Origin: a virus
Direction: 5' to 3' (one strand)
Virus record (IMG/VR): IMGVR_UViG_3300006186_000001
Coordinates: 1 to 39,840 of that record
DNA: 39,840 bases
Part shown: piece by piece, positions 1 through 39,840 of the stretch
Position numbering within the stretch: the first letter of the stretch is position 1
Layout: each line of letters begins with the position of its first letter
Translations under genes and position numbers: made by a program
The notes under the pieces: generated by a model
What the model saw: the letters and a program-made list of their open reading frames with translations, nothing else
The model's database searches: none
What the model was told of the DNA's origin: nothing

Positions 1-14
1 ACTGAGTCAGGAAC
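1..14. repeat. 14-bp terminal overlap, left copy
   Basis: Bases 1-14 (ACTGAGTCAGGAAC) are identical to bases 39827-39840. Merging the two copies restores an uninterrupted reading frame, so this is best read as the closing overlap of a circular or circularly permuted genome. The core CTGAGTCAG is a short dyad. It lies inside a coding region, which fits an arbitrary opening point better than a packaging site. Confidence 0.85.
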
Positions 15-241
15 CATGTGGCGTCTTTGTTTGGATACCACGTACCTGAATCTCCTTCACATCCCTCATCTGCAAAATCGTTTGCTGCCGACTCGATATC
101 GAACGGCTCACCCGCCTTCGCCAGGTGGGCGTCAATGGCGTCTACATAGGTCCCTAGATTCCAAGAGGTGGCGACGACGCCACTGTTGATCTTTGAGCGC
201 ATATCTTCCGCCGCCTGCTCAAGCGTCATTTCTACTGACAT
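1..241 (-). CDS. Hypothetical protein spanning the genome join, N-terminal part
   Basis: ATG is at 239-241, overlapping the stop of the upstream 25-aa ORF as TAATG. The frame is open to base 1 and continues at the far end of the window. With the 14-bp terminal overlap merged, the product is 149 aa, stopping at 39618-39620. The N-terminal part is acidic, with many Ala, Asp and Glu and a W-Y-P stretch near residue 68. The C-terminal half has a V-A-W-Y-L-D motif near 101-106 and ends in charged, Ala/Pro-rich residues. No family is recognised. It sits in the leftward chain of small accessory genes. Confidence 0.75.
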   Translation of the reverse strand, partial: MSVEMTLEQAAEDMRSKINSGVVATSWNLGTYVDAIDAHLAKAGEPFDIESAANDFADEGCEGDSGTWYPNKDATWFLTQ

Positions 242-318
242 TATTTATTACTCCAAGGCGACCAGCACAGCATGAAAAAAAGGGTGAAGGTAAGAACGCA
301 TGTGGCGAGGTCGTTCAT
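241..318 (-). CDS. 25-aa membrane microprotein
   Basis: This is a tiny ORF (25 residues) coupled on both sides: its ATG overlaps the stop of the 84-aa gene (ATGA) and its TAA overlaps the ATG of the join-spanning gene (TAATG). It consists almost entirely of one hydrophobic segment, with L-T-F-T-L-F-F-M-L-C-W in the middle, a short N-terminal M-N-D and a polar end S-N-K, so it is probably a single-pass inner-membrane peptide. The double coupling and tight packing argue that it is translated. Its function is unknown. Confidence 0.5.
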   Translation of the reverse strand: MNDLATCVLTFTLFFMLCWSPWSNK

Positions 319-569
319 GTGGTCTCCTTGCGGGCTGCGTCGATAGCTTCGGCGAGAAACGCCTGAAGCTTTTCCTCCGTGATCACTTCCCCTTCGTGGT
401 GATCGATGAGATGGCATATGAATCGAGTCACGCTGATCTTCTCAGCGTCGTCCGCCGCCCGACGAAGTACATCAGCAAAGAATTTCAATTGACGACCAGT
501 TGGTAGACGATTTTCATCGAAAGCACCAGCCCATCCAAGCAACTGCTCCTGCGTATAGCGAGTGGTCAT
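315..569 (-). CDS. Hypothetical small accessory protein (84 aa)
   Basis: The ATG at 569 is preceded by a good GGAG ribosome site. The sequence has Q-E-Q-L-L-G-W-A-G near residues 7-15 and is helical and acidic towards its end (E-E-K-L-Q-A-F-L). It shows no signal peptide or membrane segment. It overlaps the next ORF by ATGA. I do not recognise a family. Its place in the leftward chain of small genes suggests an early host-takeover or accessory role, which is inference only. Confidence 0.75.
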   Translation of the reverse strand: MTTRYTQEQLLGWAGAFDENRLPTGRQLKFFADVLRRAADDAEKISVTRFICHLIDHHEGEVITEEKLQAFLAEAIDAARKETT

Positions 570-599
570 TTCAAAGCCTCCAAGGCAAGGCGAAGTCTG

Positions 600-887
600 T
601 TAATCAAGTCTTCGTCCGTAGGGCGCCCTTCGTAAAGCAACAGGATGAGAAGCCTCAACCAACTCCCTCACCCGAGCCTTGAGGGAGGCGAGTTCTTCCA
701 GCGTCCGATGGTATTCCGTGTAACCTTCTCGCTCTGTCTTGAGCAACGCTGCGTACTTTTCCTCAAGCGCCTTGTAGTCGGCGTGGGTGACGTAATGCAC
801 ATCAGGAACTTCAGCAAGAGTGTTGCCTACAGCGAATAATCGCCCTTTAATGCCAATGTAATACCTAACCACCTTGGATTCGTTCAT
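600..887 (-). CDS. Hypothetical protein with coiled-coil C-terminal half (95 aa)
   Basis: The first ~45 residues look like a small beta-rich domain (V-V-R-Y-Y-I-G-I-K-G). From about residue 38 the heptad-rich sequence (A-L-E-E-K-Y-A-A-L-L, then L-E-E-L-A-S-L-K-A-R-V-R-E-L) predicts a coiled coil. Its ATG overlaps the stop of the upstream 52-aa membrane protein (ATGA). The arrangement resembles other phage accessory proteins with a small N-terminal domain plus a coiled coil, including the 81-aa gene at 1042-1287. Function unknown. Confidence 0.7.
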   Translation of the reverse strand: MNESKVVRYYIGIKGRLFAVGNTLAEVPDVHYVTHADYKALEEKYAALLKTEREGYTEYHRTLEELASLKARVRELVEASHPVALRRAPYGRRLD

Positions 888-1042
888 GGCTTGTCCTCCG
901 GGTAAGGCCCTCGACCCTGCATCCAGTCGATGAACTTCCGCTCACGAGCCTGGCGACGCTTGTTGAGCTTGTGCTCTAGCACGAAGTAGCCTATGGCGAA
1001 GATGATGGTTACGATAGCGACGACTGTCCGCGTGGTTTCCAT
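884..1042 (-). CDS. 52-aa single-pass membrane protein
   Basis: This small ORF begins at the ATG at 1040-1042, overlapping the stop of the upstream gene as TGATG, and ends overlapping the next ATG (ATGA). Residues 5-22 are hydrophobic (T-V-V-A-I-V-T-I-I-F-A-I-G-Y-F-V-L), followed by a strongly basic stretch (K-L-N-K-R-R-Q-A-R-E-R-K) and a short tail with W-M-Q-G-R-G. By the positive-inside rule the C-terminus should face the cytoplasm. No family is recognised. Coupling on both sides supports translation. Confidence 0.65.
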   Translation of the reverse strand: METTRTVVAIVTIIFAIGYFVLEHKLNKRRQARERKFIDWMQGRGPYPEDKP

Positions 1043-1287
1043 CAATCACCCTCCCTCAGCGCGTTGCGGGCGATGACTTGACTGCGAGCATCGGCGTTTA
1101 GTCCGCGAGTAATTTCCACCAGAGCCTCACGAAGCCTAGCCACCTCAGCGGTGAGTTCGGCGATGCGGGCGTTGGCTTCGTCGTATGTGGTGTACGTTCC
1201 GGTCGGATTCTCGTGAGCCACGGTCTTGGCATACGACACGCCTGTCCCCAGCACTACGCGTTCGATGTGCACGTCATAGCGTTTCAT
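1042..1287 (-). CDS. Coiled-coil accessory protein, ELTAEVA type (81 aa)
   Basis: An N-terminal beta-like stretch (Y-D-V-H-I-E-R-V-V-L) leads into a heptad-containing helix R-I-A-E-L-T-A-E-V-A-R-L-R-E-A-L and ends I-A-R-N-A-L-R-E-G-D. The helix and tail are shared with the 64-aa gene at 2627-2821, and the two genes keep a 17-nt identical stretch (1142-1158 and 2730-2746), so they look paralogous. Its start overlaps the upstream gene by 14 nt. The role is unknown; such proteins are common in phage accessory regions. Confidence 0.72.
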   Translation of the reverse strand: MKRYDVHIERVVLGTGVSYAKTVAHENPTGTYTTYDEANARIAELTAEVARLREALVEITRGLNADARSQVIARNALREGD

Positions 1288-1624
1288 TCGGCATCCCCTC
1301 AGCTCGCGCGATGGCGGCTCGGATCTTTTTTAGCGATTTCTTCGCATCGTCAGATATGGTGTATGAACCCATTTGGATGGCGTATTCCTCCACCCATCCC
1401 TGCGCCTCCTTCAGCGCCTCAAGCAGATCCGGCGCCGAGGCTATGAGGCGGGCGACTTTTTCGCCACCTTTCCCATCCTCGTCCAGAGGCATGACGTCAG
1501 CGACGATACCCACCCCGTCTTTGCCCACAAGATAACCCTTGTGGTTTTCGCTACCGGAAAGTTTCGCCCGGTAAATCCACGGGCCGTCTTCCAATAACCC
1601 ATCCTTCCCGCCGTTCGTGGTCAT
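1274..1624 (-). CDS. Hypothetical phage protein with ARLIASAPDLLEALKEA motif (116 aa)
   Basis: The first half is beta-rich (W-I-Y-R-A-K near 16-21, G-Y-L-V-G-K). The middle carries A-R-L-I-A-S-A-P-D-L-L-E-A-L-K-E-A, a segment very widespread in small phage accessory proteins. The C-terminus is a charged helix. The ATG at 1624 overlaps the upstream stop by ATGA. The family is recognised by its motif but has no assigned biochemical function. No membrane or metal-binding features are seen. Confidence 0.78.
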   Translation of the reverse strand: MTTNGGKDGLLEDGPWIYRAKLSGSENHKGYLVGKDGVGIVADVMPLDEDGKGGEKVARLIASAPDLLEALKEAQGWVEEYAIQMGSYTISDDAKKSLKKIRAAIARAEGMPNETL

Positions 1625-1998
1625 GGGGTGCCTCCAGTCAAGTCCTCATCGACATAGCGACCCTTAATACCGCCGTGCAGGTCCAAAACAGACTGGACAA
1701 GTTCGGCAGGCACATACCCGTACACGGTATTTAGCGTGTCATCCTTGTCTTCCGCGTAATCATTGATTAGAGCGCCCATATCTTCCGAAGGGAAACCAAG
1801 CTCAAAGGCGAAATATCGAGGTTCGCCATTTTCTCTCGGCGTCGAGTAATGGCATCGGCTAGCTTGCACAGACACGTTGAAACCGTCATGGCAAACAAGA
1901 CGATGCGTAAAAAGCTCCGTGCCGTCTTCCCGGTTAGCGACAACCCAGTCACTTACATCCACCTTCCTCTCCCCGCCCATCGTGTCATTCGTGGTCAT
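1621..1998 (-). CDS. Hypothetical protein (125 aa)
   Basis: I chose the ATG at 1998 because it forms an ATGA overlap with the Lar-like gene upstream; a start 24 nt earlier is in frame but would overlap more. The protein is acidic, with mixed alpha/beta character and two Cys (one in L-V-C-H-D-G-F). The motif F-E-L-G-F-P-S-E-D-M is followed by an Asp-rich region, then V-P-A-E-L-V-Q-S-V-L. No family is recognised. It belongs to the early leftward accessory chain. Confidence 0.72.
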   Translation of the reverse strand: MTTNDTMGGERKVDVSDWVVANREDGTELFTHRLVCHDGFNVSVQASRCHYSTPRENGEPRYFAFELGFPSEDMGALINDYAEDKDDTLNTVYGYVPAELVQSVLDLHGGIKGRYVDEDLTGGTP

Positions 1999-2198
1999 GC
2001 CATGGCTCCCATCAGTGCCCACTCATCCTGGGCCTTATCAAATGATTCGTGCTTCTCGGTGCTAACGCCACAGGATACGATGTCGCGGCATTCGATCCAA
2101 TGACTTTCGTGCTGTGTGACGTGCTGGGATACCGTTCCGCATCGTGGGCAACGGCCCAAAGATCCGGCGTGGGGGATGACGCGCTGAAACGGGTTCAT
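1995..2198 (-). CDS. Lar-like zinc-ribbon protein (67 aa), possible anti-restriction
   Basis: The layout is C-P-R-C-G near residues 17-21, a basic/polar stretch with H-W-I-E-C-R-D, a second Cys pair (I-E-C and V-S-C-G), and a helical end with K-A-Q-D-E-W-A. This matches the plan of Lar-family restriction-alleviation proteins (CPxCG, then ..W..C..CG.., then a K/A..W helix), which in Rac prophage and other phages modulate type I restriction. The start at 2198 gives an ATGA overlap. Assignment rests on motif spacing only; anti-restriction activity is inference. Confidence 0.6.
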   Translation of the reverse strand: MNPFQRVIPHAGSLGRCPRCGTVSQHVTQHESHWIECRDIVSCGVSTEKHESFDKAQDEWALMGAMA

Positions 2199-2437
2199 CG
2201 TGAGTCCCTCATCCAATCGTTAGCCCACTGACGGGCGCGGAGTGCGTTTCGAAGGTAGGACAGCGCCATCAGTGAGTCACCGCTGTCTCGCATGGCCTTG
2301 GCGGAACTCAGGCACTGATGTGCAAGTCGGCGGGAGTCTTTTGCCAGGCGACGCCATTCGGCTTTCTCTGAGGGTATTCCAGCGGCTTCCAGAGTCAGTT
2401 CACACATCGCTTTGGCCCATCCAGTAAAGGTATTCAT
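2195..2437 (-). CDS. Helical hypothetical protein (80 aa)
   Basis: Starting at the ATG at 2437, the protein is predicted to be all-helical: G-W-A-K-A-M-C-E-L-T-L-E, then many Arg/Ala (L-A-K-D-S-R-R-L-A-H-Q), ending W-A-N-D-W-M. It overlaps the upstream gene by 38 nt; an upstream in-frame ATG would overlap it even more. A high content of Arg, Ser and Ala suggests a soluble helical bundle. No family is recognised. Confidence 0.6.
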   Translation of the reverse strand: MNTFTGWAKAMCELTLEAAGIPSEKAEWRRLAKDSRRLAHQCLSSAKAMRDSGDSLMALSYLRNALRARQWANDWMRDSR

Positions 2438-2630
2438 CGTCTTTCTGGTCTTGACGAACGTCCTGCTCGTAGATCGTATATGACACATCAAGGATGTCTT
2501 CCGGCGTCGGATCGTCCACGCCTTGGTTGAACCAGTATTCCCTGGCGCGATCCTCGATGTCGGACGGGATGCCGTTGTGGAATGGATCGGCTTCGGGGTG
2601 GCGGAGGTCGTGGGAGAGTTGGCCTTTCAT
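2400..2630 (-). CDS. Acidic hypothetical protein (76 aa)
   Basis: I chose the ATG at 2630 because it makes an ATGA overlap with the coiled-coil gene upstream; in-frame starts further upstream lie inside that gene. The protein is strongly acidic, with D-P-T-P-E-D-I-L-D, then D-V-R-Q-D-Q-K-D-D-E-Y-L-Y-W-M-G. Acidic, DNA-mimic-like composition is common in phage anti-host proteins, but nothing specific is recognised here. Confidence 0.6.
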   Translation of the reverse strand: MKGQLSHDLRHPEADPFHNGIPSDIEDRAREYWFNQGVDDPTPEDILDVSYTIYEQDVRQDQKDDEYLYWMGQSDV

Positions 2631-2821
2631 GGGGATGAATCCTTGAGGGCGTTGCGGGCAATGTCGGCAAGCCATGCGTTGATATCCTTGCTGTTGGCTA
2701 TGCACCCAAGCGCCTTTCTGTACTTCGCTACCTCAGCGGTGAGTTCACCAATGCGGCCTATGGCTTCCATCAAACTTAAATTGATGTTCTGGCTGCTCAT
2801 CACTTCTACCTTTTTGTTCAT
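2627..2821 (-). CDS. Coiled-coil accessory protein, second ELTAEVA paralogue (64 aa)
   Basis: The start at 2821 overlaps the stop of the membrane-peptide gene (ATGA). The helix R-I-G-E-L-T-A-E-V-A-K-Y-R-K-A-L and the end I-A-R-N-A-L-K match the gene at 1042-1287, including a 17-nt identical DNA stretch, so one likely arose from the other by duplication or recombination. The N-terminus differs (M-N-K-K-V-E-V). It is probably a small oligomerising protein of unknown role. Confidence 0.68.
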   Translation of the reverse strand: MNKKVEVMSSQNINLSLMEAIGRIGELTAEVAKYRKALGCIANSKDINAWLADIARNALKDSSP

Positions 2822-2958
2822 GCCCCAATCCCCCATAGCACGAACTGAAGACCAAGGTACGTCACCACCTCAACGCCGAGGCACCAGAAGATCCCCTTGA
2901 CGACGCCCCAGTCCTCGCCTTCCTTGCGAAGCCTTTCGAACATATCGATCTGATTCAT
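2818..2958 (-). CDS. 46-aa membrane-associated peptide
   Basis: The ORF starts at 2956-2958 after a GAGGGTG ribosome site and is the first gene after the palindromic element at 2981-3018. The N-terminus is charged (F-E-R-L-R-K-E-G-E-D-W). From about residue 19 it is hydrophobic (V-V-K-G-I-F-W-C-L-G-V-E-V-V, then L-G-L-Q-F-V-L-W-G-I-G-A), so it is likely one membrane helix with the C-terminus buried or outside. It is coupled to the next gene by ATGA. No family is recognised. Confidence 0.6.
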   Translation of the reverse strand: MNQIDMFERLRKEGEDWGVVKGIFWCLGVEVVTYLGLQFVLWGIGA

Positions 2959-2980
2959 CACATCACCCTCATCGCGTGTT

Positions 2981-3018
2981 GGTAGGGCTAGATTGCCCTA
3001 CCCTTAGGCGCGTGTCAA
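2981..3018 (-). promoter_or_regulatory. Inverted repeat with adjacent TTGACA, candidate operator or internal promoter
   Basis: GGTAGGGC (2981-2988) and GCCCTACC (2995-3002) form a perfect 8-bp inverted repeat around TAGATT. On the minus strand, TTGACA (3013-3018) lies 18 nt before the 6-base centre. The early promoter at 6.4 kb has the same plan (TTGACA, 17 nt, hexamer flanked by GGTAGG/CCTACC-type arms), and similarity extends past the arms. The minus-strand -10 here is poor (AATCTA), so an operator is more certain than a promoter. The hairpin has no U-run and is unlikely to be an intrinsic terminator. Confidence 0.5.
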
Positions 3019-3395
3019 CAGGTATTTTCAATTATTTTTCGGGCATCCTCGACAGACCTGGCAACCCCGGCTCGGCAACCCATGGAGCGTAGGAACTCAA
3101 GGAATTTGACCTGTTCCGGCCTGACACGTCCCGTCGCATCTTTGACCTCCACGAATACCGGGACGGTGCCTGTATCGGTCACGGTGAACCCTGTCAGATC
3201 AGGCCATCCCTCTGGCATGCCGTGAAGCGGCCTGGCCGTGGCGAGCGTTACCGTGCCTCTCACATTGGAAACCAAGCGGCCAGCCCAGCCCATACCAGCG
3301 TTCGTACGCCAAAGCCGCGTAGGACCTTTGGAGCACTCCGCCATGATTTCAGCCTGGATCTGCGCCTCCGTCTTACCGCCTCCGCTTAAGCTCAT
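3015..3395 (-). CDS. VRR-NUC (PD-D/ExK) nuclease (126 aa)
   Basis: This is a stand-alone virus-type replication-repair nuclease domain. Visible catalytic residues follow the family pattern: an early Glu/Gln helix (T-E-A-Q-I-Q-A-E-I), G-W-P-D-L near 63-67 with Asp66, then V-F-V-E-V-K at 80-85 (Glu83, Lys85) and a Gln-containing helix R-P-E-Q-V-K-F-L (Gln95). The size is typical of phage VRR-NUC proteins, which cut branched DNA and can act as junction resolvases. It lies beside the helicase at 4160-5674, which suggests joint work on recombination or replication intermediates. The promoter-like TTGACA on the minus strand overlaps its stop codon. Confidence 0.87.
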   Translation of the reverse strand: MSLSGGGKTEAQIQAEIMAECSKGPTRLWRTNAGMGWAGRLVSNVRGTVTLATARPLHGMPEGWPDLTGFTVTDTGTVPVFVEVKDATGRVRPEQVKFLEFLRSMGCRAGVARSVEDARKIIENTC

Positions 3396-3501
3396 CCCGA
3401 ATCGCCTTCTTTTGAATGATCAACAGATTCCGCTCTCGGTCCAGCACAGACAGGCTGGATTTCAGCGTGTTAAGTTGCAGAGACAGTTCCAGTGTCGGCA
3501 T
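3373..3501 (-). CDS. 42-aa coiled-coil peptide
   Basis: The ORF runs from ATG at 3499-3501 to TAA at 3373-3375, filling the gap between the 88-aa gene and the nuclease and overlapping both. It is entirely helical with regular Leu spacing (L-E-L-S-L-Q-L-N-T-L, then L-S-V-L-D-R-E-R-N-L-L) and a basic end (E-L-K-R-R-R). An AAGG motif lies close upstream. The good coiled-coil periodicity and the otherwise empty gap favour a real gene, but there is no family match. Confidence 0.5.
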   Translation of the reverse strand: MPTLELSLQLNTLKSSLSVLDRERNLLIIQKKAIRDELKRRR

Positions 3502-3736
3502 GTCCCTTAGCGATTTCTTCTCGCTTGACGTACTCATCGGCCTCACCCTTAAGTTCGTTAATGGCGGTCAACCGGCAGGCGTCGGTGTTCTTGACGTCTC
3601 GTCGGGCTGAAAGGAACGTGTTACATCGGACCAGCCATAGTTCGTAGTCGATCCTCCCACCGATATTCACCCGGCAGATCGAGAATCGACCGTCTTGGGA
3701 CTTCACGGCGTAGTCGTTGTGGCGGGGCCAGATCAT
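3470..3736 (-). CDS. Hypothetical protein (88 aa)
   Basis: The N-terminal half looks beta-rich, with an F-S-I-C-R-V-N motif and Y-E-L-W-L-V-R-C-N. The C-terminal half is helical and acidic (A-I-N-E-L-K-G-E-A-D-E-Y). There are three Cys but no paired CxxC. The ATG at 3736 overlaps the stop of the two-helix membrane protein (ATGA). No family is recognised. Confidence 0.65.
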   Translation of the reverse strand: MIWPRHNDYAVKSQDGRFSICRVNIGGRIDYELWLVRCNTFLSARRDVKNTDACRLTAINELKGEADEYVKREEIAKGHADTGTVSAT

Positions 3737-3900
3737 TTTTTAACCACCATCCATACGGTGTAGTACAGCCATGCCATGGCCGGGACGAAGGAAAGTGCAA
3801 GGCTATACGGCTGCGGCACATAAACGATCAGGCAAGCCCAACCAGCAATAGCCAATAGCAACCCCGTCCCGTACAAAAATACCTTTATCGGTGTACTCAT
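3733..3900 (-). CDS. 55-aa membrane protein with two predicted helices
   Basis: It is coupled to both neighbours (ATGA at 3897-3900 and 3733-3736). Residues ~7-27 (V-F-L-Y-G-T-G-L-L-L-A-I-A-G-W-A-C-L-I-V-Y) and ~33-51 (L-A-L-S-F-V-P-A-M-A-W-L-Y-Y-T-V-W-M-V-V) are hydrophobic, with a short Pro-containing turn between and a K-K end. This is a helical hairpin inserted in the inner membrane. It lies far from the lysis cassette, so a holin role is unlikely. Its function could be host membrane interference (inference). Confidence 0.65.
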   Translation of the reverse strand: MSTPIKVFLYGTGLLLAIAGWACLIVYVPQPYSLALSFVPAMAWLYYTVWMVVKK

Positions 3901-4160
3901 ACCGGCCTCCCATAATCTTTCAGTTTTTCTTCTTCTTCTTTTTCAAGAAGATATTTCTTCAAAAATGCATCCTTTAAAGCTATGGCGATAATTTCTGAAT
4001 CTGTGCGTCGATGTTCATCTGGGGTATGCCACCACCAAAAATTACCGTTTTTTGCCGAATCAATGCCTAAGTACTCAAAACCAGAAGGGTTTATCCACCT
4101 CCATCTCCATCGCCTAACTCCGAATTTTCCATCCTTGAACCTAACCACTTTTACGCGCAT
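3897..4160 (-). CDS. Hypothetical protein, AT-richer gene (87 aa)
   Basis: The ATG at 4160 overlaps the helicase stop (TGATG). The N-terminus is basic and aromatic (V-R-R-W-R-W-R-W-I), with a Trp cluster F-W-W-W-H-T-P in the middle. A charged helix ends in E-K-E-E-E-E-K-L-K-D-Y-G-R. The DNA is visibly richer in A/T than the flanking helicase gene, which hints at separate origin. No family is recognised. Confidence 0.65.
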   Translation of the reverse strand: MRVKVVRFKDGKFGVRRWRWRWINPSGFEYLGIDSAKNGNFWWWHTPDEHRRTDSEIIAIALKDAFLKKYLLEKEEEEKLKDYGRPV

Positions 4161-5674
4161 CACCCACCCTCCAAATACGAATCCAACTGCTTAGGCTTCC
4201 ACTGCATGTACTCGCGTAGCACTGAGTGGTCACCCCGTTTCTCGGCCAGTTCGCGGACCGACGCGCGCTTGAACGCCTTCTCTTTGCGTGCCGCTTCGAT
4301 GTGCTCGGCGCGGCCACGTGAGTATTTCAACTTCTCGACCATTTCATCGACGGTACGTGCTGCGGCCTGGTCTTTCTTCTGAGCGGATCGGATGGCTTCT
4401 AGGTCTAGCCGTTCCAGCGAAGCCGCCGCGTCTACCTCGATCTCTTTCCTGACCTTTACTTTCTTAGGCTCTCCACACGACTTGCAAATCGCGTAGGCCG
4501 CTGAATTTGCGGTGTGGCACCGTCCGCACTCCCACAGCGCCAAGGGCTTCTCTGATTGACGCCTACGTCGTCCTTCAAGGGACCACTCCCGTGGATCATC
4601 AGGCCTTCCATGCTTTGGCACCCACTCAGGTCCGTTCCAACCGCCCACGTTGCCAACGTGGTCGAGGATGGTGCATGAACTCTTGCCCATCTCGGAGCGA
4701 AGACCACGGCCCAAGCTTTGAAGATATACCACGATGGACTCAGTAGGGCGTAGTTGTTGAATTGCCCCGACTCCTTTGACATCGAGGCCTTCCAAAAAAA
4801 GGTTGACGCTTGATATCCCGTCAAGTTTGCCCTGTTCAAAATCATGCAGGGCCGACCGAATGTCTTTTCTATCTGAAGCACCGTCAAGGTGTACACACCT
4901 GATCTCTTCATTCCTATAAGCCTCCGCCACACGTTCAGAAACAGCAATCGTCGGTGCAAATGTCAGAAACCGTCGACCCATGGCATGCGATTTATACTCA
5001 GCCACCGCATCGCCCATGATCTTTCGGTCGTTCATCATCTGGCCGACGTCGTTTAGGTCGAACTCGCCCTTAGAGTTATGCTTGGCGGTTGAAAAATCCC
5101 CGGATCCTGGAGAGAGGAAGATTTCGAAAGGGCACAACCCTTCGCCAGGATGACCACGATTCCATTCGATAAGTTCAGCCATGGAAGCCCCGGAGACAAT
5201 CGTTTCAAAGTAAGCGTCCAAGCCTGTGCCGTCCGGGCGCTCCGGGGTCGCGGTAAGCCCCAAGAATTTCGCCTTGGGATACAGTTCGAAAAGCTTGGCC
5301 CAAGTGGTCGCGCTGGCATGGTGTGCCTCATCTAGGATGATCCAGTCAGGCGGCTTTAGCGCATCGATCCGATTGCGCAATACTCCCAGGCTACAAACCA
5401 GCACATTATGCCTAGGATCAGGATGACGTCCCGTAGCAACAAGGCCATGCCGAACGCCACATTCCCTAAGCTTCGCGCTAGCCTGCTCAAGGAGGAACGA
5501 CTTATGGCACACGAACCAGACTTGTTTTCCACGTTCGGCGAGGCCCTTGACTATGAAGGACGCAATAGCCGTCTTCCCGAAACCAGTCGGGCATGACGCG
5601 ATGATTCTGTCATATCGCTTGAACTCTTTGCGCAGCGATTCGATGATCGGCCATTGGTATTGGCGTAGTTCCAA
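4160..5674 (-). CDS. Superfamily 2 DEAD/DEAH helicase with C-terminal zinc ribbon (504 aa)
   Basis: An ATP-dependent helicase of the SSL2/RAD25-like type. Motif I is C-P-T-G-F-G-K-T at 28-35. Motif II is L-D-E-A-H at 114-118. Motif III-like L-T-A-T-P-E-R follows near 148. A helicase C-domain has motif VI-like Q-S-L-G-R-G-L-R. After the motor is W-E-C-G-R-C with a second C-K-S-C, a four-Cys zinc ribbon, then a charged helical tail. The start is TTG at 5672-5674, supported by AAGGAG seven bases upstream. Such phage helicases act in recombination-dependent replication; the VRR-NUC neighbour fits this. Confidence 0.9.
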   Translation of the reverse strand: MELRQYQWPIIESLRKEFKRYDRIIASCPTGFGKTAIASFIVKGLAERGKQVWFVCHKSFLLEQASAKLRECGVRHGLVATGRHPDPRHNVLVCSLGVLRNRIDALKPPDWIILDEAHHASATTWAKLFELYPKAKFLGLTATPERPDGTGLDAYFETIVSGASMAELIEWNRGHPGEGLCPFEIFLSPGSGDFSTAKHNSKGEFDLNDVGQMMNDRKIMGDAVAEYKSHAMGRRFLTFAPTIAVSERVAEAYRNEEIRCVHLDGASDRKDIRSALHDFEQGKLDGISSVNLFLEGLDVKGVGAIQQLRPTESIVVYLQSLGRGLRSEMGKSSCTILDHVGNVGGWNGPEWVPKHGRPDDPREWSLEGRRRRQSEKPLALWECGRCHTANSAAYAICKSCGEPKKVKVRKEIEVDAAASLERLDLEAIRSAQKKDQAAARTVDEMVEKLKYSRGRAEHIEAARKEKAFKRASVRELAEKRGDHSVLREYMQWKPKQLDSYLEGG

Positions 5675-5677
5675 TGG

Positions 5678-5935
5678 TCACTCCTTGGTTCCATGTGGAA
5701 CATCAAAAAATCCTGGCAATTCCATCCAGTGAGTAACGTTTTCAAGAACGCAGTAAACACCTCCTCTTTCTGTTTGAGCAAACCTAAGATCGCTACACCA
5801 AGTCCAATGCTCGACGGTATCCATACCTGATTTCCATGCCTTGGCAATAGCCGGAACGTCTTCGCCTCCCACTCTTACCAATAACCACACATCGACGGGA
5901 GCGGTATTGACCGGGTTCCATTTTCGATCATTCAT
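5678..5935 (-). CDS. DUF551-like small protein (85 aa)
   Basis: The start at 5935 gives W-N-P-V-N-T-A-P-V-D-V-W-L-L-V at the N-terminus and V-T-H-W-M-E-L-P-G near the end. This is the W..(I/V)..AP.....L/V ... THWM.LP signature of DUF551-like phage proteins. A second member is at 38726-38971. Function is unknown; the family is frequent among small early phage genes. The stop lies just before the helicase and forms part of its ribosome site (AAGGAGTGA). Confidence 0.72.
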   Translation of the reverse strand: MNDRKWNPVNTAPVDVWLLVRVGGEDVPAIAKAWKSGMDTVEHWTWCSDLRFAQTERGGVYCVLENVTHWMELPGFFDVPHGTKE

Positions 5936-6107
5936 ATTTATCAGTCTCGACACTATTTTCGTCACCCTTACATGCCATAAGATGATTAGAAGGATCGACC
6001 ACAAGGAATCCATATGGATCAGAGTTGACGTCGCGAATGTCTCTCGCTTGACCGGTGTATGGATTAACTAGCATAACTTCACGCCGTTCGATAAGTGGAT
6101 ATTTCAT
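5928..6107 (-). CDS. Hypothetical protein (59 aa)
   Basis: There are two adjacent ATGs (6105-6107 and 6108-6110) after a strong GGAGG. I chose the inner one because its spacing of seven bases is better; the outer adds one Met. The sequence is mixed alpha/beta with N-P-Y-T-G-Q-A-R-D-I and a G-F-L-V-V-D-P strand, ending acidic. It is the second gene of the leftward operon, after the regulator. No family is recognised. Confidence 0.6.
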   Translation of the reverse strand: MKYPLIERREVMLVNPYTGQARDIRDVNSDPYGFLVVDPSNHLMACKGDENSVETDKYE

Positions 6108-6129
6108 CATTGATCCTCCGGCCAAATAC

Positions 6130-6366
6130 TCACCCCCTCCTAACCAACGGCACACACCGCGCCACATCCAGCCGAATCCCCCGCCGCTTAGCCCCCGCCA
6201 TGACATCCGCCAGGCGCTCAGCCGGAATCCATCCCTTCTCACGCCACCGACGAATCGTCTTAGGGTACACGCCTAGCTCATTCGCCAGCTCACCTACCCC
6301 TGTCGCCCCGGTGCGGGAATCGCGCGGTCGGTAGGCATCAATCACGTAATCAACAGGATTTTTCAC
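6130..6366 (-). CDS. Cro/YdaS-like helix-turn-helix regulator (78 aa)
   Basis: This is the first gene of the leftward operon. The helix-turn-helix is G-V-G-E-L-A-N-E-L-G-V-Y-P-K-T-I-R-R-W-R-E (about residues 23-43 from the GTG), with the L-A..L-G-V-....I-R-R-W spacing of Cro/YdaS regulators, followed by G-W-I-P-A-E-R-L-A-D-V, typical of the family. GTG at 6364-6366 has a proper AGAGGA site; an ATG 15 nt earlier has none. It sits beside the operator-rich divergent promoter, so it probably represses that region. No partner CI-type repressor is visible. Confidence 0.8.
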   Translation of the reverse strand: MKNPVDYVIDAYRPRDSRTGATGVGELANELGVYPKTIRRWREKGWIPAERLADVMAGAKRRGIRLDVARCVPLVRRG

Positions 6367-6392
6367 ACGCGTTCCTCTCATGGGTTAGGCCG

Positions 6393-6461
6393 ATGGTGGG
6401 GCATATCTGACCTTGTGTCAACGCTTGACACGGATATCGGATAGGTCTAGTGTGACCTACC
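6393..6461. promoter_or_regulatory. Divergent early promoter with two operator-like palindromes
   Basis: Rightward: TTGACA (6425-6430), 17-bp spacer, TAGTGT (6448-6453). The -35 is inside the perfect 17-bp dyad GTGTCAACGCTTGACAC (6415-6431), which carries TTGACAC on both strands. The rightward -10 is exactly the 6-base centre of TAGGTC-N6-GACCTA (6442-6459). Leftward: TTGACA on the minus strand (6416-6421) with a weak CACCAT 17 bases on (6393-6398), giving a ~20-nt leader to the regulator's GTG. A protein bound to either dyad would block polymerase. The rightward promoter is well supported, the leftward one less so. Confidence 0.75.
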
Positions 6462-6492
6462 TAGGCCGCATGTGGCGGTGGTGAGGTGATTT

Positions 6493-6717
6493 GTGAATGG
6501 CGGACTCATTCATAGCTTGGAGCTATGCTCATACTTCGCTTCTGATGAAGGTCTTTGGGGTACAGAGGAAGCACTTGTTGCTGCCATTGACAGGATGAAA
6601 TCTTTGCAGGTCGTAGCAAATGAAGGCCTCCAGCAGATCATCAAAGATGGTGGCATCGACTCATACCAAACTGCGAGGTACACCCTTGAAAAAATCATCG
6701 AAATGCTTGAAAGATGA
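6493..6717 (+). CDS. Hypothetical helical protein, first gene of rightward operon (74 aa)
   Basis: GTG start at 6493 after GAGGTGA. The protein is largely helical and acidic, with E-E-A-L-V-A-A-I-D-R-M-K and a C-terminal T-L-E-K-I-I-E-M-L-E-R. It starts about 35 bases after the predicted rightward transcription start. It lacks a recognisable DNA-binding motif, so I do not call it a regulator despite its position. The AT-richer composition continues through the following small genes. Confidence 0.68.
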   Translation: MNGGLIHSLELCSYFASDEGLWGTEEALVAAIDRMKSLQVVANEGLQQIIKDGGIDSYQTARYTLEKIIEMLER

Positions 6718-6721
6718 ATAT

Positions 6722-6907
6722 TTGGAGGTTAGAGATCACTTAGTTGATTTCAGCCTAGACAAAGACTTTCAGTCTTTCTGGGAAAAAGTATCGAATGCAT
6801 TAAGCGGCATGGGAGTTTTGCCTGATAAGCAGACTGCCTATTACTTTTGGCAGGCAGGTTACTTCACAGGATCAATGTATGCATACAAGGACATAGACAA
6901 TGGATAA
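6722..6907 (+). CDS. Hypothetical protein (about 61 aa), start uncertain
   Basis: The frame is convincing from about 6722 on: helical, with D-H-L-V-D-F-S-L, F-Q-S-F-W-E-K-V and Y-Y-F-W-Q-A-G-Y-F-T-G. The start is unclear: TTG at 6722 lies five bases after the upstream stop, another TTG is at 6707, and an ATG at 6620 would overlap the previous gene by 98 nt. None has a strong ribosome site. W-Q-A-G-Y recalls the small phage family with conserved aromatic-Ala-Gly motifs. Confidence 0.55.
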   Translation: MEVRDHLVDFSLDKDFQSFWEKVSNALSGMGVLPDKQTAYYFWQAGYFTGSMYAYKDIDNG

Positions 6908-7217
6908 GAAATACAACCGTTTTTACAAACAGAAGCCATTGCTTTATCAGGTAGAAAGATTTGAGCCTGAGATGCAGGAAAATCGCTCTACAGGAGAATA
7001 TACAGGAGTCAAGATGGAACCAGACGACGAAGGACGCTGGGTAACCTACGAGGCGCTTGAAGAAGTACTAGACAAATTTGAGCGTCTTGCATCTGATCTT
7101 TGCTTGCCGTGGGATAGCTCTTGCCACGAAAACCCCGTGTTTAGTGCCACCATCAACGCCGAGGCTGAGTGTGGCAATAAAATTTTGGAAATCCTTGGAG
7201 GTTATAGATATGTTTAG
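6900..7217 (+). CDS. Hypothetical protein (105 aa)
   Basis: The ATG at 6900 overlaps the upstream stop by 8 nt. The N-terminus is basic and aromatic (K-K-Y-N-R-F-Y-K-Q-K-P). A W-V-T-Y-E-A-L-E-E-V-L motif near 47-57 is very common in phage accessory proteins, followed by a helix and one Cys pair region (L-C-L-P-W-D-S-S-C-H-E). No enzymatic motif is visible. Confidence 0.68.
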   Translation: MDKKYNRFYKQKPLLYQVERFEPEMQENRSTGEYTGVKMEPDDEGRWVTYEALEEVLDKFERLASDLCLPWDSSCHENPVFSATINAEAECGNKILEILGGYRYV

Positions 7218-7542
7218 CAACCCAGCGGATCGCGCTAAGTACGTCAACAAGCACAAGACCTGGGATGCAGGTCTAGTCATCAATGCATACCTAAATGGGG
7301 CAAAGATCCAGTTTAGGCATAGGAAGGACGCCGAATGGACTGATTGGCATAAACACGGTGAGCCGGTTTGGAACTTTGAGGAAAACGATTATCGAGTAAA
7401 ACCAGGTCCTCGCGAGTTCTGGATAAATGAATATCCTGAAGAAGCGGGCGACTATTTGGTATGTCACGAATCGGAAGAAGCAGCCATCAATGCGGCACGT
7501 CAAGGCGCCCGTCGGGTCAAACTGGTTGAGGTGATCGAATGA
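7210..7542 (+). CDS. Phage protein with W..H..PxWNF...YRVKP domain (110 aa)
   Basis: The start at 7210 has GGAGG eight bases upstream, better than earlier in-frame codons. The core has I-Q-F-R-H-R-K-D-A-E-W, then E-P-V-W-N-F-E-E-N-D-Y-R-V-K-P, a signature shared by many phage accessory proteins that bind nothing known. The end is helical with A-I-N-A-A-R-Q-G-A-R. It is coupled to the next gene by ATGA. Confidence 0.75.
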   Translation: MFSNPADRAKYVNKHKTWDAGLVINAYLNGAKIQFRHRKDAEWTDWHKHGEPVWNFEENDYRVKPGPREFWINEYPEEAGDYLVCHESEEAAINAARQGARRVKLVEVIE

Positions 7543-7727
7543 TCGACTACGAAGACGATTTTGGTGAAGTCGCCATGCTTCAGGACTGGATCAATGATCT
7601 TGAAGACCAGCGGCTTACTCTCATAAACCTTATTAAGCGAACACGGATAGATCCTATGTCTCTATGCGATAACGATCTTGAGAGGAAAGCTGTTCGCAGG
7701 GCTATGAAGGTGCAAGATGATCGATAA
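7539..7727 (+). CDS. Hypothetical acidic helical protein (62 aa)
   Basis: ATGA overlap with the previous gene. The product is acidic and helical throughout (D-W-I-N-D-L-E-D-Q-R-L-T-L-I-N-L-I-K-R), possibly a small helical hairpin. Its end overlaps the start of the next gene by 11 nt. No family is recognised. Confidence 0.6.
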   Translation: MIDYEDDFGEVAMLQDWINDLEDQRLTLINLIKRTRIDPMSLCDNDLERKAVRRAMKVQDDR

Positions 7728-7923
7728 AAACGACATTCGCCGCCAACGGTTCGAGTCTTGGATCAAAGACAGAGATTGGTTTTCCAAGGCGAAGATGCGT
7801 CTAGATCTAACATCGAATGGTGACTACAAGGATTACAGGGTTAGCGACCGTTGGCATGCTTTCCTTGTTGGGGTTGACTTCGGGTGGCACAAAGGGTTTT
7901 CCCTTGGAGTTTCTGAGAAATGA
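7717..7923 (+). CDS. FxxW-type small phage protein (68 aa)
   Basis: The N-terminal F-E-S-W-I and the later W-H-A-F-L-V-G-V-D-F-G-W-H-K-G-F define a small phage protein type in which an FxxW start is followed by an aromatic-A-F-xx-G/AW block. Relatives in this genome are the next gene (7920-8099) and 39140-39403. The function of the type is unknown. The next gene starts within its stop (ATGA). Confidence 0.65.
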   Translation: MIDKNDIRRQRFESWIKDRDWFSKAKMRLDLTSNGDYKDYRVSDRWHAFLVGVDFGWHKGFSLGVSEK

Positions 7924-8099
7924 AAGATCAATTTCACCTTAGATTTGAAAAATGGTTAAAAAGCATGGCTGTCGAAAATACACAGGTTGATGCATACGGA
8001 TGCTATCGAAATGACCATGTTGCAATGCTTTTTGCTGCGTGGAGCAAAGGTCTTGAAGATGGCGAAGACGATTCCTGGATGTTTGGGGGTGATAAATGA
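7920..8099 (+). CDS. FxxW-type small phage protein (59 aa)
   Basis: This short gene fills 7920-8099 exactly, with ATGA overlaps at both ends. It begins with F-H-L-R-F-E-K-W-L-K and has A-M-L-F-A-A-W-S-K-G-L-E-D-G near the end, the same plan as its upstream neighbour (FxxW, later aromatic-AxW-G). Tandem duplication followed by divergence is likely. It ends with an acidic, Gly-rich tail. Confidence 0.65.
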   Translation: MKDQFHLRFEKWLKSMAVENTQVDAYGCYRNDHVAMLFAAWSKGLEDGEDDSWMFGGDK

Positions 8100-8287
8100 A
8101 GAAAGTTCCAGCCATGCTCATTCCGGAAGACATCATAAATATCAAGTATTCAACTTCATATAACAACGGGAATGGTTACGTTTACAGCCGTCCCATTGGA
8201 ATGCAGGATTGGAAACTTAGGTTCAAGTACGCATGGATGGTTTTCAAAGGAGATCTTGATGTAATTCGATGGCCTCAAGGCCAGTAG
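8096..8287 (+). CDS. Hypothetical small protein (63 aa)
   Basis: ATGA overlap with the preceding gene. The sequence has a beta-like first half (I-P-E-D-I-I-N-I-K-Y) and an aromatic, basic second half (W-K-L-R-F-K-Y-A-W-M-V-F-K-G-D), which may be amphipathic. No signal or clear membrane span is seen. Unrecognised. Confidence 0.55.
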   Translation: MKKVPAMLIPEDIINIKYSTSYNNGNGYVYSRPIGMQDWKLRFKYAWMVFKGDLDVIRWPQGQ

Positions 8288-8289
8288 TC

Positions 8290-8493
8290 ATGTATATCAT
8301 CCCACCTTTACAGGCTATCGATTACATGAAAACAAGATACAAAAAGAATTTCATAGAAGGCGAAGAGCTAAAAGAAGAAATCTTCGACCATAGAAAATTG
8401 TGGTATGAGCCCATGAGTGGGTGGATGTACTACGACACCAGGCCTCTGATGAGCATGGTTGAGTACTACTCTAAAAAGAAGGATGAGGAATGA
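8290..8493 (+). CDS. Hypothetical small protein (67 aa)
   Basis: I chose the ATG at 8290, just after the upstream stop, with AAGG nine bases before it; an ATG at 8269 is also in frame with only a distant AGGAG. The protein is basic and helical (M-K-T-R-Y-K-K-N-F, then E-E-L-K-E-E-I-F), with the aromatic motif L-W-Y-E-P-M-S-G-W-M-Y-Y. AT-rich gene. Unrecognised. Confidence 0.55.
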   Translation: MYIIPPLQAIDYMKTRYKKNFIEGEELKEEIFDHRKLWYEPMSGWMYYDTRPLMSMVEYYSKKKDEE

Positions 8494-8627
8494 GCACTGA
8501 TGAACTGGTAGATATTTTGGCTAAGAACTTGCAGTTCGACCTTGGATTTGACGAGGACGAAGAAGAGCACGTTCTACAGCTTTGGTTTGGCAACCGTCTC
8601 ATCGACAAGATCAACCTGCCAAAATGA
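8490..8627 (+). CDS. 45-aa acidic small protein
   Basis: It begins with ATGA overlap at 8490 and ends with ATGA overlap into the exonuclease gene. It is strongly acidic (D-E-D-E-E-E-H) with a helical N-terminus (D-E-L-V-D-I-L-A-K-N-L). An acidic peptide translated just before a nuclease could modulate that nuclease or mimic DNA, but this is speculation. Tight coupling supports its reality. Confidence 0.55.
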   Translation: MSTDELVDILAKNLQFDLGFDEDEEEHVLQLWFGNRLIDKINLPK

Positions 8628-9418
8628 CCGACCTCCTAGGCCGCCACCCCAACCTATCCGAACAGGACTACCACGCTGACCAGGCGCTGGGGAATTCGTC
8701 GCTGAGAAAACTGCTGAAATCCCCCGCACACTTCATGTACGGCGAATCGGTCAACACAAGGTCCACCGAAGACGGATCGATCATCCACAAGGCCATTCTT
8801 GAGCCTGATAGGTTCGATGAAACATTCGTCATCGCCACCAGCGACGATATCCGGCGTGGTACGAAGGCATGGGATGCGCTGATCGAGTACGGTAATGGAC
8901 GGATTCCCATCAAACCGTCACAGGCGGACGTGGCCCGTCGCATGCGAGATGCGGCACATTCAGACCCATCGATCCGTGGCATCCTTCGTAAGTTCAATCC
9001 AGAGGTGTCGTACTTCGCCGATACCGGTCTAGGCTTCCGTGTCAAGGCCAGGTTCGACATTGACGACTCGCCGGTGCCTGAATACGACTTCGATCTGAAG
9101 TCAGTCGCGTCCCTGGCGAAGTGGGAAGCTCATGCAGAGGACTATGGTTACAACACGGCGGTGTACCACTACCCGTTCGTGAAATCTCTGGTGACCGGTA
9201 AGCCGATGAAAAAAATGGCGTTCATCGCCATTGAGAAGGAGGCGCCGTATGTGTGTGAGATATTTTACCCCGACGATGAGGCGTTGGATGATGCTGAGAA
9301 AGCATCCAGAAAGGCATACGAGATCTATGCCGAATGTCTAAAGAACAACGAATGGCCTAAGCCTAGAGCTAAGGCGACTCAATACAGCAGGCCAAAGTGG
9401 GCTACTAAATATGAATGA
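8624..9418 (+). CDS. RecE-like PD-(D/E)xK exonuclease (264 aa)
   Basis: A 5'-3' exonuclease of the RecE/DUF3799-like group that resects double-strand ends for the RecT annealase just downstream. Family features seen: L-S-E-Q-D-Y-H near 11-17, S-S-L-R-K-L-L-K-S-P-A-H-F at 25-37, G-S-I-I-H-K-A-I-L-E with His55, F-D-I-D near 144-147, and the core D-F-D-L-K-S with Asp157 and Lys159, then a Tyr-rich helix (Y-G-Y-N-T-A-V-Y). The start at 8624 forms an ATGA overlap; a 14-residue upstream extension lies in the previous gene. It overlaps recT by 8 nt. Confidence 0.88.
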   Translation: MTDLLGRHPNLSEQDYHADQALGNSSLRKLLKSPAHFMYGESVNTRSTEDGSIIHKAILEPDRFDETFVIATSDDIRRGTKAWDALIEYGNGRIPIKPSQADVARRMRDAAHSDPSIRGILRKFNPEVSYFADTGLGFRVKARFDIDDSPVPEYDFDLKSVASLAKWEAHAEDYGYNTAVYHYPFVKSLVTGKPMKKMAFIAIEKEAPYVCEIFYPDDEALDDAEKASRKAYEIYAECLKNNEWPKPRAKATQYSRPKWATKYE

Positions 9419-10229
9419 TCTATCCGTGAAAGACCAAGGCAAGAAACTCGCCGACACCATCAACACGCCTGAGATGACCTCGCAGCTTGCGCAGTCGATG
9501 GGTGTTCCCAATGACTCGCCCGTTGTCGGCCGTTTCAAGCGCGCCTTACTTGACGCTGTGCAGCGTAATCCCACGATACTTAGCCTTGACCGCGCATCCC
9601 TGTTCTCGTCCATCAAGACGGCCGCCTACATGGGATTGATGCCTGACGGCCGGGAGGGTGCTATCGTCCCCCAGAAGGGCAAGGCGACGTTTCAGCCGAT
9701 GGTATTCGGCCTTCGTAAGATCGCGGCAAATCACGGCGTGGGGATCGAGTCTCATATCGTCTACGCCAATGACAAGTTCGTTCACCACCTTGGCGATGAT
9801 GCCAGGATCATCCATGAGCCTGCTCCGCTTGGCGTGGATCGCGGCAAGGTGATCGGAGCCTACGCTATCGCAACAGACAAGGACGGGCGTAAATACCGCG
9901 AGGTGATGAGCATCAAGGATCTCGACCGCATCAAGGGTCTGTCAAAGACGTCGCGTGAGGATTCACCGTGGAATCTTCACACCGATGAGATGCACCGTAA
10001 GACGCCGGTGAAGCGACTGTTCAAGTTCATTCCCATGCCGGATATGACCGAAGGCGAGTATGCGGCTGTAACGCACGGGGATGACGACTATCGTGGATCG
10101 GATCAGCGCCGTATCGCTTCGGACGACTCGCTAGCTGGATCACTCGCCGCCCTAGCCGCCGAAACGCCAGAAGAAGCCGATACGGTAGAATACGCGCCGG
10201 TAGCGGTGGATTCGGATGAGCCTTTTTAA
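9411..10229 (+). CDS. recT: RecT-family single-strand annealing protein (272 aa)
   Basis: An annealase that coats single strands made by the upstream exonuclease and pairs homologous DNA. RecT signatures: N-P-T-I-L-S-L-D-R-A-S-L near 53-64, then A-A-Y-M-G-L-M-P-D-G-R-E-G-A-I-V-P (typical cLxxxG..L.P..rrg.a..vP block), Q-P-M-V-F-G-L-R-K-I, and K-T-P-V-K-R-L-F-K-F-I-P near 199-210. The C-terminal 40 residues are disordered, acidic and Ala-rich, ending D-S-D-E-P-F, which resembles the SSB tip. Its stop interlocks with that of Rz1 on the other strand, and no terminator separates them. Confidence 0.92.
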   Translation: MNDLSVKDQGKKLADTINTPEMTSQLAQSMGVPNDSPVVGRFKRALLDAVQRNPTILSLDRASLFSSIKTAAYMGLMPDGREGAIVPQKGKATFQPMVFGLRKIAANHGVGIESHIVYANDKFVHHLGDDARIIHEPAPLGVDRGKVIGAYAIATDKDGRKYREVMSIKDLDRIKGLSKTSREDSPWNLHTDEMHRKTPVKRLFKFIPMPDMTEGEYAAVTHGDDDYRGSDQRRIASDDSLAGSLAALAAETPEEADTVEYAPVAVDSDEPF

Positions 10230-10516
10230 TTCTGCCCGGCTGGCTGCAAAGCCCGAATCTCCCTAAGCTGCCCCGCCTGCTGCTTAACAACCACCTGGCA
10301 CTGGTCGAGCTTATCGGCCAGTTGCCGGTTCTTTACCGGTCCCGGCGTTAGCACCGAGTAATCCACGTCCGAGGTCAGCCTGGCGTCCAAAGGCACATAC
10401 ACCCGATACGGCACCTCAACGTCCCTAGTTCGTACAGCTACATCACCGCAGGCTGTCAGCCACGGCAGAAGGAACGATGCCGTCAGCCCAATCGCCAGCC
10501 GATTTATCCGAAACAT
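10226..10516 (-). CDS. Rz1: Rz1-like outer-membrane spanin lipoprotein (96 aa)
   Basis: The ATG lies within the 3' part of Rz in another frame (74-nt overlap), the classic overlapping spanin layout. The signal sequence has a basic start (F-R-I-N-R-L) and a lipobox L-T-A-C with Cys23, so the mature protein is lipidated. The mature part contains prolines (V-P-Y-R-V-Y-V-P-L and T-P-G-P-V), as expected, and a C-terminal helix. It pairs with the Rz protein to fuse inner and outer membranes at lysis. It marks the end of the late operon. Confidence 0.88.
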   Translation of the reverse strand: MFRINRLAIGLTASFLLPWLTACGDVAVRTRDVEVPYRVYVPLDARLTSDVDYSVLTPGPVKNRQLADKLDQCQVVVKQQAGQLREIRALQPAGQN

Positions 10517-10823
10517 AGACCTTCTCCCTCACCGTTTGACGATTCTTTAGCTGTTCGTTCAGTGCGTCGAACATGCGCTTATTTCTAGCCGCCGCGTCCG
10601 CCGCCTTGGCTCGGTTCTCGGCGTCTTGGGATGCAAGTTTCCGAGCAACGGCTTCCAGATTAGATATCGATTCCAGGTTCGTGGCCTGAGCCGACTGGTA
10701 AGTCACCATGGCTTTCTGGTACCCGGCGATCTCTACTTTTAGGTGCATGGCGTACAGCGTCAGCAAGACCGATGCGCTACCCAGGATCACGATGACCCAC
10801 ATGGGCCAGTTCAATGTCTTCAT
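10443..10823 (-). CDS. Rz: Rz-like inner-membrane spanin (126 aa)
   Basis: An N-terminal membrane anchor (residues ~6-26, W-P-M-W-V-I-V-I-L-G-S-A-S-V-L-L-T) is followed by a long periplasmic coiled coil (A-T-N-L-E-S-I-S-N-L-E-A-V-A-R-K-L, then A-A-D-A-A-A-R-N-K-R-M-F-D-A-L-N-E-Q-L). This is the i-spanin architecture. The start overlaps the stop of the putative holin gene (ATGA), and the Rz1 gene is nested over its end. Confidence 0.87.
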   Translation of the reverse strand: MKTLNWPMWVIVILGSASVLLTLYAMHLKVEIAGYQKAMVTYQSAQATNLESISNLEAVARKLASQDAENRAKAADAAARNKRMFDALNEQLKNRQTVREKVYVSDKSAGDWADGIVPSAVADSLR

Positions 10824-11227
10824 GGCTCCAACTCCCTCACGATTTGACGCTTACGCCGGTCCGCCTCAGCCACCTCCGATGGCTCCATGACGCTCTCAGG
10901 AGCCGCCCAAGGCCATTTGTGGGCCACGAACCGGACGATGGACCCATGGACCGCAGGCGAAAGCATGGCGAACACCAGAGCCCACACGAACGTCGCCACG
11001 GTGGTGCTCATGACCAGCGCCAAGTTAAGCGTAGTTCCGCCAGCCACCAGCGCCGTAATTCGCTTGGCCTTGGCCGTATTCATGTTCGGAGGCATCCAGG
11101 TCGCCAAGGCGTACGTAGCCGCCACGCCACCCAATAGACCAACCAGCACCGCCTGTAGCTGCGGCATGGACGATATGCGCTCCACCGCGTTCCACAGTGC
11201 GTCGATCACCCCATCCGCAATCGCCAT
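10820..11227 (-). CDS. Putative holin, three-helix membrane protein (135 aa)
   Basis: It lies between the endolysin and the spanins, where a holin is expected. Hydrophobic stretches at about 25-45 (A-V-L-V-G-L-L-G-G-V-A-A-T-Y-A-L-A), 57-74 (I-T-A-L-V-A-G-G-T-T-L-N-L-A-L-V) and 76-90 (V-A-T-F-V-W-A-L-V-F-A-M-L) suggest two or three membrane helices. The C-terminal tail is charged (E-V-A-E-A-D-R-R-K-R-Q). It is longer than lambda S but similar to class I holins. The call rests on context and topology, not a family signature. Confidence 0.65.
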   Translation of the reverse strand: MAIADGVIDALWNAVERISSMPQLQAVLVGLLGGVAATYALATWMPPNMNTAKAKRITALVAGGTTLNLALVMSTTVATFVWALVFAMLSPAVHGSIVRFVAHKWPWAAPESVMEPSEVAEADRRKRQIVRELEP

Positions 11228-11230
11228 AGG

Positions 11231-11824
11231 TCACCCCACCGTAAGTGCTTCTTCAACACGGATTAGCCATTTGATGCGATCATCCAGGCCATTCAGACCA
11301 CCGTTCACTTTTCTTGTGACGGCCTTAATGTCATCAGCATCAGCTAGTGCGTTAATGCCATTTCTAGACCAAAACCAAGCCGCGCTTTCTGCGGCACCCG
11401 TAGGCGTCTCAAGAAGTTCTGGCTCTACATCAACCCCTCTTCCATACGCTTTGTAAGAGTCCTTCCCAGTCAATTGGATTAGCCCCCTACCCCTGTATTT
11501 CCAACCGTCACCAGATTCTTCTGGTCCGTTTCCCATTCGGTTTGCATATACGCGGTTTGCTATCTTTTCAGGGTTTCTTGCGTATAACTTTGAGTTGTTT
11601 GAGTCAAAGTACTTAGGAAATACAGAAACAAGTCGTTCAGCAGAATAATTCAGGTTTTCAACAACAGTGGAGAACCCTGATGATTCATGAGCGCATTGAG
11701 CGAGAAAGTGACTTGCCCTGAGAAATGTACTGATGTCTCTATTCCTCATGGCATCGAGAAGCGCATCTGAATACTTGGCTATGCCAGGCGATATCGAAAC
11801 CAACATTTTCTCTGAAAAACTCAC
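11231..11824 (-). CDS. GH19-type (chitinase-like) endolysin (197 aa)
   Basis: A peptidoglycan-degrading lysozyme of the glycoside hydrolase 19 fold used by many phages. A-H-E-S-S-G-F at 45-51 contains the catalytic acid Glu47. E-N-L-N-Y follows at 56-60, and Y-R-G-R-G-L-I-Q-L-T-G at 110-120 is the GH19 substrate-binding signature. The C-terminus has F-W-S-R-N-G-I-N and the K-V-N-G-G-L-N-G motif. There is no signal peptide, so export needs a holin, consistent with the next gene. The gene is visibly AT-richer than the neighbouring tail genes, suggesting modular exchange. Confidence 0.92.
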   Translation of the reverse strand: MSFSEKMLVSISPGIAKYSDALLDAMRNRDISTFLRASHFLAQCAHESSGFSTVVENLNYSAERLVSVFPKYFDSNNSKLYARNPEKIANRVYANRMGNGPEESGDGWKYRGRGLIQLTGKDSYKAYGRGVDVEPELLETPTGAAESAAWFWSRNGINALADADDIKAVTRKVNGGLNGLDDRIKWLIRVEEALTVG

Positions 11825-12147
11825 GGATGCTTCTTCCTCAACTCGATAAGACGCTTGATGATGAACTCGTAGTTATCCCGGTTCACGATTTCCATATACT
11901 CTTTTTTCTTGCCACCACCGATTTCCATAGTACGGATCTCGGCGCACTGAACCAGTAGACCAAGGAGGGTTCGCTCTTCGGACTCTAGTGGGCTTAGCTG
12001 GTCGATCAGCCTTCCAGCATGCTCAAGACCTTCCATCGCCGACTGAATGAGTTCGACAGTAGGCTTACCCTTACTCTTGTCCAGCTGCTCCCATAGCGCC
12101 GCCAGGTAGTTGCGTGCAGGATGCTCACCTTGGCGGCGTGATTTCAT
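11821..12147 (-). CDS. Helical hypothetical protein before endolysin (108 aa)
   Basis: I chose the ATG at 12147, close after AAGGTAAC; an earlier in-frame start at 12180 would overlap the fibre gene. The protein is helical and charged: a basic N-terminus (K-S-R-R-Q-G-E), then A-L-W-E-Q-L-D-K-S-K, and a C-terminal F-I-I-K-R-L-I-E-L-R-K-K-H-P. It is coupled by ATGA to the endolysin. Position suggests a lysis accessory or fibre chaperone, but no family is recognised. Confidence 0.65.
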   Translation of the reverse strand: MKSRRQGEHPARNYLAALWEQLDKSKGKPTVELIQSAMEGLEHAGRLIDQLSPLESEERTLLGLLVQCAEIRTMEIGGGKKKEYMEIVNRDNYEFIIKRLIELRKKHP

Positions 12148-12151
12148 CTGG

Positions 12152-12922
12152 TTACCTTTCGAAATTGTAGCCAAGTACATCTAAGAAAGTTCCGCTGGTC
12201 GCCGGAGCCCCGCTATAGTTGTAAGTAATTTGCAAAGACGGCACAGGTACGTAAATAGATAAATCACGTCCAGCACCAATAGCCACATAACTAGAGCTTC
12301 CAGCGGATATGTTTTCAGGCCAGTTAATCAATGCAGAGTTTGCTGTTGAATTATTCTGACAACGCAAAAAAATAGATGAGCAAGAAGCTGGAACAACCGA
12401 TGAAACTGAAACGGTTGTCACAGCAGTATTCATGCCATTATTAACCACGCGATTGGCCGTCCACATACACATGAACGAACCTGTCGCTGTAAAAGGAGAT
12501 ACCGCGCCACTTGAAGTGGTAATAAAAGATCCTAGGTATCGTCGTGTGGTGTCGGATGTCTTCGTCCTGGCAATACCGTTGTAGGGCGCGGATGGAGCCG
12601 TAGTGACGAATTCCACATCAGGGGTTGATCCATTCAAAAATAAATACGCGTGGTACATCGTTGAAGCGGACAAAGACAACGATGTTTTTGCGATGTCAGA
12701 CGTGGCCCTAAGCGTGTATCCAAGCGATGGCACATAAGCCGACCCAGATGTAACCGTGACCGCCGTATTCGACACCCACTTGAGAATTAGACCATCGATA
12801 TATGATGTCGGCATGAACCCGGATACAGGTGCCTGCAAATCAGCCCCAGCCCTGACCACCTGCAACGTTTCCGCGCCGGTCAATGCCCCTGATGCTGGAT
12901 ACCCGGTCGCGTACTTCGTCAT
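12152..12922 (-). CDS. Distal tail/fibre protein, paralogue B (256 aa)
   Basis: Ser/Thr/Gly-rich beta protein typical of fibres or adhesins. After an N-terminal linker it carries A-R-T-K-T-S-D-T-T-R-R-Y-L-G-S near residues 118-132, shared with the adjacent upstream gene (A-R-T-K-T-G-D-L-T-R-R-Y-L-G-S). Both end in an aromatic-acid-Arg tail (Y-N-F-E-R). The N-terminus (A-S-G-A-L-T-G-A-E-T-L-Q-V-V-R) resembles short attachment motifs of fibre proteins. It is probably a receptor-binding or fibre-tip component. Confidence 0.75.
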   Translation of the reverse strand: MTKYATGYPASGALTGAETLQVVRAGADLQAPVSGFMPTSYIDGLILKWVSNTAVTVTSGSAYVPSLGYTLRATSDIAKTSLSLSASTMYHAYLFLNGSTPDVEFVTTAPSAPYNGIARTKTSDTTRRYLGSFITTSSGAVSPFTATGSFMCMWTANRVVNNGMNTAVTTVSVSSVVPASCSSIFLRCQNNSTANSALINWPENISAGSSSYVAIGAGRDLSIYVPVPSLQITYNYSGAPATSGTFLDVLGYNFER

Positions 12923-12925
12923 AGA

Positions 12926-13687
12926 TCACCTGTCGTAAATGTAGCCCTGGATGTAGATATTGACCTGCCCGGCGAGGACTAGGCCCAATACCGAACCCAA
13001 GAGGCCTGTTGTGGAAAGTATAGCCGAAATCGTCTGGGTCGAACTTAGCTCGACATCGCAACATACTGATTCGTTGGGCATTGCCGATACAGACCAGTTC
13101 GTTGGGCTGGCAGCGCCGTTATCAGGGTTGGCGATGTAAATTTGACGGTTTGAAGCGTTTTTGACGTCTAGCCGGACGTGGGTAGCCGTGGCGGGAATGA
13201 TCGGATTCAACGGTATCGTCGTCGCGGTGGATGCCACGAATGCCGATAGAAGATTCGTCGTTGCCGGGATGCTTCCGCCCGATGTGGCCGCGCTGAAAAG
13301 CACCACGTTCCCGATGTCTGTCGCCACCGTCTGCCTAAATGGCCTAACAAGACCATTTGACTGCACATAAACCGACCCCAGGTATCGACGGGTCAGGTCA
13401 CCGGTTTTCGTCCTTGCCGTGGAACCTGGCAAAGGATACGGCGTATCGGGCGAAACAGTAGATAGCTCAAGCTGCGCCACGCCAGGGTCGCCCTCATAGG
13501 CGTAGGCGAAATACCACGTTGATACCGTGGGAGACGAAAGTGTTACCGCCGAACTACCGTCACTAATAAGTCGCCTGGTGTTAGGCAGGAAACACGATCC
13601 CTTACCCATGGAAATGGTCAATCCGTCCAGCCCGACATTCAGCCTCAATCCGCGAATAATTGTATTGCTCGGGTCCGTAAGCGCCAT
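12926..13687 (-). CDS. Distal tail/fibre protein, paralogue A (253 aa)
   Basis: Beta-rich, low-charge protein with an N-terminal G-L-R-L-N-V-G-L-D-G-L repeat-like stretch, the shared motif A-R-T-K-T-G-D-L-T-R-R-Y-L-G-S near 90-104, then P-A-T-A-T-H-V-R-L-D-V-K-N and an end G-Y-I-Y-D-R. Similarity to the next gene over the motif and tail indicates tandem duplication with divergence. This type is commonly annotated as a phage tail or fibre protein. Four-base spacing to its neighbours implies cotranslation. Confidence 0.75.
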   Translation of the reverse strand: MALTDPSNTIIRGLRLNVGLDGLTISMGKGSCFLPNTRRLISDGSSAVTLSSPTVSTWYFAYAYEGDPGVAQLELSTVSPDTPYPLPGSTARTKTGDLTRRYLGSVYVQSNGLVRPFRQTVATDIGNVVLFSAATSGGSIPATTNLLSAFVASTATTIPLNPIIPATATHVRLDVKNASNRQIYIANPDNGAASPTNWSVSAMPNESVCCDVELSSTQTISAILSTTGLLGSVLGLVLAGQVNIYIQGYIYDR

Positions 13688-13690
13688 GAT

Positions 13691-14368
13691 TTACACCGCG
13701 ATAGAGTTGTCGGAAAGTCGCCGCCAGTTTACCCCGTCAGACCAGCAAATACGCGCGCCTTCGGCCAGATTGGTAATAGTCACTGTTCGGTATTGATTAC
13801 CCGCCGCCGCAGGTACATTTGTAGTAAGAAATGGCGGATGATAAGGAAGATCACCCATCTTAACGACAGCATCGGTGATGCCATATCCGGCCAGCGTTGT
13901 TGGCTTACCCGTGACAGTCGCCCATGAGATAGAAAATCCATAGGAGTTCGACTCAAGGGCTACATTGGACTGATCGGTGAGCAATACACCCGATTGGTCG
14001 GTAATCATCGATACGGCGATATCGGAGTCATACAGCGCACGGAACGAAGGCGCAGACGCCGTGCCGGATATCGGCCCAGCGAATACCGTCATGGCGGGCT
14101 CGTTCGCCAACCCCAATGTGATGGTACCCGCTGTGGTGATCGGATTCCCTGCCAGCGTGAATATCGAAGGTGCCGAGAAGTTGACGGAAGTAACCGTCCC
14201 TGTGGCTGCTCCTGCTACCGTGATAGCGATACCGCCCGGCGTGACGCCATCACCTCGCCACAGCGTGTTATCAGACCCCTGGATGACCAGTTCACGGTCA
14301 AGAGGGATATCCGACAGTCGGGCTGACGGCGTATCAGCGTATCGGTTTTTTATGCGCTGAGTCGTCAT
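13691..14368 (-). CDS. Tail fibre protein (225 aa)
   Basis: The N-terminal part reads N-R-Y-A-D-T-P-S-A-R-L-S-D-I-P-L-D-R-E-L-V-I-Q-G, followed by L-W-R-G-D-G-V-T-P-G-G, a motif seen in phage fibre and head-appendage proteins. The middle is Thr/Gly/Ile-rich beta repeats. Toward the end comes A-T-V-T-G-K-P-T-T-L-A-G-Y-G-I-T-D-A-V, a widespread fibre repeat ending in G-I-T-D-A, then a C-terminal domain with I-C-W-S-D-G-V-N-W-R-R-L. It is likely a trimeric fibre subunit. ATGA-coupled to the LamG protein upstream. Confidence 0.82.
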   Translation of the reverse strand: MTTQRIKNRYADTPSARLSDIPLDRELVIQGSDNTLWRGDGVTPGGIAITVAGAATGTVTSVNFSAPSIFTLAGNPITTAGTITLGLANEPAMTVFAGPISGTASAPSFRALYDSDIAVSMITDQSGVLLTDQSNVALESNSYGFSISWATVTGKPTTLAGYGITDAVVKMGDLPYHPPFLTTNVPAAAGNQYRTVTITNLAEGARICWSDGVNWRRLSDNSIAV

Positions 14369-15177
14369 ATCATGGGGGGTGCTGATTTATAGGGGTGACC
14401 CGATGGAAGAGAGGACTGTTGTCCCCATTGCCAGTTAAGGTAGCCTTCAAGACGCTGCTCATCCGCAAGGGATAAGCCCGCATCGCAGATGACTACCTCG
14501 CCAATATAGCCACCAAAGCTGTTAGACGTACCCGCCTGGTTGCCTACCGCCGCGTTAAATGCGCTTGACGTGTTTGACGTGCTCCCCGATGAAGTAAATA
14601 CATCGCTAATTAACTGGGTACCATTAGCTCGCAAGTCGGCGGTAGCCGTGCTGTAATTGATGTTCACAAGAAGAGATGAAACGGTTGTAACCGTCGTGGG
14701 TGATTGGACAGTGGACAAGCTATCCGCATCTAGTCGGCGACCTAAAATAGCGGGCGTTCGCGCTGATGTGTTTGGGTATCTGATATATACCCTAGCGAAG
14801 CCGGAGCTATTCGTATCTGACTGGAACAAAGTTCCCTGGCTTGAACCAGTGTAAGTCTGCTGAAGCATGGAACCGAAATGGAATCCGTTCTTATTCCTAA
14901 GAATGTCTACAGAGCTTGCTATGACAGCTACGTTGTCAGTGTTTTGCGTAAAAGAAGCCGCCGAGCGGCCGCCAATCGTTCCAGAAACCATCGACACAGT
15001 GCCGCTGATGCTCGCATCATGAGAATTTCCGGATAAGTCTTTCCACGTAGTGTAATTCGATCCACTCAACGTATTGAGCGGACTATCTGCCTTATACCAG
15101 GCGTACAGATTAGGAAGATTACTCGGCTTCCATAATGTGCTAGATGCACCAAAAAAGGCCACCCCTGTGGTGAACAT
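14365..15177 (-). CDS. LamG/concanavalin-like lectin-fold tail protein (270 aa)
   Basis: I used the ATG at 15177 (TGATG overlap). The domain begins with L-Y-A-W-Y-K-A-D-S near residues 24-32 and W-K-D-L-S-G-N-S-H-D-A, and ends with Y-I-G-E-V-V-I-C-D, L-E-G-Y-L-N-W-Q-W-G and L-P-S-G-H-P-Y-K-S-A-P-P. These are hallmarks of concanavalin A-like/LamG domains in phage adhesins, which bind glycans. It probably contacts surface polysaccharide. A second LamG domain occurs in the 31504-32832 product. Confidence 0.82.
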   Translation of the reverse strand: MFTTGVAFFGASSTLWKPSNLPNLYAWYKADSPLNTLSGSNYTTWKDLSGNSHDASISGTVSMVSGTIGGRSAASFTQNTDNVAVIASSVDILRNKNGFHFGSMLQQTYTGSSQGTLFQSDTNSSGFARVYIRYPNTSARTPAILGRRLDADSLSTVQSPTTVTTVSSLLVNINYSTATADLRANGTQLISDVFTSSGSTSNTSSAFNAAVGNQAGTSNSFGGYIGEVVICDAGLSLADEQRLEGYLNWQWGQQSSLPSGHPYKSAPPMI

Positions 15178-15803
15178 CAGGCATACCCCACGCCGCCAGA
15201 GCACCGCAAAATAGCGCCATCGTAGTAAGCGCTGAAGAAATTCTTAGCTGATGCGGTCGTGACCCAAGTAGGCACAGTGCCGCCAGGCCATTTGTAAAGC
15301 GACCCAAGCGTGATGGTTCGTCCACCCGTGGCATCTTCATCCAGGCAGAAATTAAGCACCATACCAGTCTGAAGGTTGGCCGGATTTGCTAGCGTCAGAT
15401 TTCCCGTAAGCGTCAGCTGGAAGTTGTTGGATGCTGATGCGTCAGGCGTATACGTACCCGTCGCCGAGGCAACCGACACGGGGGTTACGTACTGATTCTT
15501 AGTCCATGGCGAGGTATTTGCCAGCGTCACGCCTGTGGTAGGCGTTGCCCACGAAGGAATCCCCGCCGCCACGGTAAGCACCTGACCCGTAGTGCCGATA
15601 GCAAGTCGGGTAGGTGCCCCAGATGTTCCGCCACGTATGATGTCTCCCACAGACGTCATGGGATTTGTCAGAGCACCGGCTAGCGCGGCAATCGCCCCCG
15701 CTGTCGTTTTCCTAGACGCGCCACCGCCCGTGATCTGGTATTCGATCTCGTCTGTGCCTGAAATCATTCCGGCGCTTAGCCCATTGATGGTGACGTCTGC
15801 CAT
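15177..15803 (-). CDS. Tail fibre protein (208 aa)
   Basis: Contains the fibre signature S-V-G-D-I-I-R-G-G-T-S-G-A-P-T-R-L followed by G-T-T-G-Q-V-L-T-V-A-A-G-I-P-S-W-A near residues 51-86, found in many phage fibres. The C-terminal half is beta-rich with L-T-G-N-L-T-L and a terminal domain that ends A-I-L-R-C-S-G-G-V-G. TAATG and TGATG overlaps join it to neighbours. Confidence 0.82.
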   Translation of the reverse strand: MADVTINGLSAGMISGTDEIEYQITGGGASRKTTAGAIAALAGALTNPMTSVGDIIRGGTSGAPTRLAIGTTGQVLTVAAGIPSWATPTTGVTLANTSPWTKNQYVTPVSVASATGTYTPDASASNNFQLTLTGNLTLANPANLQTGMVLNFCLDEDATGGRTITLGSLYKWPGGTVPTWVTTASAKNFFSAYYDGAILRCSGGVGYA

Positions 15804-16387
15804 TACGCGGTAATCCGGTGGTCTGCGGTAGAAGTTACGCGGCGGTCACCTGTGGAGGTGATTCGTCCCATGGAAGGCACGGTAATTATCCCACAATCGA
15901 TGATTCCAACCGATAGATAGATCGAATTTAGCGAATTACGTACGACAATGGATGGGTCGTCATTGGTGATAACCACATCGCCCTTGAATCCATCCATAGA
16001 TGTGACGACCTCACTCGCGAGGGTGTAAAAACCTCGCTTACCTGTCGCATCCGTCCCATAGTACGAATCGTTCTGCGGATAGGCGGCGTCACCGAACAGG
16101 GATAAATTGACGACTCCCGACTCAAGTGTGCCACTGACCTCGATAGACCCTGCGCCGTTGATAACGGCCTGGTTGCCTTGAGGAGGGATACCAGACACCG
16201 AGCCATCTGGCGAACCTAATGCCAGCGCAATCGCTTTGATCTGGTCCGCATAGGTATTCCCATTATCCCCATTCGTGCTCACCGCGCCATCGATATACTG
16301 GAACCACCGATAGAACGATTGCATGGTCACACCACGCTGATTGACCAGCGTAGTTTGCGACTGAGGAAGGAATACCCTATTTGTCAT
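15803..16387 (-). CDS. Tail fibre/appendage protein (194 aa)
   Basis: Starting at 16387 (ATGA), the N-terminus M-T-N-R-V-F-L-P-Q-S-Q is followed by S-F-Y-R-W-F-Q-Y-I-D-G-A near 27-38, a helical segment recurring in appendage adaptor proteins. The middle has N-G-A-G-S-I-E-V-S-G-T-L-E-S-G and V-V-I-T-N-D-D-P-S-I-V-V. The end contains an unusual repeat: G-R-I-T-S-T-G-D-R-R-V-T-S-T-A-D-H-R-I-T-A (near-repeats R-(I/V)-T-S-T-(G/A)-D). It is a structural fibre-complex component. Confidence 0.72.
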   Translation of the reverse strand: MTNRVFLPQSQTTLVNQRGVTMQSFYRWFQYIDGAVSTNGDNGNTYADQIKAIALALGSPDGSVSGIPPQGNQAVINGAGSIEVSGTLESGVVNLSLFGDAAYPQNDSYYGTDATGKRGFYTLASEVVTSMDGFKGDVVITNDDPSIVVRNSLNSIYLSVGIIDCGIITVPSMGRITSTGDRRVTSTADHRITA

Positions 16388-17190
16388 ACGGCAACCAGAC
16401 CGAAGGCCACCCAATCAAATGGAATGGCGGCGTTAAAATTGAATCCCGATCCCGTATCGTCGCGCTCACCAGCGGACATCACTACTGTAAACGACGTATT
16501 GCTGAAAGAGCTAAGGTGAGGAATCGGAGCGTTACCCAAGGCCGACACGGTGCCGCTGTAGCGAGGCGTTACACCAACATACAGAGGATTTCCAGAATAT
16601 GCCGTGGGGAAATTCACCGAAACCGATGTATCACGCCCACCCACATTGGGAGCCGTCGCGGTGCCAGTCTGGATGAGGATCTTCCGCGTACCATCGCTGA
16701 TCGAGACATTTGTGGTACCAACAGCCACGTCGGATGTCGCAGGCGGCGGCGTTGCCGGAGGATTCTGCCAGATGATATTGGCGCCATCCGACCCAAGGAT
16801 TTTACCTACCTGCCCGGCAGGATCGGGAGGCTGGCGAATCGGCACCCACAGAAGATCTTCCCCATTTGTCGATAGGAAATACCCGGCCTGCCCCGATGAG
16901 AACGTCGGCAGATCCGCAGGTCCCTCAACATTATCGCGAGTCCACTGGATAGCGCCTTCCGAGTCGGCCAGTACCACCCGATACTCGCCATCCATCCAGA
17001 TATCCGACGATGCCCTGCCATCGGCATCCAGAGATACCGGGTTGGTGTTTGGGGACGATAGATCCTTGCTGGTGTACGTGTTGAGCTTGATCGACGTGCC
17101 GGTGGTGTAAAACGTCAGCGAGCCGCCCGCCAGGACGCGACCATCCCGGGTAAAGAACTGTGGCGCCTGGTCTAGAAATCGGAAGCTCAC
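16384..17190 (-). CDS. Tail fibre protein with N-terminal virion-binding and gp53-like C-terminal domain (268 aa)
   Basis: Residues ~1-95 match the short N-terminal attachment domain common to podophage fibres: F-F-T-R-D-G-R-V-L-A-G-G-S-L-T-F-Y, L-S-S-P-N-T-N-P-V-S-L-D-A-D-G-R, W-M-D-G-E-Y-R-V-V-L. A short Pro-rich linker follows. The C-terminal ~100 residues end F-T-V-V-M-S-A-G-E-R-D and F-D-W-V-A-F-G-L-V, as in tail-fibre gp53-like C-domains. It is the first gene after the ejection proteins, so it probably anchors the fibre complex to the tail hub. Confidence 0.85.
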   Translation of the reverse strand: MSFRFLDQAPQFFTRDGRVLAGGSLTFYTTGTSIKLNTYTSKDLSSPNTNPVSLDADGRASSDIWMDGEYRVVLADSEGAIQWTRDNVEGPADLPTFSSGQAGYFLSTNGEDLLWVPIRQPPDPAGQVGKILGSDGANIIWQNPPATPPPATSDVAVGTTNVSISDGTRKILIQTGTATAPNVGGRDTSVSVNFPTAYSGNPLYVGVTPRYSGTVSALGNAPIPHLSSFSNTSFTVVMSAGERDDTGSGFNFNAAIPFDWVAFGLVAV

Positions 17191-19406
17191 GGCGAATCCC
17201 CTTGCTGTGTGGCAATCTGGTTGAGAATTTTTGCAGCGGCGCGTTCTTCGACGCTACCCGGCTTGGCCTTGGATAGCGCGACAATGGCCTGGCGACCGTC
17301 AGAATTGGCGATGGCTCCGGCCACCCGGCGAAGTCCGGCAACAGAACCAAGTGTCGAAGCAATGCCCCTAACCGAAAAGTTCTTCACCGCATTCATGACT
17401 TCAGCCTGCGCCGCAGTGCCCGAGTAATTCGCGCCGAACTTATCCCCCAGACGACGCATGGCCGCGAAGGCATCGTCAATCTGATCCATTTCCTGACCTG
17501 AAAACAGCGTGCGGAGTTTTGCCACCTGATCAGGCTTGTTACCACCCAGTGCGCGGATGAACCCACCAGCATTCAGCGGTACGTGGTTAGCGCCCGCGCT
17601 TGTCGGCAACGACATAGCCGTATCGGCGGCGTTCTGCACCAACAGGCGCTTGTACTCCTGCAAAGCTTCCGGGTTGTTCTTCTGTAGCGCGCCAACCACC
17701 GTCTTAAGCTGGCTAGGCTGCAAGCCCTGCATGCGCTTCACCACCTCCTCCGGGGCCAGATTGGAAATCGTATTCCCATCGACAACCACGTCATTCCCAA
17801 GAAGCTTCGAAAGAGGGGAATTTTCCACCCCATCGATAAGCTGAGAATAGCGCTTATAGTTCGCATTAGCCGCACGAAGCATATCCCCGACGTTACCGCC
17901 ACTGTTTACCGTGATTGCACCCGTCTGGGTCTGCAACGGGTTCTGTGAAATCTCGACGTGATTGATAGCCGAAGCCGTATCATCGATATCCTGGCTCATC
18001 GCACCGTACAGGCGCTTGGCGATGGTCTGTTGCACCTGCGGATTGACGTTTTCGAAGATGTCGCCAGAGCGACGCGCCGCCTGCCCGTAGGACGTGCGCG
18101 CCCGACGCGCCGCATCCAGAGAGAACGCAGGCTTGGCGTTAACGTCGTCCAGAAGGGCCTGAACCTGAGACCTGACCGTCTTCGCCGCTGCACCCGGCAC
18201 ATCGGAATACTGCTGCAAGATGTCTTGCAAGACGCCCTTCGTGTTGTTGTACTGGACAATAGGCGAGTCACCCACGATCTTCTCGACATCGCCGTATAGC
18301 TGCTTACCCGATGCCTCACGGGCGTCCGACAGGCTCTTTACGACGTTACGGACCGTGTTCTGGATCTTGTCGCCAACACCCTGAGCCGAAACCTCACCAG
18401 GGTTGAGGTTATCCATGAGGCGTCCAAGGTAGGCAATCGCCTGATCGGCCGTTTTCTTATCGCCCTGAAATGCCTTGTCAGCGCTAAAAAACGACTGGCG
18501 TGCCGTATTTTCAAGACCCGTCTGAAATTTCGTACCTGTCAGCTGACCCGGCGTGAAGTCGATACCAGTTCGCGCCGCGAGATCGCGGCCTTCCTGAGTG
18601 AAACCAGCCGCCGACGGACGGGTGGAGGCGTAGTTAGCCGCACGCTGGACGATGTTGGCCGGGTTGGCGAGGCTCGTAGCTGCCACTGCTGCGGAAGGGG
18701 CCAGCGCGCCTCCCACAGAGGCCGCAAGCTCGCCCACGGGACCGAATCCCGCATCCTGTGCCGCCTGCCCAGCCGAAGCGCCCGTAGTCGCCGCTAGCGC
18801 CTGCTGAGGCACATTCGCCGCGATCTGTTCGGCCACGCCAGCGGCCACCGGAGATGCTGTGCTACGCAGCGCTGAAGCCACGGTACCGGCGCCTCCCGCT
18901 ACACCAGCTACAGCCTGCCCCGCGCGGTCGATGTACCGCTCTGCCGTGGATTCAGGTACGGGCAGACCGGCCTCTTGAATGCCCTGATCTAGAACCTGAT
19001 TGAGCGTCGCCTGGTGATACTTCGGGTCAACGCCAAGCGCGTCCAGTCCCTTATTGACCAGACCAGCGGCAGGCGCGATCACCATATCCGGAATCGCCGC
19101 CGCACCCTTGACCAAAGACCTCCCAGCCAGCGCGATACCCCGGCCTACCTCTCCGGCCACATCCGAGGCAACCTCGCCCGTGGACTTAGGCCGTTCTGGC
19201 GCCATGGCCTCCGGGTTGAGATCCGCAGCTGTGTACGGGCTGGCGCCGGATGCGTAAGGAACGTCCTCAGCATGGTTAGCATTCGGTGCAGAGGATGCGG
19301 CGGCAGGCGTGGCTGATCCACCATATTTTTCCCATGGGACGGGCTCGGCGCTGGCCTGACTGGCCGGTGCCTGAGAATACTTCTCCCAAGGCGCCTGATC
19401 GGCCAT
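17187..19406 (-). CDS. Large ejection/internal virion protein (gp16-like, 739 aa)
   Basis: This occupies the P22 gene 16 position, last of three ejection genes. The N-terminus has two P-W-E-K-Y motifs (around residues 5-9 and 23-27), a short repeat frequent in podophage internal proteins. It continues with long Ala/Gly-rich helical stretches (A-G-V-A-E-Q-I-A-A-N-V-P-Q-Q-A-L-A-A-T-T-G) that could insert in membrane, then a charged helical C-terminal half. In P22 gp16 is injected with the DNA and helps build a channel across the envelope. Assigned by position, size and composition. Confidence 0.82.
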   Translation of the reverse strand: MADQAPWEKYSQAPASQASAEPVPWEKYGGSATPAAASSAPNANHAEDVPYASGASPYTAADLNPEAMAPERPKSTGEVASDVAGEVGRGIALAGRSLVKGAAAIPDMVIAPAAGLVNKGLDALGVDPKYHQATLNQVLDQGIQEAGLPVPESTAERYIDRAGQAVAGVAGGAGTVASALRSTASPVAAGVAEQIAANVPQQALAATTGASAGQAAQDAGFGPVGELAASVGGALAPSAAVAATSLANPANIVQRAANYASTRPSAAGFTQEGRDLAARTGIDFTPGQLTGTKFQTGLENTARQSFFSADKAFQGDKKTADQAIAYLGRLMDNLNPGEVSAQGVGDKIQNTVRNVVKSLSDAREASGKQLYGDVEKIVGDSPIVQYNNTKGVLQDILQQYSDVPGAAAKTVRSQVQALLDDVNAKPAFSLDAARRARTSYGQAARRSGDIFENVNPQVQQTIAKRLYGAMSQDIDDTASAINHVEISQNPLQTQTGAITVNSGGNVGDMLRAANANYKRYSQLIDGVENSPLSKLLGNDVVVDGNTISNLAPEEVVKRMQGLQPSQLKTVVGALQKNNPEALQEYKRLLVQNAADTAMSLPTSAGANHVPLNAGGFIRALGGNKPDQVAKLRTLFSGQEMDQIDDAFAAMRRLGDKFGANYSGTAAQAEVMNAVKNFSVRGIASTLGSVAGLRRVAGAIANSDGRQAIVALSKAKPGSVEERAAAKILNQIATQQGDSP

Positions 19407-20956
19407 TAGAGCTTCTCCCAGTTCTGATGGTTACCCGGATCTCCGCCAAGGAAGCGGTAGCCGCCTTCGACGTGGCCCACGGCAGGTGAGCCACTGGAAG
19501 GCTGCGCGGCAGATCCTGACTCCTCTTCAGGTAGGCGGACCTGCGTGCCATTGATCCGGTCGCGAGTGCGTACCAGCTTGCGACGAAGATCCTCGATGTT
19601 CGCTCGCAGCGAAGCGTTATCCTGACCGCCCGTTTCAAGGTTGGCGGCAGCGGTACGCAAAATACGACCTTCGGAATCAGACAGTGCGCCGAAGCCTGAT
19701 GCACCAGTTGGCGAAAGGGACTTCAGCGAACCGAGCGTATTAAGCAATGACTGGCTGCTGATTGTCTCCAATGCAGCCTGGGCGTTCTTGGCATCGGTTC
19801 GGATGAGCGGCGTTTTCACCGCAAGGTCGCCCATGGCCGTACCCAACTGACTAAATCCCGGAGAATTCAGAAGCTGGTCGATACGGTCAATCGAATCCTG
19901 CGCCGAAGCCACAGCCTCACGCTTAGCATCCTCCGCCTTCTGCCGCTTAGCCGCCACGTCAGCCTGCTTATCTGGCGACAGCTGAGACCCACGCGACAAC
20001 ACATCCAGCTTGCCCGTATTCGTGTTCACCTGAGCAGACGATCCAGCGGGCAAGCCAGCCGCCTGGATTTCCTGCTGCGTCGCGGGGCGGAACGAATCGG
20101 TCGTCGCGGATTTCGAAGGGGTAAACCCGAGGCCACCAGAGGCACCCTGAGATCCGCCAACCTGACCACCACCAGCTTGAATCTGCTGCTGTAACCACGA
20201 CTCGACCTGATCAGGCGGCGTACCCTGTTGCACCATCTGGTTAGCCTGCTGGATGAGCGGGTTCACCGGATCGCCCGATCCACCCGCCTGACCACTAGGC
20301 GCGGCAATCGGCTTCAGTCCCGAAGGCGTGTTGTAGAACTGCTGAGTGCCACCTGGGACGCCAACAGAGACGATCTGATCGGGCTTTGGTGCAGAAGGAT
20401 TCGCAAACATCACCTGACCGGTATTCTTGTTGGTGAGCACGCCACCCTGTCCGACCACAACACCCTCGGCCGGACCCAGCCCCGACGCCTTCAACACCTG
20501 ATCAAAAGACGCCACATGCGTGTAAGCCGCCTTCAGCCCCGAATCCACGTCATCAGGTAGCCACGACACATCACCGCCGTCCGCTGCAAGCTTAGCCTTC
20601 GCCGCCTGATACGCCGGCTGACGCTGTTCGGGGGGAAGCTGGGAAATCTCCTGCACCTTACGGAATATTGCCTGGTTTGACTGTTGCAGCTGCGCGGCCT
20701 TGCCTGCGTCAAGCTGTGAGACGTACCCCTGGTAATCGGGCAGCGCTCCCGGCGCCTGGGTCGCCAGGAAGTTCTGACCACCTGTACGGTCGCCCGTAGC
20801 CGCCATGCCAATGGCCTTGGCGAACGCGTTACGGTCGTTCTGGTTCTGCGTAAGGGTCTGAATTCGCATAGCCTGCTCGGCTAGCTGATTCTTAGCCTGC
20901 ACGCCCTGATTGATGGCGGCGAACGGGTTGGCCTGTACGATGTCGGGGAGTGCCAT
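19406..20956 (-). CDS. Ejection/DNA transfer protein (gp20-like, 516 aa)
   Basis: Helical, Gln/Ala-rich protein lying in the P22 gene 20 position. N-terminal A-L-P-D-I-V-Q-A-N-P-F-A-A-I-N-Q-G is typical of podophage DNA-transfer proteins. The central region (residues ~165-290) is Gly/Pro/Gln-rich and probably flexible, followed by a helical C-terminal half with D-R-I-D-Q-L-L-N-S-P. It probably passes out of the virion ahead of the DNA. TAATG overlap with the gp16-like gene. Confidence 0.8.
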   Translation of the reverse strand: MALPDIVQANPFAAINQGVQAKNQLAEQAMRIQTLTQNQNDRNAFAKAIGMAATGDRTGGQNFLATQAPGALPDYQGYVSQLDAGKAAQLQQSNQAIFRKVQEISQLPPEQRQPAYQAAKAKLAADGGDVSWLPDDVDSGLKAAYTHVASFDQVLKASGLGPAEGVVVGQGGVLTNKNTGQVMFANPSAPKPDQIVSVGVPGGTQQFYNTPSGLKPIAAPSGQAGGSGDPVNPLIQQANQMVQQGTPPDQVESWLQQQIQAGGGQVGGSQGASGGLGFTPSKSATTDSFRPATQQEIQAAGLPAGSSAQVNTNTGKLDVLSRGSQLSPDKQADVAAKRQKAEDAKREAVASAQDSIDRIDQLLNSPGFSQLGTAMGDLAVKTPLIRTDAKNAQAALETISSQSLLNTLGSLKSLSPTGASGFGALSDSEGRILRTAAANLETGGQDNASLRANIEDLRRKLVRTRDRINGTQVRLPEEESGSAAQPSSGSPAVGHVEGGYRFLGGDPGNHQNWEKL

Positions 20957-20965
20957 ATCCGTTCC

Positions 20966-21577
20966 TTATGCCGCCGAGAATTTGCCGTAGGCCGAACCCG
21001 TACCATATTGGCCGTAGGCTGAAGCAAACTGGTTGATCGTGTTGTTCGCAATATTACCCTGATTAATGGCATTTGCGGCATTTGCCTGCCCAGCTGCCAG
21101 CGTATTGGCCGCTGACGCGTTGGCGTAATTCTGCCCCGCCGCTGCCGTACCCGCCGCTGCCGACTGCCCCAGCGACTGCTGTCCTGCGATCTTGTTGTAA
21201 TAATTGTTGTACTGCTGCGAGGCGACACCAGAGGCGTAATTCAGCAAATCCTTACCATATCCAGTTGAATTCAGCACACCACGAGCCGCCGCCGACTTGT
21301 CCAGCCCCGCGATGCCCTGGTTCAATGTGAACTGGTAATCAGGCGATGCGGTGAATGACGTATAGTCGCCCGAGTTAAGCGCATTGATCTGATTCGTAGC
21401 GTTAACGCCCTGCTGAGCATAAGGCTGTAGATCCTCGCGCGTCTGGTTGTACATCTGAAGCTGCGTAGCCGAGGCATTCTTGGCGGCGTTGGACGACGAT
21501 TTGGCGGCGTTGGACGAAGCGTTGGAGCTAATCGCGGCACCCGCAACTGCCGCCGACCCAGCAATAGCGATTGCCAT
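20966..21577 (-). CDS. Small ejection protein (gp7-like, 203 aa)
   Basis: Extremely Ala/Ser/Asn/Gln-rich: a hydrophobic N-terminus (A-I-A-I-A-G-S-A-A-V-A-G-A-A-I) followed by N-A-S-S-N-A-A-K-S-S-S-N-A-A repeats. The motif S-P-D-Y-Q-F-T-L-N-Q-G-I-A-G-L-D-K-S-A-A-A-R-G is very common in podophage internal proteins. This matches P22 gp7-type, the first of the three ejected proteins. The low-complexity composition limits confidence in finer homology. Confidence 0.82.
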   Translation of the reverse strand: MAIAIAGSAAVAGAAISSNASSNAAKSSSNAAKNASATQLQMYNQTREDLQPYAQQGVNATNQINALNSGDYTSFTASPDYQFTLNQGIAGLDKSAAARGVLNSTGYGKDLLNYASGVASQQYNNYYNKIAGQQSLGQSAAAGTAAAGQNYANASAANTLAAGQANAANAINQGNIANNTINQFASAYGQYGTGSAYGKFSAA

Positions 21578-21580
21578 GAC

Positions 21581-22036
21581 TTAATCTCCTATGTACTTAG
21601 TGAAAACACGTTCTGTCGCATGAAATCCCTGCGACTCAAACAGCGCCGAGTGATCGTGTGAGATCTTCGTCGCATTGATGATTTTCTTTACCCCTCGACG
21701 CTTCAATTCGCGCTCGACATACACGAACAGTTCCGTTCCGACACCCGACTTTCGATGCTCGGGCGCGACGTAATAGATGTCGTTGAAGGCGTGCAGTGTA
21801 CCGCTGTAGTGGAGATGACCCTTGATAAAACCGATCCAGTAGGCCGCAACCTGGCCCTTGTCACGACCCACAGCGATGAACAATTCGCCGGACGCATCAG
21901 CCATCTCATATCGGTCATAGTCCACATCCAGGGGAATTTTATCGCGATGTTTCGCCAGTTCTTCCCAGTGACGCGGCCACAGTTCTTCCGCGTCAGGCGC
22001 GTAAACGGACCATGGCTCGACCGCAAACGTGATCAT
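21581..22036 (-). CDS. GNAT-family N-acetyltransferase (151 aa)
   Basis: The acetyl-CoA-binding motif is visible: strand I-Y-Y-V-A-P-E-H followed by R-K-S-G-V-G (residues 95-100, pattern RxxGxG) and the helix T-E-L-F-V-Y-V-E-R-E-L. A strand-helix end has L-F-E-S-Q-G-F-H, as in GNAT motif B. The substrate is unknown. It sits between tail gp10-like and ejection genes with an oxygenase, suggesting modification of a virion protein or a host target. The preceding 22-aa ORF couples to it by ATGA. Confidence 0.85.
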   Translation of the reverse strand: MITFAVEPWSVYAPDAEELWPRHWEELAKHRDKIPLDVDYDRYEMADASGELFIAVGRDKGQVAAYWIGFIKGHLHYSGTLHAFNDIYYVAPEHRKSGVGTELFVYVERELKRRGVKKIINATKISHDHSALFESQGFHATERVFTKYIGD

Positions 22037-22101
22037 TCCAGCACCGAACGCATCAGGGCTTCGAAGAATTCTTCGCCGTCTTCAAGGTCGTAGTAGCTCA
22101 T
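22033..22101 (-). CDS. 22-aa acidic micropeptide
   Basis: The micro-ORF has ATGA overlaps at both ends (with the 67-aa gene and the GNAT gene) and a good GTGAGGAA ribosome site. It is strongly acidic (D-L-E-D-G-E-E-F-F-E-A-L-M) and amphipathic-helical. Either it is a functional micropeptide or a coupling cistron that carries ribosomes into the acetyltransferase gene. Its codon structure and exact fit make a chance ORF less likely. Confidence 0.5.
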   Translation of the reverse strand: MSYYDLEDGEEFFEALMRSVLE

Positions 22102-22301
22102 TTCCTCACCCCATCTTTGTGGTTATGACGCCTCATCATCGCGGTCGAACGGTTGTTCCTGTCGGCCCTGAATTGCACCCTTCCTTTGTAAACACGAAAG
22201 TCCAAGGTGTGTACCAATCCACAGTCACAACATGCCAGCTTGTAACCCGTTCTTACAGGTTGAACCCATTCTCCGGGAGCTGGCCTCGTATATACGGTCA
22301 T
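22098..22301 (-). CDS. Conserved phage protein, CCDCG type (67 aa)
   Basis: Start at 22301 after GGTGAGG, 4 nt behind the oxygenase stop. The motif L-A-C-C-D-C-G-L-V-H-T-L-D-F-R-V near residues 22-37 is followed by a basic end (R-V-Q-F-R-A-D-R-N-N-R-S-T-A-M-M-R-R). The Cys/His cluster could bind one metal ion. This small protein type recurs in phages near virion genes but has no known role. Confidence 0.72.
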   Translation of the reverse strand: MTVYTRPAPGEWVQPVRTGYKLACCDCGLVHTLDFRVYKGRVQFRADRNNRSTAMMRRHNHKDGVRK

Positions 22302-22305
22302 AGCC

Positions 22306-22884
22306 TCACCTACTAGTCCGAATATCAACAATCATATGAATACGGTCATCAGCGGAGTTGTTGATCACCGTGTGGACTTCCTTGTTGTTGAACCAGTACC
22401 AAAAACCCGTCTTCATGTAGGTTTCTTCATCCCCCGCACGGAACACAACACCGGGAGTGGACTGCAAGACCAAATGGAACCGCGAGTAATAATCCGCATG
22501 TGCCGGAGTATCCGCATGGGGCGTAATCGAACCACCCGGTTCCAGCTTATTGATCATCACCCGACCAAGTCGCTCGCCGCCGACGTAATGCATCAGATTC
22601 ATCACCAGAGGCCGTGCCTCGGTCAGAATCTTGTACTCAGGATGGTCAACGCTCTCGTGCTGACGATCCGAAGTCAGATATGCCTTAACATCCTCCTCCG
22701 ACATCGTTGAACCGTCTTCGATGACCGGCCAACGCAGAAAAATCGTCTTCATGCAGCCGAACGGGACGCCCTGGTTGTAATCCCGGAGAAACGTGTCCTT
22801 CTCCCACAACTCTGGACGCCTCTTCACCGCCAGGAGCAGCGGCATGATATCGATGTTTCCGGCGATCTCCTGAAAATGGTTCAT
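22306..22884 (-). CDS. Aspartyl/asparaginyl beta-hydroxylase-like 2-oxoglutarate oxygenase (192 aa)
   Basis: Fe(II)/2-oxoglutarate-dependent double-stranded beta-helix enzyme. Metal ligands fit HxD...H: His123 and Asp125 (T-P-H-A-D-T-P-A-H-A-D-Y) and His171 (N-K-E-V-H-T-V-I-N-N-S), with Arg182 in R-I-H-M-I-V-D placed to bind 2-oxoglutarate. L-E-P-G-G-S-I-T-P-H is typical of Asp/Asn hydroxylases. The family hydroxylates Asp/Asn in proteins. Here it lies inside the virion-assembly module, coupled to gp10-like upstream, so a virion protein is a plausible substrate (inference). Confidence 0.85.
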   Translation of the reverse strand: MNHFQEIAGNIDIMPLLLAVKRRPELWEKDTFLRDYNQGVPFGCMKTIFLRWPVIEDGSTMSEEDVKAYLTSDRQHESVDHPEYKILTEARPLVMNLMHYVGGERLGRVMINKLEPGGSITPHADTPAHADYYSRFHLVLQSTPGVVFRAGDEETYMKTGFWYWFNNKEVHTVINNSADDRIHMIVDIRTSR

Positions 22885-24281
22885 GCGAACGCACCGGATG
22901 CACTGATAATGTCTCGTTTGACATTTGACGACACCATAATCTCGTAAACCCTCTGGTAAAACGATCCAAGACGGGTAAATCTCACCCTATACCCACGATT
23001 ATTGATATCTTCCAGCGAGATCTGCCGGTAATTCGACCACGTATATCCGTTGTCATCAGAATACCGCAAATTCACGCACGAATCCCCATCGACCGGCCCC
23101 CTGCCCGTGTCCATGACGATTTCCAGTGCGGCATTTTTTACCCGGTTCTGGTTGGACGACAGATAAGAAGTCCGGCGCATCGCCACGAGCGGCGCACCAT
23201 TCTCGGTATATTCGTCCCAATCAAGGTGATAGATATTTCCGTTGGCAAAATCCGTGCCATACCATCCGCCGTTCCAGTAAATAGCGTCATTCACGCGCCA
23301 CCGGGTCAGCCCATGCGACTCACGGCGGTGCCAAAGACCCGATGAAACATCGAATCCCCAGGTATGGCCGTCGGGAAAGTCCAGGTAAAACACCGAGTGC
23401 CCCCGGTCAATCCACACGAAGGCCTTGGCGCTTGCCAGGTTGAGACCGTCAATCGCCTGCTCGATGGCATGCGTGGATACCCGCGTGGGTGCATACCCCG
23501 ATCCTGCCGAATACACGATCCCATCGTTACCCAGCCAGTAAACCGTGTTATCCATACGCGCGAAACAGTAACGACCCGCCACGCCCTTCTCGATGACAGT
23601 TCCTTTATTTGGCTGGAACGCTATGTCGTTCGAACCGGTGTCCTGAAAATGCTCAATCGTGCGCTGGCCGAATACCCAGACCTCAGAGTGCGATACAAGC
23701 AACCCTAAGATCCCATCAGGCGCGGATTCCGCTGAGTACCGATTGGTGTCATCGTACGATGTCGCGTTCGCCAAGTCAGAGGTAAACCAATACCGCCCAA
23801 GCGGCTCGACGGCGCAGATGTAACTATCGATGTAACCCGCCGAGAACGCCCCAGGAAACGCATCATCGGTGATCTGCGTAAACGTCTTGGCGTAGGTATT
23901 CCACACAAATCCATCGGACCCGGTGAAAATCACGACCTCGTTGCCTCCTGCAATCTGGTTGTGCTCCATATCAACCGGGCCAGAACCGGGAACAGTTCCA
24001 CGTGAAACAGCACTGGAATCAGGCTGGATCTCGTAGAGCGTCGTGCCGTTGACGACGAACAACGTGCCTTCGCAGTTATGCCAGCCACGGCTACCGAATG
24101 AGCCACCCAGCGCCTTGAACAGCCTGAGTCCGGGGCATCCACGCAGGACACCCTTAGCGCGCGCTTTGGGGTCTTCCGCAGGCTCGGGAAGGAAGTTGAC
24201 GCAGTCCTGAAGGTCGAATGCCTTCGTCTCGTCGGTGAACGATCCGCCGAAGATGTCCAGAGGGGCGAGCGGAAGGCTCAT
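22881..24281 (-). CDS. P22 gp10-like tail/DNA stabilisation protein (466 aa)
   Basis: N-terminal L-D-I-F-G-G-S-F-T-D-E-T-K-A-F-D and C-V-N-F-L-P-E-P-A-E near 7-37 resemble the start of P22 gp10-type packaged-DNA stabilisation proteins. Length (466) is close to P22 gp10 (472). The body is a beta-rich, Trp/Tyr-rich propeller-like repeat (W-F-T-S-D-L-A, W-V-F-G-Q-R-T-I-E-H-F, V-Y-W-L-G-N-D-G-I). It forms part of the tail hub that closes the portal after packaging. ATGA overlaps on both sides. A separate gp26-like tail needle is not seen. Confidence 0.87.
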   Translation of the reverse strand: MSLPLAPLDIFGGSFTDETKAFDLQDCVNFLPEPAEDPKARAKGVLRGCPGLRLFKALGGSFGSRGWHNCEGTLFVVNGTTLYEIQPDSSAVSRGTVPGSGPVDMEHNQIAGGNEVVIFTGSDGFVWNTYAKTFTQITDDAFPGAFSAGYIDSYICAVEPLGRYWFTSDLANATSYDDTNRYSAESAPDGILGLLVSHSEVWVFGQRTIEHFQDTGSNDIAFQPNKGTVIEKGVAGRYCFARMDNTVYWLGNDGIVYSAGSGYAPTRVSTHAIEQAIDGLNLASAKAFVWIDRGHSVFYLDFPDGHTWGFDVSSGLWHRRESHGLTRWRVNDAIYWNGGWYGTDFANGNIYHLDWDEYTENGAPLVAMRRTSYLSSNQNRVKNAALEIVMDTGRGPVDGDSCVNLRYSDDNGYTWSNYRQISLEDINNRGYRVRFTRLGSFYQRVYEIMVSSNVKRDIISASGAFA

Positions 24282-24700
24282 CGACGGAACCCGTAACCGT
24301 CATAATAAACGTTGTATCCGTACCATCCATTCGACGGCGCAATCGTGTAATTCGCCGCCGACAACGGCATTTCCGTGAGACGACGTGCCGCCAGGTTCTG
24401 CCGCAACTGAGACGCCATCAATACAACCGTGCCAGGCGCTTCCATATCCCACTCAGGCGCCAACCTAACAGCCAGGTTATACACGATAGCCGATTCGTCT
24501 TCGCGCGGCACAGGGATGGGATCAGATGGGTTTTCGACGTCAGTCCAACCTGTGGCGGTGCCTTCGGATTCCCACTCGATCATCATCGAGTTAAGTTCTT
24601 CCAAGGCCGTCTCGAAATCCACGGCCGTCGCGGACTCGCCAGCGTCGATAACCCCGATCTTGCGGAGTGCCCGCGTCACGATTTTTGAAACCGTCGTCAT
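24278..24700 (-). CDS. P22 gp4-like tail accessory factor (140 aa)
   Basis: The true start is ATG 24700, with GGGAG upstream; longer frames give an improbable Arg-rich leader. T-V-S-K-I-V-T-R-A-L-R-K-I-G-V-I-D-A-G-E-S is the classic start of podophage head-tail adaptor gp4, and the protein has M-M-I-E-W-E-S-E-G and A-V-R-L-A-P-E-W. gp4 binds under the portal and recruits gp10. Shorter than P22 gp4 (166 aa), since the extra C-terminal domain seems absent. Confidence 0.88.
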   Translation of the reverse strand: MTTVSKIVTRALRKIGVIDAGESATAVDFETALEELNSMMIEWESEGTATGWTDVENPSDPIPVPREDESAIVYNLAVRLAPEWDMEAPGTVVLMASQLRQNLAARRLTEMPLSAANYTIAPSNGWYGYNVYYDGYGFRR

Positions 24701-24711
24701 AACACTCCCCA

Positions 24712-24742
24712 CATAAAGAAACCGGGCCATTGCGACCCGGTT
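24712..24742 (-). terminator. Hairpin terminator/attenuator before gp4-like gene
   Basis: On the minus strand AACCGGG pairs with CCCGGTT (plus 24720-24742) around a 9-nt loop, followed by TTTCTTTAT. A 7-bp GC-rich stem plus a U-rich tail makes a plausible moderate intrinsic terminator between the head genes and the tail genes. It could lower tail-gene transcription relative to coat. Confidence 0.6.
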
Positions 24743-24752
24743 CCATTTTACC

Positions 24753-25121
24753 TTACTTCTTGGATTTCGGCTCAGCGGCGTGCTGGACGACCTCAACGCG
24801 CATATCGGCCTTCGGCTGGGCCTGCGGGGCGTTCTTCTCCGCCTCGGCACGTGCCTTTTCAGCCTCTTCGGCCTGCTTGGCATCCTTTTCAGCCTTGGCA
24901 TCGGCGGCTACCTTCGCCTGATCGGCTGCGGCATTCGCCTGCTCCTGAAGCTCTTCCGAGTTCCAGTCGGCACCATTCGCCATCTTGCCTTCCGGGTCCT
25001 TCCAGCCCTTACCCTGACGATCTTCCACGTCATCGGCGTGCACGAGTTCGACGTGGTTGGTATCCGGGTTGACGAGGTAACGTGCGTGCTTCTCGTCAGC
25101 CTTTTTCTTTGCAGTGGTCAT
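24753..25121 (-). CDS. Ala/Lys/Glu-rich helical protein between coat and tail genes (122 aa)
   Basis: The N-terminus is basic (T-T-A-K-K-K-A-D-E-K-H-A-R-Y). Residues 15-50 include V-N-P-D-T-N-H-V-E-L-V-H. From ~56 to ~100 it is one long Ala/Glu/Lys helix (A-D-Q-A-K-V-A-A-D-A-K-A-E-K-D-A-K), then a Pro-containing tail. It lies with structural genes and may be a minor capsid or scaffolding-like component. No family is recognised. Confidence 0.7.
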   Translation of the reverse strand: MTTAKKKADEKHARYLVNPDTNHVELVHADDVEDRQGKGWKDPEGKMANGADWNSEELQEQANAAADQAKVAADAKAEKDAKQAEEAEKARAEAEKNAPQAQPKADMRVEVVQHAAEPKSKK

Positions 25122-25190
25122 GTTCTATCTCCGGTAGATAGGGCGGGCGCCCTGTAAAATCCTGGAACACCCGCCGTATCCATGCAGTGA

Positions 25191-25391
25191 TTACGCCGTG
25201 GTCTTGACCAGATTCAGCGAGGCGAGAGCCTGGACGATCTGAGTCGTGGTCGCCGAACCAAGCGACAGGGTCGGCTGAATAGCCGGAACGCCACCGAAGA
25301 ACGCATCCTTGGAGGTGGTGTCCCGACCCATGACGGCACCATCGGTGGTACCAGGGGCGGTGTGGAACGTGAGATCGTGAGTGATAGCCAT
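25191..25391 (-). CDS. Head fibre-like small capsid protein (66 aa)
   Basis: Contains F-F-G-G-V-P-A-I-Q-P near 32-41 and ends with T-Q-I-V-Q-A-L-A-S-L-N-L-V-K. The (G/A)FFG..P..QP ... AL..L.LV layout is that of small head-fibre/capsid-decoration proteins encoded beside phage coat genes. It follows the coat gene by ~10 bp. It probably sits on the capsid surface (inference). Confidence 0.72.
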   Translation of the reverse strand: MAITHDLTFHTAPGTTDGAVMGRDTTSKDAFFGGVPAIQPTLSLGSATTTQIVQALASLNLVKTTA

Positions 25392-25401
25392 GTCTATCTC
25401 C

Positions 25402-26589
25402 TTACAGGGTCGGGTTGTTCGGTACGCGGATCGCCAGTTCCGGACGGAGCACCGCCGAGCCGAAGATCACATCGACGCGGGTAATGAACATGTCGTTCAC
25501 CGTGTCGAAGTCGTTGATGGTACGCAGAGAAATGCCCTGGAAGCTGGCACGGGCGGCATCCTTCTTCGGCGGGAGCGGAAGGTCGGCGGTCGCAAACACG
25601 AACGCGTCACGCGCGAACGCGACGTTCTCGCCCCAGGTCTGACCCGAGGTGCCGAAGACCGAAACCTGCGCATTGTCTGCCGGAGCCGCCGAGACGTTCT
25701 GGTACTCACCAGTGGTCACGATAGCCGGGCTGATCGACACCGTACCACCGCCACCGGAAAACGCTGCCGTCACGGTGAACTGCTTCAGATAACCGAGCGG
25801 AGCCTTGGTCTGCGACTGCACGTCGAATACGCCGGCAATGGTGATGACATCACCCACCGTAAGCGTACCAGTACCCGTATCCACAATGAGCGACGATCCG
25901 GTCTGGCCCGCACCATTCACCAGATAAGAACCGTTCGCGGTACCACGCGTATGCGTCGGCATCAGCGAGGACGAATACCAGTCGAAACCACCCATGCGAC
26001 CCATCACGCCATCTTCGTACTGATTGGCGATCTGAGTCTGGCTGTTGAAGTACGTCTTGAACGCATCCGCCGCCTGACGCTGCGCGGAGTTGGTGGTCAT
26101 GAACGTACGCGGGCTGATGGGGGCCAGGTTGTTGTTGAGACGCTCCGTCGCTTGGAGCACCGTGGCATAGTCATCCAGCGCGCCGCCATCGCCCACGACA
26201 CCCGGAATACCCGGGATCACGTTAGCCATGACCGAACCTTCGATGGCTGCGGCCAAGTCGGTCATGCGCGGCTCGATGTAACGGTCGCGAATCTCGTCAA
26301 TCGAGAGCGCGTAGTCGGCGGAGGTCATGCCAAGATCAACGCCAAGCTGGTTGTTGATCTGAAGCGGGACGGTCTTGTCGTTGAGATCCTGAAGGTTCAT
26401 GACGCGACCATTACGGACGATGCCGTGACCGGGCACACGAATATTCAGTGTATCGCCAATCTTCGCGCCATTCTTCGCGAACGACGAGTCATACTGGCGG
26501 TTGATGCGCTTCAGGAAGCCGAGCTTTTCGGCGAGAACCATCAGGGACTCTTTGGTCACCATCTGGATAACGGCAGTGTTATTTGCCAT
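25402..26589 (-). CDS. P22-like major coat protein (395 aa)
   Basis: HK97-fold capsid protein of the P22 gp5 type. N-terminal helix A-V-I-Q-M-V-T-K-E-S-L-M-V-L, then G-D-T-L-N-I-R-V-P near 45-53, and L-G-V-D-L-G-M-T-S-A-D-Y-A-L-S-I-D-E-I as in P22 coat and relatives. A Gly/Thr-rich section (residues ~225-300) is the likely inserted I-domain. The C-terminus is F-G-S-A-V-L-R-P-E-L-A-I. Size is close to P22 (430 aa). A 414-aa antisense frame over this gene is a compositional shadow. Confidence 0.93.
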   Translation of the reverse strand: MANNTAVIQMVTKESLMVLAEKLGFLKRINRQYDSSFAKNGAKIGDTLNIRVPGHGIVRNGRVMNLQDLNDKTVPLQINNQLGVDLGMTSADYALSIDEIRDRYIEPRMTDLAAAIEGSVMANVIPGIPGVVGDGGALDDYATVLQATERLNNNLAPISPRTFMTTNSAQRQAADAFKTYFNSQTQIANQYEDGVMGRMGGFDWYSSSLMPTHTRGTANGSYLVNGAGQTGSSLIVDTGTGTLTVGDVITIAGVFDVQSQTKAPLGYLKQFTVTAAFSGGGGTVSISPAIVTTGEYQNVSAAPADNAQVSVFGTSGQTWGENVAFARDAFVFATADLPLPPKKDAARASFQGISLRTINDFDTVNDMFITRVDVIFGSAVLRPELAIRVPNNPTL

Positions 26590-26607
26590 GAGGTTGGTCC
26601 TTTAAAA

Positions 26608-27549
26608 TCAGAGGAAGCCGTTTGACTTACGGCGGGTTCGCTGCCTCTCCGCTGCGTAATCCTCCATGGTCATATCGGCAAGATTTCTCTTGACCGGTGC
26701 CGATGGATTCAACGTCTTGATCGGAGGTGGCGCCTGGGTGACTTTTTTCTCAGGCTGCTCACGCTCGACGGTATCGGTGAACTGGACTTCGGAGGGCTTG
26801 ATAAGGCCAGCCTCAATGCGCCCAAGGGCGACACCTACGGCATGCGGCTTCATCTGTGCGATTCGCGCAGCTTCTTCCGGGTTCTTTCCAAGGAAATACA
26901 GAAGCTCGTGGCCCACTTCGGAGTCGCGAATGACCTCTGCCATTACCTCAGTGACCGGAAGCGAAGGATTCAACGCCACTTCCTGAAAATCGGGATGATC
27001 TTCAGCAAAAGCGTCGGCCTTTTCCTTCCATGCCTTCGTCTTTTCCGCGACGGTTAGCTGCTCTTTCTGCTTTTCGTCATTCTCGCGAAACTTCTTAAGC
27101 TCCTGCGCGACGTTGTACGCCGTGGCAGCAGCCAAATAAGCCTCTTGATCGTAATCGAACTGCTCAAGGGTCGGCTTGGTGTCACTGGAAGGCTTGGATG
27201 GTGCCTCGGGACCGCTCTTACTGGCCTGTTGCGCCTTAAGCGCCTCAGCACGCCAGTAATCCCTCTCCTGCTCAGCCGTCTTCGAACGCGCTGTCAGCTT
27301 ATCCAGCTTCTTCTGAACCCCTCGCGGCGTTTTCGCCTTGCCAGGTTCGCCGGGCTGCTGTTCGCCCCCTACTTCATCACCGGCTTCGTCGCCGTGCTCG
27401 TCATCGCTTACTTCTTCTGACCCTTGGGAAGGATCAACCGGCTTGCCCGCCGTGGGTTGTTCCGATGCGACGGGCGTGCTCTTTACCGGAGCCTCACCCA
27501 ACGTATCGGAGGAACTTTCGACTTGGATACTATTCTGTTCGTCGGCCAT
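26608..27549 (-). CDS. Scaffolding protein (313 aa)
   Basis: It lies between portal and coat, as in P22. The protein is highly charged and largely disordered/helical: an acidic N-terminal third (E-E-V-S-D-D-E-H-G-D-E-A-G-D-E), a Lys/Glu coiled-coil middle, and a basic C-terminus (R-Q-R-T-R-R-K-S-N-G-F), which in scaffolds binds coat. I use the ATG at 27549; a TTG two codons earlier is possible. It is expected to leave the procapsid at maturation. Confidence 0.88.
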   Translation of the reverse strand: MADEQNSIQVESSSDTLGEAPVKSTPVASEQPTAGKPVDPSQGSEEVSDDEHGDEAGDEVGGEQQPGEPGKAKTPRGVQKKLDKLTARSKTAEQERDYWRAEALKAQQASKSGPEAPSKPSSDTKPTLEQFDYDQEAYLAAATAYNVAQELKKFRENDEKQKEQLTVAEKTKAWKEKADAFAEDHPDFQEVALNPSLPVTEVMAEVIRDSEVGHELLYFLGKNPEEAARIAQMKPHAVGVALGRIEAGLIKPSEVQFTDTVEREQPEKKVTQAPPPIKTLNPSAPVKRNLADMTMEDYAAERQRTRRKSNGFL

Positions 27550-27563
27550 TTTCAATATACCTA

Positions 27564-29681
27564 TCAGTAGGTTCCGCCATTAGGGTCTGCTGGCGTGGCA
27601 GTATCAGGGCTCATCCCCGGCATGATGTCGTTTGGATCTTGTTCGGTCAGACCGGTATTCAACGGCGGTGGCGAGGCGATACCCGCCATCAGACGGTCTT
27701 CAATCGCATGGTGCGTGTCAGCGGCATTACGCACTGCCTTGGCGTTCTGCTCATTCGCGGAAGCCTGATCCTTGGCAACCTGCCCCGGGATCGTGGCGGT
27801 GATCTGCGCAGTTTTCGCCTTGAAGTTCTCGGCCTGCGCGGCCTTGAGGTCAGCATCCGCCACATCGGATGGATTGGGCTGCGGAGGCGGCGGCGGCGTA
27901 TCGCCTTCACCGGGCTTGAGCAGTCCCTGGTTGACCAAGAACTGACGCGACGCGGCGACCACTTCGTCCATGTTCGGAAAGTCGGAGTTCTTCAGGAACG
28001 CATACTGCATCAGCATGCCGAACGGACCCGGATTGTTCGACAGCTGCATGGCGGCATCGGCGGCTTCCATCCGCTGCGTGGTGTAAGACGGACCCGTGGT
28101 TACGGTGACATCGTATTTACCTAGCGACAAGTCGTTTACGGTCACCCATTCGCCCGTCTGCGGGTCCTGCATGGCCTTATTGACGGTGACCCACTTCTGA
28201 GCTCCGTCCTGGCCCAGGATACGCATCGCCCGTTCTGTGTCGATCACACGCGGAATAAGGTCCACCAGGATCTCGCCGGTATACTTCAGCGCCTTCGCCA
28301 GGTTGTCCGTGTAGACGAAATTCGCGACGTCGCCCTCTCGCTGGCGAGCCATGATAGCCCGCCCCGACGTTTCGTTCGAACGCGCGCCCAGCGACGCGTC
28401 ATAGATACCCAGCGTCGCCTTGATGTTGTCCGAGGCCATCGCCGACAGGTTCGCCCACGCGGCTGGCAGGACCGCACCAGCGAGGCGCTGCGGCTGTCCG
28501 CCATTGGGCGCATCCGCCACGACCTTGTATGGCAGGAACGGCACGTCCATATCGCCCAGGTTCTCGTAGAACTTCTCGTATCCCTTGATGGCTTCGGCCG
28601 GGCCGGTGAACGGCTGCTGCGGCTGCTTGGCGACTAGTTCGACCAGCGTGGACTGCTCGAAGTTGAACAGTCGCTGCGCGTCCTTGGCGAATCGCACCAT
28701 ACCGGACCACAGATCACGCCCCTCGACGTTCAGGATGTCACCCCATACCGGAACGAACGGGATGTACTTCCCTGGCCATTCGAACGGCCCCTCAAGCCGC
28801 TGACAACCGGACACGATTTCCATCATGACCCGCTCGTCCTGGATCACTTTCTGCTTCACCGGGCGAATACCGGCCAGTTCGAACGTCTCGGCGTGCGGAT
28901 CGAAATCCTCCGCGTCCACGACGCGCCCGTCATTCAACTGGTAGATCGTCCGCTCAATCGGCTCCTTGTACCAGTATTCCGCGATACGCACCTTGTCGGT
29001 CTCGTACCACTGCGACAACTGATCGCCGACGTTGGAACTGAAGAAATCGGCATTCTCCGCATCCGGGTATTTCTGCTTGAATGCTTTACGACCCATGTAA
29101 TCACACAGAAACCAGAACTTCGCGTCTCGGCGGTCGAATTCCTTCGCATCCGGGTCGCAATACGCGGCGAATGGATTACGAACTTCCTTAATGAAAATAT
29201 CCAGGTCAAAATCATTCTGGTCTCGATAATCCGTCACCACACGCCATACGCCATAACCGCCAGCGCATGAAAACTGGAACGCATTATCGTAAGCGCGCTC
29301 GGCATGGGACACCGATTCGATATTTCGAATAATTCCCTCGATGACTTCCGCCGTATCCTCATCACCCTCTTCGGTCGGCCTGATCTTAATGCCGGGACGA
29401 TTCTGTAACTGGTCGCCAGTAATCTGTCGGACCGACTGACGCACCTTATTGAACTCGTAACACGGACGATCCCGACGCAGGGATGTCGCGTAACTGTCCC
29501 ATTGATTGCCAGGCACGAACGTAAACTTCATATCTTCCAGCGCGGCGATACGAAGGTCGCGATCCCAGTCCACGCATCGCTCGAAACGATCACGCATTTC
29601 CGATAGGAATGTGTCATTAGGGTCATCCTTGTCCTTCAGGACCGGCTTGACGTCTTCGAGTTCTTTATACGATTTAGCCAT
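27564..29681 (-). CDS. P22-like portal protein (705 aa)
   Basis: Forms the dodecameric DNA channel. Length is close to P22 gp1 (725). N-terminal D-R-F-E-R-C-V-D-W-D-R and F-V-P-G-N-Q-W, then C-Y-E-F-N-K-V-R-Q-S-V-R-Q-I-T-G-D-Q-L-Q-N-R, are conserved podophage portal segments; E-Y-W-Y-K-E-P and a wing/crown region follow. The C-terminus is Pro/Gln/Ala-rich, as expected for the barrel and tail. It overlaps TerL by 8 nt. Confidence 0.93.
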   Translation of the reverse strand: MAKSYKELEDVKPVLKDKDDPNDTFLSEMRDRFERCVDWDRDLRIAALEDMKFTFVPGNQWDSYATSLRRDRPCYEFNKVRQSVRQITGDQLQNRPGIKIRPTEEGDEDTAEVIEGIIRNIESVSHAERAYDNAFQFSCAGGYGVWRVVTDYRDQNDFDLDIFIKEVRNPFAAYCDPDAKEFDRRDAKFWFLCDYMGRKAFKQKYPDAENADFFSSNVGDQLSQWYETDKVRIAEYWYKEPIERTIYQLNDGRVVDAEDFDPHAETFELAGIRPVKQKVIQDERVMMEIVSGCQRLEGPFEWPGKYIPFVPVWGDILNVEGRDLWSGMVRFAKDAQRLFNFEQSTLVELVAKQPQQPFTGPAEAIKGYEKFYENLGDMDVPFLPYKVVADAPNGGQPQRLAGAVLPAAWANLSAMASDNIKATLGIYDASLGARSNETSGRAIMARQREGDVANFVYTDNLAKALKYTGEILVDLIPRVIDTERAMRILGQDGAQKWVTVNKAMQDPQTGEWVTVNDLSLGKYDVTVTTGPSYTTQRMEAADAAMQLSNNPGPFGMLMQYAFLKNSDFPNMDEVVAASRQFLVNQGLLKPGEGDTPPPPPQPNPSDVADADLKAAQAENFKAKTAQITATIPGQVAKDQASANEQNAKAVRNAADTHHAIEDRLMAGIASPPPLNTGLTEQDPNDIMPGMSPDTATPADPNGGTY

Positions 29682-31086
29682 GGCGGAATTGAGACCTGAA
29701 GTTAAGGACTAACGGGGCTGTTTCCGATTTCGTCACGGCGTACCGCTTCCCCATAATGGCGTATCTTACCGCAGAAATGACGTCGTCGTTTTCCTTGACG
29801 ATTTTCCCGTCCTTCCGGTGATATAAACGGAATTCCGACCAGAAATCGGTCAAATGGGATGCCACTTTAAGACGACCCGTCTGCATCCGGTCATACATAT
29901 CCATAATACCGGCCTCAACACCATTCGTGCCGTCCTCAAAAGTGACCCGATTAGGCAGCATATTGAGCCCCTGGCTCCGGTACTGCTCGGCCAACTGCTC
30001 GCCAGACCCTTTATCGTGCTGCAACCCATCGTGAGGCCACGCGATAGGAATCCAGTCACCCTTGGGGCGGATCATTCCCGCCGTCATGATCGGCGTTGAG
30101 TTACGCACCCCGAAACAGTCGTACACGTAGATTACGTCCGAATCGCGGTCCCAGGCCAGAGCCGCCCAGCCCGTGGGGTGATCCCACCCGAAATCGATGC
30201 CAGATATCCTGGCCCAGTGAGGCTGAATCGTAACGTCGCCCGATTCGTATTTTATCCTCGCCTCGGTGATCGGGAACACCTTACCCGAACCCATGACCGG
30301 GATACCCATCGTCCGGGCCTCACGCTCGTGCTCAGGGTAAGATGCGATAATCTGGTCGCGCTTCTCTTGCGTGTAGTGCAAGGCGTCATCGATGGTCATT
30401 TTCACCACGATACGGTCGTCGCTCGGCTCCATCAGGAACCGTTTAGTGACGTTCGACATACCCAAGAGCGGCGTGTACGTCATCATAACGATACCGTTCG
30501 TCGCGTTCGTTCGGGTCAGCCCTTCCGTGTAGACCGACTCCGGTGGCTCTTCGTCGGGCCAGAAAATATCGATGGAGTCACCCTGGAACTTCTGGCGTCC
30601 CTGATCGTAAGACTTGAAGATAACGATGGACGTGCCGCCCGTGATATGACGAATCTTCGCCATCGTCACAGCACCAGCCACGTTCGGATACGACTTCAGT
30701 TCGATGATGTCATCGCCAGGAATCGCTCCCGTGCCTCGTTCCGTATCTCTACCCAACAGAATGCGCTGAGCGGCATCACGAGATACTTCCATCGTCTCCG
30801 AGGCGCACCACGCGACGATAGGCACGGCCCACTTACGACCCGTCCACCACTCCGGGTACCGGCCCGTCAGGTGCATCGCCATTTCGAATCCAGCGGACCA
30901 TGTCTTACCTAGCTGGTTACCCGCCATCAGGCAGCGTTCGCGGAACTCCTGCCCGGCGTGATGGAACTCCATCTGCTTTGGGTACGGCTGATACGTGGCA
31001 AGGAGGTTCGTCCTGGCACGCCGATCCCGCTCGCGGAGCAGCGCAAGCAGTTTCTCCTTCTTACTCTCCGTCAGAACCGCTGCCAT
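29674..31086 (-). CDS. terL: Terminase large subunit (470 aa)
   Basis: ATP-driven packaging motor with nuclease. Walker A-like M-A-G-N-Q-L-G-K-T at 54-62. Walker B I-D-I-F-W-P-D-E-E near 172-180. The RNase H-fold nuclease starts with I-S-G-I-D-F-G-W-D-H-P near 290-300 and later carries E-N-D-D-V-I-S-A-V-R-Y-A close to the end. The length matches headful-type P22-like terminases. It overlaps TerS by 26 nt and the portal gene by 8 nt. Confidence 0.95.
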   Translation of the reverse strand: MAAVLTESKKEKLLALLRERDRRARTNLLATYQPYPKQMEFHHAGQEFRERCLMAGNQLGKTWSAGFEMAMHLTGRYPEWWTGRKWAVPIVAWCASETMEVSRDAAQRILLGRDTERGTGAIPGDDIIELKSYPNVAGAVTMAKIRHITGGTSIVIFKSYDQGRQKFQGDSIDIFWPDEEPPESVYTEGLTRTNATNGIVMMTYTPLLGMSNVTKRFLMEPSDDRIVVKMTIDDALHYTQEKRDQIIASYPEHEREARTMGIPVMGSGKVFPITEARIKYESGDVTIQPHWARISGIDFGWDHPTGWAALAWDRDSDVIYVYDCFGVRNSTPIMTAGMIRPKGDWIPIAWPHDGLQHDKGSGEQLAEQYRSQGLNMLPNRVTFEDGTNGVEAGIMDMYDRMQTGRLKVASHLTDFWSEFRLYHRKDGKIVKENDDVISAVRYAIMGKRYAVTKSETAPLVLNFRSQFRHG

Positions 31087-31504
31087 GTTCCGCTTCCCTC
31101 AAAAGCGCATCGATCTGTTCCTGAAGCTGCTCAGGCGTGAGTTTCTGAAGGTTACCCTCATGTGTGATCGTCTGCTGCGCGCCCCACTGCTTGCGATTCA
31201 GACGCTCGGCTACCCACATCCTGGCTTTGATCGAATTCGAATTGTGCGCCGGATGGTCGCTACGGTTATCCGCCTTCGCGATGATCTCAAACCCTAGCTT
31301 ATTCGCGTAATCCGCCCGAGCATCATCGAACTTCTCGCCGTTACCCTCACGCAGCATCCAGTTCGTGCGCCAAGTCTGGTACGTGGGGTACGGAAGTCCC
31401 TCGGCGCGGCCTTCCTCAAGGATGACCTTGATCCAGCCATTATCGCGGATCTTCTCGATGATCTCATCGAAAATTTCGGGATCGTATGAATTAGGCATGG
31501 GCAT
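31061..31504 (-). CDS. terS: Terminase small subunit (147 aa)
   Basis: DNA-recognition subunit of the packaging motor. F-D-E-I-I-E-K-I-R-D-N-G-W near 12-24 and Y-P-T-Y-Q-T-W-R-T-N-W resemble the helix-turn-helix part of terminase small subunits. The central helices (K-A-R-M-W-V-A-E-R-L-N-R-K-Q-W-G) form the oligomerisation core. A C-terminal acidic helix (L-T-P-E-Q-L-Q-E-Q-I-D-A-L-L-R-E-A-E) would contact TerL. Its ATG overlaps the previous stop (TAATG). Confidence 0.9.
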   Translation of the reverse strand: MPMPNSYDPEIFDEIIEKIRDNGWIKVILEEGRAEGLPYPTYQTWRTNWMLREGNGEKFDDARADYANKLGFEIIAKADNRSDHPAHNSNSIKARMWVAERLNRKQWGAQQTITHEGNLQKLTPEQLQEQIDALLREAEHGSGSDGE

Positions 31505-32832
31505 TACGTCGATCCTGCGGTGTAGTGAGCCATCACATCCGATGCCGTCAGCGCCCGGGTGTAAACAGCTAGATTCTGCAACGTTCGGGTAGGAATGGAT
31601 GGCTGGGTAGAAATATACGGACCCATCAATCGATAAGCGGTTGCCGAGGCTGAAATCGCGTTAATCGGCGCTGGCTGAGTGTAATAAAGCGTGCCATTAC
31701 GATAAATACGCGTATCGGTCAGTCCAAATACAATGGCGAAATACTGACTGGTAGCAGCAATGAGCGGACCGCCATTCCCCGTGACAAGATTATTCGAACT
31801 CGCGCCTAACGATCCTGCTTCAGCCTGCCGGTCATATCGTAGCGCAGCATAAATCGTTCTGTCGTTGTCATTAGCGCTCTGAATAATACTAACACCCGAT
31901 CCATTTTCGGGATTAGCAGCGAAATTACCCCACCATTCGATGGTCAGTGGCTTGTTGTAATTAGAAAGGACCGAATTAATCGGGATTGACACATAATCCG
32001 TCATTGCGACGAACTGAGCAGCGAACCCCTGCCCGTTAGGCATAAGCGAAGGGCGCTGCCGGGTAATCGTCAATCCTGTATACGACCCATTGAGGTTCTG
32101 AATCAGTTCACGACACACCGAGTCCGTGTCACTCATCGGGTAATAGAGGTCAGGACCCTGCGAGACGATGTAATCCTGATACGTCGCTTTGGCCGCGATG
32201 GATGCAGAGTCAGGTTTCGTGCGCGTGGCAAACGATGAATCCTGCACCTTCACCGTCCAGCTGAAATTACCCTGCACCGTAGGGATACCTGACAGAACAC
32301 CATTCGTGGACAACAGAAGGCCTGGCGGAATCGAACCGGATGCGATGGTGAACACATAGTCACCCGACCCGCCAGCCGCCGTATACGTATAGCTATAGTT
32401 CTGACCCACCGTGCCCGAGGGGGCATCGCCGAAGATCTGTAGCAGTCCCGAGTTATCCGCCCTCAGATACGTCGCACCCTGTGTCACGACGCCGGATTCG
32501 CCCGTGTACCACGGCGATGGGTTGACCCCCACGACGAACATCTGATTGACCACCGAGCCATCGGTGAGCACGGCCTGGGCCTTCATGGTGCCAAGGCCAG
32601 GCGAACCAGCCACGAGCGCCACCGCAGATGAATGCGAGTCACACGTGGCATCCGACATAATCGTGACGTCAGGTCGGTCACAGCGCCATTCGACGTAAGC
32701 GATGGACTGGGCTTCGGGGATGACTGCGCGGAACTCGGCGGAGTAAATACGTGACTCACCGCGATAGAAGTCGGACCGGTGTACGCGGTCGCGCTGGAAG
32801 TCTGAGACGTAGGCTGTAAGGACGCGCGGCAT
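31504..32832 (-). CDS. Ig-like/He_PIG/LamG surface protein, first late gene (442 aa)
   Basis: Three domains. Residues ~1-112 form a beta-sandwich-like start (V-S-D-F-Q-R-D-R-V-H-R-S-D-F-Y-R-G-E-S), resembling an Ig-like bacterial surface domain. Residues ~130-200 are a putative Ig domain (G-T-V-G-Q-N-Y-S-Y-T-Y, then G-S-I-P-P-G-L-L-L-S, L-S-G-I-P-T-V-Q-G), which matches the He_PIG pattern. Residues ~225-442 are LamG-like (W-W-G-N-F-A, R-I-Y-R-N-G-T-L-Y). It opens the late operon just before terS and directly follows the terminator-ended noncoding region. It may be a capsid decoration that binds surfaces. Confidence 0.78.
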   Translation of the reverse strand: MPRVLTAYVSDFQRDRVHRSDFYRGESRIYSAEFRAVIPEAQSIAYVEWRCDRPDVTIMSDATCDSHSSAVALVAGSPGLGTMKAQAVLTDGSVVNQMFVVGVNPSPWYTGESGVVTQGATYLRADNSGLLQIFGDAPSGTVGQNYSYTYTAAGGSGDYVFTIASGSIPPGLLLSTNGVLSGIPTVQGNFSWTVKVQDSSFATRTKPDSASIAAKATYQDYIVSQGPDLYYPMSDTDSVCRELIQNLNGSYTGLTITRQRPSLMPNGQGFAAQFVAMTDYVSIPINSVLSNYNKPLTIEWWGNFAANPENGSGVSIIQSANDNDRTIYAALRYDRQAEAGSLGASSNNLVTGNGGPLIAATSQYFAIVFGLTDTRIYRNGTLYYTQPAPINAISASATAYRLMGPYISTQPSIPTRTLQNLAVYTRALTASDVMAHYTAGST

Positions 32833-32864
32833 CGATTATCCCCATCGGTTGCACGAATGGTAGC

Positions 32865-32895
32865 AAAAAGAAAGGCTCCCGTGTTAGGAGAGCCT
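32865..32895 (-). terminator. Intrinsic terminator ending the folded noncoding segment
   Basis: On the minus strand AGGCTC pairs with GAGCCT (plus 32890-32895 with 32873-32878), extended by CC/GG across a bulged base, and is followed by TTTCTTTTT. This is a textbook intrinsic terminator. Its 3' arm can alternatively pair perfectly over 8 bp with CGGGAGCC at 32975-32982 (plus), which would prevent the terminator from forming. Confidence 0.78.
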
Positions 32896-33204
32896 CGCGG
32901 CGGCGACGGGTGGCCGGAAATGGTGGCGGTAAGGATTGTCCGGCTTGCCTCTTGATGCTTGTATTGGACTCTTTCGGGAGCCACAGCGGGCAACCATTTC
33001 AAATTAGGTGGACCGGGCCGGTGATTATCTCCGGCTTACGGGTTTTTAGGACTAGGCTTTCCCGCTATTACTGCCAAGTAGAGCGCATCAGCCTGCGCAT
33101 TCCGGTCCTAGTAAGGCTGCTGGCGAGATTGCGCAATCCACTTACCGGCTCGATGCCAACAGCCTTATTAGAGCCCTTATCGCGTGAAGGGCGGCACGCG
33201 AATA
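32896..33204 (-). ncRNA. Folded ~310-nt noncoding leader/RNA ahead of late operon
   Basis: No gene spans the segment, but it is dense in hairpins on the minus strand. They are: 33173-33192 (6 bp); 33113-33124 with 33155-33166 (12 bp, one U-G, which pairs only in the minus-strand RNA) around the palindrome GATTGCGCAATC (33127-33138); 33047-33052 with 33105-33110, enclosing 5-bp and 4-bp hairpins; and 33017-33035 (GCCGG/CCGGC). It ends at the terminator at 32865. It is either a stable RNA or a leader attenuating the late genes. No known family is recognised by eye. Confidence 0.6.
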
Positions 33205-33492
33205 TTACAGATGAACCCGAAACACCATCTCGTTAATTCGGGTTAGCGTAGACCCAAGACGCTCGTTGATGTCTTCAATGCGACCCACTAGGACGGTTGC
33301 CGGGATGACCGAAGGGGGAAGGCCCTTGGCCTCAACCGGTGACTTACCCTTAAGAGCCAGTTCGATAGCATCTTCAAGCTGAGAAAGTGCTTCATCGATA
33401 TGACTGATCTTGCCGTTGGTGATGGACAGCGCACTAAAAACGGGACCCTCGGGAGCGATGGCAGGCTGACTTGTGTAGTTAACTTCGCTCAT
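33205..33492 (-). CDS. Hypothetical protein (95 aa)
   Basis: Helical protein with an extended N-terminus (S-Q-P-A-I-A-P-E-G-P-V) and a helix I-S-H-I-D-E-A-L-S-Q-L-E-D-A-I-E-L-A-L. A second helix is I-E-D-I-N-E-R-L-G-S-T-L-T-R-I. Small phage proteins of this plan occur near late regions, but none has a known function. The folded noncoding segment begins immediately after its stop. Confidence 0.68.
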   Translation of the reverse strand: MSEVNYTSQPAIAPEGPVFSALSITNGKISHIDEALSQLEDAIELALKGKSPVEAKGLPPSVIPATVLVGRIEDINERLGSTLTRINEMVFRVHL

Positions 33493-33523
33493 CTCATTTC
33501 CTCATCGTCGTTAAAAATCGCCA

Positions 33524-33545
33524 CCCCCATCCGTGGGATGAGGGG
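33524..33545 (-). terminator. GC-rich hairpin in gap before 95-aa gene
   Basis: In the plus sequence, CCCC (33524-33527) and CATCC (33528-33532) pair with GGATG (33536-33540) and GGGG (33542-33545), with one bulged A. On the minus strand the hairpin is followed within 5 nt by TTTTT. The offset makes it a weak intrinsic terminator or a pausing/attenuation site. It lies between two small genes in the same direction. Confidence 0.45.
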
Positions 33546-33560
33546 CACATCAGGGGGCAG

Positions 33561-33809
33561 CTAATCCTTCGCGGCGGGCGCGGCAGGACTGGGTTTATGG
33601 TAGCGGATGATAAGCCCATCAGGCAATGTAAGATTGTTTGCCGTATTTATCCATTGCAGATGCTTTTTCAGGTAATCGATCTTACTCTGCTGGACGGTCT
33701 GCCAAAAACGATAAGCGTGCATAGGTGATTGTCCAGAGCACTTATAAAAACCGTGCCCGCACAGCCACCTTCCGGCACTGAAAAAGATGTGTGGCTTGCC
33801 TTGGTCCAT
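33561..33809 (-). CDS. Hypothetical protein (82 aa)
   Basis: Start at ATG 33809 (TGATG overlap). An aromatic N-terminus (P-H-I-F-F-S-A-G-R-W-L-C-G-H-G-F-Y-K-C) has a Cys-Gly-His-Gly, perhaps metal-linked. A helix F-W-Q-T-V-Q-Q-S-K follows, then a Pro/Ala tail. No membrane helix is clear. Unrecognised, but the packing supports a real gene. Confidence 0.6.
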   Translation of the reverse strand: MDQGKPHIFFSAGRWLCGHGFYKCSGQSPMHAYRFWQTVQQSKIDYLKKHLQWINTANNLTLPDGLIIRYHKPSPAAPAAKD

Positions 33810-33979
33810 CACTCACCATCCTTCGGATAACTGACCAGGCCGTCGCCGTCCATGTGGTCACCCTCCCTCATGCGATCAAGCATTCGCCTTTTGGCTGCCT
33901 CAAGCTTTTTTTCCCGCTGATCCCTAAGCTCATTTTTAGTTTTTAGAACAGCCATGATTTCCGCTGCATTCATCCACAT
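33809..33979 (-). CDS. 56-aa basic coiled-coil protein
   Basis: This ORF exactly joins two neighbours with TGATG overlaps at both ends. It is helical and basic (V-L-K-T-K-N-E-L-R-D-Q-R-E-K-K-L-E-A-A-K-R-R-M), followed by an acidic tail (G-D-H-M-D-G-D-G-L). The first ATG is at 33979; a second, two codons later, is equally possible. Probably a small coiled-coil accessory protein. Confidence 0.58.
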   Translation of the reverse strand: MWMNAAEIMAVLKTKNELRDQREKKLEAAKRRMLDRMREGDHMDGDGLVSYPKDGE

Positions 33980-34164
33980 CACACCAACCCCTCCAACGCC
34001 CTCTCAATCTCGATCTCAGCCAGACGGTCGGCCCACGCCATATCCCGCTGGTTCTGCTTTGCCGTATGAACGATAAGCGCCACCCGCGCACGGGCGACCA
34101 CATTCGGGTCCGGGTTGAAGTCAAGCGGCGGCAGGTCGTTGGCGCGGGAGGTGAAGTTCAGCAT
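33979..34164 (-). CDS. Hypothetical helical protein (61 aa)
   Basis: First gene after the promoter at 34196-34223. N-terminus N-F-T-S-R-A-N-D-L-P-P-L-D, then a helix with V-A-R-A-R-V-A-L-I-V-H-T-A-K-Q and a second, A-D-R-L-A-E-I-E-I-E-R-A-L-E-G. No family is recognised. It is coupled to the next ORF by TGATG. Confidence 0.62.
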   Translation of the reverse strand: MLNFTSRANDLPPLDFNPDPNVVARARVALIVHTAKQNQRDMAWADRLAEIEIERALEGLV

Positions 34165-34195
34165 GGTCTCATCCGATGCGGTTGGTGTGGTAGGA

Positions 34196-34223
34196 ATGAT
34201 ACGGGCTTAGCCGGTAATGTCAA
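34196..34223 (-). promoter_or_regulatory. Promoter B, TTGACA-16-TATCAT with TTACCGG element
   Basis: On the minus strand TTGACA (34218-34223) is followed 16 nt later by TATCAT (34196-34201). The spacer begins with TTACCGGCTAA, five bases before the -10. Promoter A at 34.5 kb has the same element at the same distance. Predicted transcription starts ~25 nt before the 61-aa gene. The -35 overlaps the end of the upstream gene. CCTACC lies one base after the -10. Confidence 0.68.
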
Positions 34224-34467
34224 GAGGCGGATTGCAGAATTTGCAATTTTTGTCGTACTTATGAATGCCGTGATCCAAGGCATAACCCTCAAGACGCGCA
34301 GAAAGCGCCACAGCGGCCGCGTGGATCAGACTGGTAGCCTCACCGCACTCAACCATCGCGCGGGCCGCCTTCGCGCTCTCAGGAGGCAACAGGCCATCAA
34401 TGCGCACCCAACCGGCGCCTAGCTTCGACTGGCGGTGCCTCGCTACGGCCTCAGAACCCTTGCTCAT
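34207..34467 (-). CDS. Hypothetical protein with CxxC tail (86 aa)
   Basis: Begins K-G-S-E-A-V-A-R-H-R-Q-S-K and G-W-V-R-I-D-G-L-L-P-P-E, then a helical middle (A-R-A-M-V-E-C-G-E-A-T) and a C-terminal H-G-I-H-K-Y-D-K-N-C-K-F-C-N that could bind a metal (two His, CxxC). The ribosome site is weak (GAGGATGAG). Driven by promoter A just upstream. Function unknown, but the start resembles small phage regulators of the CopG-like sort; too weak to call. Confidence 0.62.
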   Translation of the reverse strand: MSKGSEAVARHRQSKLGAGWVRIDGLLPPESAKAARAMVECGEATSLIHAAAVALSARLEGYALDHGIHKYDKNCKFCNPPLDITG

Positions 34468-34493
34468 CGCTCATCCTCGTTTTCGGTGCCTGG

Positions 34494-34521
34494 ATGATAG
34501 CACATTACCCGGTAACTTCGA
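34494..34521 (-). promoter_or_regulatory. Promoter A, extended -10 TGCTATCAT with palindromic TTACCGGGTAA
   Basis: On the minus strand TGC-TATCAT (extended -10, 34494-34502) lies five bases after the perfect dyad TTACCGGGTAA (34505-34515). The -35 is weak (TCGAAG, 34516-34521). Spacing and element match promoter B, so both are probably read by the same regulator. It should drive the 86-aa gene with a ~25-nt leader. Confidence 0.65.
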
Positions 34522-34569
34522 CTTATATCGATTTCGTCTCACAGTGATACGAAGCGCGATGGGAAAGGT

Positions 34570-34821
34570 TCAGATCGGGTCGGCCAGCTTAAGCGCCTGA
34601 GACAGCCTCTCCGTAAGTCGTCCAATTTTCTGATGAACCTCCTTGGTCAGCTGAGCGCCGGTGTCATCAATTTGATCGGCTAATCCTCCATCCATCAGTT
34701 CACCATGGATTGCCTCGACGTTGTACGGCATGTGGCCAAGGTCTTCCTGGAGGTCGCAGATCTGGTTGACCAGCTGCATAGCCAGGGCTTGCTCGGGTTT
34801 AATTTTGTTGACCTTGATCAT
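34570..34821 (-). CDS. Hypothetical helical protein (83 aa)
   Basis: ATG at 34821 with GAGG nine bases upstream; first gene after the hexamer-repeat region. Helical and acidic (Q-A-L-A-M-Q-L-V-N-Q-I-C-D-L-Q-E-D-L, later Q-K-I-G-R-L-T-E-R-L-S-Q-A-L-K). It could be a small oligomeric protein. Its position beside the candidate origin raises a replication-linked role, but no family is recognised. Confidence 0.62.
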   Translation of the reverse strand: MIKVNKIKPEQALAMQLVNQICDLQEDLGHMPYNVEAIHGELMDGGLADQIDDTGAQLTKEVHQKIGRLTERLSQALKLADPI

Positions 34822-34844
34822 GGTTCGGTCCTCTTTGTTTTCGG

Positions 34845-34990
34845 GGTAGGCGTTACAACAAGCGTTACATGTAACGCCCTACCGTTACACCGTTACTAAA
34901 ATCCCCCCTTACAGGGGGAGGATTTTGTAACGGGGTTTGTAACGGGGTAGCCGGGAAGTTTGTAACGCCTGTAACGCCCAGTTTGTAACG
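34845..34990. repeat. GTAACG/CGTTAC iteron cluster with dyads, candidate replication origin
   Basis: Ten copies in 146 bp. CGTTAC at 34851, 34863, 34883 and 34891; GTAACG at 34871, 34927, 34939, 34962, 34971 and 34985. Left copies are mostly in one orientation and right copies in the other, with a hairpin between. CGTTACATGTAACG (34863-34876) is a perfect palindrome. GGTAGGCGTTAC (34845-34856) and GTAACGCCCTACC (34871-34883) form a longer inverted repeat. No gene is visible here. Direct and inverted iterons just after a primase-helicase gene fit an origin; operator cluster is the alternative. Confidence 0.6.
34898..34926. terminator. Hairpin in iteron cluster, possible bidirectional terminator
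   Basis: AAAATCC (34898-34904) pairs with GGATTTT (34920-34926), and CCCC (34905-34908) with GGGG (34915-34918), leaving a bulged A and a 6-nt loop. A-rich and T-rich ends on both strands make it terminator-like in either direction. It would stop readthrough from the primase gene, or be a structural part of the origin. It divides left- and right-oriented hexamers. Confidence 0.58.
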
Positions 34991-35007
34991 CCTAATTCAG
35001 CTTCTGT

Positions 35008-37086
35008 TTATGTAAATGCGGCGAGGGAAAGCTGGATAAATTCGCCGATCTCGTGGACCTTTTTTGCCTCCTTGAGTCGCTTCAAGGACGCTCTGAAAGC
35101 CGCCTGTTTCTTGCCTGTGTGATCCTTGAAATGGGTGGCAAGCTCGTCACGATGGAGTGAAATCGTTGACCCATTTTGCATACCGTAATCCCTCAATAGG
35201 TTAAGTAATGTGGATGAATCGGTCACCCTTTCACCCTTCTCATTGGTGTAATCACCCTCGGGATTTTTCTCGATCACGGTCAGATTGAGGACCGCTGAGG
35301 TGACCGAATCACCCTCATCGTCGGTCATATCCAGATCGACGGTGGCAAATTTCAGGGCAATGTCCTTGGGCGGTTCGTGGTCCTTGCACTTCTTGTTAGC
35401 AACAACGATGACCCCGTCTTCCTTGGGTCCTTGTTGAGTGATGGCATACTCAAAGTCCAAGGCGGCGGTAAGGGCCATGGAGCCGCGCGCACGGTGTTTC
35501 TCGTTCCGATCCCTGAGGGTATGGTGGCAAAGTAGTACGGCGGCGCCTGTAGCGTGCCTGATGGCGTCGATGGCCTGGACGTAGATACCCATATCCTGAG
35601 TGGAGTTCTCGTTGCCCGGCCCGAAGGTTCGTGCAACCGTGTCCACGACCACGAGTTTGGGTGGCTCGGATAGCTCGGCTTCGAGGATCTTGATGGCGCG
35701 AAGGACAGCCGCCAGGGAATCCTGATCGGTTAGGGATGCCTGGCCGTGGCTGATGACGATGGGTGCGTTCTTGAGATCTGTCTGGCGGGCGATCTCCCAG
35801 GCACGGAAGCGCCGGGCCATCCCGTTATGTCCCTCGCCGCAGATATAGGCAACTGGGCCTTTCTGGACACGGTGGCCGTTCCAATCGCGGCCCGTGGCGA
35901 CCGAGCAGGCCAGATCGACGGATACGAAGGATTTGCCGACGCCAGGATCGGAGAAAATCATCGATATGGTATCGACTTCAAGAATATTCTTGACAAGCCA
36001 GTCCGGTTTACGAGGGTTGGCGATCAGACTGGCAACGGATGTGAATCTGAAATTAGGTATTGAGGCTGGCTCGACATCGTCCGAATCCTCATCTTGAGAT
36101 GGCGGGATCGGAAGATCGGGCGTGTAATCGATGATCCGGTCCTTGAGTAATTTGACGACATCAAGGTTTTTGGTTTCTTTATCGATTTCCGCGTCTGCGG
36201 CATCGTATCCCTTTTCAAGGGATTGAACGTCCACGATCTTTACCTTGCTGCTATCTTCCATGTGAAGCGCATTGGCGATGGCATGCATAGCCTTCACGCC
36301 TGCCGCATCGGCATCCGGCCACAGAAGGATATCCCTTCCGACGAGGGGCATGATGCTGGTCTTACCATAGGCGTTGGAACCACCGGACCAAGTAACCGTC
36401 ACATATTTAGGGAAAAGCCTTGCCGCCGCTTCTTTAGCCTTTTCACCCTCGACTAGAATGACCTTAGCGTCAGGACGCGCCTTGAGATCCATCAGACCAT
36501 ACAGCGGGCGCTCCCCTGCCATAGCCTTGGTTACCCAAGACATCTCTCCAGTCTTTACATTGGTCGCGTAGGTTACAGGTGTGAATACCTTGTTACCGTT
36601 CCAGTTCATGCGCATGACGTATCCGGCGATGCCTTCAGGCGTCTCGTACACGTAAACGTTTTCTGGATCGTACGATTTCCATTCCGAACAGTTCGGATTC
36701 CACACACGAGAAGGGTCGAACGGATCAGCGAAGTCAGGCACGAAAGGCATGACATCCCATTCGTCTGATTCGTTTTTTGGCATCGGCGGTAGCTTTGCCC
36801 TGACCCCATTAGGCTTAGGAAGCCGCTTGCCGGAGATTTTCTCGACGGCTTCAGAGAACTCGCAATCCATTATTTTCCTGACGAAATCAATGACATCGCC
36901 ATGGGCATCGCATCCATAGCAATGGAAATGATTGTCCGGATATATGGTCAGCGACGGTGTATTGTCAGGATGGAATGGGCAAACCGAGACAAGTTTTGAA
37001 CCAGATCGCTTGAGCTCTAGCCAGCGTCCAGCAACATCGGCCAGAGGGTTTGCCGCCTTGATGGCAGCAATGTCTTGCTTATCCAC
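35008..37086 (-). CDS. Primase-helicase: CHC2 zinc finger, toprim and RepA-like AAA domains (692 aa)
   Basis: A fused replicative primase and helicase. Zinc finger C36-x2-H39...C56-x2-C59 (C-P-F-H, C-Y-G-C). Toprim has L-V-E-G-E-K (Glu213) and W-P-D-A-D-A-A-G (Asp258, Asp260). Helicase Walker A is S-D-P-G-V-G-K-S (379-386), followed by S-V-D-L-A-C and Walker B L-V-V-V-D-T (478-483), then H-H-T-L-R-D, as in RepA/RecA-like phage helicases. The C-terminal ~90 residues are helical and may be winged helix. GTG start with GAGG. It lies between the structured RNA upstream and the iteron cluster downstream. Confidence 0.93.
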   Translation of the reverse strand: MDKQDIAAIKAANPLADVAGRWLELKRSGSKLVSVCPFHPDNTPSLTIYPDNHFHCYGCDAHGDVIDFVRKIMDCEFSEAVEKISGKRLPKPNGVRAKLPPMPKNESDEWDVMPFVPDFADPFDPSRVWNPNCSEWKSYDPENVYVYETPEGIAGYVMRMNWNGNKVFTPVTYATNVKTGEMSWVTKAMAGERPLYGLMDLKARPDAKVILVEGEKAKEAAARLFPKYVTVTWSGGSNAYGKTSIMPLVGRDILLWPDADAAGVKAMHAIANALHMEDSSKVKIVDVQSLEKGYDAADAEIDKETKNLDVVKLLKDRIIDYTPDLPIPPSQDEDSDDVEPASIPNFRFTSVASLIANPRKPDWLVKNILEVDTISMIFSDPGVGKSFVSVDLACSVATGRDWNGHRVQKGPVAYICGEGHNGMARRFRAWEIARQTDLKNAPIVISHGQASLTDQDSLAAVLRAIKILEAELSEPPKLVVVDTVARTFGPGNENSTQDMGIYVQAIDAIRHATGAAVLLCHHTLRDRNEKHRARGSMALTAALDFEYAITQQGPKEDGVIVVANKKCKDHEPPKDIALKFATVDLDMTDDEGDSVTSAVLNLTVIEKNPEGDYTNEKGERVTDSSTLLNLLRDYGMQNGSTISLHRDELATHFKDHTGKKQAAFRASLKRLKEAKKVHEIGEFIQLSLAAFT

Positions 37087-37105
37087 GAAACCTCCCGAAA
37101 GGCAT

Positions 37106-37169
37106 AAAAAGCGCGGGTGAGTCCCGTATCGGGCAGGACGCTGGTGGCCGCCAGTTGTCCCCGCAAGTG
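37106..37169 (-). ncRNA. Compact ~64-nt structured RNA or attenuator in primase leader
   Basis: Downstream of the promoter at 37176-37205 the minus strand folds almost fully. GCGG/CCGC (plus 37113-37116 with 37161-37164) closes a branch. It contains GGAC/GTCC stacked on CTGG/CCAG (37136-37160, loop 37145-37150) and CCCG/CGGG (37123-37133, loop of 3). UUUUU follows (37106-37110). It starts within a few bases of the predicted transcription start and ends in a U-run 20 nt before the primase GTG. In size and position it resembles P4 CI- or P1/N15 C4-type antisense RNAs. Not confirmed as either. Confidence 0.55.
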
Positions 37170-37175
37170 AAGTAT

Positions 37176-37205
37176 ATCCTACGCCTTATGTCTGGCGACG
37201 GTCAA
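37176..37205 (-). promoter_or_regulatory. Promoter for primase leader, TTGACC-18-TAGGAT
   Basis: On the minus strand TTGACC (37200-37205) is followed after 18 nt by TAGGAT (37176-37181). TATACT overlaps two bases further on and gives an alternative -10. The -35 lies across the stop of the SSB-like gene. Predicted start near 37169 places the compact RNA at the very 5' end. Confidence 0.55.
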
Positions 37206-37486
37206 AAAGGGATCGGGTCGTCGTCAAGCGAATCGCGCGCGGAGGATTGCTGGTGCTGCTTTGTCTGCCCGGACGATTCCTGGTTGGGGTCGTCCTTCGG
37301 CTTGTAAGCCATACTGAAGAATTTCTGCCCGGCTTTCTTGGTACCTTCCTTCCCCACCTTAAGCCATGCCGATACCCAAAACTGGCGACTATCGATCTCG
37401 CATGATCCGGTGTAATCCGGATGCGTGTCTTTCTCTTTACGTTCGTTCTTGAACAGTACGCCGCTTAGGTTGTTGTCATACGCCAT
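37202..37486 (-). CDS. SSB-like protein with acidic -DDDPIPF tip (94 aa)
   Basis: Core of ~60 residues with Y-D-N-N-L-S-G-V-L-F-K-N-E-R-K, the C-E-I-D-S-R-Q-F-W-V-S-A-W-L-K motif near 29-43, and F-F-S-M-A-Y-K-P-K near 56-64, shared by a common phage protein type. The tail is Gln/Ser-rich and disordered and ends D-S-L-D-D-D-P-I-P-F, like the SSB tip (DDDIPF). It is probably a small OB-type ssDNA-binding protein serving the adjacent primase. The tip in bacteria binds repair and replication proteins. Confidence 0.78.
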   Translation of the reverse strand: MAYDNNLSGVLFKNERKEKDTHPDYTGSCEIDSRQFWVSAWLKVGKEGTKKAGQKFFSMAYKPKDDPNQESSGQTKQHQQSSARDSLDDDPIPF

Positions 37487-37487
37487 C

Positions 37488-37772
37488 TCAATTCACCTCA
37501 CTAAACAAAGAAACAAACATCTCATCGTAAGCAGCTTTCAGGTCGTCTTCGATCTGAGATTCGGTAGGACGGGATTCGACAGAACGCCGCCAGCAGTACG
37601 TGCCGATGAGATCGGATTCCGGTACCACGGTCTTGGAGATATCCGAGCAGATATTCACGGTGGTCCCGGAGTGCCATACATACCAGGTGAGATTGTTGCC
37701 GCACTTCGACATCTTCTTGACGATGTTATGTGCTGCGGCGGGTGCGTCGGTTAGAAAGCCTGCGATGGTCAT
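37488..37772 (-). CDS. Hypothetical protein (94 aa)
   Basis: The gene runs with no gap from the MazG-like neighbour to the SSB-like gene. Features: A-P-A-A-A-H-N-I-V-K-K-M-S-K-C-G, W-Y-V-W-H-S-G-T, C-W-R-R, and an acidic helical end (E-D-D-L-K-A-A-Y-D-E). Three Cys but no clear metal motif. Unrecognised. Confidence 0.65.
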   Translation of the reverse strand: MTIAGFLTDAPAAAHNIVKKMSKCGNNLTWYVWHSGTTVNICSDISKTVVPESDLIGTYCWRRSVESRPTESQIEDDLKAAYDEMFVSLFSEVN

Positions 37773-37969
37773 GGTTTTGATCCGGAGGAGTCGCGTTCGA
37801 GAATGGCTTGCTTTAAGTACATGGCGAGATCCATGGCTTCCTCATAGGCATCGGTTAGGGCGTCTCGCCCATTAAATGTAGCCAGTCGCTCACCGTACTG
37901 TTTGGCGCCCGTTTCAACGCGAATGGAAAGGTCCAGGAGCACGTGCGGTAAGACTTCTTCACGGTGCAT
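37769..37969 (-). CDS. Helical phage protein, possible NTP-pyrophosphatase-like (66 aa)
   Basis: Start at 37969 (TAATG overlap); a longer in-frame version exists. The core T-G-A-K-Q-Y-G-E-R-L-A-T-F-N-G-R-D-A-L-T-D-A-Y-E-E-A-M-D-L-A-M-Y-L is a recognisable small phage domain. The E-E-x-x-D helix is reminiscent of MazG-type pyrophosphohydrolases, but the protein is very short and the second acidic pair is missing, so activity is doubtful. Confidence 0.62.
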   Translation of the reverse strand: MHREEVLPHVLLDLSIRVETGAKQYGERLATFNGRDALTDAYEEAMDLAMYLKQAILERDSSGSKP

Positions 37970-38121
37970 TAAATGGGCCTCGCGAGTTTCGAAGGAAGCG
38001 CCGGGTGATTGTACTCTGTCCGTTGCTGGTCTCTGGTCGGGTGCTCGATGAAGCCACGCCATGGATGTTTGCGTTTCAACCGTGCCGATGCGTTCGGGTC
38101 ATGCTGTTTTGTGTTTGTCAT
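37969..38121 (-). CDS. Basic 50-aa protein
   Basis: ATG 38121 to TAA 37969, with TAATG overlap to the next. Strongly basic (A-R-L-K-R-K-H-P-W-R-G-F, T-R-D-Q-Q-R-T-E-Y), with a Pro-rich tail. The N-terminus of the ORF lies within the end of the small membrane-protein gene. Unrecognised; a nucleic-acid-binding role is possible from charge. Confidence 0.5.
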   Translation of the reverse strand: MTNTKQHDPNASARLKRKHPWRGFIEHPTRDQQRTEYNHPALPSKLARPI

Positions 38122-38233
38122 AGATTCGTGCTGCCGTTCCGATAAGTGTTCCAATGAACCAGCCAACTATCATGGCTGGCGCTATAGGTGAGATGAGGAC
38201 GTAGATGAGCCAGTCGGAGGGGAGGCGGTTCAT
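38099..38233 (-). CDS. 44-aa membrane peptide
   Basis: Starts with ATGA overlap at 38230-38233. One long hydrophobic stretch (W-L-I-Y-V-L-I-S-P-I-A-P-A-M-I-V-G-W-F-I-G) is followed by T-L-I-G-T-A-A-R-I and a charged tail (Y-D-K-H-K). Probably a membrane-anchored peptide. Overlaps the next gene by 23 nt. Unrecognised. Confidence 0.6.
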   Translation of the reverse strand: MNRLPSDWLIYVLISPIAPAMIVGWFIGTLIGTAARIYDKHKTA

Positions 38234-38430
38234 GAGTAGCCCCATTCGCGCATGAGTTCGTCGGCTCGATCTTGGACACTCTGCCACATAGTGCAGAAAC
38301 GATAATCTTCATCGGGTTCAATTTCTTTTGCTGCCATCACCAGCGCATGCGCGTAAGCAGCATCGTGGTACACGGTATTGATGTCGAAGAAGCCAAGCTT
38401 GCCTTCGTGGATTTCGGTCTTCAGCTTCAC
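38230..38430 (-). CDS. Hypothetical protein (66 aa)
   Basis: GTG start at 38430 forms a GTGA overlap with the upstream stop and has a purine-rich GGAGGGGGAGAG site. Mixed alpha/beta: L-G-F-F-D-I-N-T-V-Y-H-D-A-A-Y-A-H-A-L-V-M-A-A-K, then E-D-Y-R-F-C-T-M-W, ending R-E-W-G-Y. No family is recognised. Confidence 0.62.
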   Translation of the reverse strand: MKLKTEIHEGKLGFFDINTVYHDAAYAHALVMAAKEIEPDEDYRFCTMWQSVQDRADELMREWGYS

Positions 38431-38729
38431 CTCTCCCCCTCCATCGCTGCGTCGATGGCTGATGTGCGAAGCGCGACACACGAAAGGTTGGAGTCCAGTG
38501 CGACTGGTACAGCCACATAAGCCTCATGCTCGTGCCGGACCCATCGTGCGTTATCTACTCCCCACCGATACCTCTCCGCATCCCTAACCGCCTCCAACAG
38601 CGCCTGTCCGTGGTCACGTAGCAAATAGAACGCTTTGTCTCCGGCATTGGCGAAGTCGTAGTCGGACTGCGATGTATCAGCCTGCTTAACCGCGCCGATC
38701 ACCTTCTCCAAATCATCGCGCAGGGTCAT
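38427..38729 (-). CDS. Hypothetical helical protein (100 aa)
   Basis: Helical N-terminal half (D-D-L-E-K-V-I-G-A-V-K-Q, then A-F-Y-L-L-R-D-H-G-Q-A-L-L-E-A-V-R-D-A-E-R-Y), the D-A-E-R-Y-R-W type motif being widespread in phage accessory proteins. The C-terminal third is beta-like. Function unknown. ATGA overlap with the upstream gene. Confidence 0.68.
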   Translation of the reverse strand: MTLRDDLEKVIGAVKQADTSQSDYDFANAGDKAFYLLRDHGQALLEAVRDAERYRWGVDNARWVRHEHEAYVAVPVALDSNLSCVALRTSAIDAAMEGER

Positions 38730-38971
38730 TTCGGCGGCTCCGGTAGTGGCATCCAGTGGGTTGGCTCAATGACACATTCATGAAAGTCACTCGGATATCC
38801 AAAACTCCAATACCAACCTTCTTCCATATAGTCCTTGTCGCCATACTCGGCTAGGAAGTATTCGCTAGTTAAGTAGTGCGCGGTGGTTGGATACAACGAG
38901 TCTCCAGGGACATACACAAAAACATCAGTGCCATCCCTAGGCGCGCTCTCAATCGTCTTCCACTCGCTCAT
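38726..38971 (-). CDS. DUF551-like small protein (81 aa)
   Basis: Start at 38971. The family signature is clear: W-K-T-I-E-S-A-P-R-D-G-T-D-V-F-V-Y-V at residues 4-21 and E-P-T-H-W-M-P-L-P-E-P-P at the end. The middle is variable and acidic/aromatic (Y-M-E-E-G-W-Y-W-S-F-G-Y). A paralogue is at 5678-5935. Function unknown, but the type is common in early/accessory modules. ATGA overlaps on both sides. Confidence 0.8.
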   Translation of the reverse strand: MSEWKTIESAPRDGTDVFVYVPGDSLYPTTAHYLTSEYFLAEYGDKDYMEEGWYWSFGYPSDFHECVIEPTHWMPLPEPPK

Positions 38972-39147
38972 CCCGTCTCTCCTGCGCGGCGGTTCCAGGC
39001 GGTCGGCATATCCTTGACTATGACACCCGTTCTTTTGCACACGTCACACCACTGACTCTCAAGGTTGTAACCGCGACATGACGGGCATGTCTCGACCAAT
39101 CGAACCATCACGGGTAGCGGACTGTAGATGCGAAGTTGTTCACTCAT
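38968..39147 (-). CDS. Zinc-ribbon protein (59 aa)
   Basis: Coupled to both neighbours. Contains T-C-P-S-C-R-G-Y near residues 20-27 and W-C-D-V-C-K-R-T-G about a dozen residues later; the two CxxC pairs should bind one zinc, resembling a DnaJ-type or rubredoxin-like knuckle. The end is helical with T-A-W-N-R-R. It could be a small DNA/protein-binding or anti-restriction factor; only the metal site is supported. Confidence 0.65.
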   Translation of the reverse strand: MSEQLRIYSPLPVMVRLVETCPSCRGYNLESQWCDVCKRTGVIVKDMPTAWNRRAGETG

Positions 39148-39403
39148 GCGAGTTCGCCTTTATGAGGTTGCGGAGGTCAGAGCAGTCAACGAACGATTTA
39201 GACACGCCATTCATCTTGAAATGATGGATAGAAAGTGACTCTATTTCTTCACGGCTAATGCCGATCCTGGGTCTTTGTTTCCATGCGTCAAAGGCTGTAC
39301 GTGTCACCTCATAAAGGTATTCGCCATTCGTGTCTTTAGACATCCAAAGACCCTTTTCGTTAGCCCACTTCTCAAACCTCTTGCGGCTATCGGTGGTGGT
39401 CAT
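39140..39403 (-). CDS. FxxW-type phage protein (87 aa)
   Basis: N-terminal R-F-E-K-W-A-N-E-K-G and later T-A-F-D-A-W-K-Q-R are the defining pair of the type (FxxW... AF.AW), shared with 7717-7923 and 7920-8099. The C-terminal part is helical with L-S-I-H-H-F-K-M. No function is known. The zinc-ribbon gene starts within its 3' end, 8 nt before the stop. Confidence 0.7.
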   Translation of the reverse strand: MTTTDSRKRFEKWANEKGLWMSKDTNGEYLYEVTRTAFDAWKQRPRIGISREEIESLSIHHFKMNGVSKSFVDCSDLRNLIKANSHE

Positions 39404-39618
39404 GGCTTGTCTCCATCATCGTGAAGTAACTCCGTGCAATCCTCGTTGTAAACGTAAGCCCGGATTGGGTCGCCGACTTCAAGCTCCCTTGAGCACTGAT
39501 GGCACAGACTCGCACTAGCAATGTCGTAAGCCATTTCAGCGGCTTCCTCTGCTGTGTCTGCCTCAACCTCGTGCGTCTGAGACGCATCGAAAATAACTGT
39601 TACGTTGAATTTGGCCAT
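39400..39618 (-). CDS. Hypothetical protein (72 aa)
   Basis: Start ATG 39618 in TGATG overlap with the join-spanning gene. N-terminal strand F-N-V-T-V-I-F-D-A-S, then a helix T-A-E-E-A-A-E-M-A-Y-D-I-A-S-A, followed by C-H-Q-C (possible metal site) and an acidic end. The V-E-A-D-T-A-E-E-A style is common in small phage proteins. Unrecognised. Confidence 0.65.
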   Translation of the reverse strand: MAKFNVTVIFDASQTHEVEADTAEEAAEMAYDIASASLCHQCSRELEVGDPIRAYVYNEDCTELLHDDGDKP

Positions 39619-39840
39619 CACCCACGCTCCTTGTCCGGAGCGGGCGCGGCGCCATTATCTGTGTCCCACAAAGGCTTGTGCAGATTGGTCACATCGTCTT
39701 TGTTGAAAGTCAAAGTTCGATAGGCGATGCCAGTCTCCGGGTCTTGGCAGTCTAGATACCAAGCTACACGCTGCGCAGGCTCGGCGCTCGGCGGGGCGGC
39801 GTAGAGGGCGGGTAGACCGTTGACAAACTGAGTCAGGAAC
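39618..39840 (-). CDS. Hypothetical protein spanning the genome join, C-terminal part
   Basis: Continuation of the gene at 1-241. The frame reads L-P-A-L-Y-A-A-P-P-S-A-E-P-A after the join, then V-A-W-Y-L-D-C-Q-D-P-E-T-G, ending A-P-A-P-D-K-E-R-G at TGA 39618-39620. The two parts read as one 149-aa product only if the duplicated 14 bp are counted once. Confidence 0.75.
   Translation of the reverse strand, partial: FLTQFVNGLPALYAAPPSAEPAQRVAWYLDCQDPETGIAYRTLTFNKDDVTNLHKPLWDTDNGAAPAPDKERG
39827..39840. repeat. 14-bp terminal overlap, right copy
   Basis: Identical to bases 1-14. Its exact agreement with the left end, plus the restored reading frame, marks the closure point of the molecule. Confidence 0.85.

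Follow-up and report, generated by a model that had tools for sequence, protein, structure and literature searches.

The gene-free gap at 32865-33204 of the virus record IMGVR_UViG_3300006186_000001 (39,840 bases; this whole stretch is hereafter called the window) carries on its minus strand a member of a family of structured phage RNA elements, which is well supported by helix covariation, geometry, strand, distribution and genomic contexts. We infer, with a probability of roughly 45%, that the element is a phage RNA that mimics tRNA and is probably cut out by tRNA-processing enzymes. The initial annotation had described the gap as the folded leader of the late operon, with a terminator and a competing anti-terminator, and had overlooked the four-arm junction at 33010-33108, closed by GGACCGG/CCGGUCC, which forms the core of the element.

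The gap lies between the early/replication block and the late block of the window. A replication gene (35008-37086) and small early genes are located upstream of it, and the late genes follow on the minus strand in the order orf442 (31504-32832, the first gene past the terminator), terS, terL, portal, scaffold and head protein. The nearest good promoter candidate for the RNA region, a sigma-70-like TTGACA-16-TATCAT at 34196-34223 (minus strand), is a consensus match only, with hexamers and spacing that are the same in L002, the nearest relative of the window (98% in TerL). The nearest named relatives by TerL are Rhizobium phages (55%). A DNA search of the gap region in phage records gave no match, and protein searches of viral contigs with orf442 and orf95 found nothing. 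orf442 has its N-terminal part only in common with L065, and little more in common with L002, the remainder being unrelated; both of these partial sharers carry the RNA element. Where the RNA region starts, orf95 (33205-33492, minus strand) is swapped for a tRNA gene in L002 (2184-2270) between conserved flanks, i.e., a gene is exchanged for a tRNA. A second non-coding patch of about 46 nt, located between orf83 and orf95 (33515-33560, minus strand), is near-identical in L002 and forms a hairpin, which is followed by a terminator-like TTTTT in the window but not in L002, where the tRNA comes next.

Much of what had been proposed for the fold of the gap was borne out by our analyses. The interval 32865-33204 holds no plausible minus-strand gene, and its minus-strand RNA folds more stably than each of 100 dinucleotide shuffles (z -2.5); a similar value was obtained for the plus strand (z -2.3). 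The 12-bp stem noticed earlier is real and corresponds to a long hairpin (33108-33171, minus strand) with 17-nt arms (33108-33124 and 33155-33171; 88% complementary) and a single wobble, which is U-G in the minus RNA; this hairpin is kept in L002, where one pair differs on both sides (C-G to G-C) and another has gone from G-C to G-U. The small hairpin GCCCUU...AAGGGC (33173-33192, minus strand) is identical in L002 and is also predicted in the L002 fold. As claimed, an intrinsic terminator closes the gap (32896-32872, minus strand, with a U-tract that reaches 32865). It combines a G+C-rich stem, a short loop and a U-tract with covariation: the stem reads AGGCUC.CC...GG.GAGCCU in the window and AGCCUG.CC...GG.CGGGCU in L002, which amounts to two two-sided compensatory changes and one U-A to U-G. 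Hence, given these compensated changes, we regard the terminator as real. The 33-nt block just ahead of it (32894-32926, minus strand) is identical in L002, where the start of the block coincides with the 3' end of the second, tandem element.

The idea of a terminator/anti-terminator switch controlling the first late gene fared differently. It draws on the covarying terminator and on an exact 8-nt complement to its arm (GGCUCCCG/CGGGAGCC, 32975-32982 with 32874-32881), which is indeed present. However, an equally long complement to the terminator arm occurs in 7% of shuffled leaders, the forced pairing is less favourable by 5.0 kcal/mol across the whole leader and by 4.5 kcal/mol locally, and the site at 32975-32982 is absent in L002, while the complement in L005, a further relative, does not exceed 5 nt. 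A conserved alternative anti-terminator pairing, as expected of an attenuator or riboswitch, was thus not found when the window, L002 and L005 were compared. Since the complement is at chance level, less stable and unconserved, we reject the switch, which appears hardly credible. The description of the gap as a leader of the late operon holds as far as its position is concerned, but the same region of L002 is an RNA array, composed of a tRNA, two tandem elements and the terminator. This arrangement, much like that of the P1 tRNA region, points to RNA genes and not to a switch that controls the first late gene.

The core element of the window (33010-33108, minus strand; covariance model R1, 79 bits, E = 4e-19) is a tRNA-like four-arm RNA domain. 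The 5' strand of its acceptor-like, 7-bp closing stem, GGACCGG (33102-33108; 98.6% of cells paired), is followed by a D-arm-like hairpin, GCGC-AGGCUGAU-GCGC (33083-33098), whose stem covaries and whose loop is conserved even where it had not been selected. Next come a variable insert (33036-33082), in which the fold predicts two small hairpins, and a T-arm-like hairpin, GCCGG-AGAUAAUCA-CCGGC (33017-33035), as read from the sequence. This last hairpin abuts the 3' strand of the closing stem, CCGGUCC (33010-33016), without a linker; its loop, AGAUAAUCA in the window versus AGAUCAGCA in the family, keeps four of the six kissing pairs in register. The covariance model detected no second copy in the window, and the counterpart of the second tandem element of L002 is degenerate here.

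Comparison of the gap between the window and L002 revealed near-identical islands between unalignable stretches, and the hairpin stems of the second L002 copy are compensated. A profile of these two sequences recovered a third relative, L005 (60% in TerL), with the element at the same place ahead of terS. Its closing stem is UUCGGUG/CACCGAA versus GGACCGG/CCGGUCC in the window, so that six of the seven pairs are changed on both sides, and the hairpins GCGC-AGGCUGAU-GCGC and GCCGG-AGAUCAGCA-CCGGC are unchanged despite the rewritten stem. The element is patchy, as among 80 TerL relatives only L002, L004/L005 and L065 have it.

The covariance-model search of related phages that had been proposed earlier found the element well beyond the window. 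Both hairpin motifs were scanned across viral contigs, each matching at least 120 of them; the motifs occur on the same strand, 50-200 nt apart, with a closing stem of new sequence around them, and at least 138 distinct cores were obtained, with an insert of 15-181 nt between the motifs. The geometry of the core does not vary: a closing stem of 7 bp is followed by three nucleotides (AAU), a 4-bp hairpin with the loop AGGCUGAU, the insert, and a 5-bp hairpin with the loop AGAUCAGCA, stacked straight onto the closing stem, whose offset is identical in 163 of 164 members. Across 135 unique sequences, at least 93% are paired over exactly seven pairs of this stem, and pairing then falls to 67, 48 and 26%. 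The family contains 55 different closing stems, six of whose seven pairs show two-sided change (42 sequences); in the 42 aligned sequences two-sided changes number 94, as compared to 25.5 in shuffles, and slid structures fail. Since members had been collected via exact motifs, each hairpin was checked in members that had been selected by the other hairpin alone. In these unselected hairpins the stems change with compensation (GCGU/ACGC, GAGC/GCUC, ACGC/GCGU) and the loops stay. The two loops are complementary over 6 nt (GCUGAU/AUCAGC), with all six pairs present in most unselected cases; as they are nearly invariant and hence show no covariation, it is their complementarity that argues for the pairing.

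Wobble pairs in the closing stems of the 135 unique sequences are G-U in 23 cases versus A-C in 4, which identifies the strand that we analysed as the RNA strand. Such an excess on one strand speaks against a DNA-level element, i.e., a site of recombination, a mobile repeat or a signal for replication, in which inverted repeats would only mimic RNA structure. The very wide and patchy spread over unrelated phages, with closing stems and inserts swapped, would suit an element of this kind, but the stems are rewritten with the loops retained, and in P1, Magnus, HC8A, phiEt88 and L002 the element shares its strand with the neighbouring tRNAs. We therefore consider a DNA-level explanation very improbable.

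Loci of the element span many species, chiefly prophages of gamma- and betaproteobacteria, and amount to hundreds of phages and prophages, with Ackermann-type phages among the carriers besides lambdoid, N4-like and P1 phages. The covariance model placed it between pR'/Q and holin in HK633, after Q and ahead of tRNA-Phe in phiEt88, and in P1 past tRNA-Asn and tRNA-Thr, as two strong copies and one weak copy. HK633 and P1 are both standard laboratory phages of E. coli. Further carriers include the P1-like RCS47, mEp460 and ep3, Taipeivirus Magnus (two copies in a tRNA array), the N4-like IME11 (in a 2-kb gap) and HC8A (adjoining tRNA-Ile). The tandem copies of P1, including the weak third one, account for a large part of the gene-poor interval from tRNA-Thr to tciA (L420, 2507-3327), across part of which a short hypothetical ORF is annotated. 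L091 has two copies about 1.7 kb apart on opposite strands (4582-4717, minus; 6445-6568, plus), an arrangement consistent with one copy per divergent transcript. When random whole-genome samples were searched (E < 1e-10), the class sample returned the seed genome only, and the phylum and order samples each returned the seed and two others; the element is rare outside prophages in these samples, which double as a specificity control. Rfam 15, at both gathering and permissive thresholds, gave no match to the element and chance matches only in the gap, and no description of the element was found in the open-access literature (subscription papers were outside that search).

The flanks reveal four recurring settings: the N leader, the late leader after Q, an array of tRNAs or tRNA remnants, and a position shortly before a terminator. 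In the N leader, the copies immediately precede the ribosome-binding site of N, whose product was recognised as N-like with PHROG 271 and the Pfam family N_peptide. A terminator occurs at most 130 nt downstream of the element in 33 of 191 cases versus 6% of random stretches, and some copies begin immediately past another terminator. The lambda N leader has a long RNase III stem between nut and the start of N; this hairpin occupies the same place as the N-leader copies, but it is a long stem with no tRNA-like junction. Like the element, HK022 put, which counters termination via the beta' zinc domain of RNA polymerase, is a structured RNA found in phage leaders, upstream of terminators, and a nascent-RNA antiterminator working in this way would bind the elongating RNA polymerase and carry it past the terminator at 32896-32872 and further ones. 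The copies just upstream of N, those after Q in HK633 and phiEt88, and the downstream terminators, present in both the window and L005, would agree with such a role. However, N or Q is already present in those phages, and copies are also found in tandem, in tRNA arrays or straight after another terminator. Moreover, put RNA is about 70 nt long and consists of two stem-loops with a 5' triplex (PMC9378689), an architecture that differs from that of the element. Antitermination of this kind is thus, in our view, unlikely. As for the likeness to put suggested by the initial annotation, family membership does not hold, since no member was found at the HK022 early promoter regions; the only match in HK022 is an 18.8-bit one in the nin region. 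Put may nevertheless serve as a loose functional analogy, given that relatives of the element occur in N leaders, after Q and often upstream of terminators. The T4 stable RNAs C and D are likewise small phage RNAs within a tRNA cluster; tried as relatives, rnaC and rnaD did not match the family model when it was run without filters.

The inserts have features of their own. T-arms were detected within 9 of 138 inserts, as compared to 0.075 expected, and in L171 and L275 the insert encloses a tRNA called by ARAGORN. Identical inserts recur under different closing stems; thus, core and insert are modular. An insert type ending in GUGAAACYCCGGUGUCA is combined with several unrelated closing stems in phages of Pseudomonas and of enterobacteria, and another ends in AAAACGAGGCG...CGCCUAU; insert types were observed in L210, L382, L411, L392, L377, L361 and L237. 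Such inserts look like conserved RNAs in their own right. ROOL and GOLLD are also phage and prophage RNAs near tRNA islands, with kissing loops and a variable linker that possibly holds a tRNA (PMC12286853). By analogy, the element could act in trans, as an RNA or assembly in which separate molecules pair through kissing loops and carry the insert as cargo or effector, or as a decoy for tRNA-attacking enzymes. The complementary loops, the phage and tRNA-island context, and the variable inserts, which are shared between different closing stems and sometimes include tRNAs, as in GOLLD (PMC12286853), would fit this explanation. On the other hand, ROOL and GOLLD exceed 500 nt whereas the element measures about 70-240 nt, they are unrelated to it in sequence and structure, and their Rfam models do not match it; furthermore, the strictly constant linker lengths suit an intramolecular elbow. 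Hence, we regard a trans-acting or decoy role as rather doubtful.

The tRNA-mimic reading starts from the dimensions of the arms. In tRNA, the acceptor has 7 bp, the D arm 4 bp with a loop of 8-9 nt, and the T arm 5 bp; RNase P gauges the acceptor/T stack from the elbow and also cuts non-tRNA RNAs that present such a stack (PMC4919913). Since the arm lengths of the element equal those of tRNA and RNase P measures precisely this stack, we favour an excised tRNA mimic. As in tRNA and tRNA-like RNAs (tmRNA, viral TLS), the element has a 7-bp closing stem beyond which pairing drops sharply, a 4-bp arm with an 8-nt loop and a 5-bp arm stacked without a linker, and it occurs beside and around tRNAs. 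Unlike tRNA, it has a second loop of 9 nt (AGAUCAGCA) instead of a 7-nt UUCRA T-loop, a 6-nt complementarity between the loops, a 3-nt linker and no fixed anticodon arm, and ARAGORN makes no call on it. It is also mostly without an NCCA end: an encoded NCCA right after the closing stem is weakly enriched (15 of 136, about 11%), and CC, at the offset where it would be expected immediately 3' of the 7-bp stem, is enriched about twofold. The 9-nt loop, the lack of a constant anticodon arm and the usual absence of NCCA count against a tRNA mimic, as do the loop pairing without covariation, the four of six pairs in the window copy and the patchiness of the family. Additionally, since many copies are located not with tRNAs but in mRNA leaders, immediately ahead of N, a cis role fits as well.

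If the element is a tRNA mimic, the gap would encode RNA on the minus strand, and the core at 33010-33108 would copy the acceptor, D and T arms of tRNA, with the closing stem and the 5-bp hairpin forming a 12-bp coaxial stack. The elbow would probably arise from the loop pairing GCUGAU/AUCAGC, replacing the T-loop/D-loop contact, and the place of the anticodon arm would be taken by the freely exchangeable insert, which in some phages is a whole tRNA. Possibly, the element folds during transcription, and its stack and elbow would be recognised by tRNA-processing enzymes, RNase P first, whose cuts at the ends of the element would release a stable RNA bearing the insert and cleave the host transcript at that point. 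The RNA unit would then stop at the terminator (32896-32872), except when late transcription continues past it into orf442. Going further, we tentatively speculate that tRNA mimics with a kissing-loop elbow could form a new class, serving many proteobacterial phages as a cassette that these enzymes excise and whose interchangeable insert (a tRNA, antisense or decoy RNA) would be the effector supplied during infection.

The element is not put, T4 rnaC/rnaD or a canonical tRNA, and in kind it falls among the phage structured RNAs near tRNA islands. It is an RNA domain as regular as tRNA across P1, lambdoid, N4-like and Ackermann-type phages, yet unmatched in Rfam 15. Like ROOL and GOLLD, the element would bear on why phages encode elaborate RNAs next to their tRNA genes, and gene-free stretches of phage genomes, including one of about 0.9 kb in P1, may be accounted for by it.
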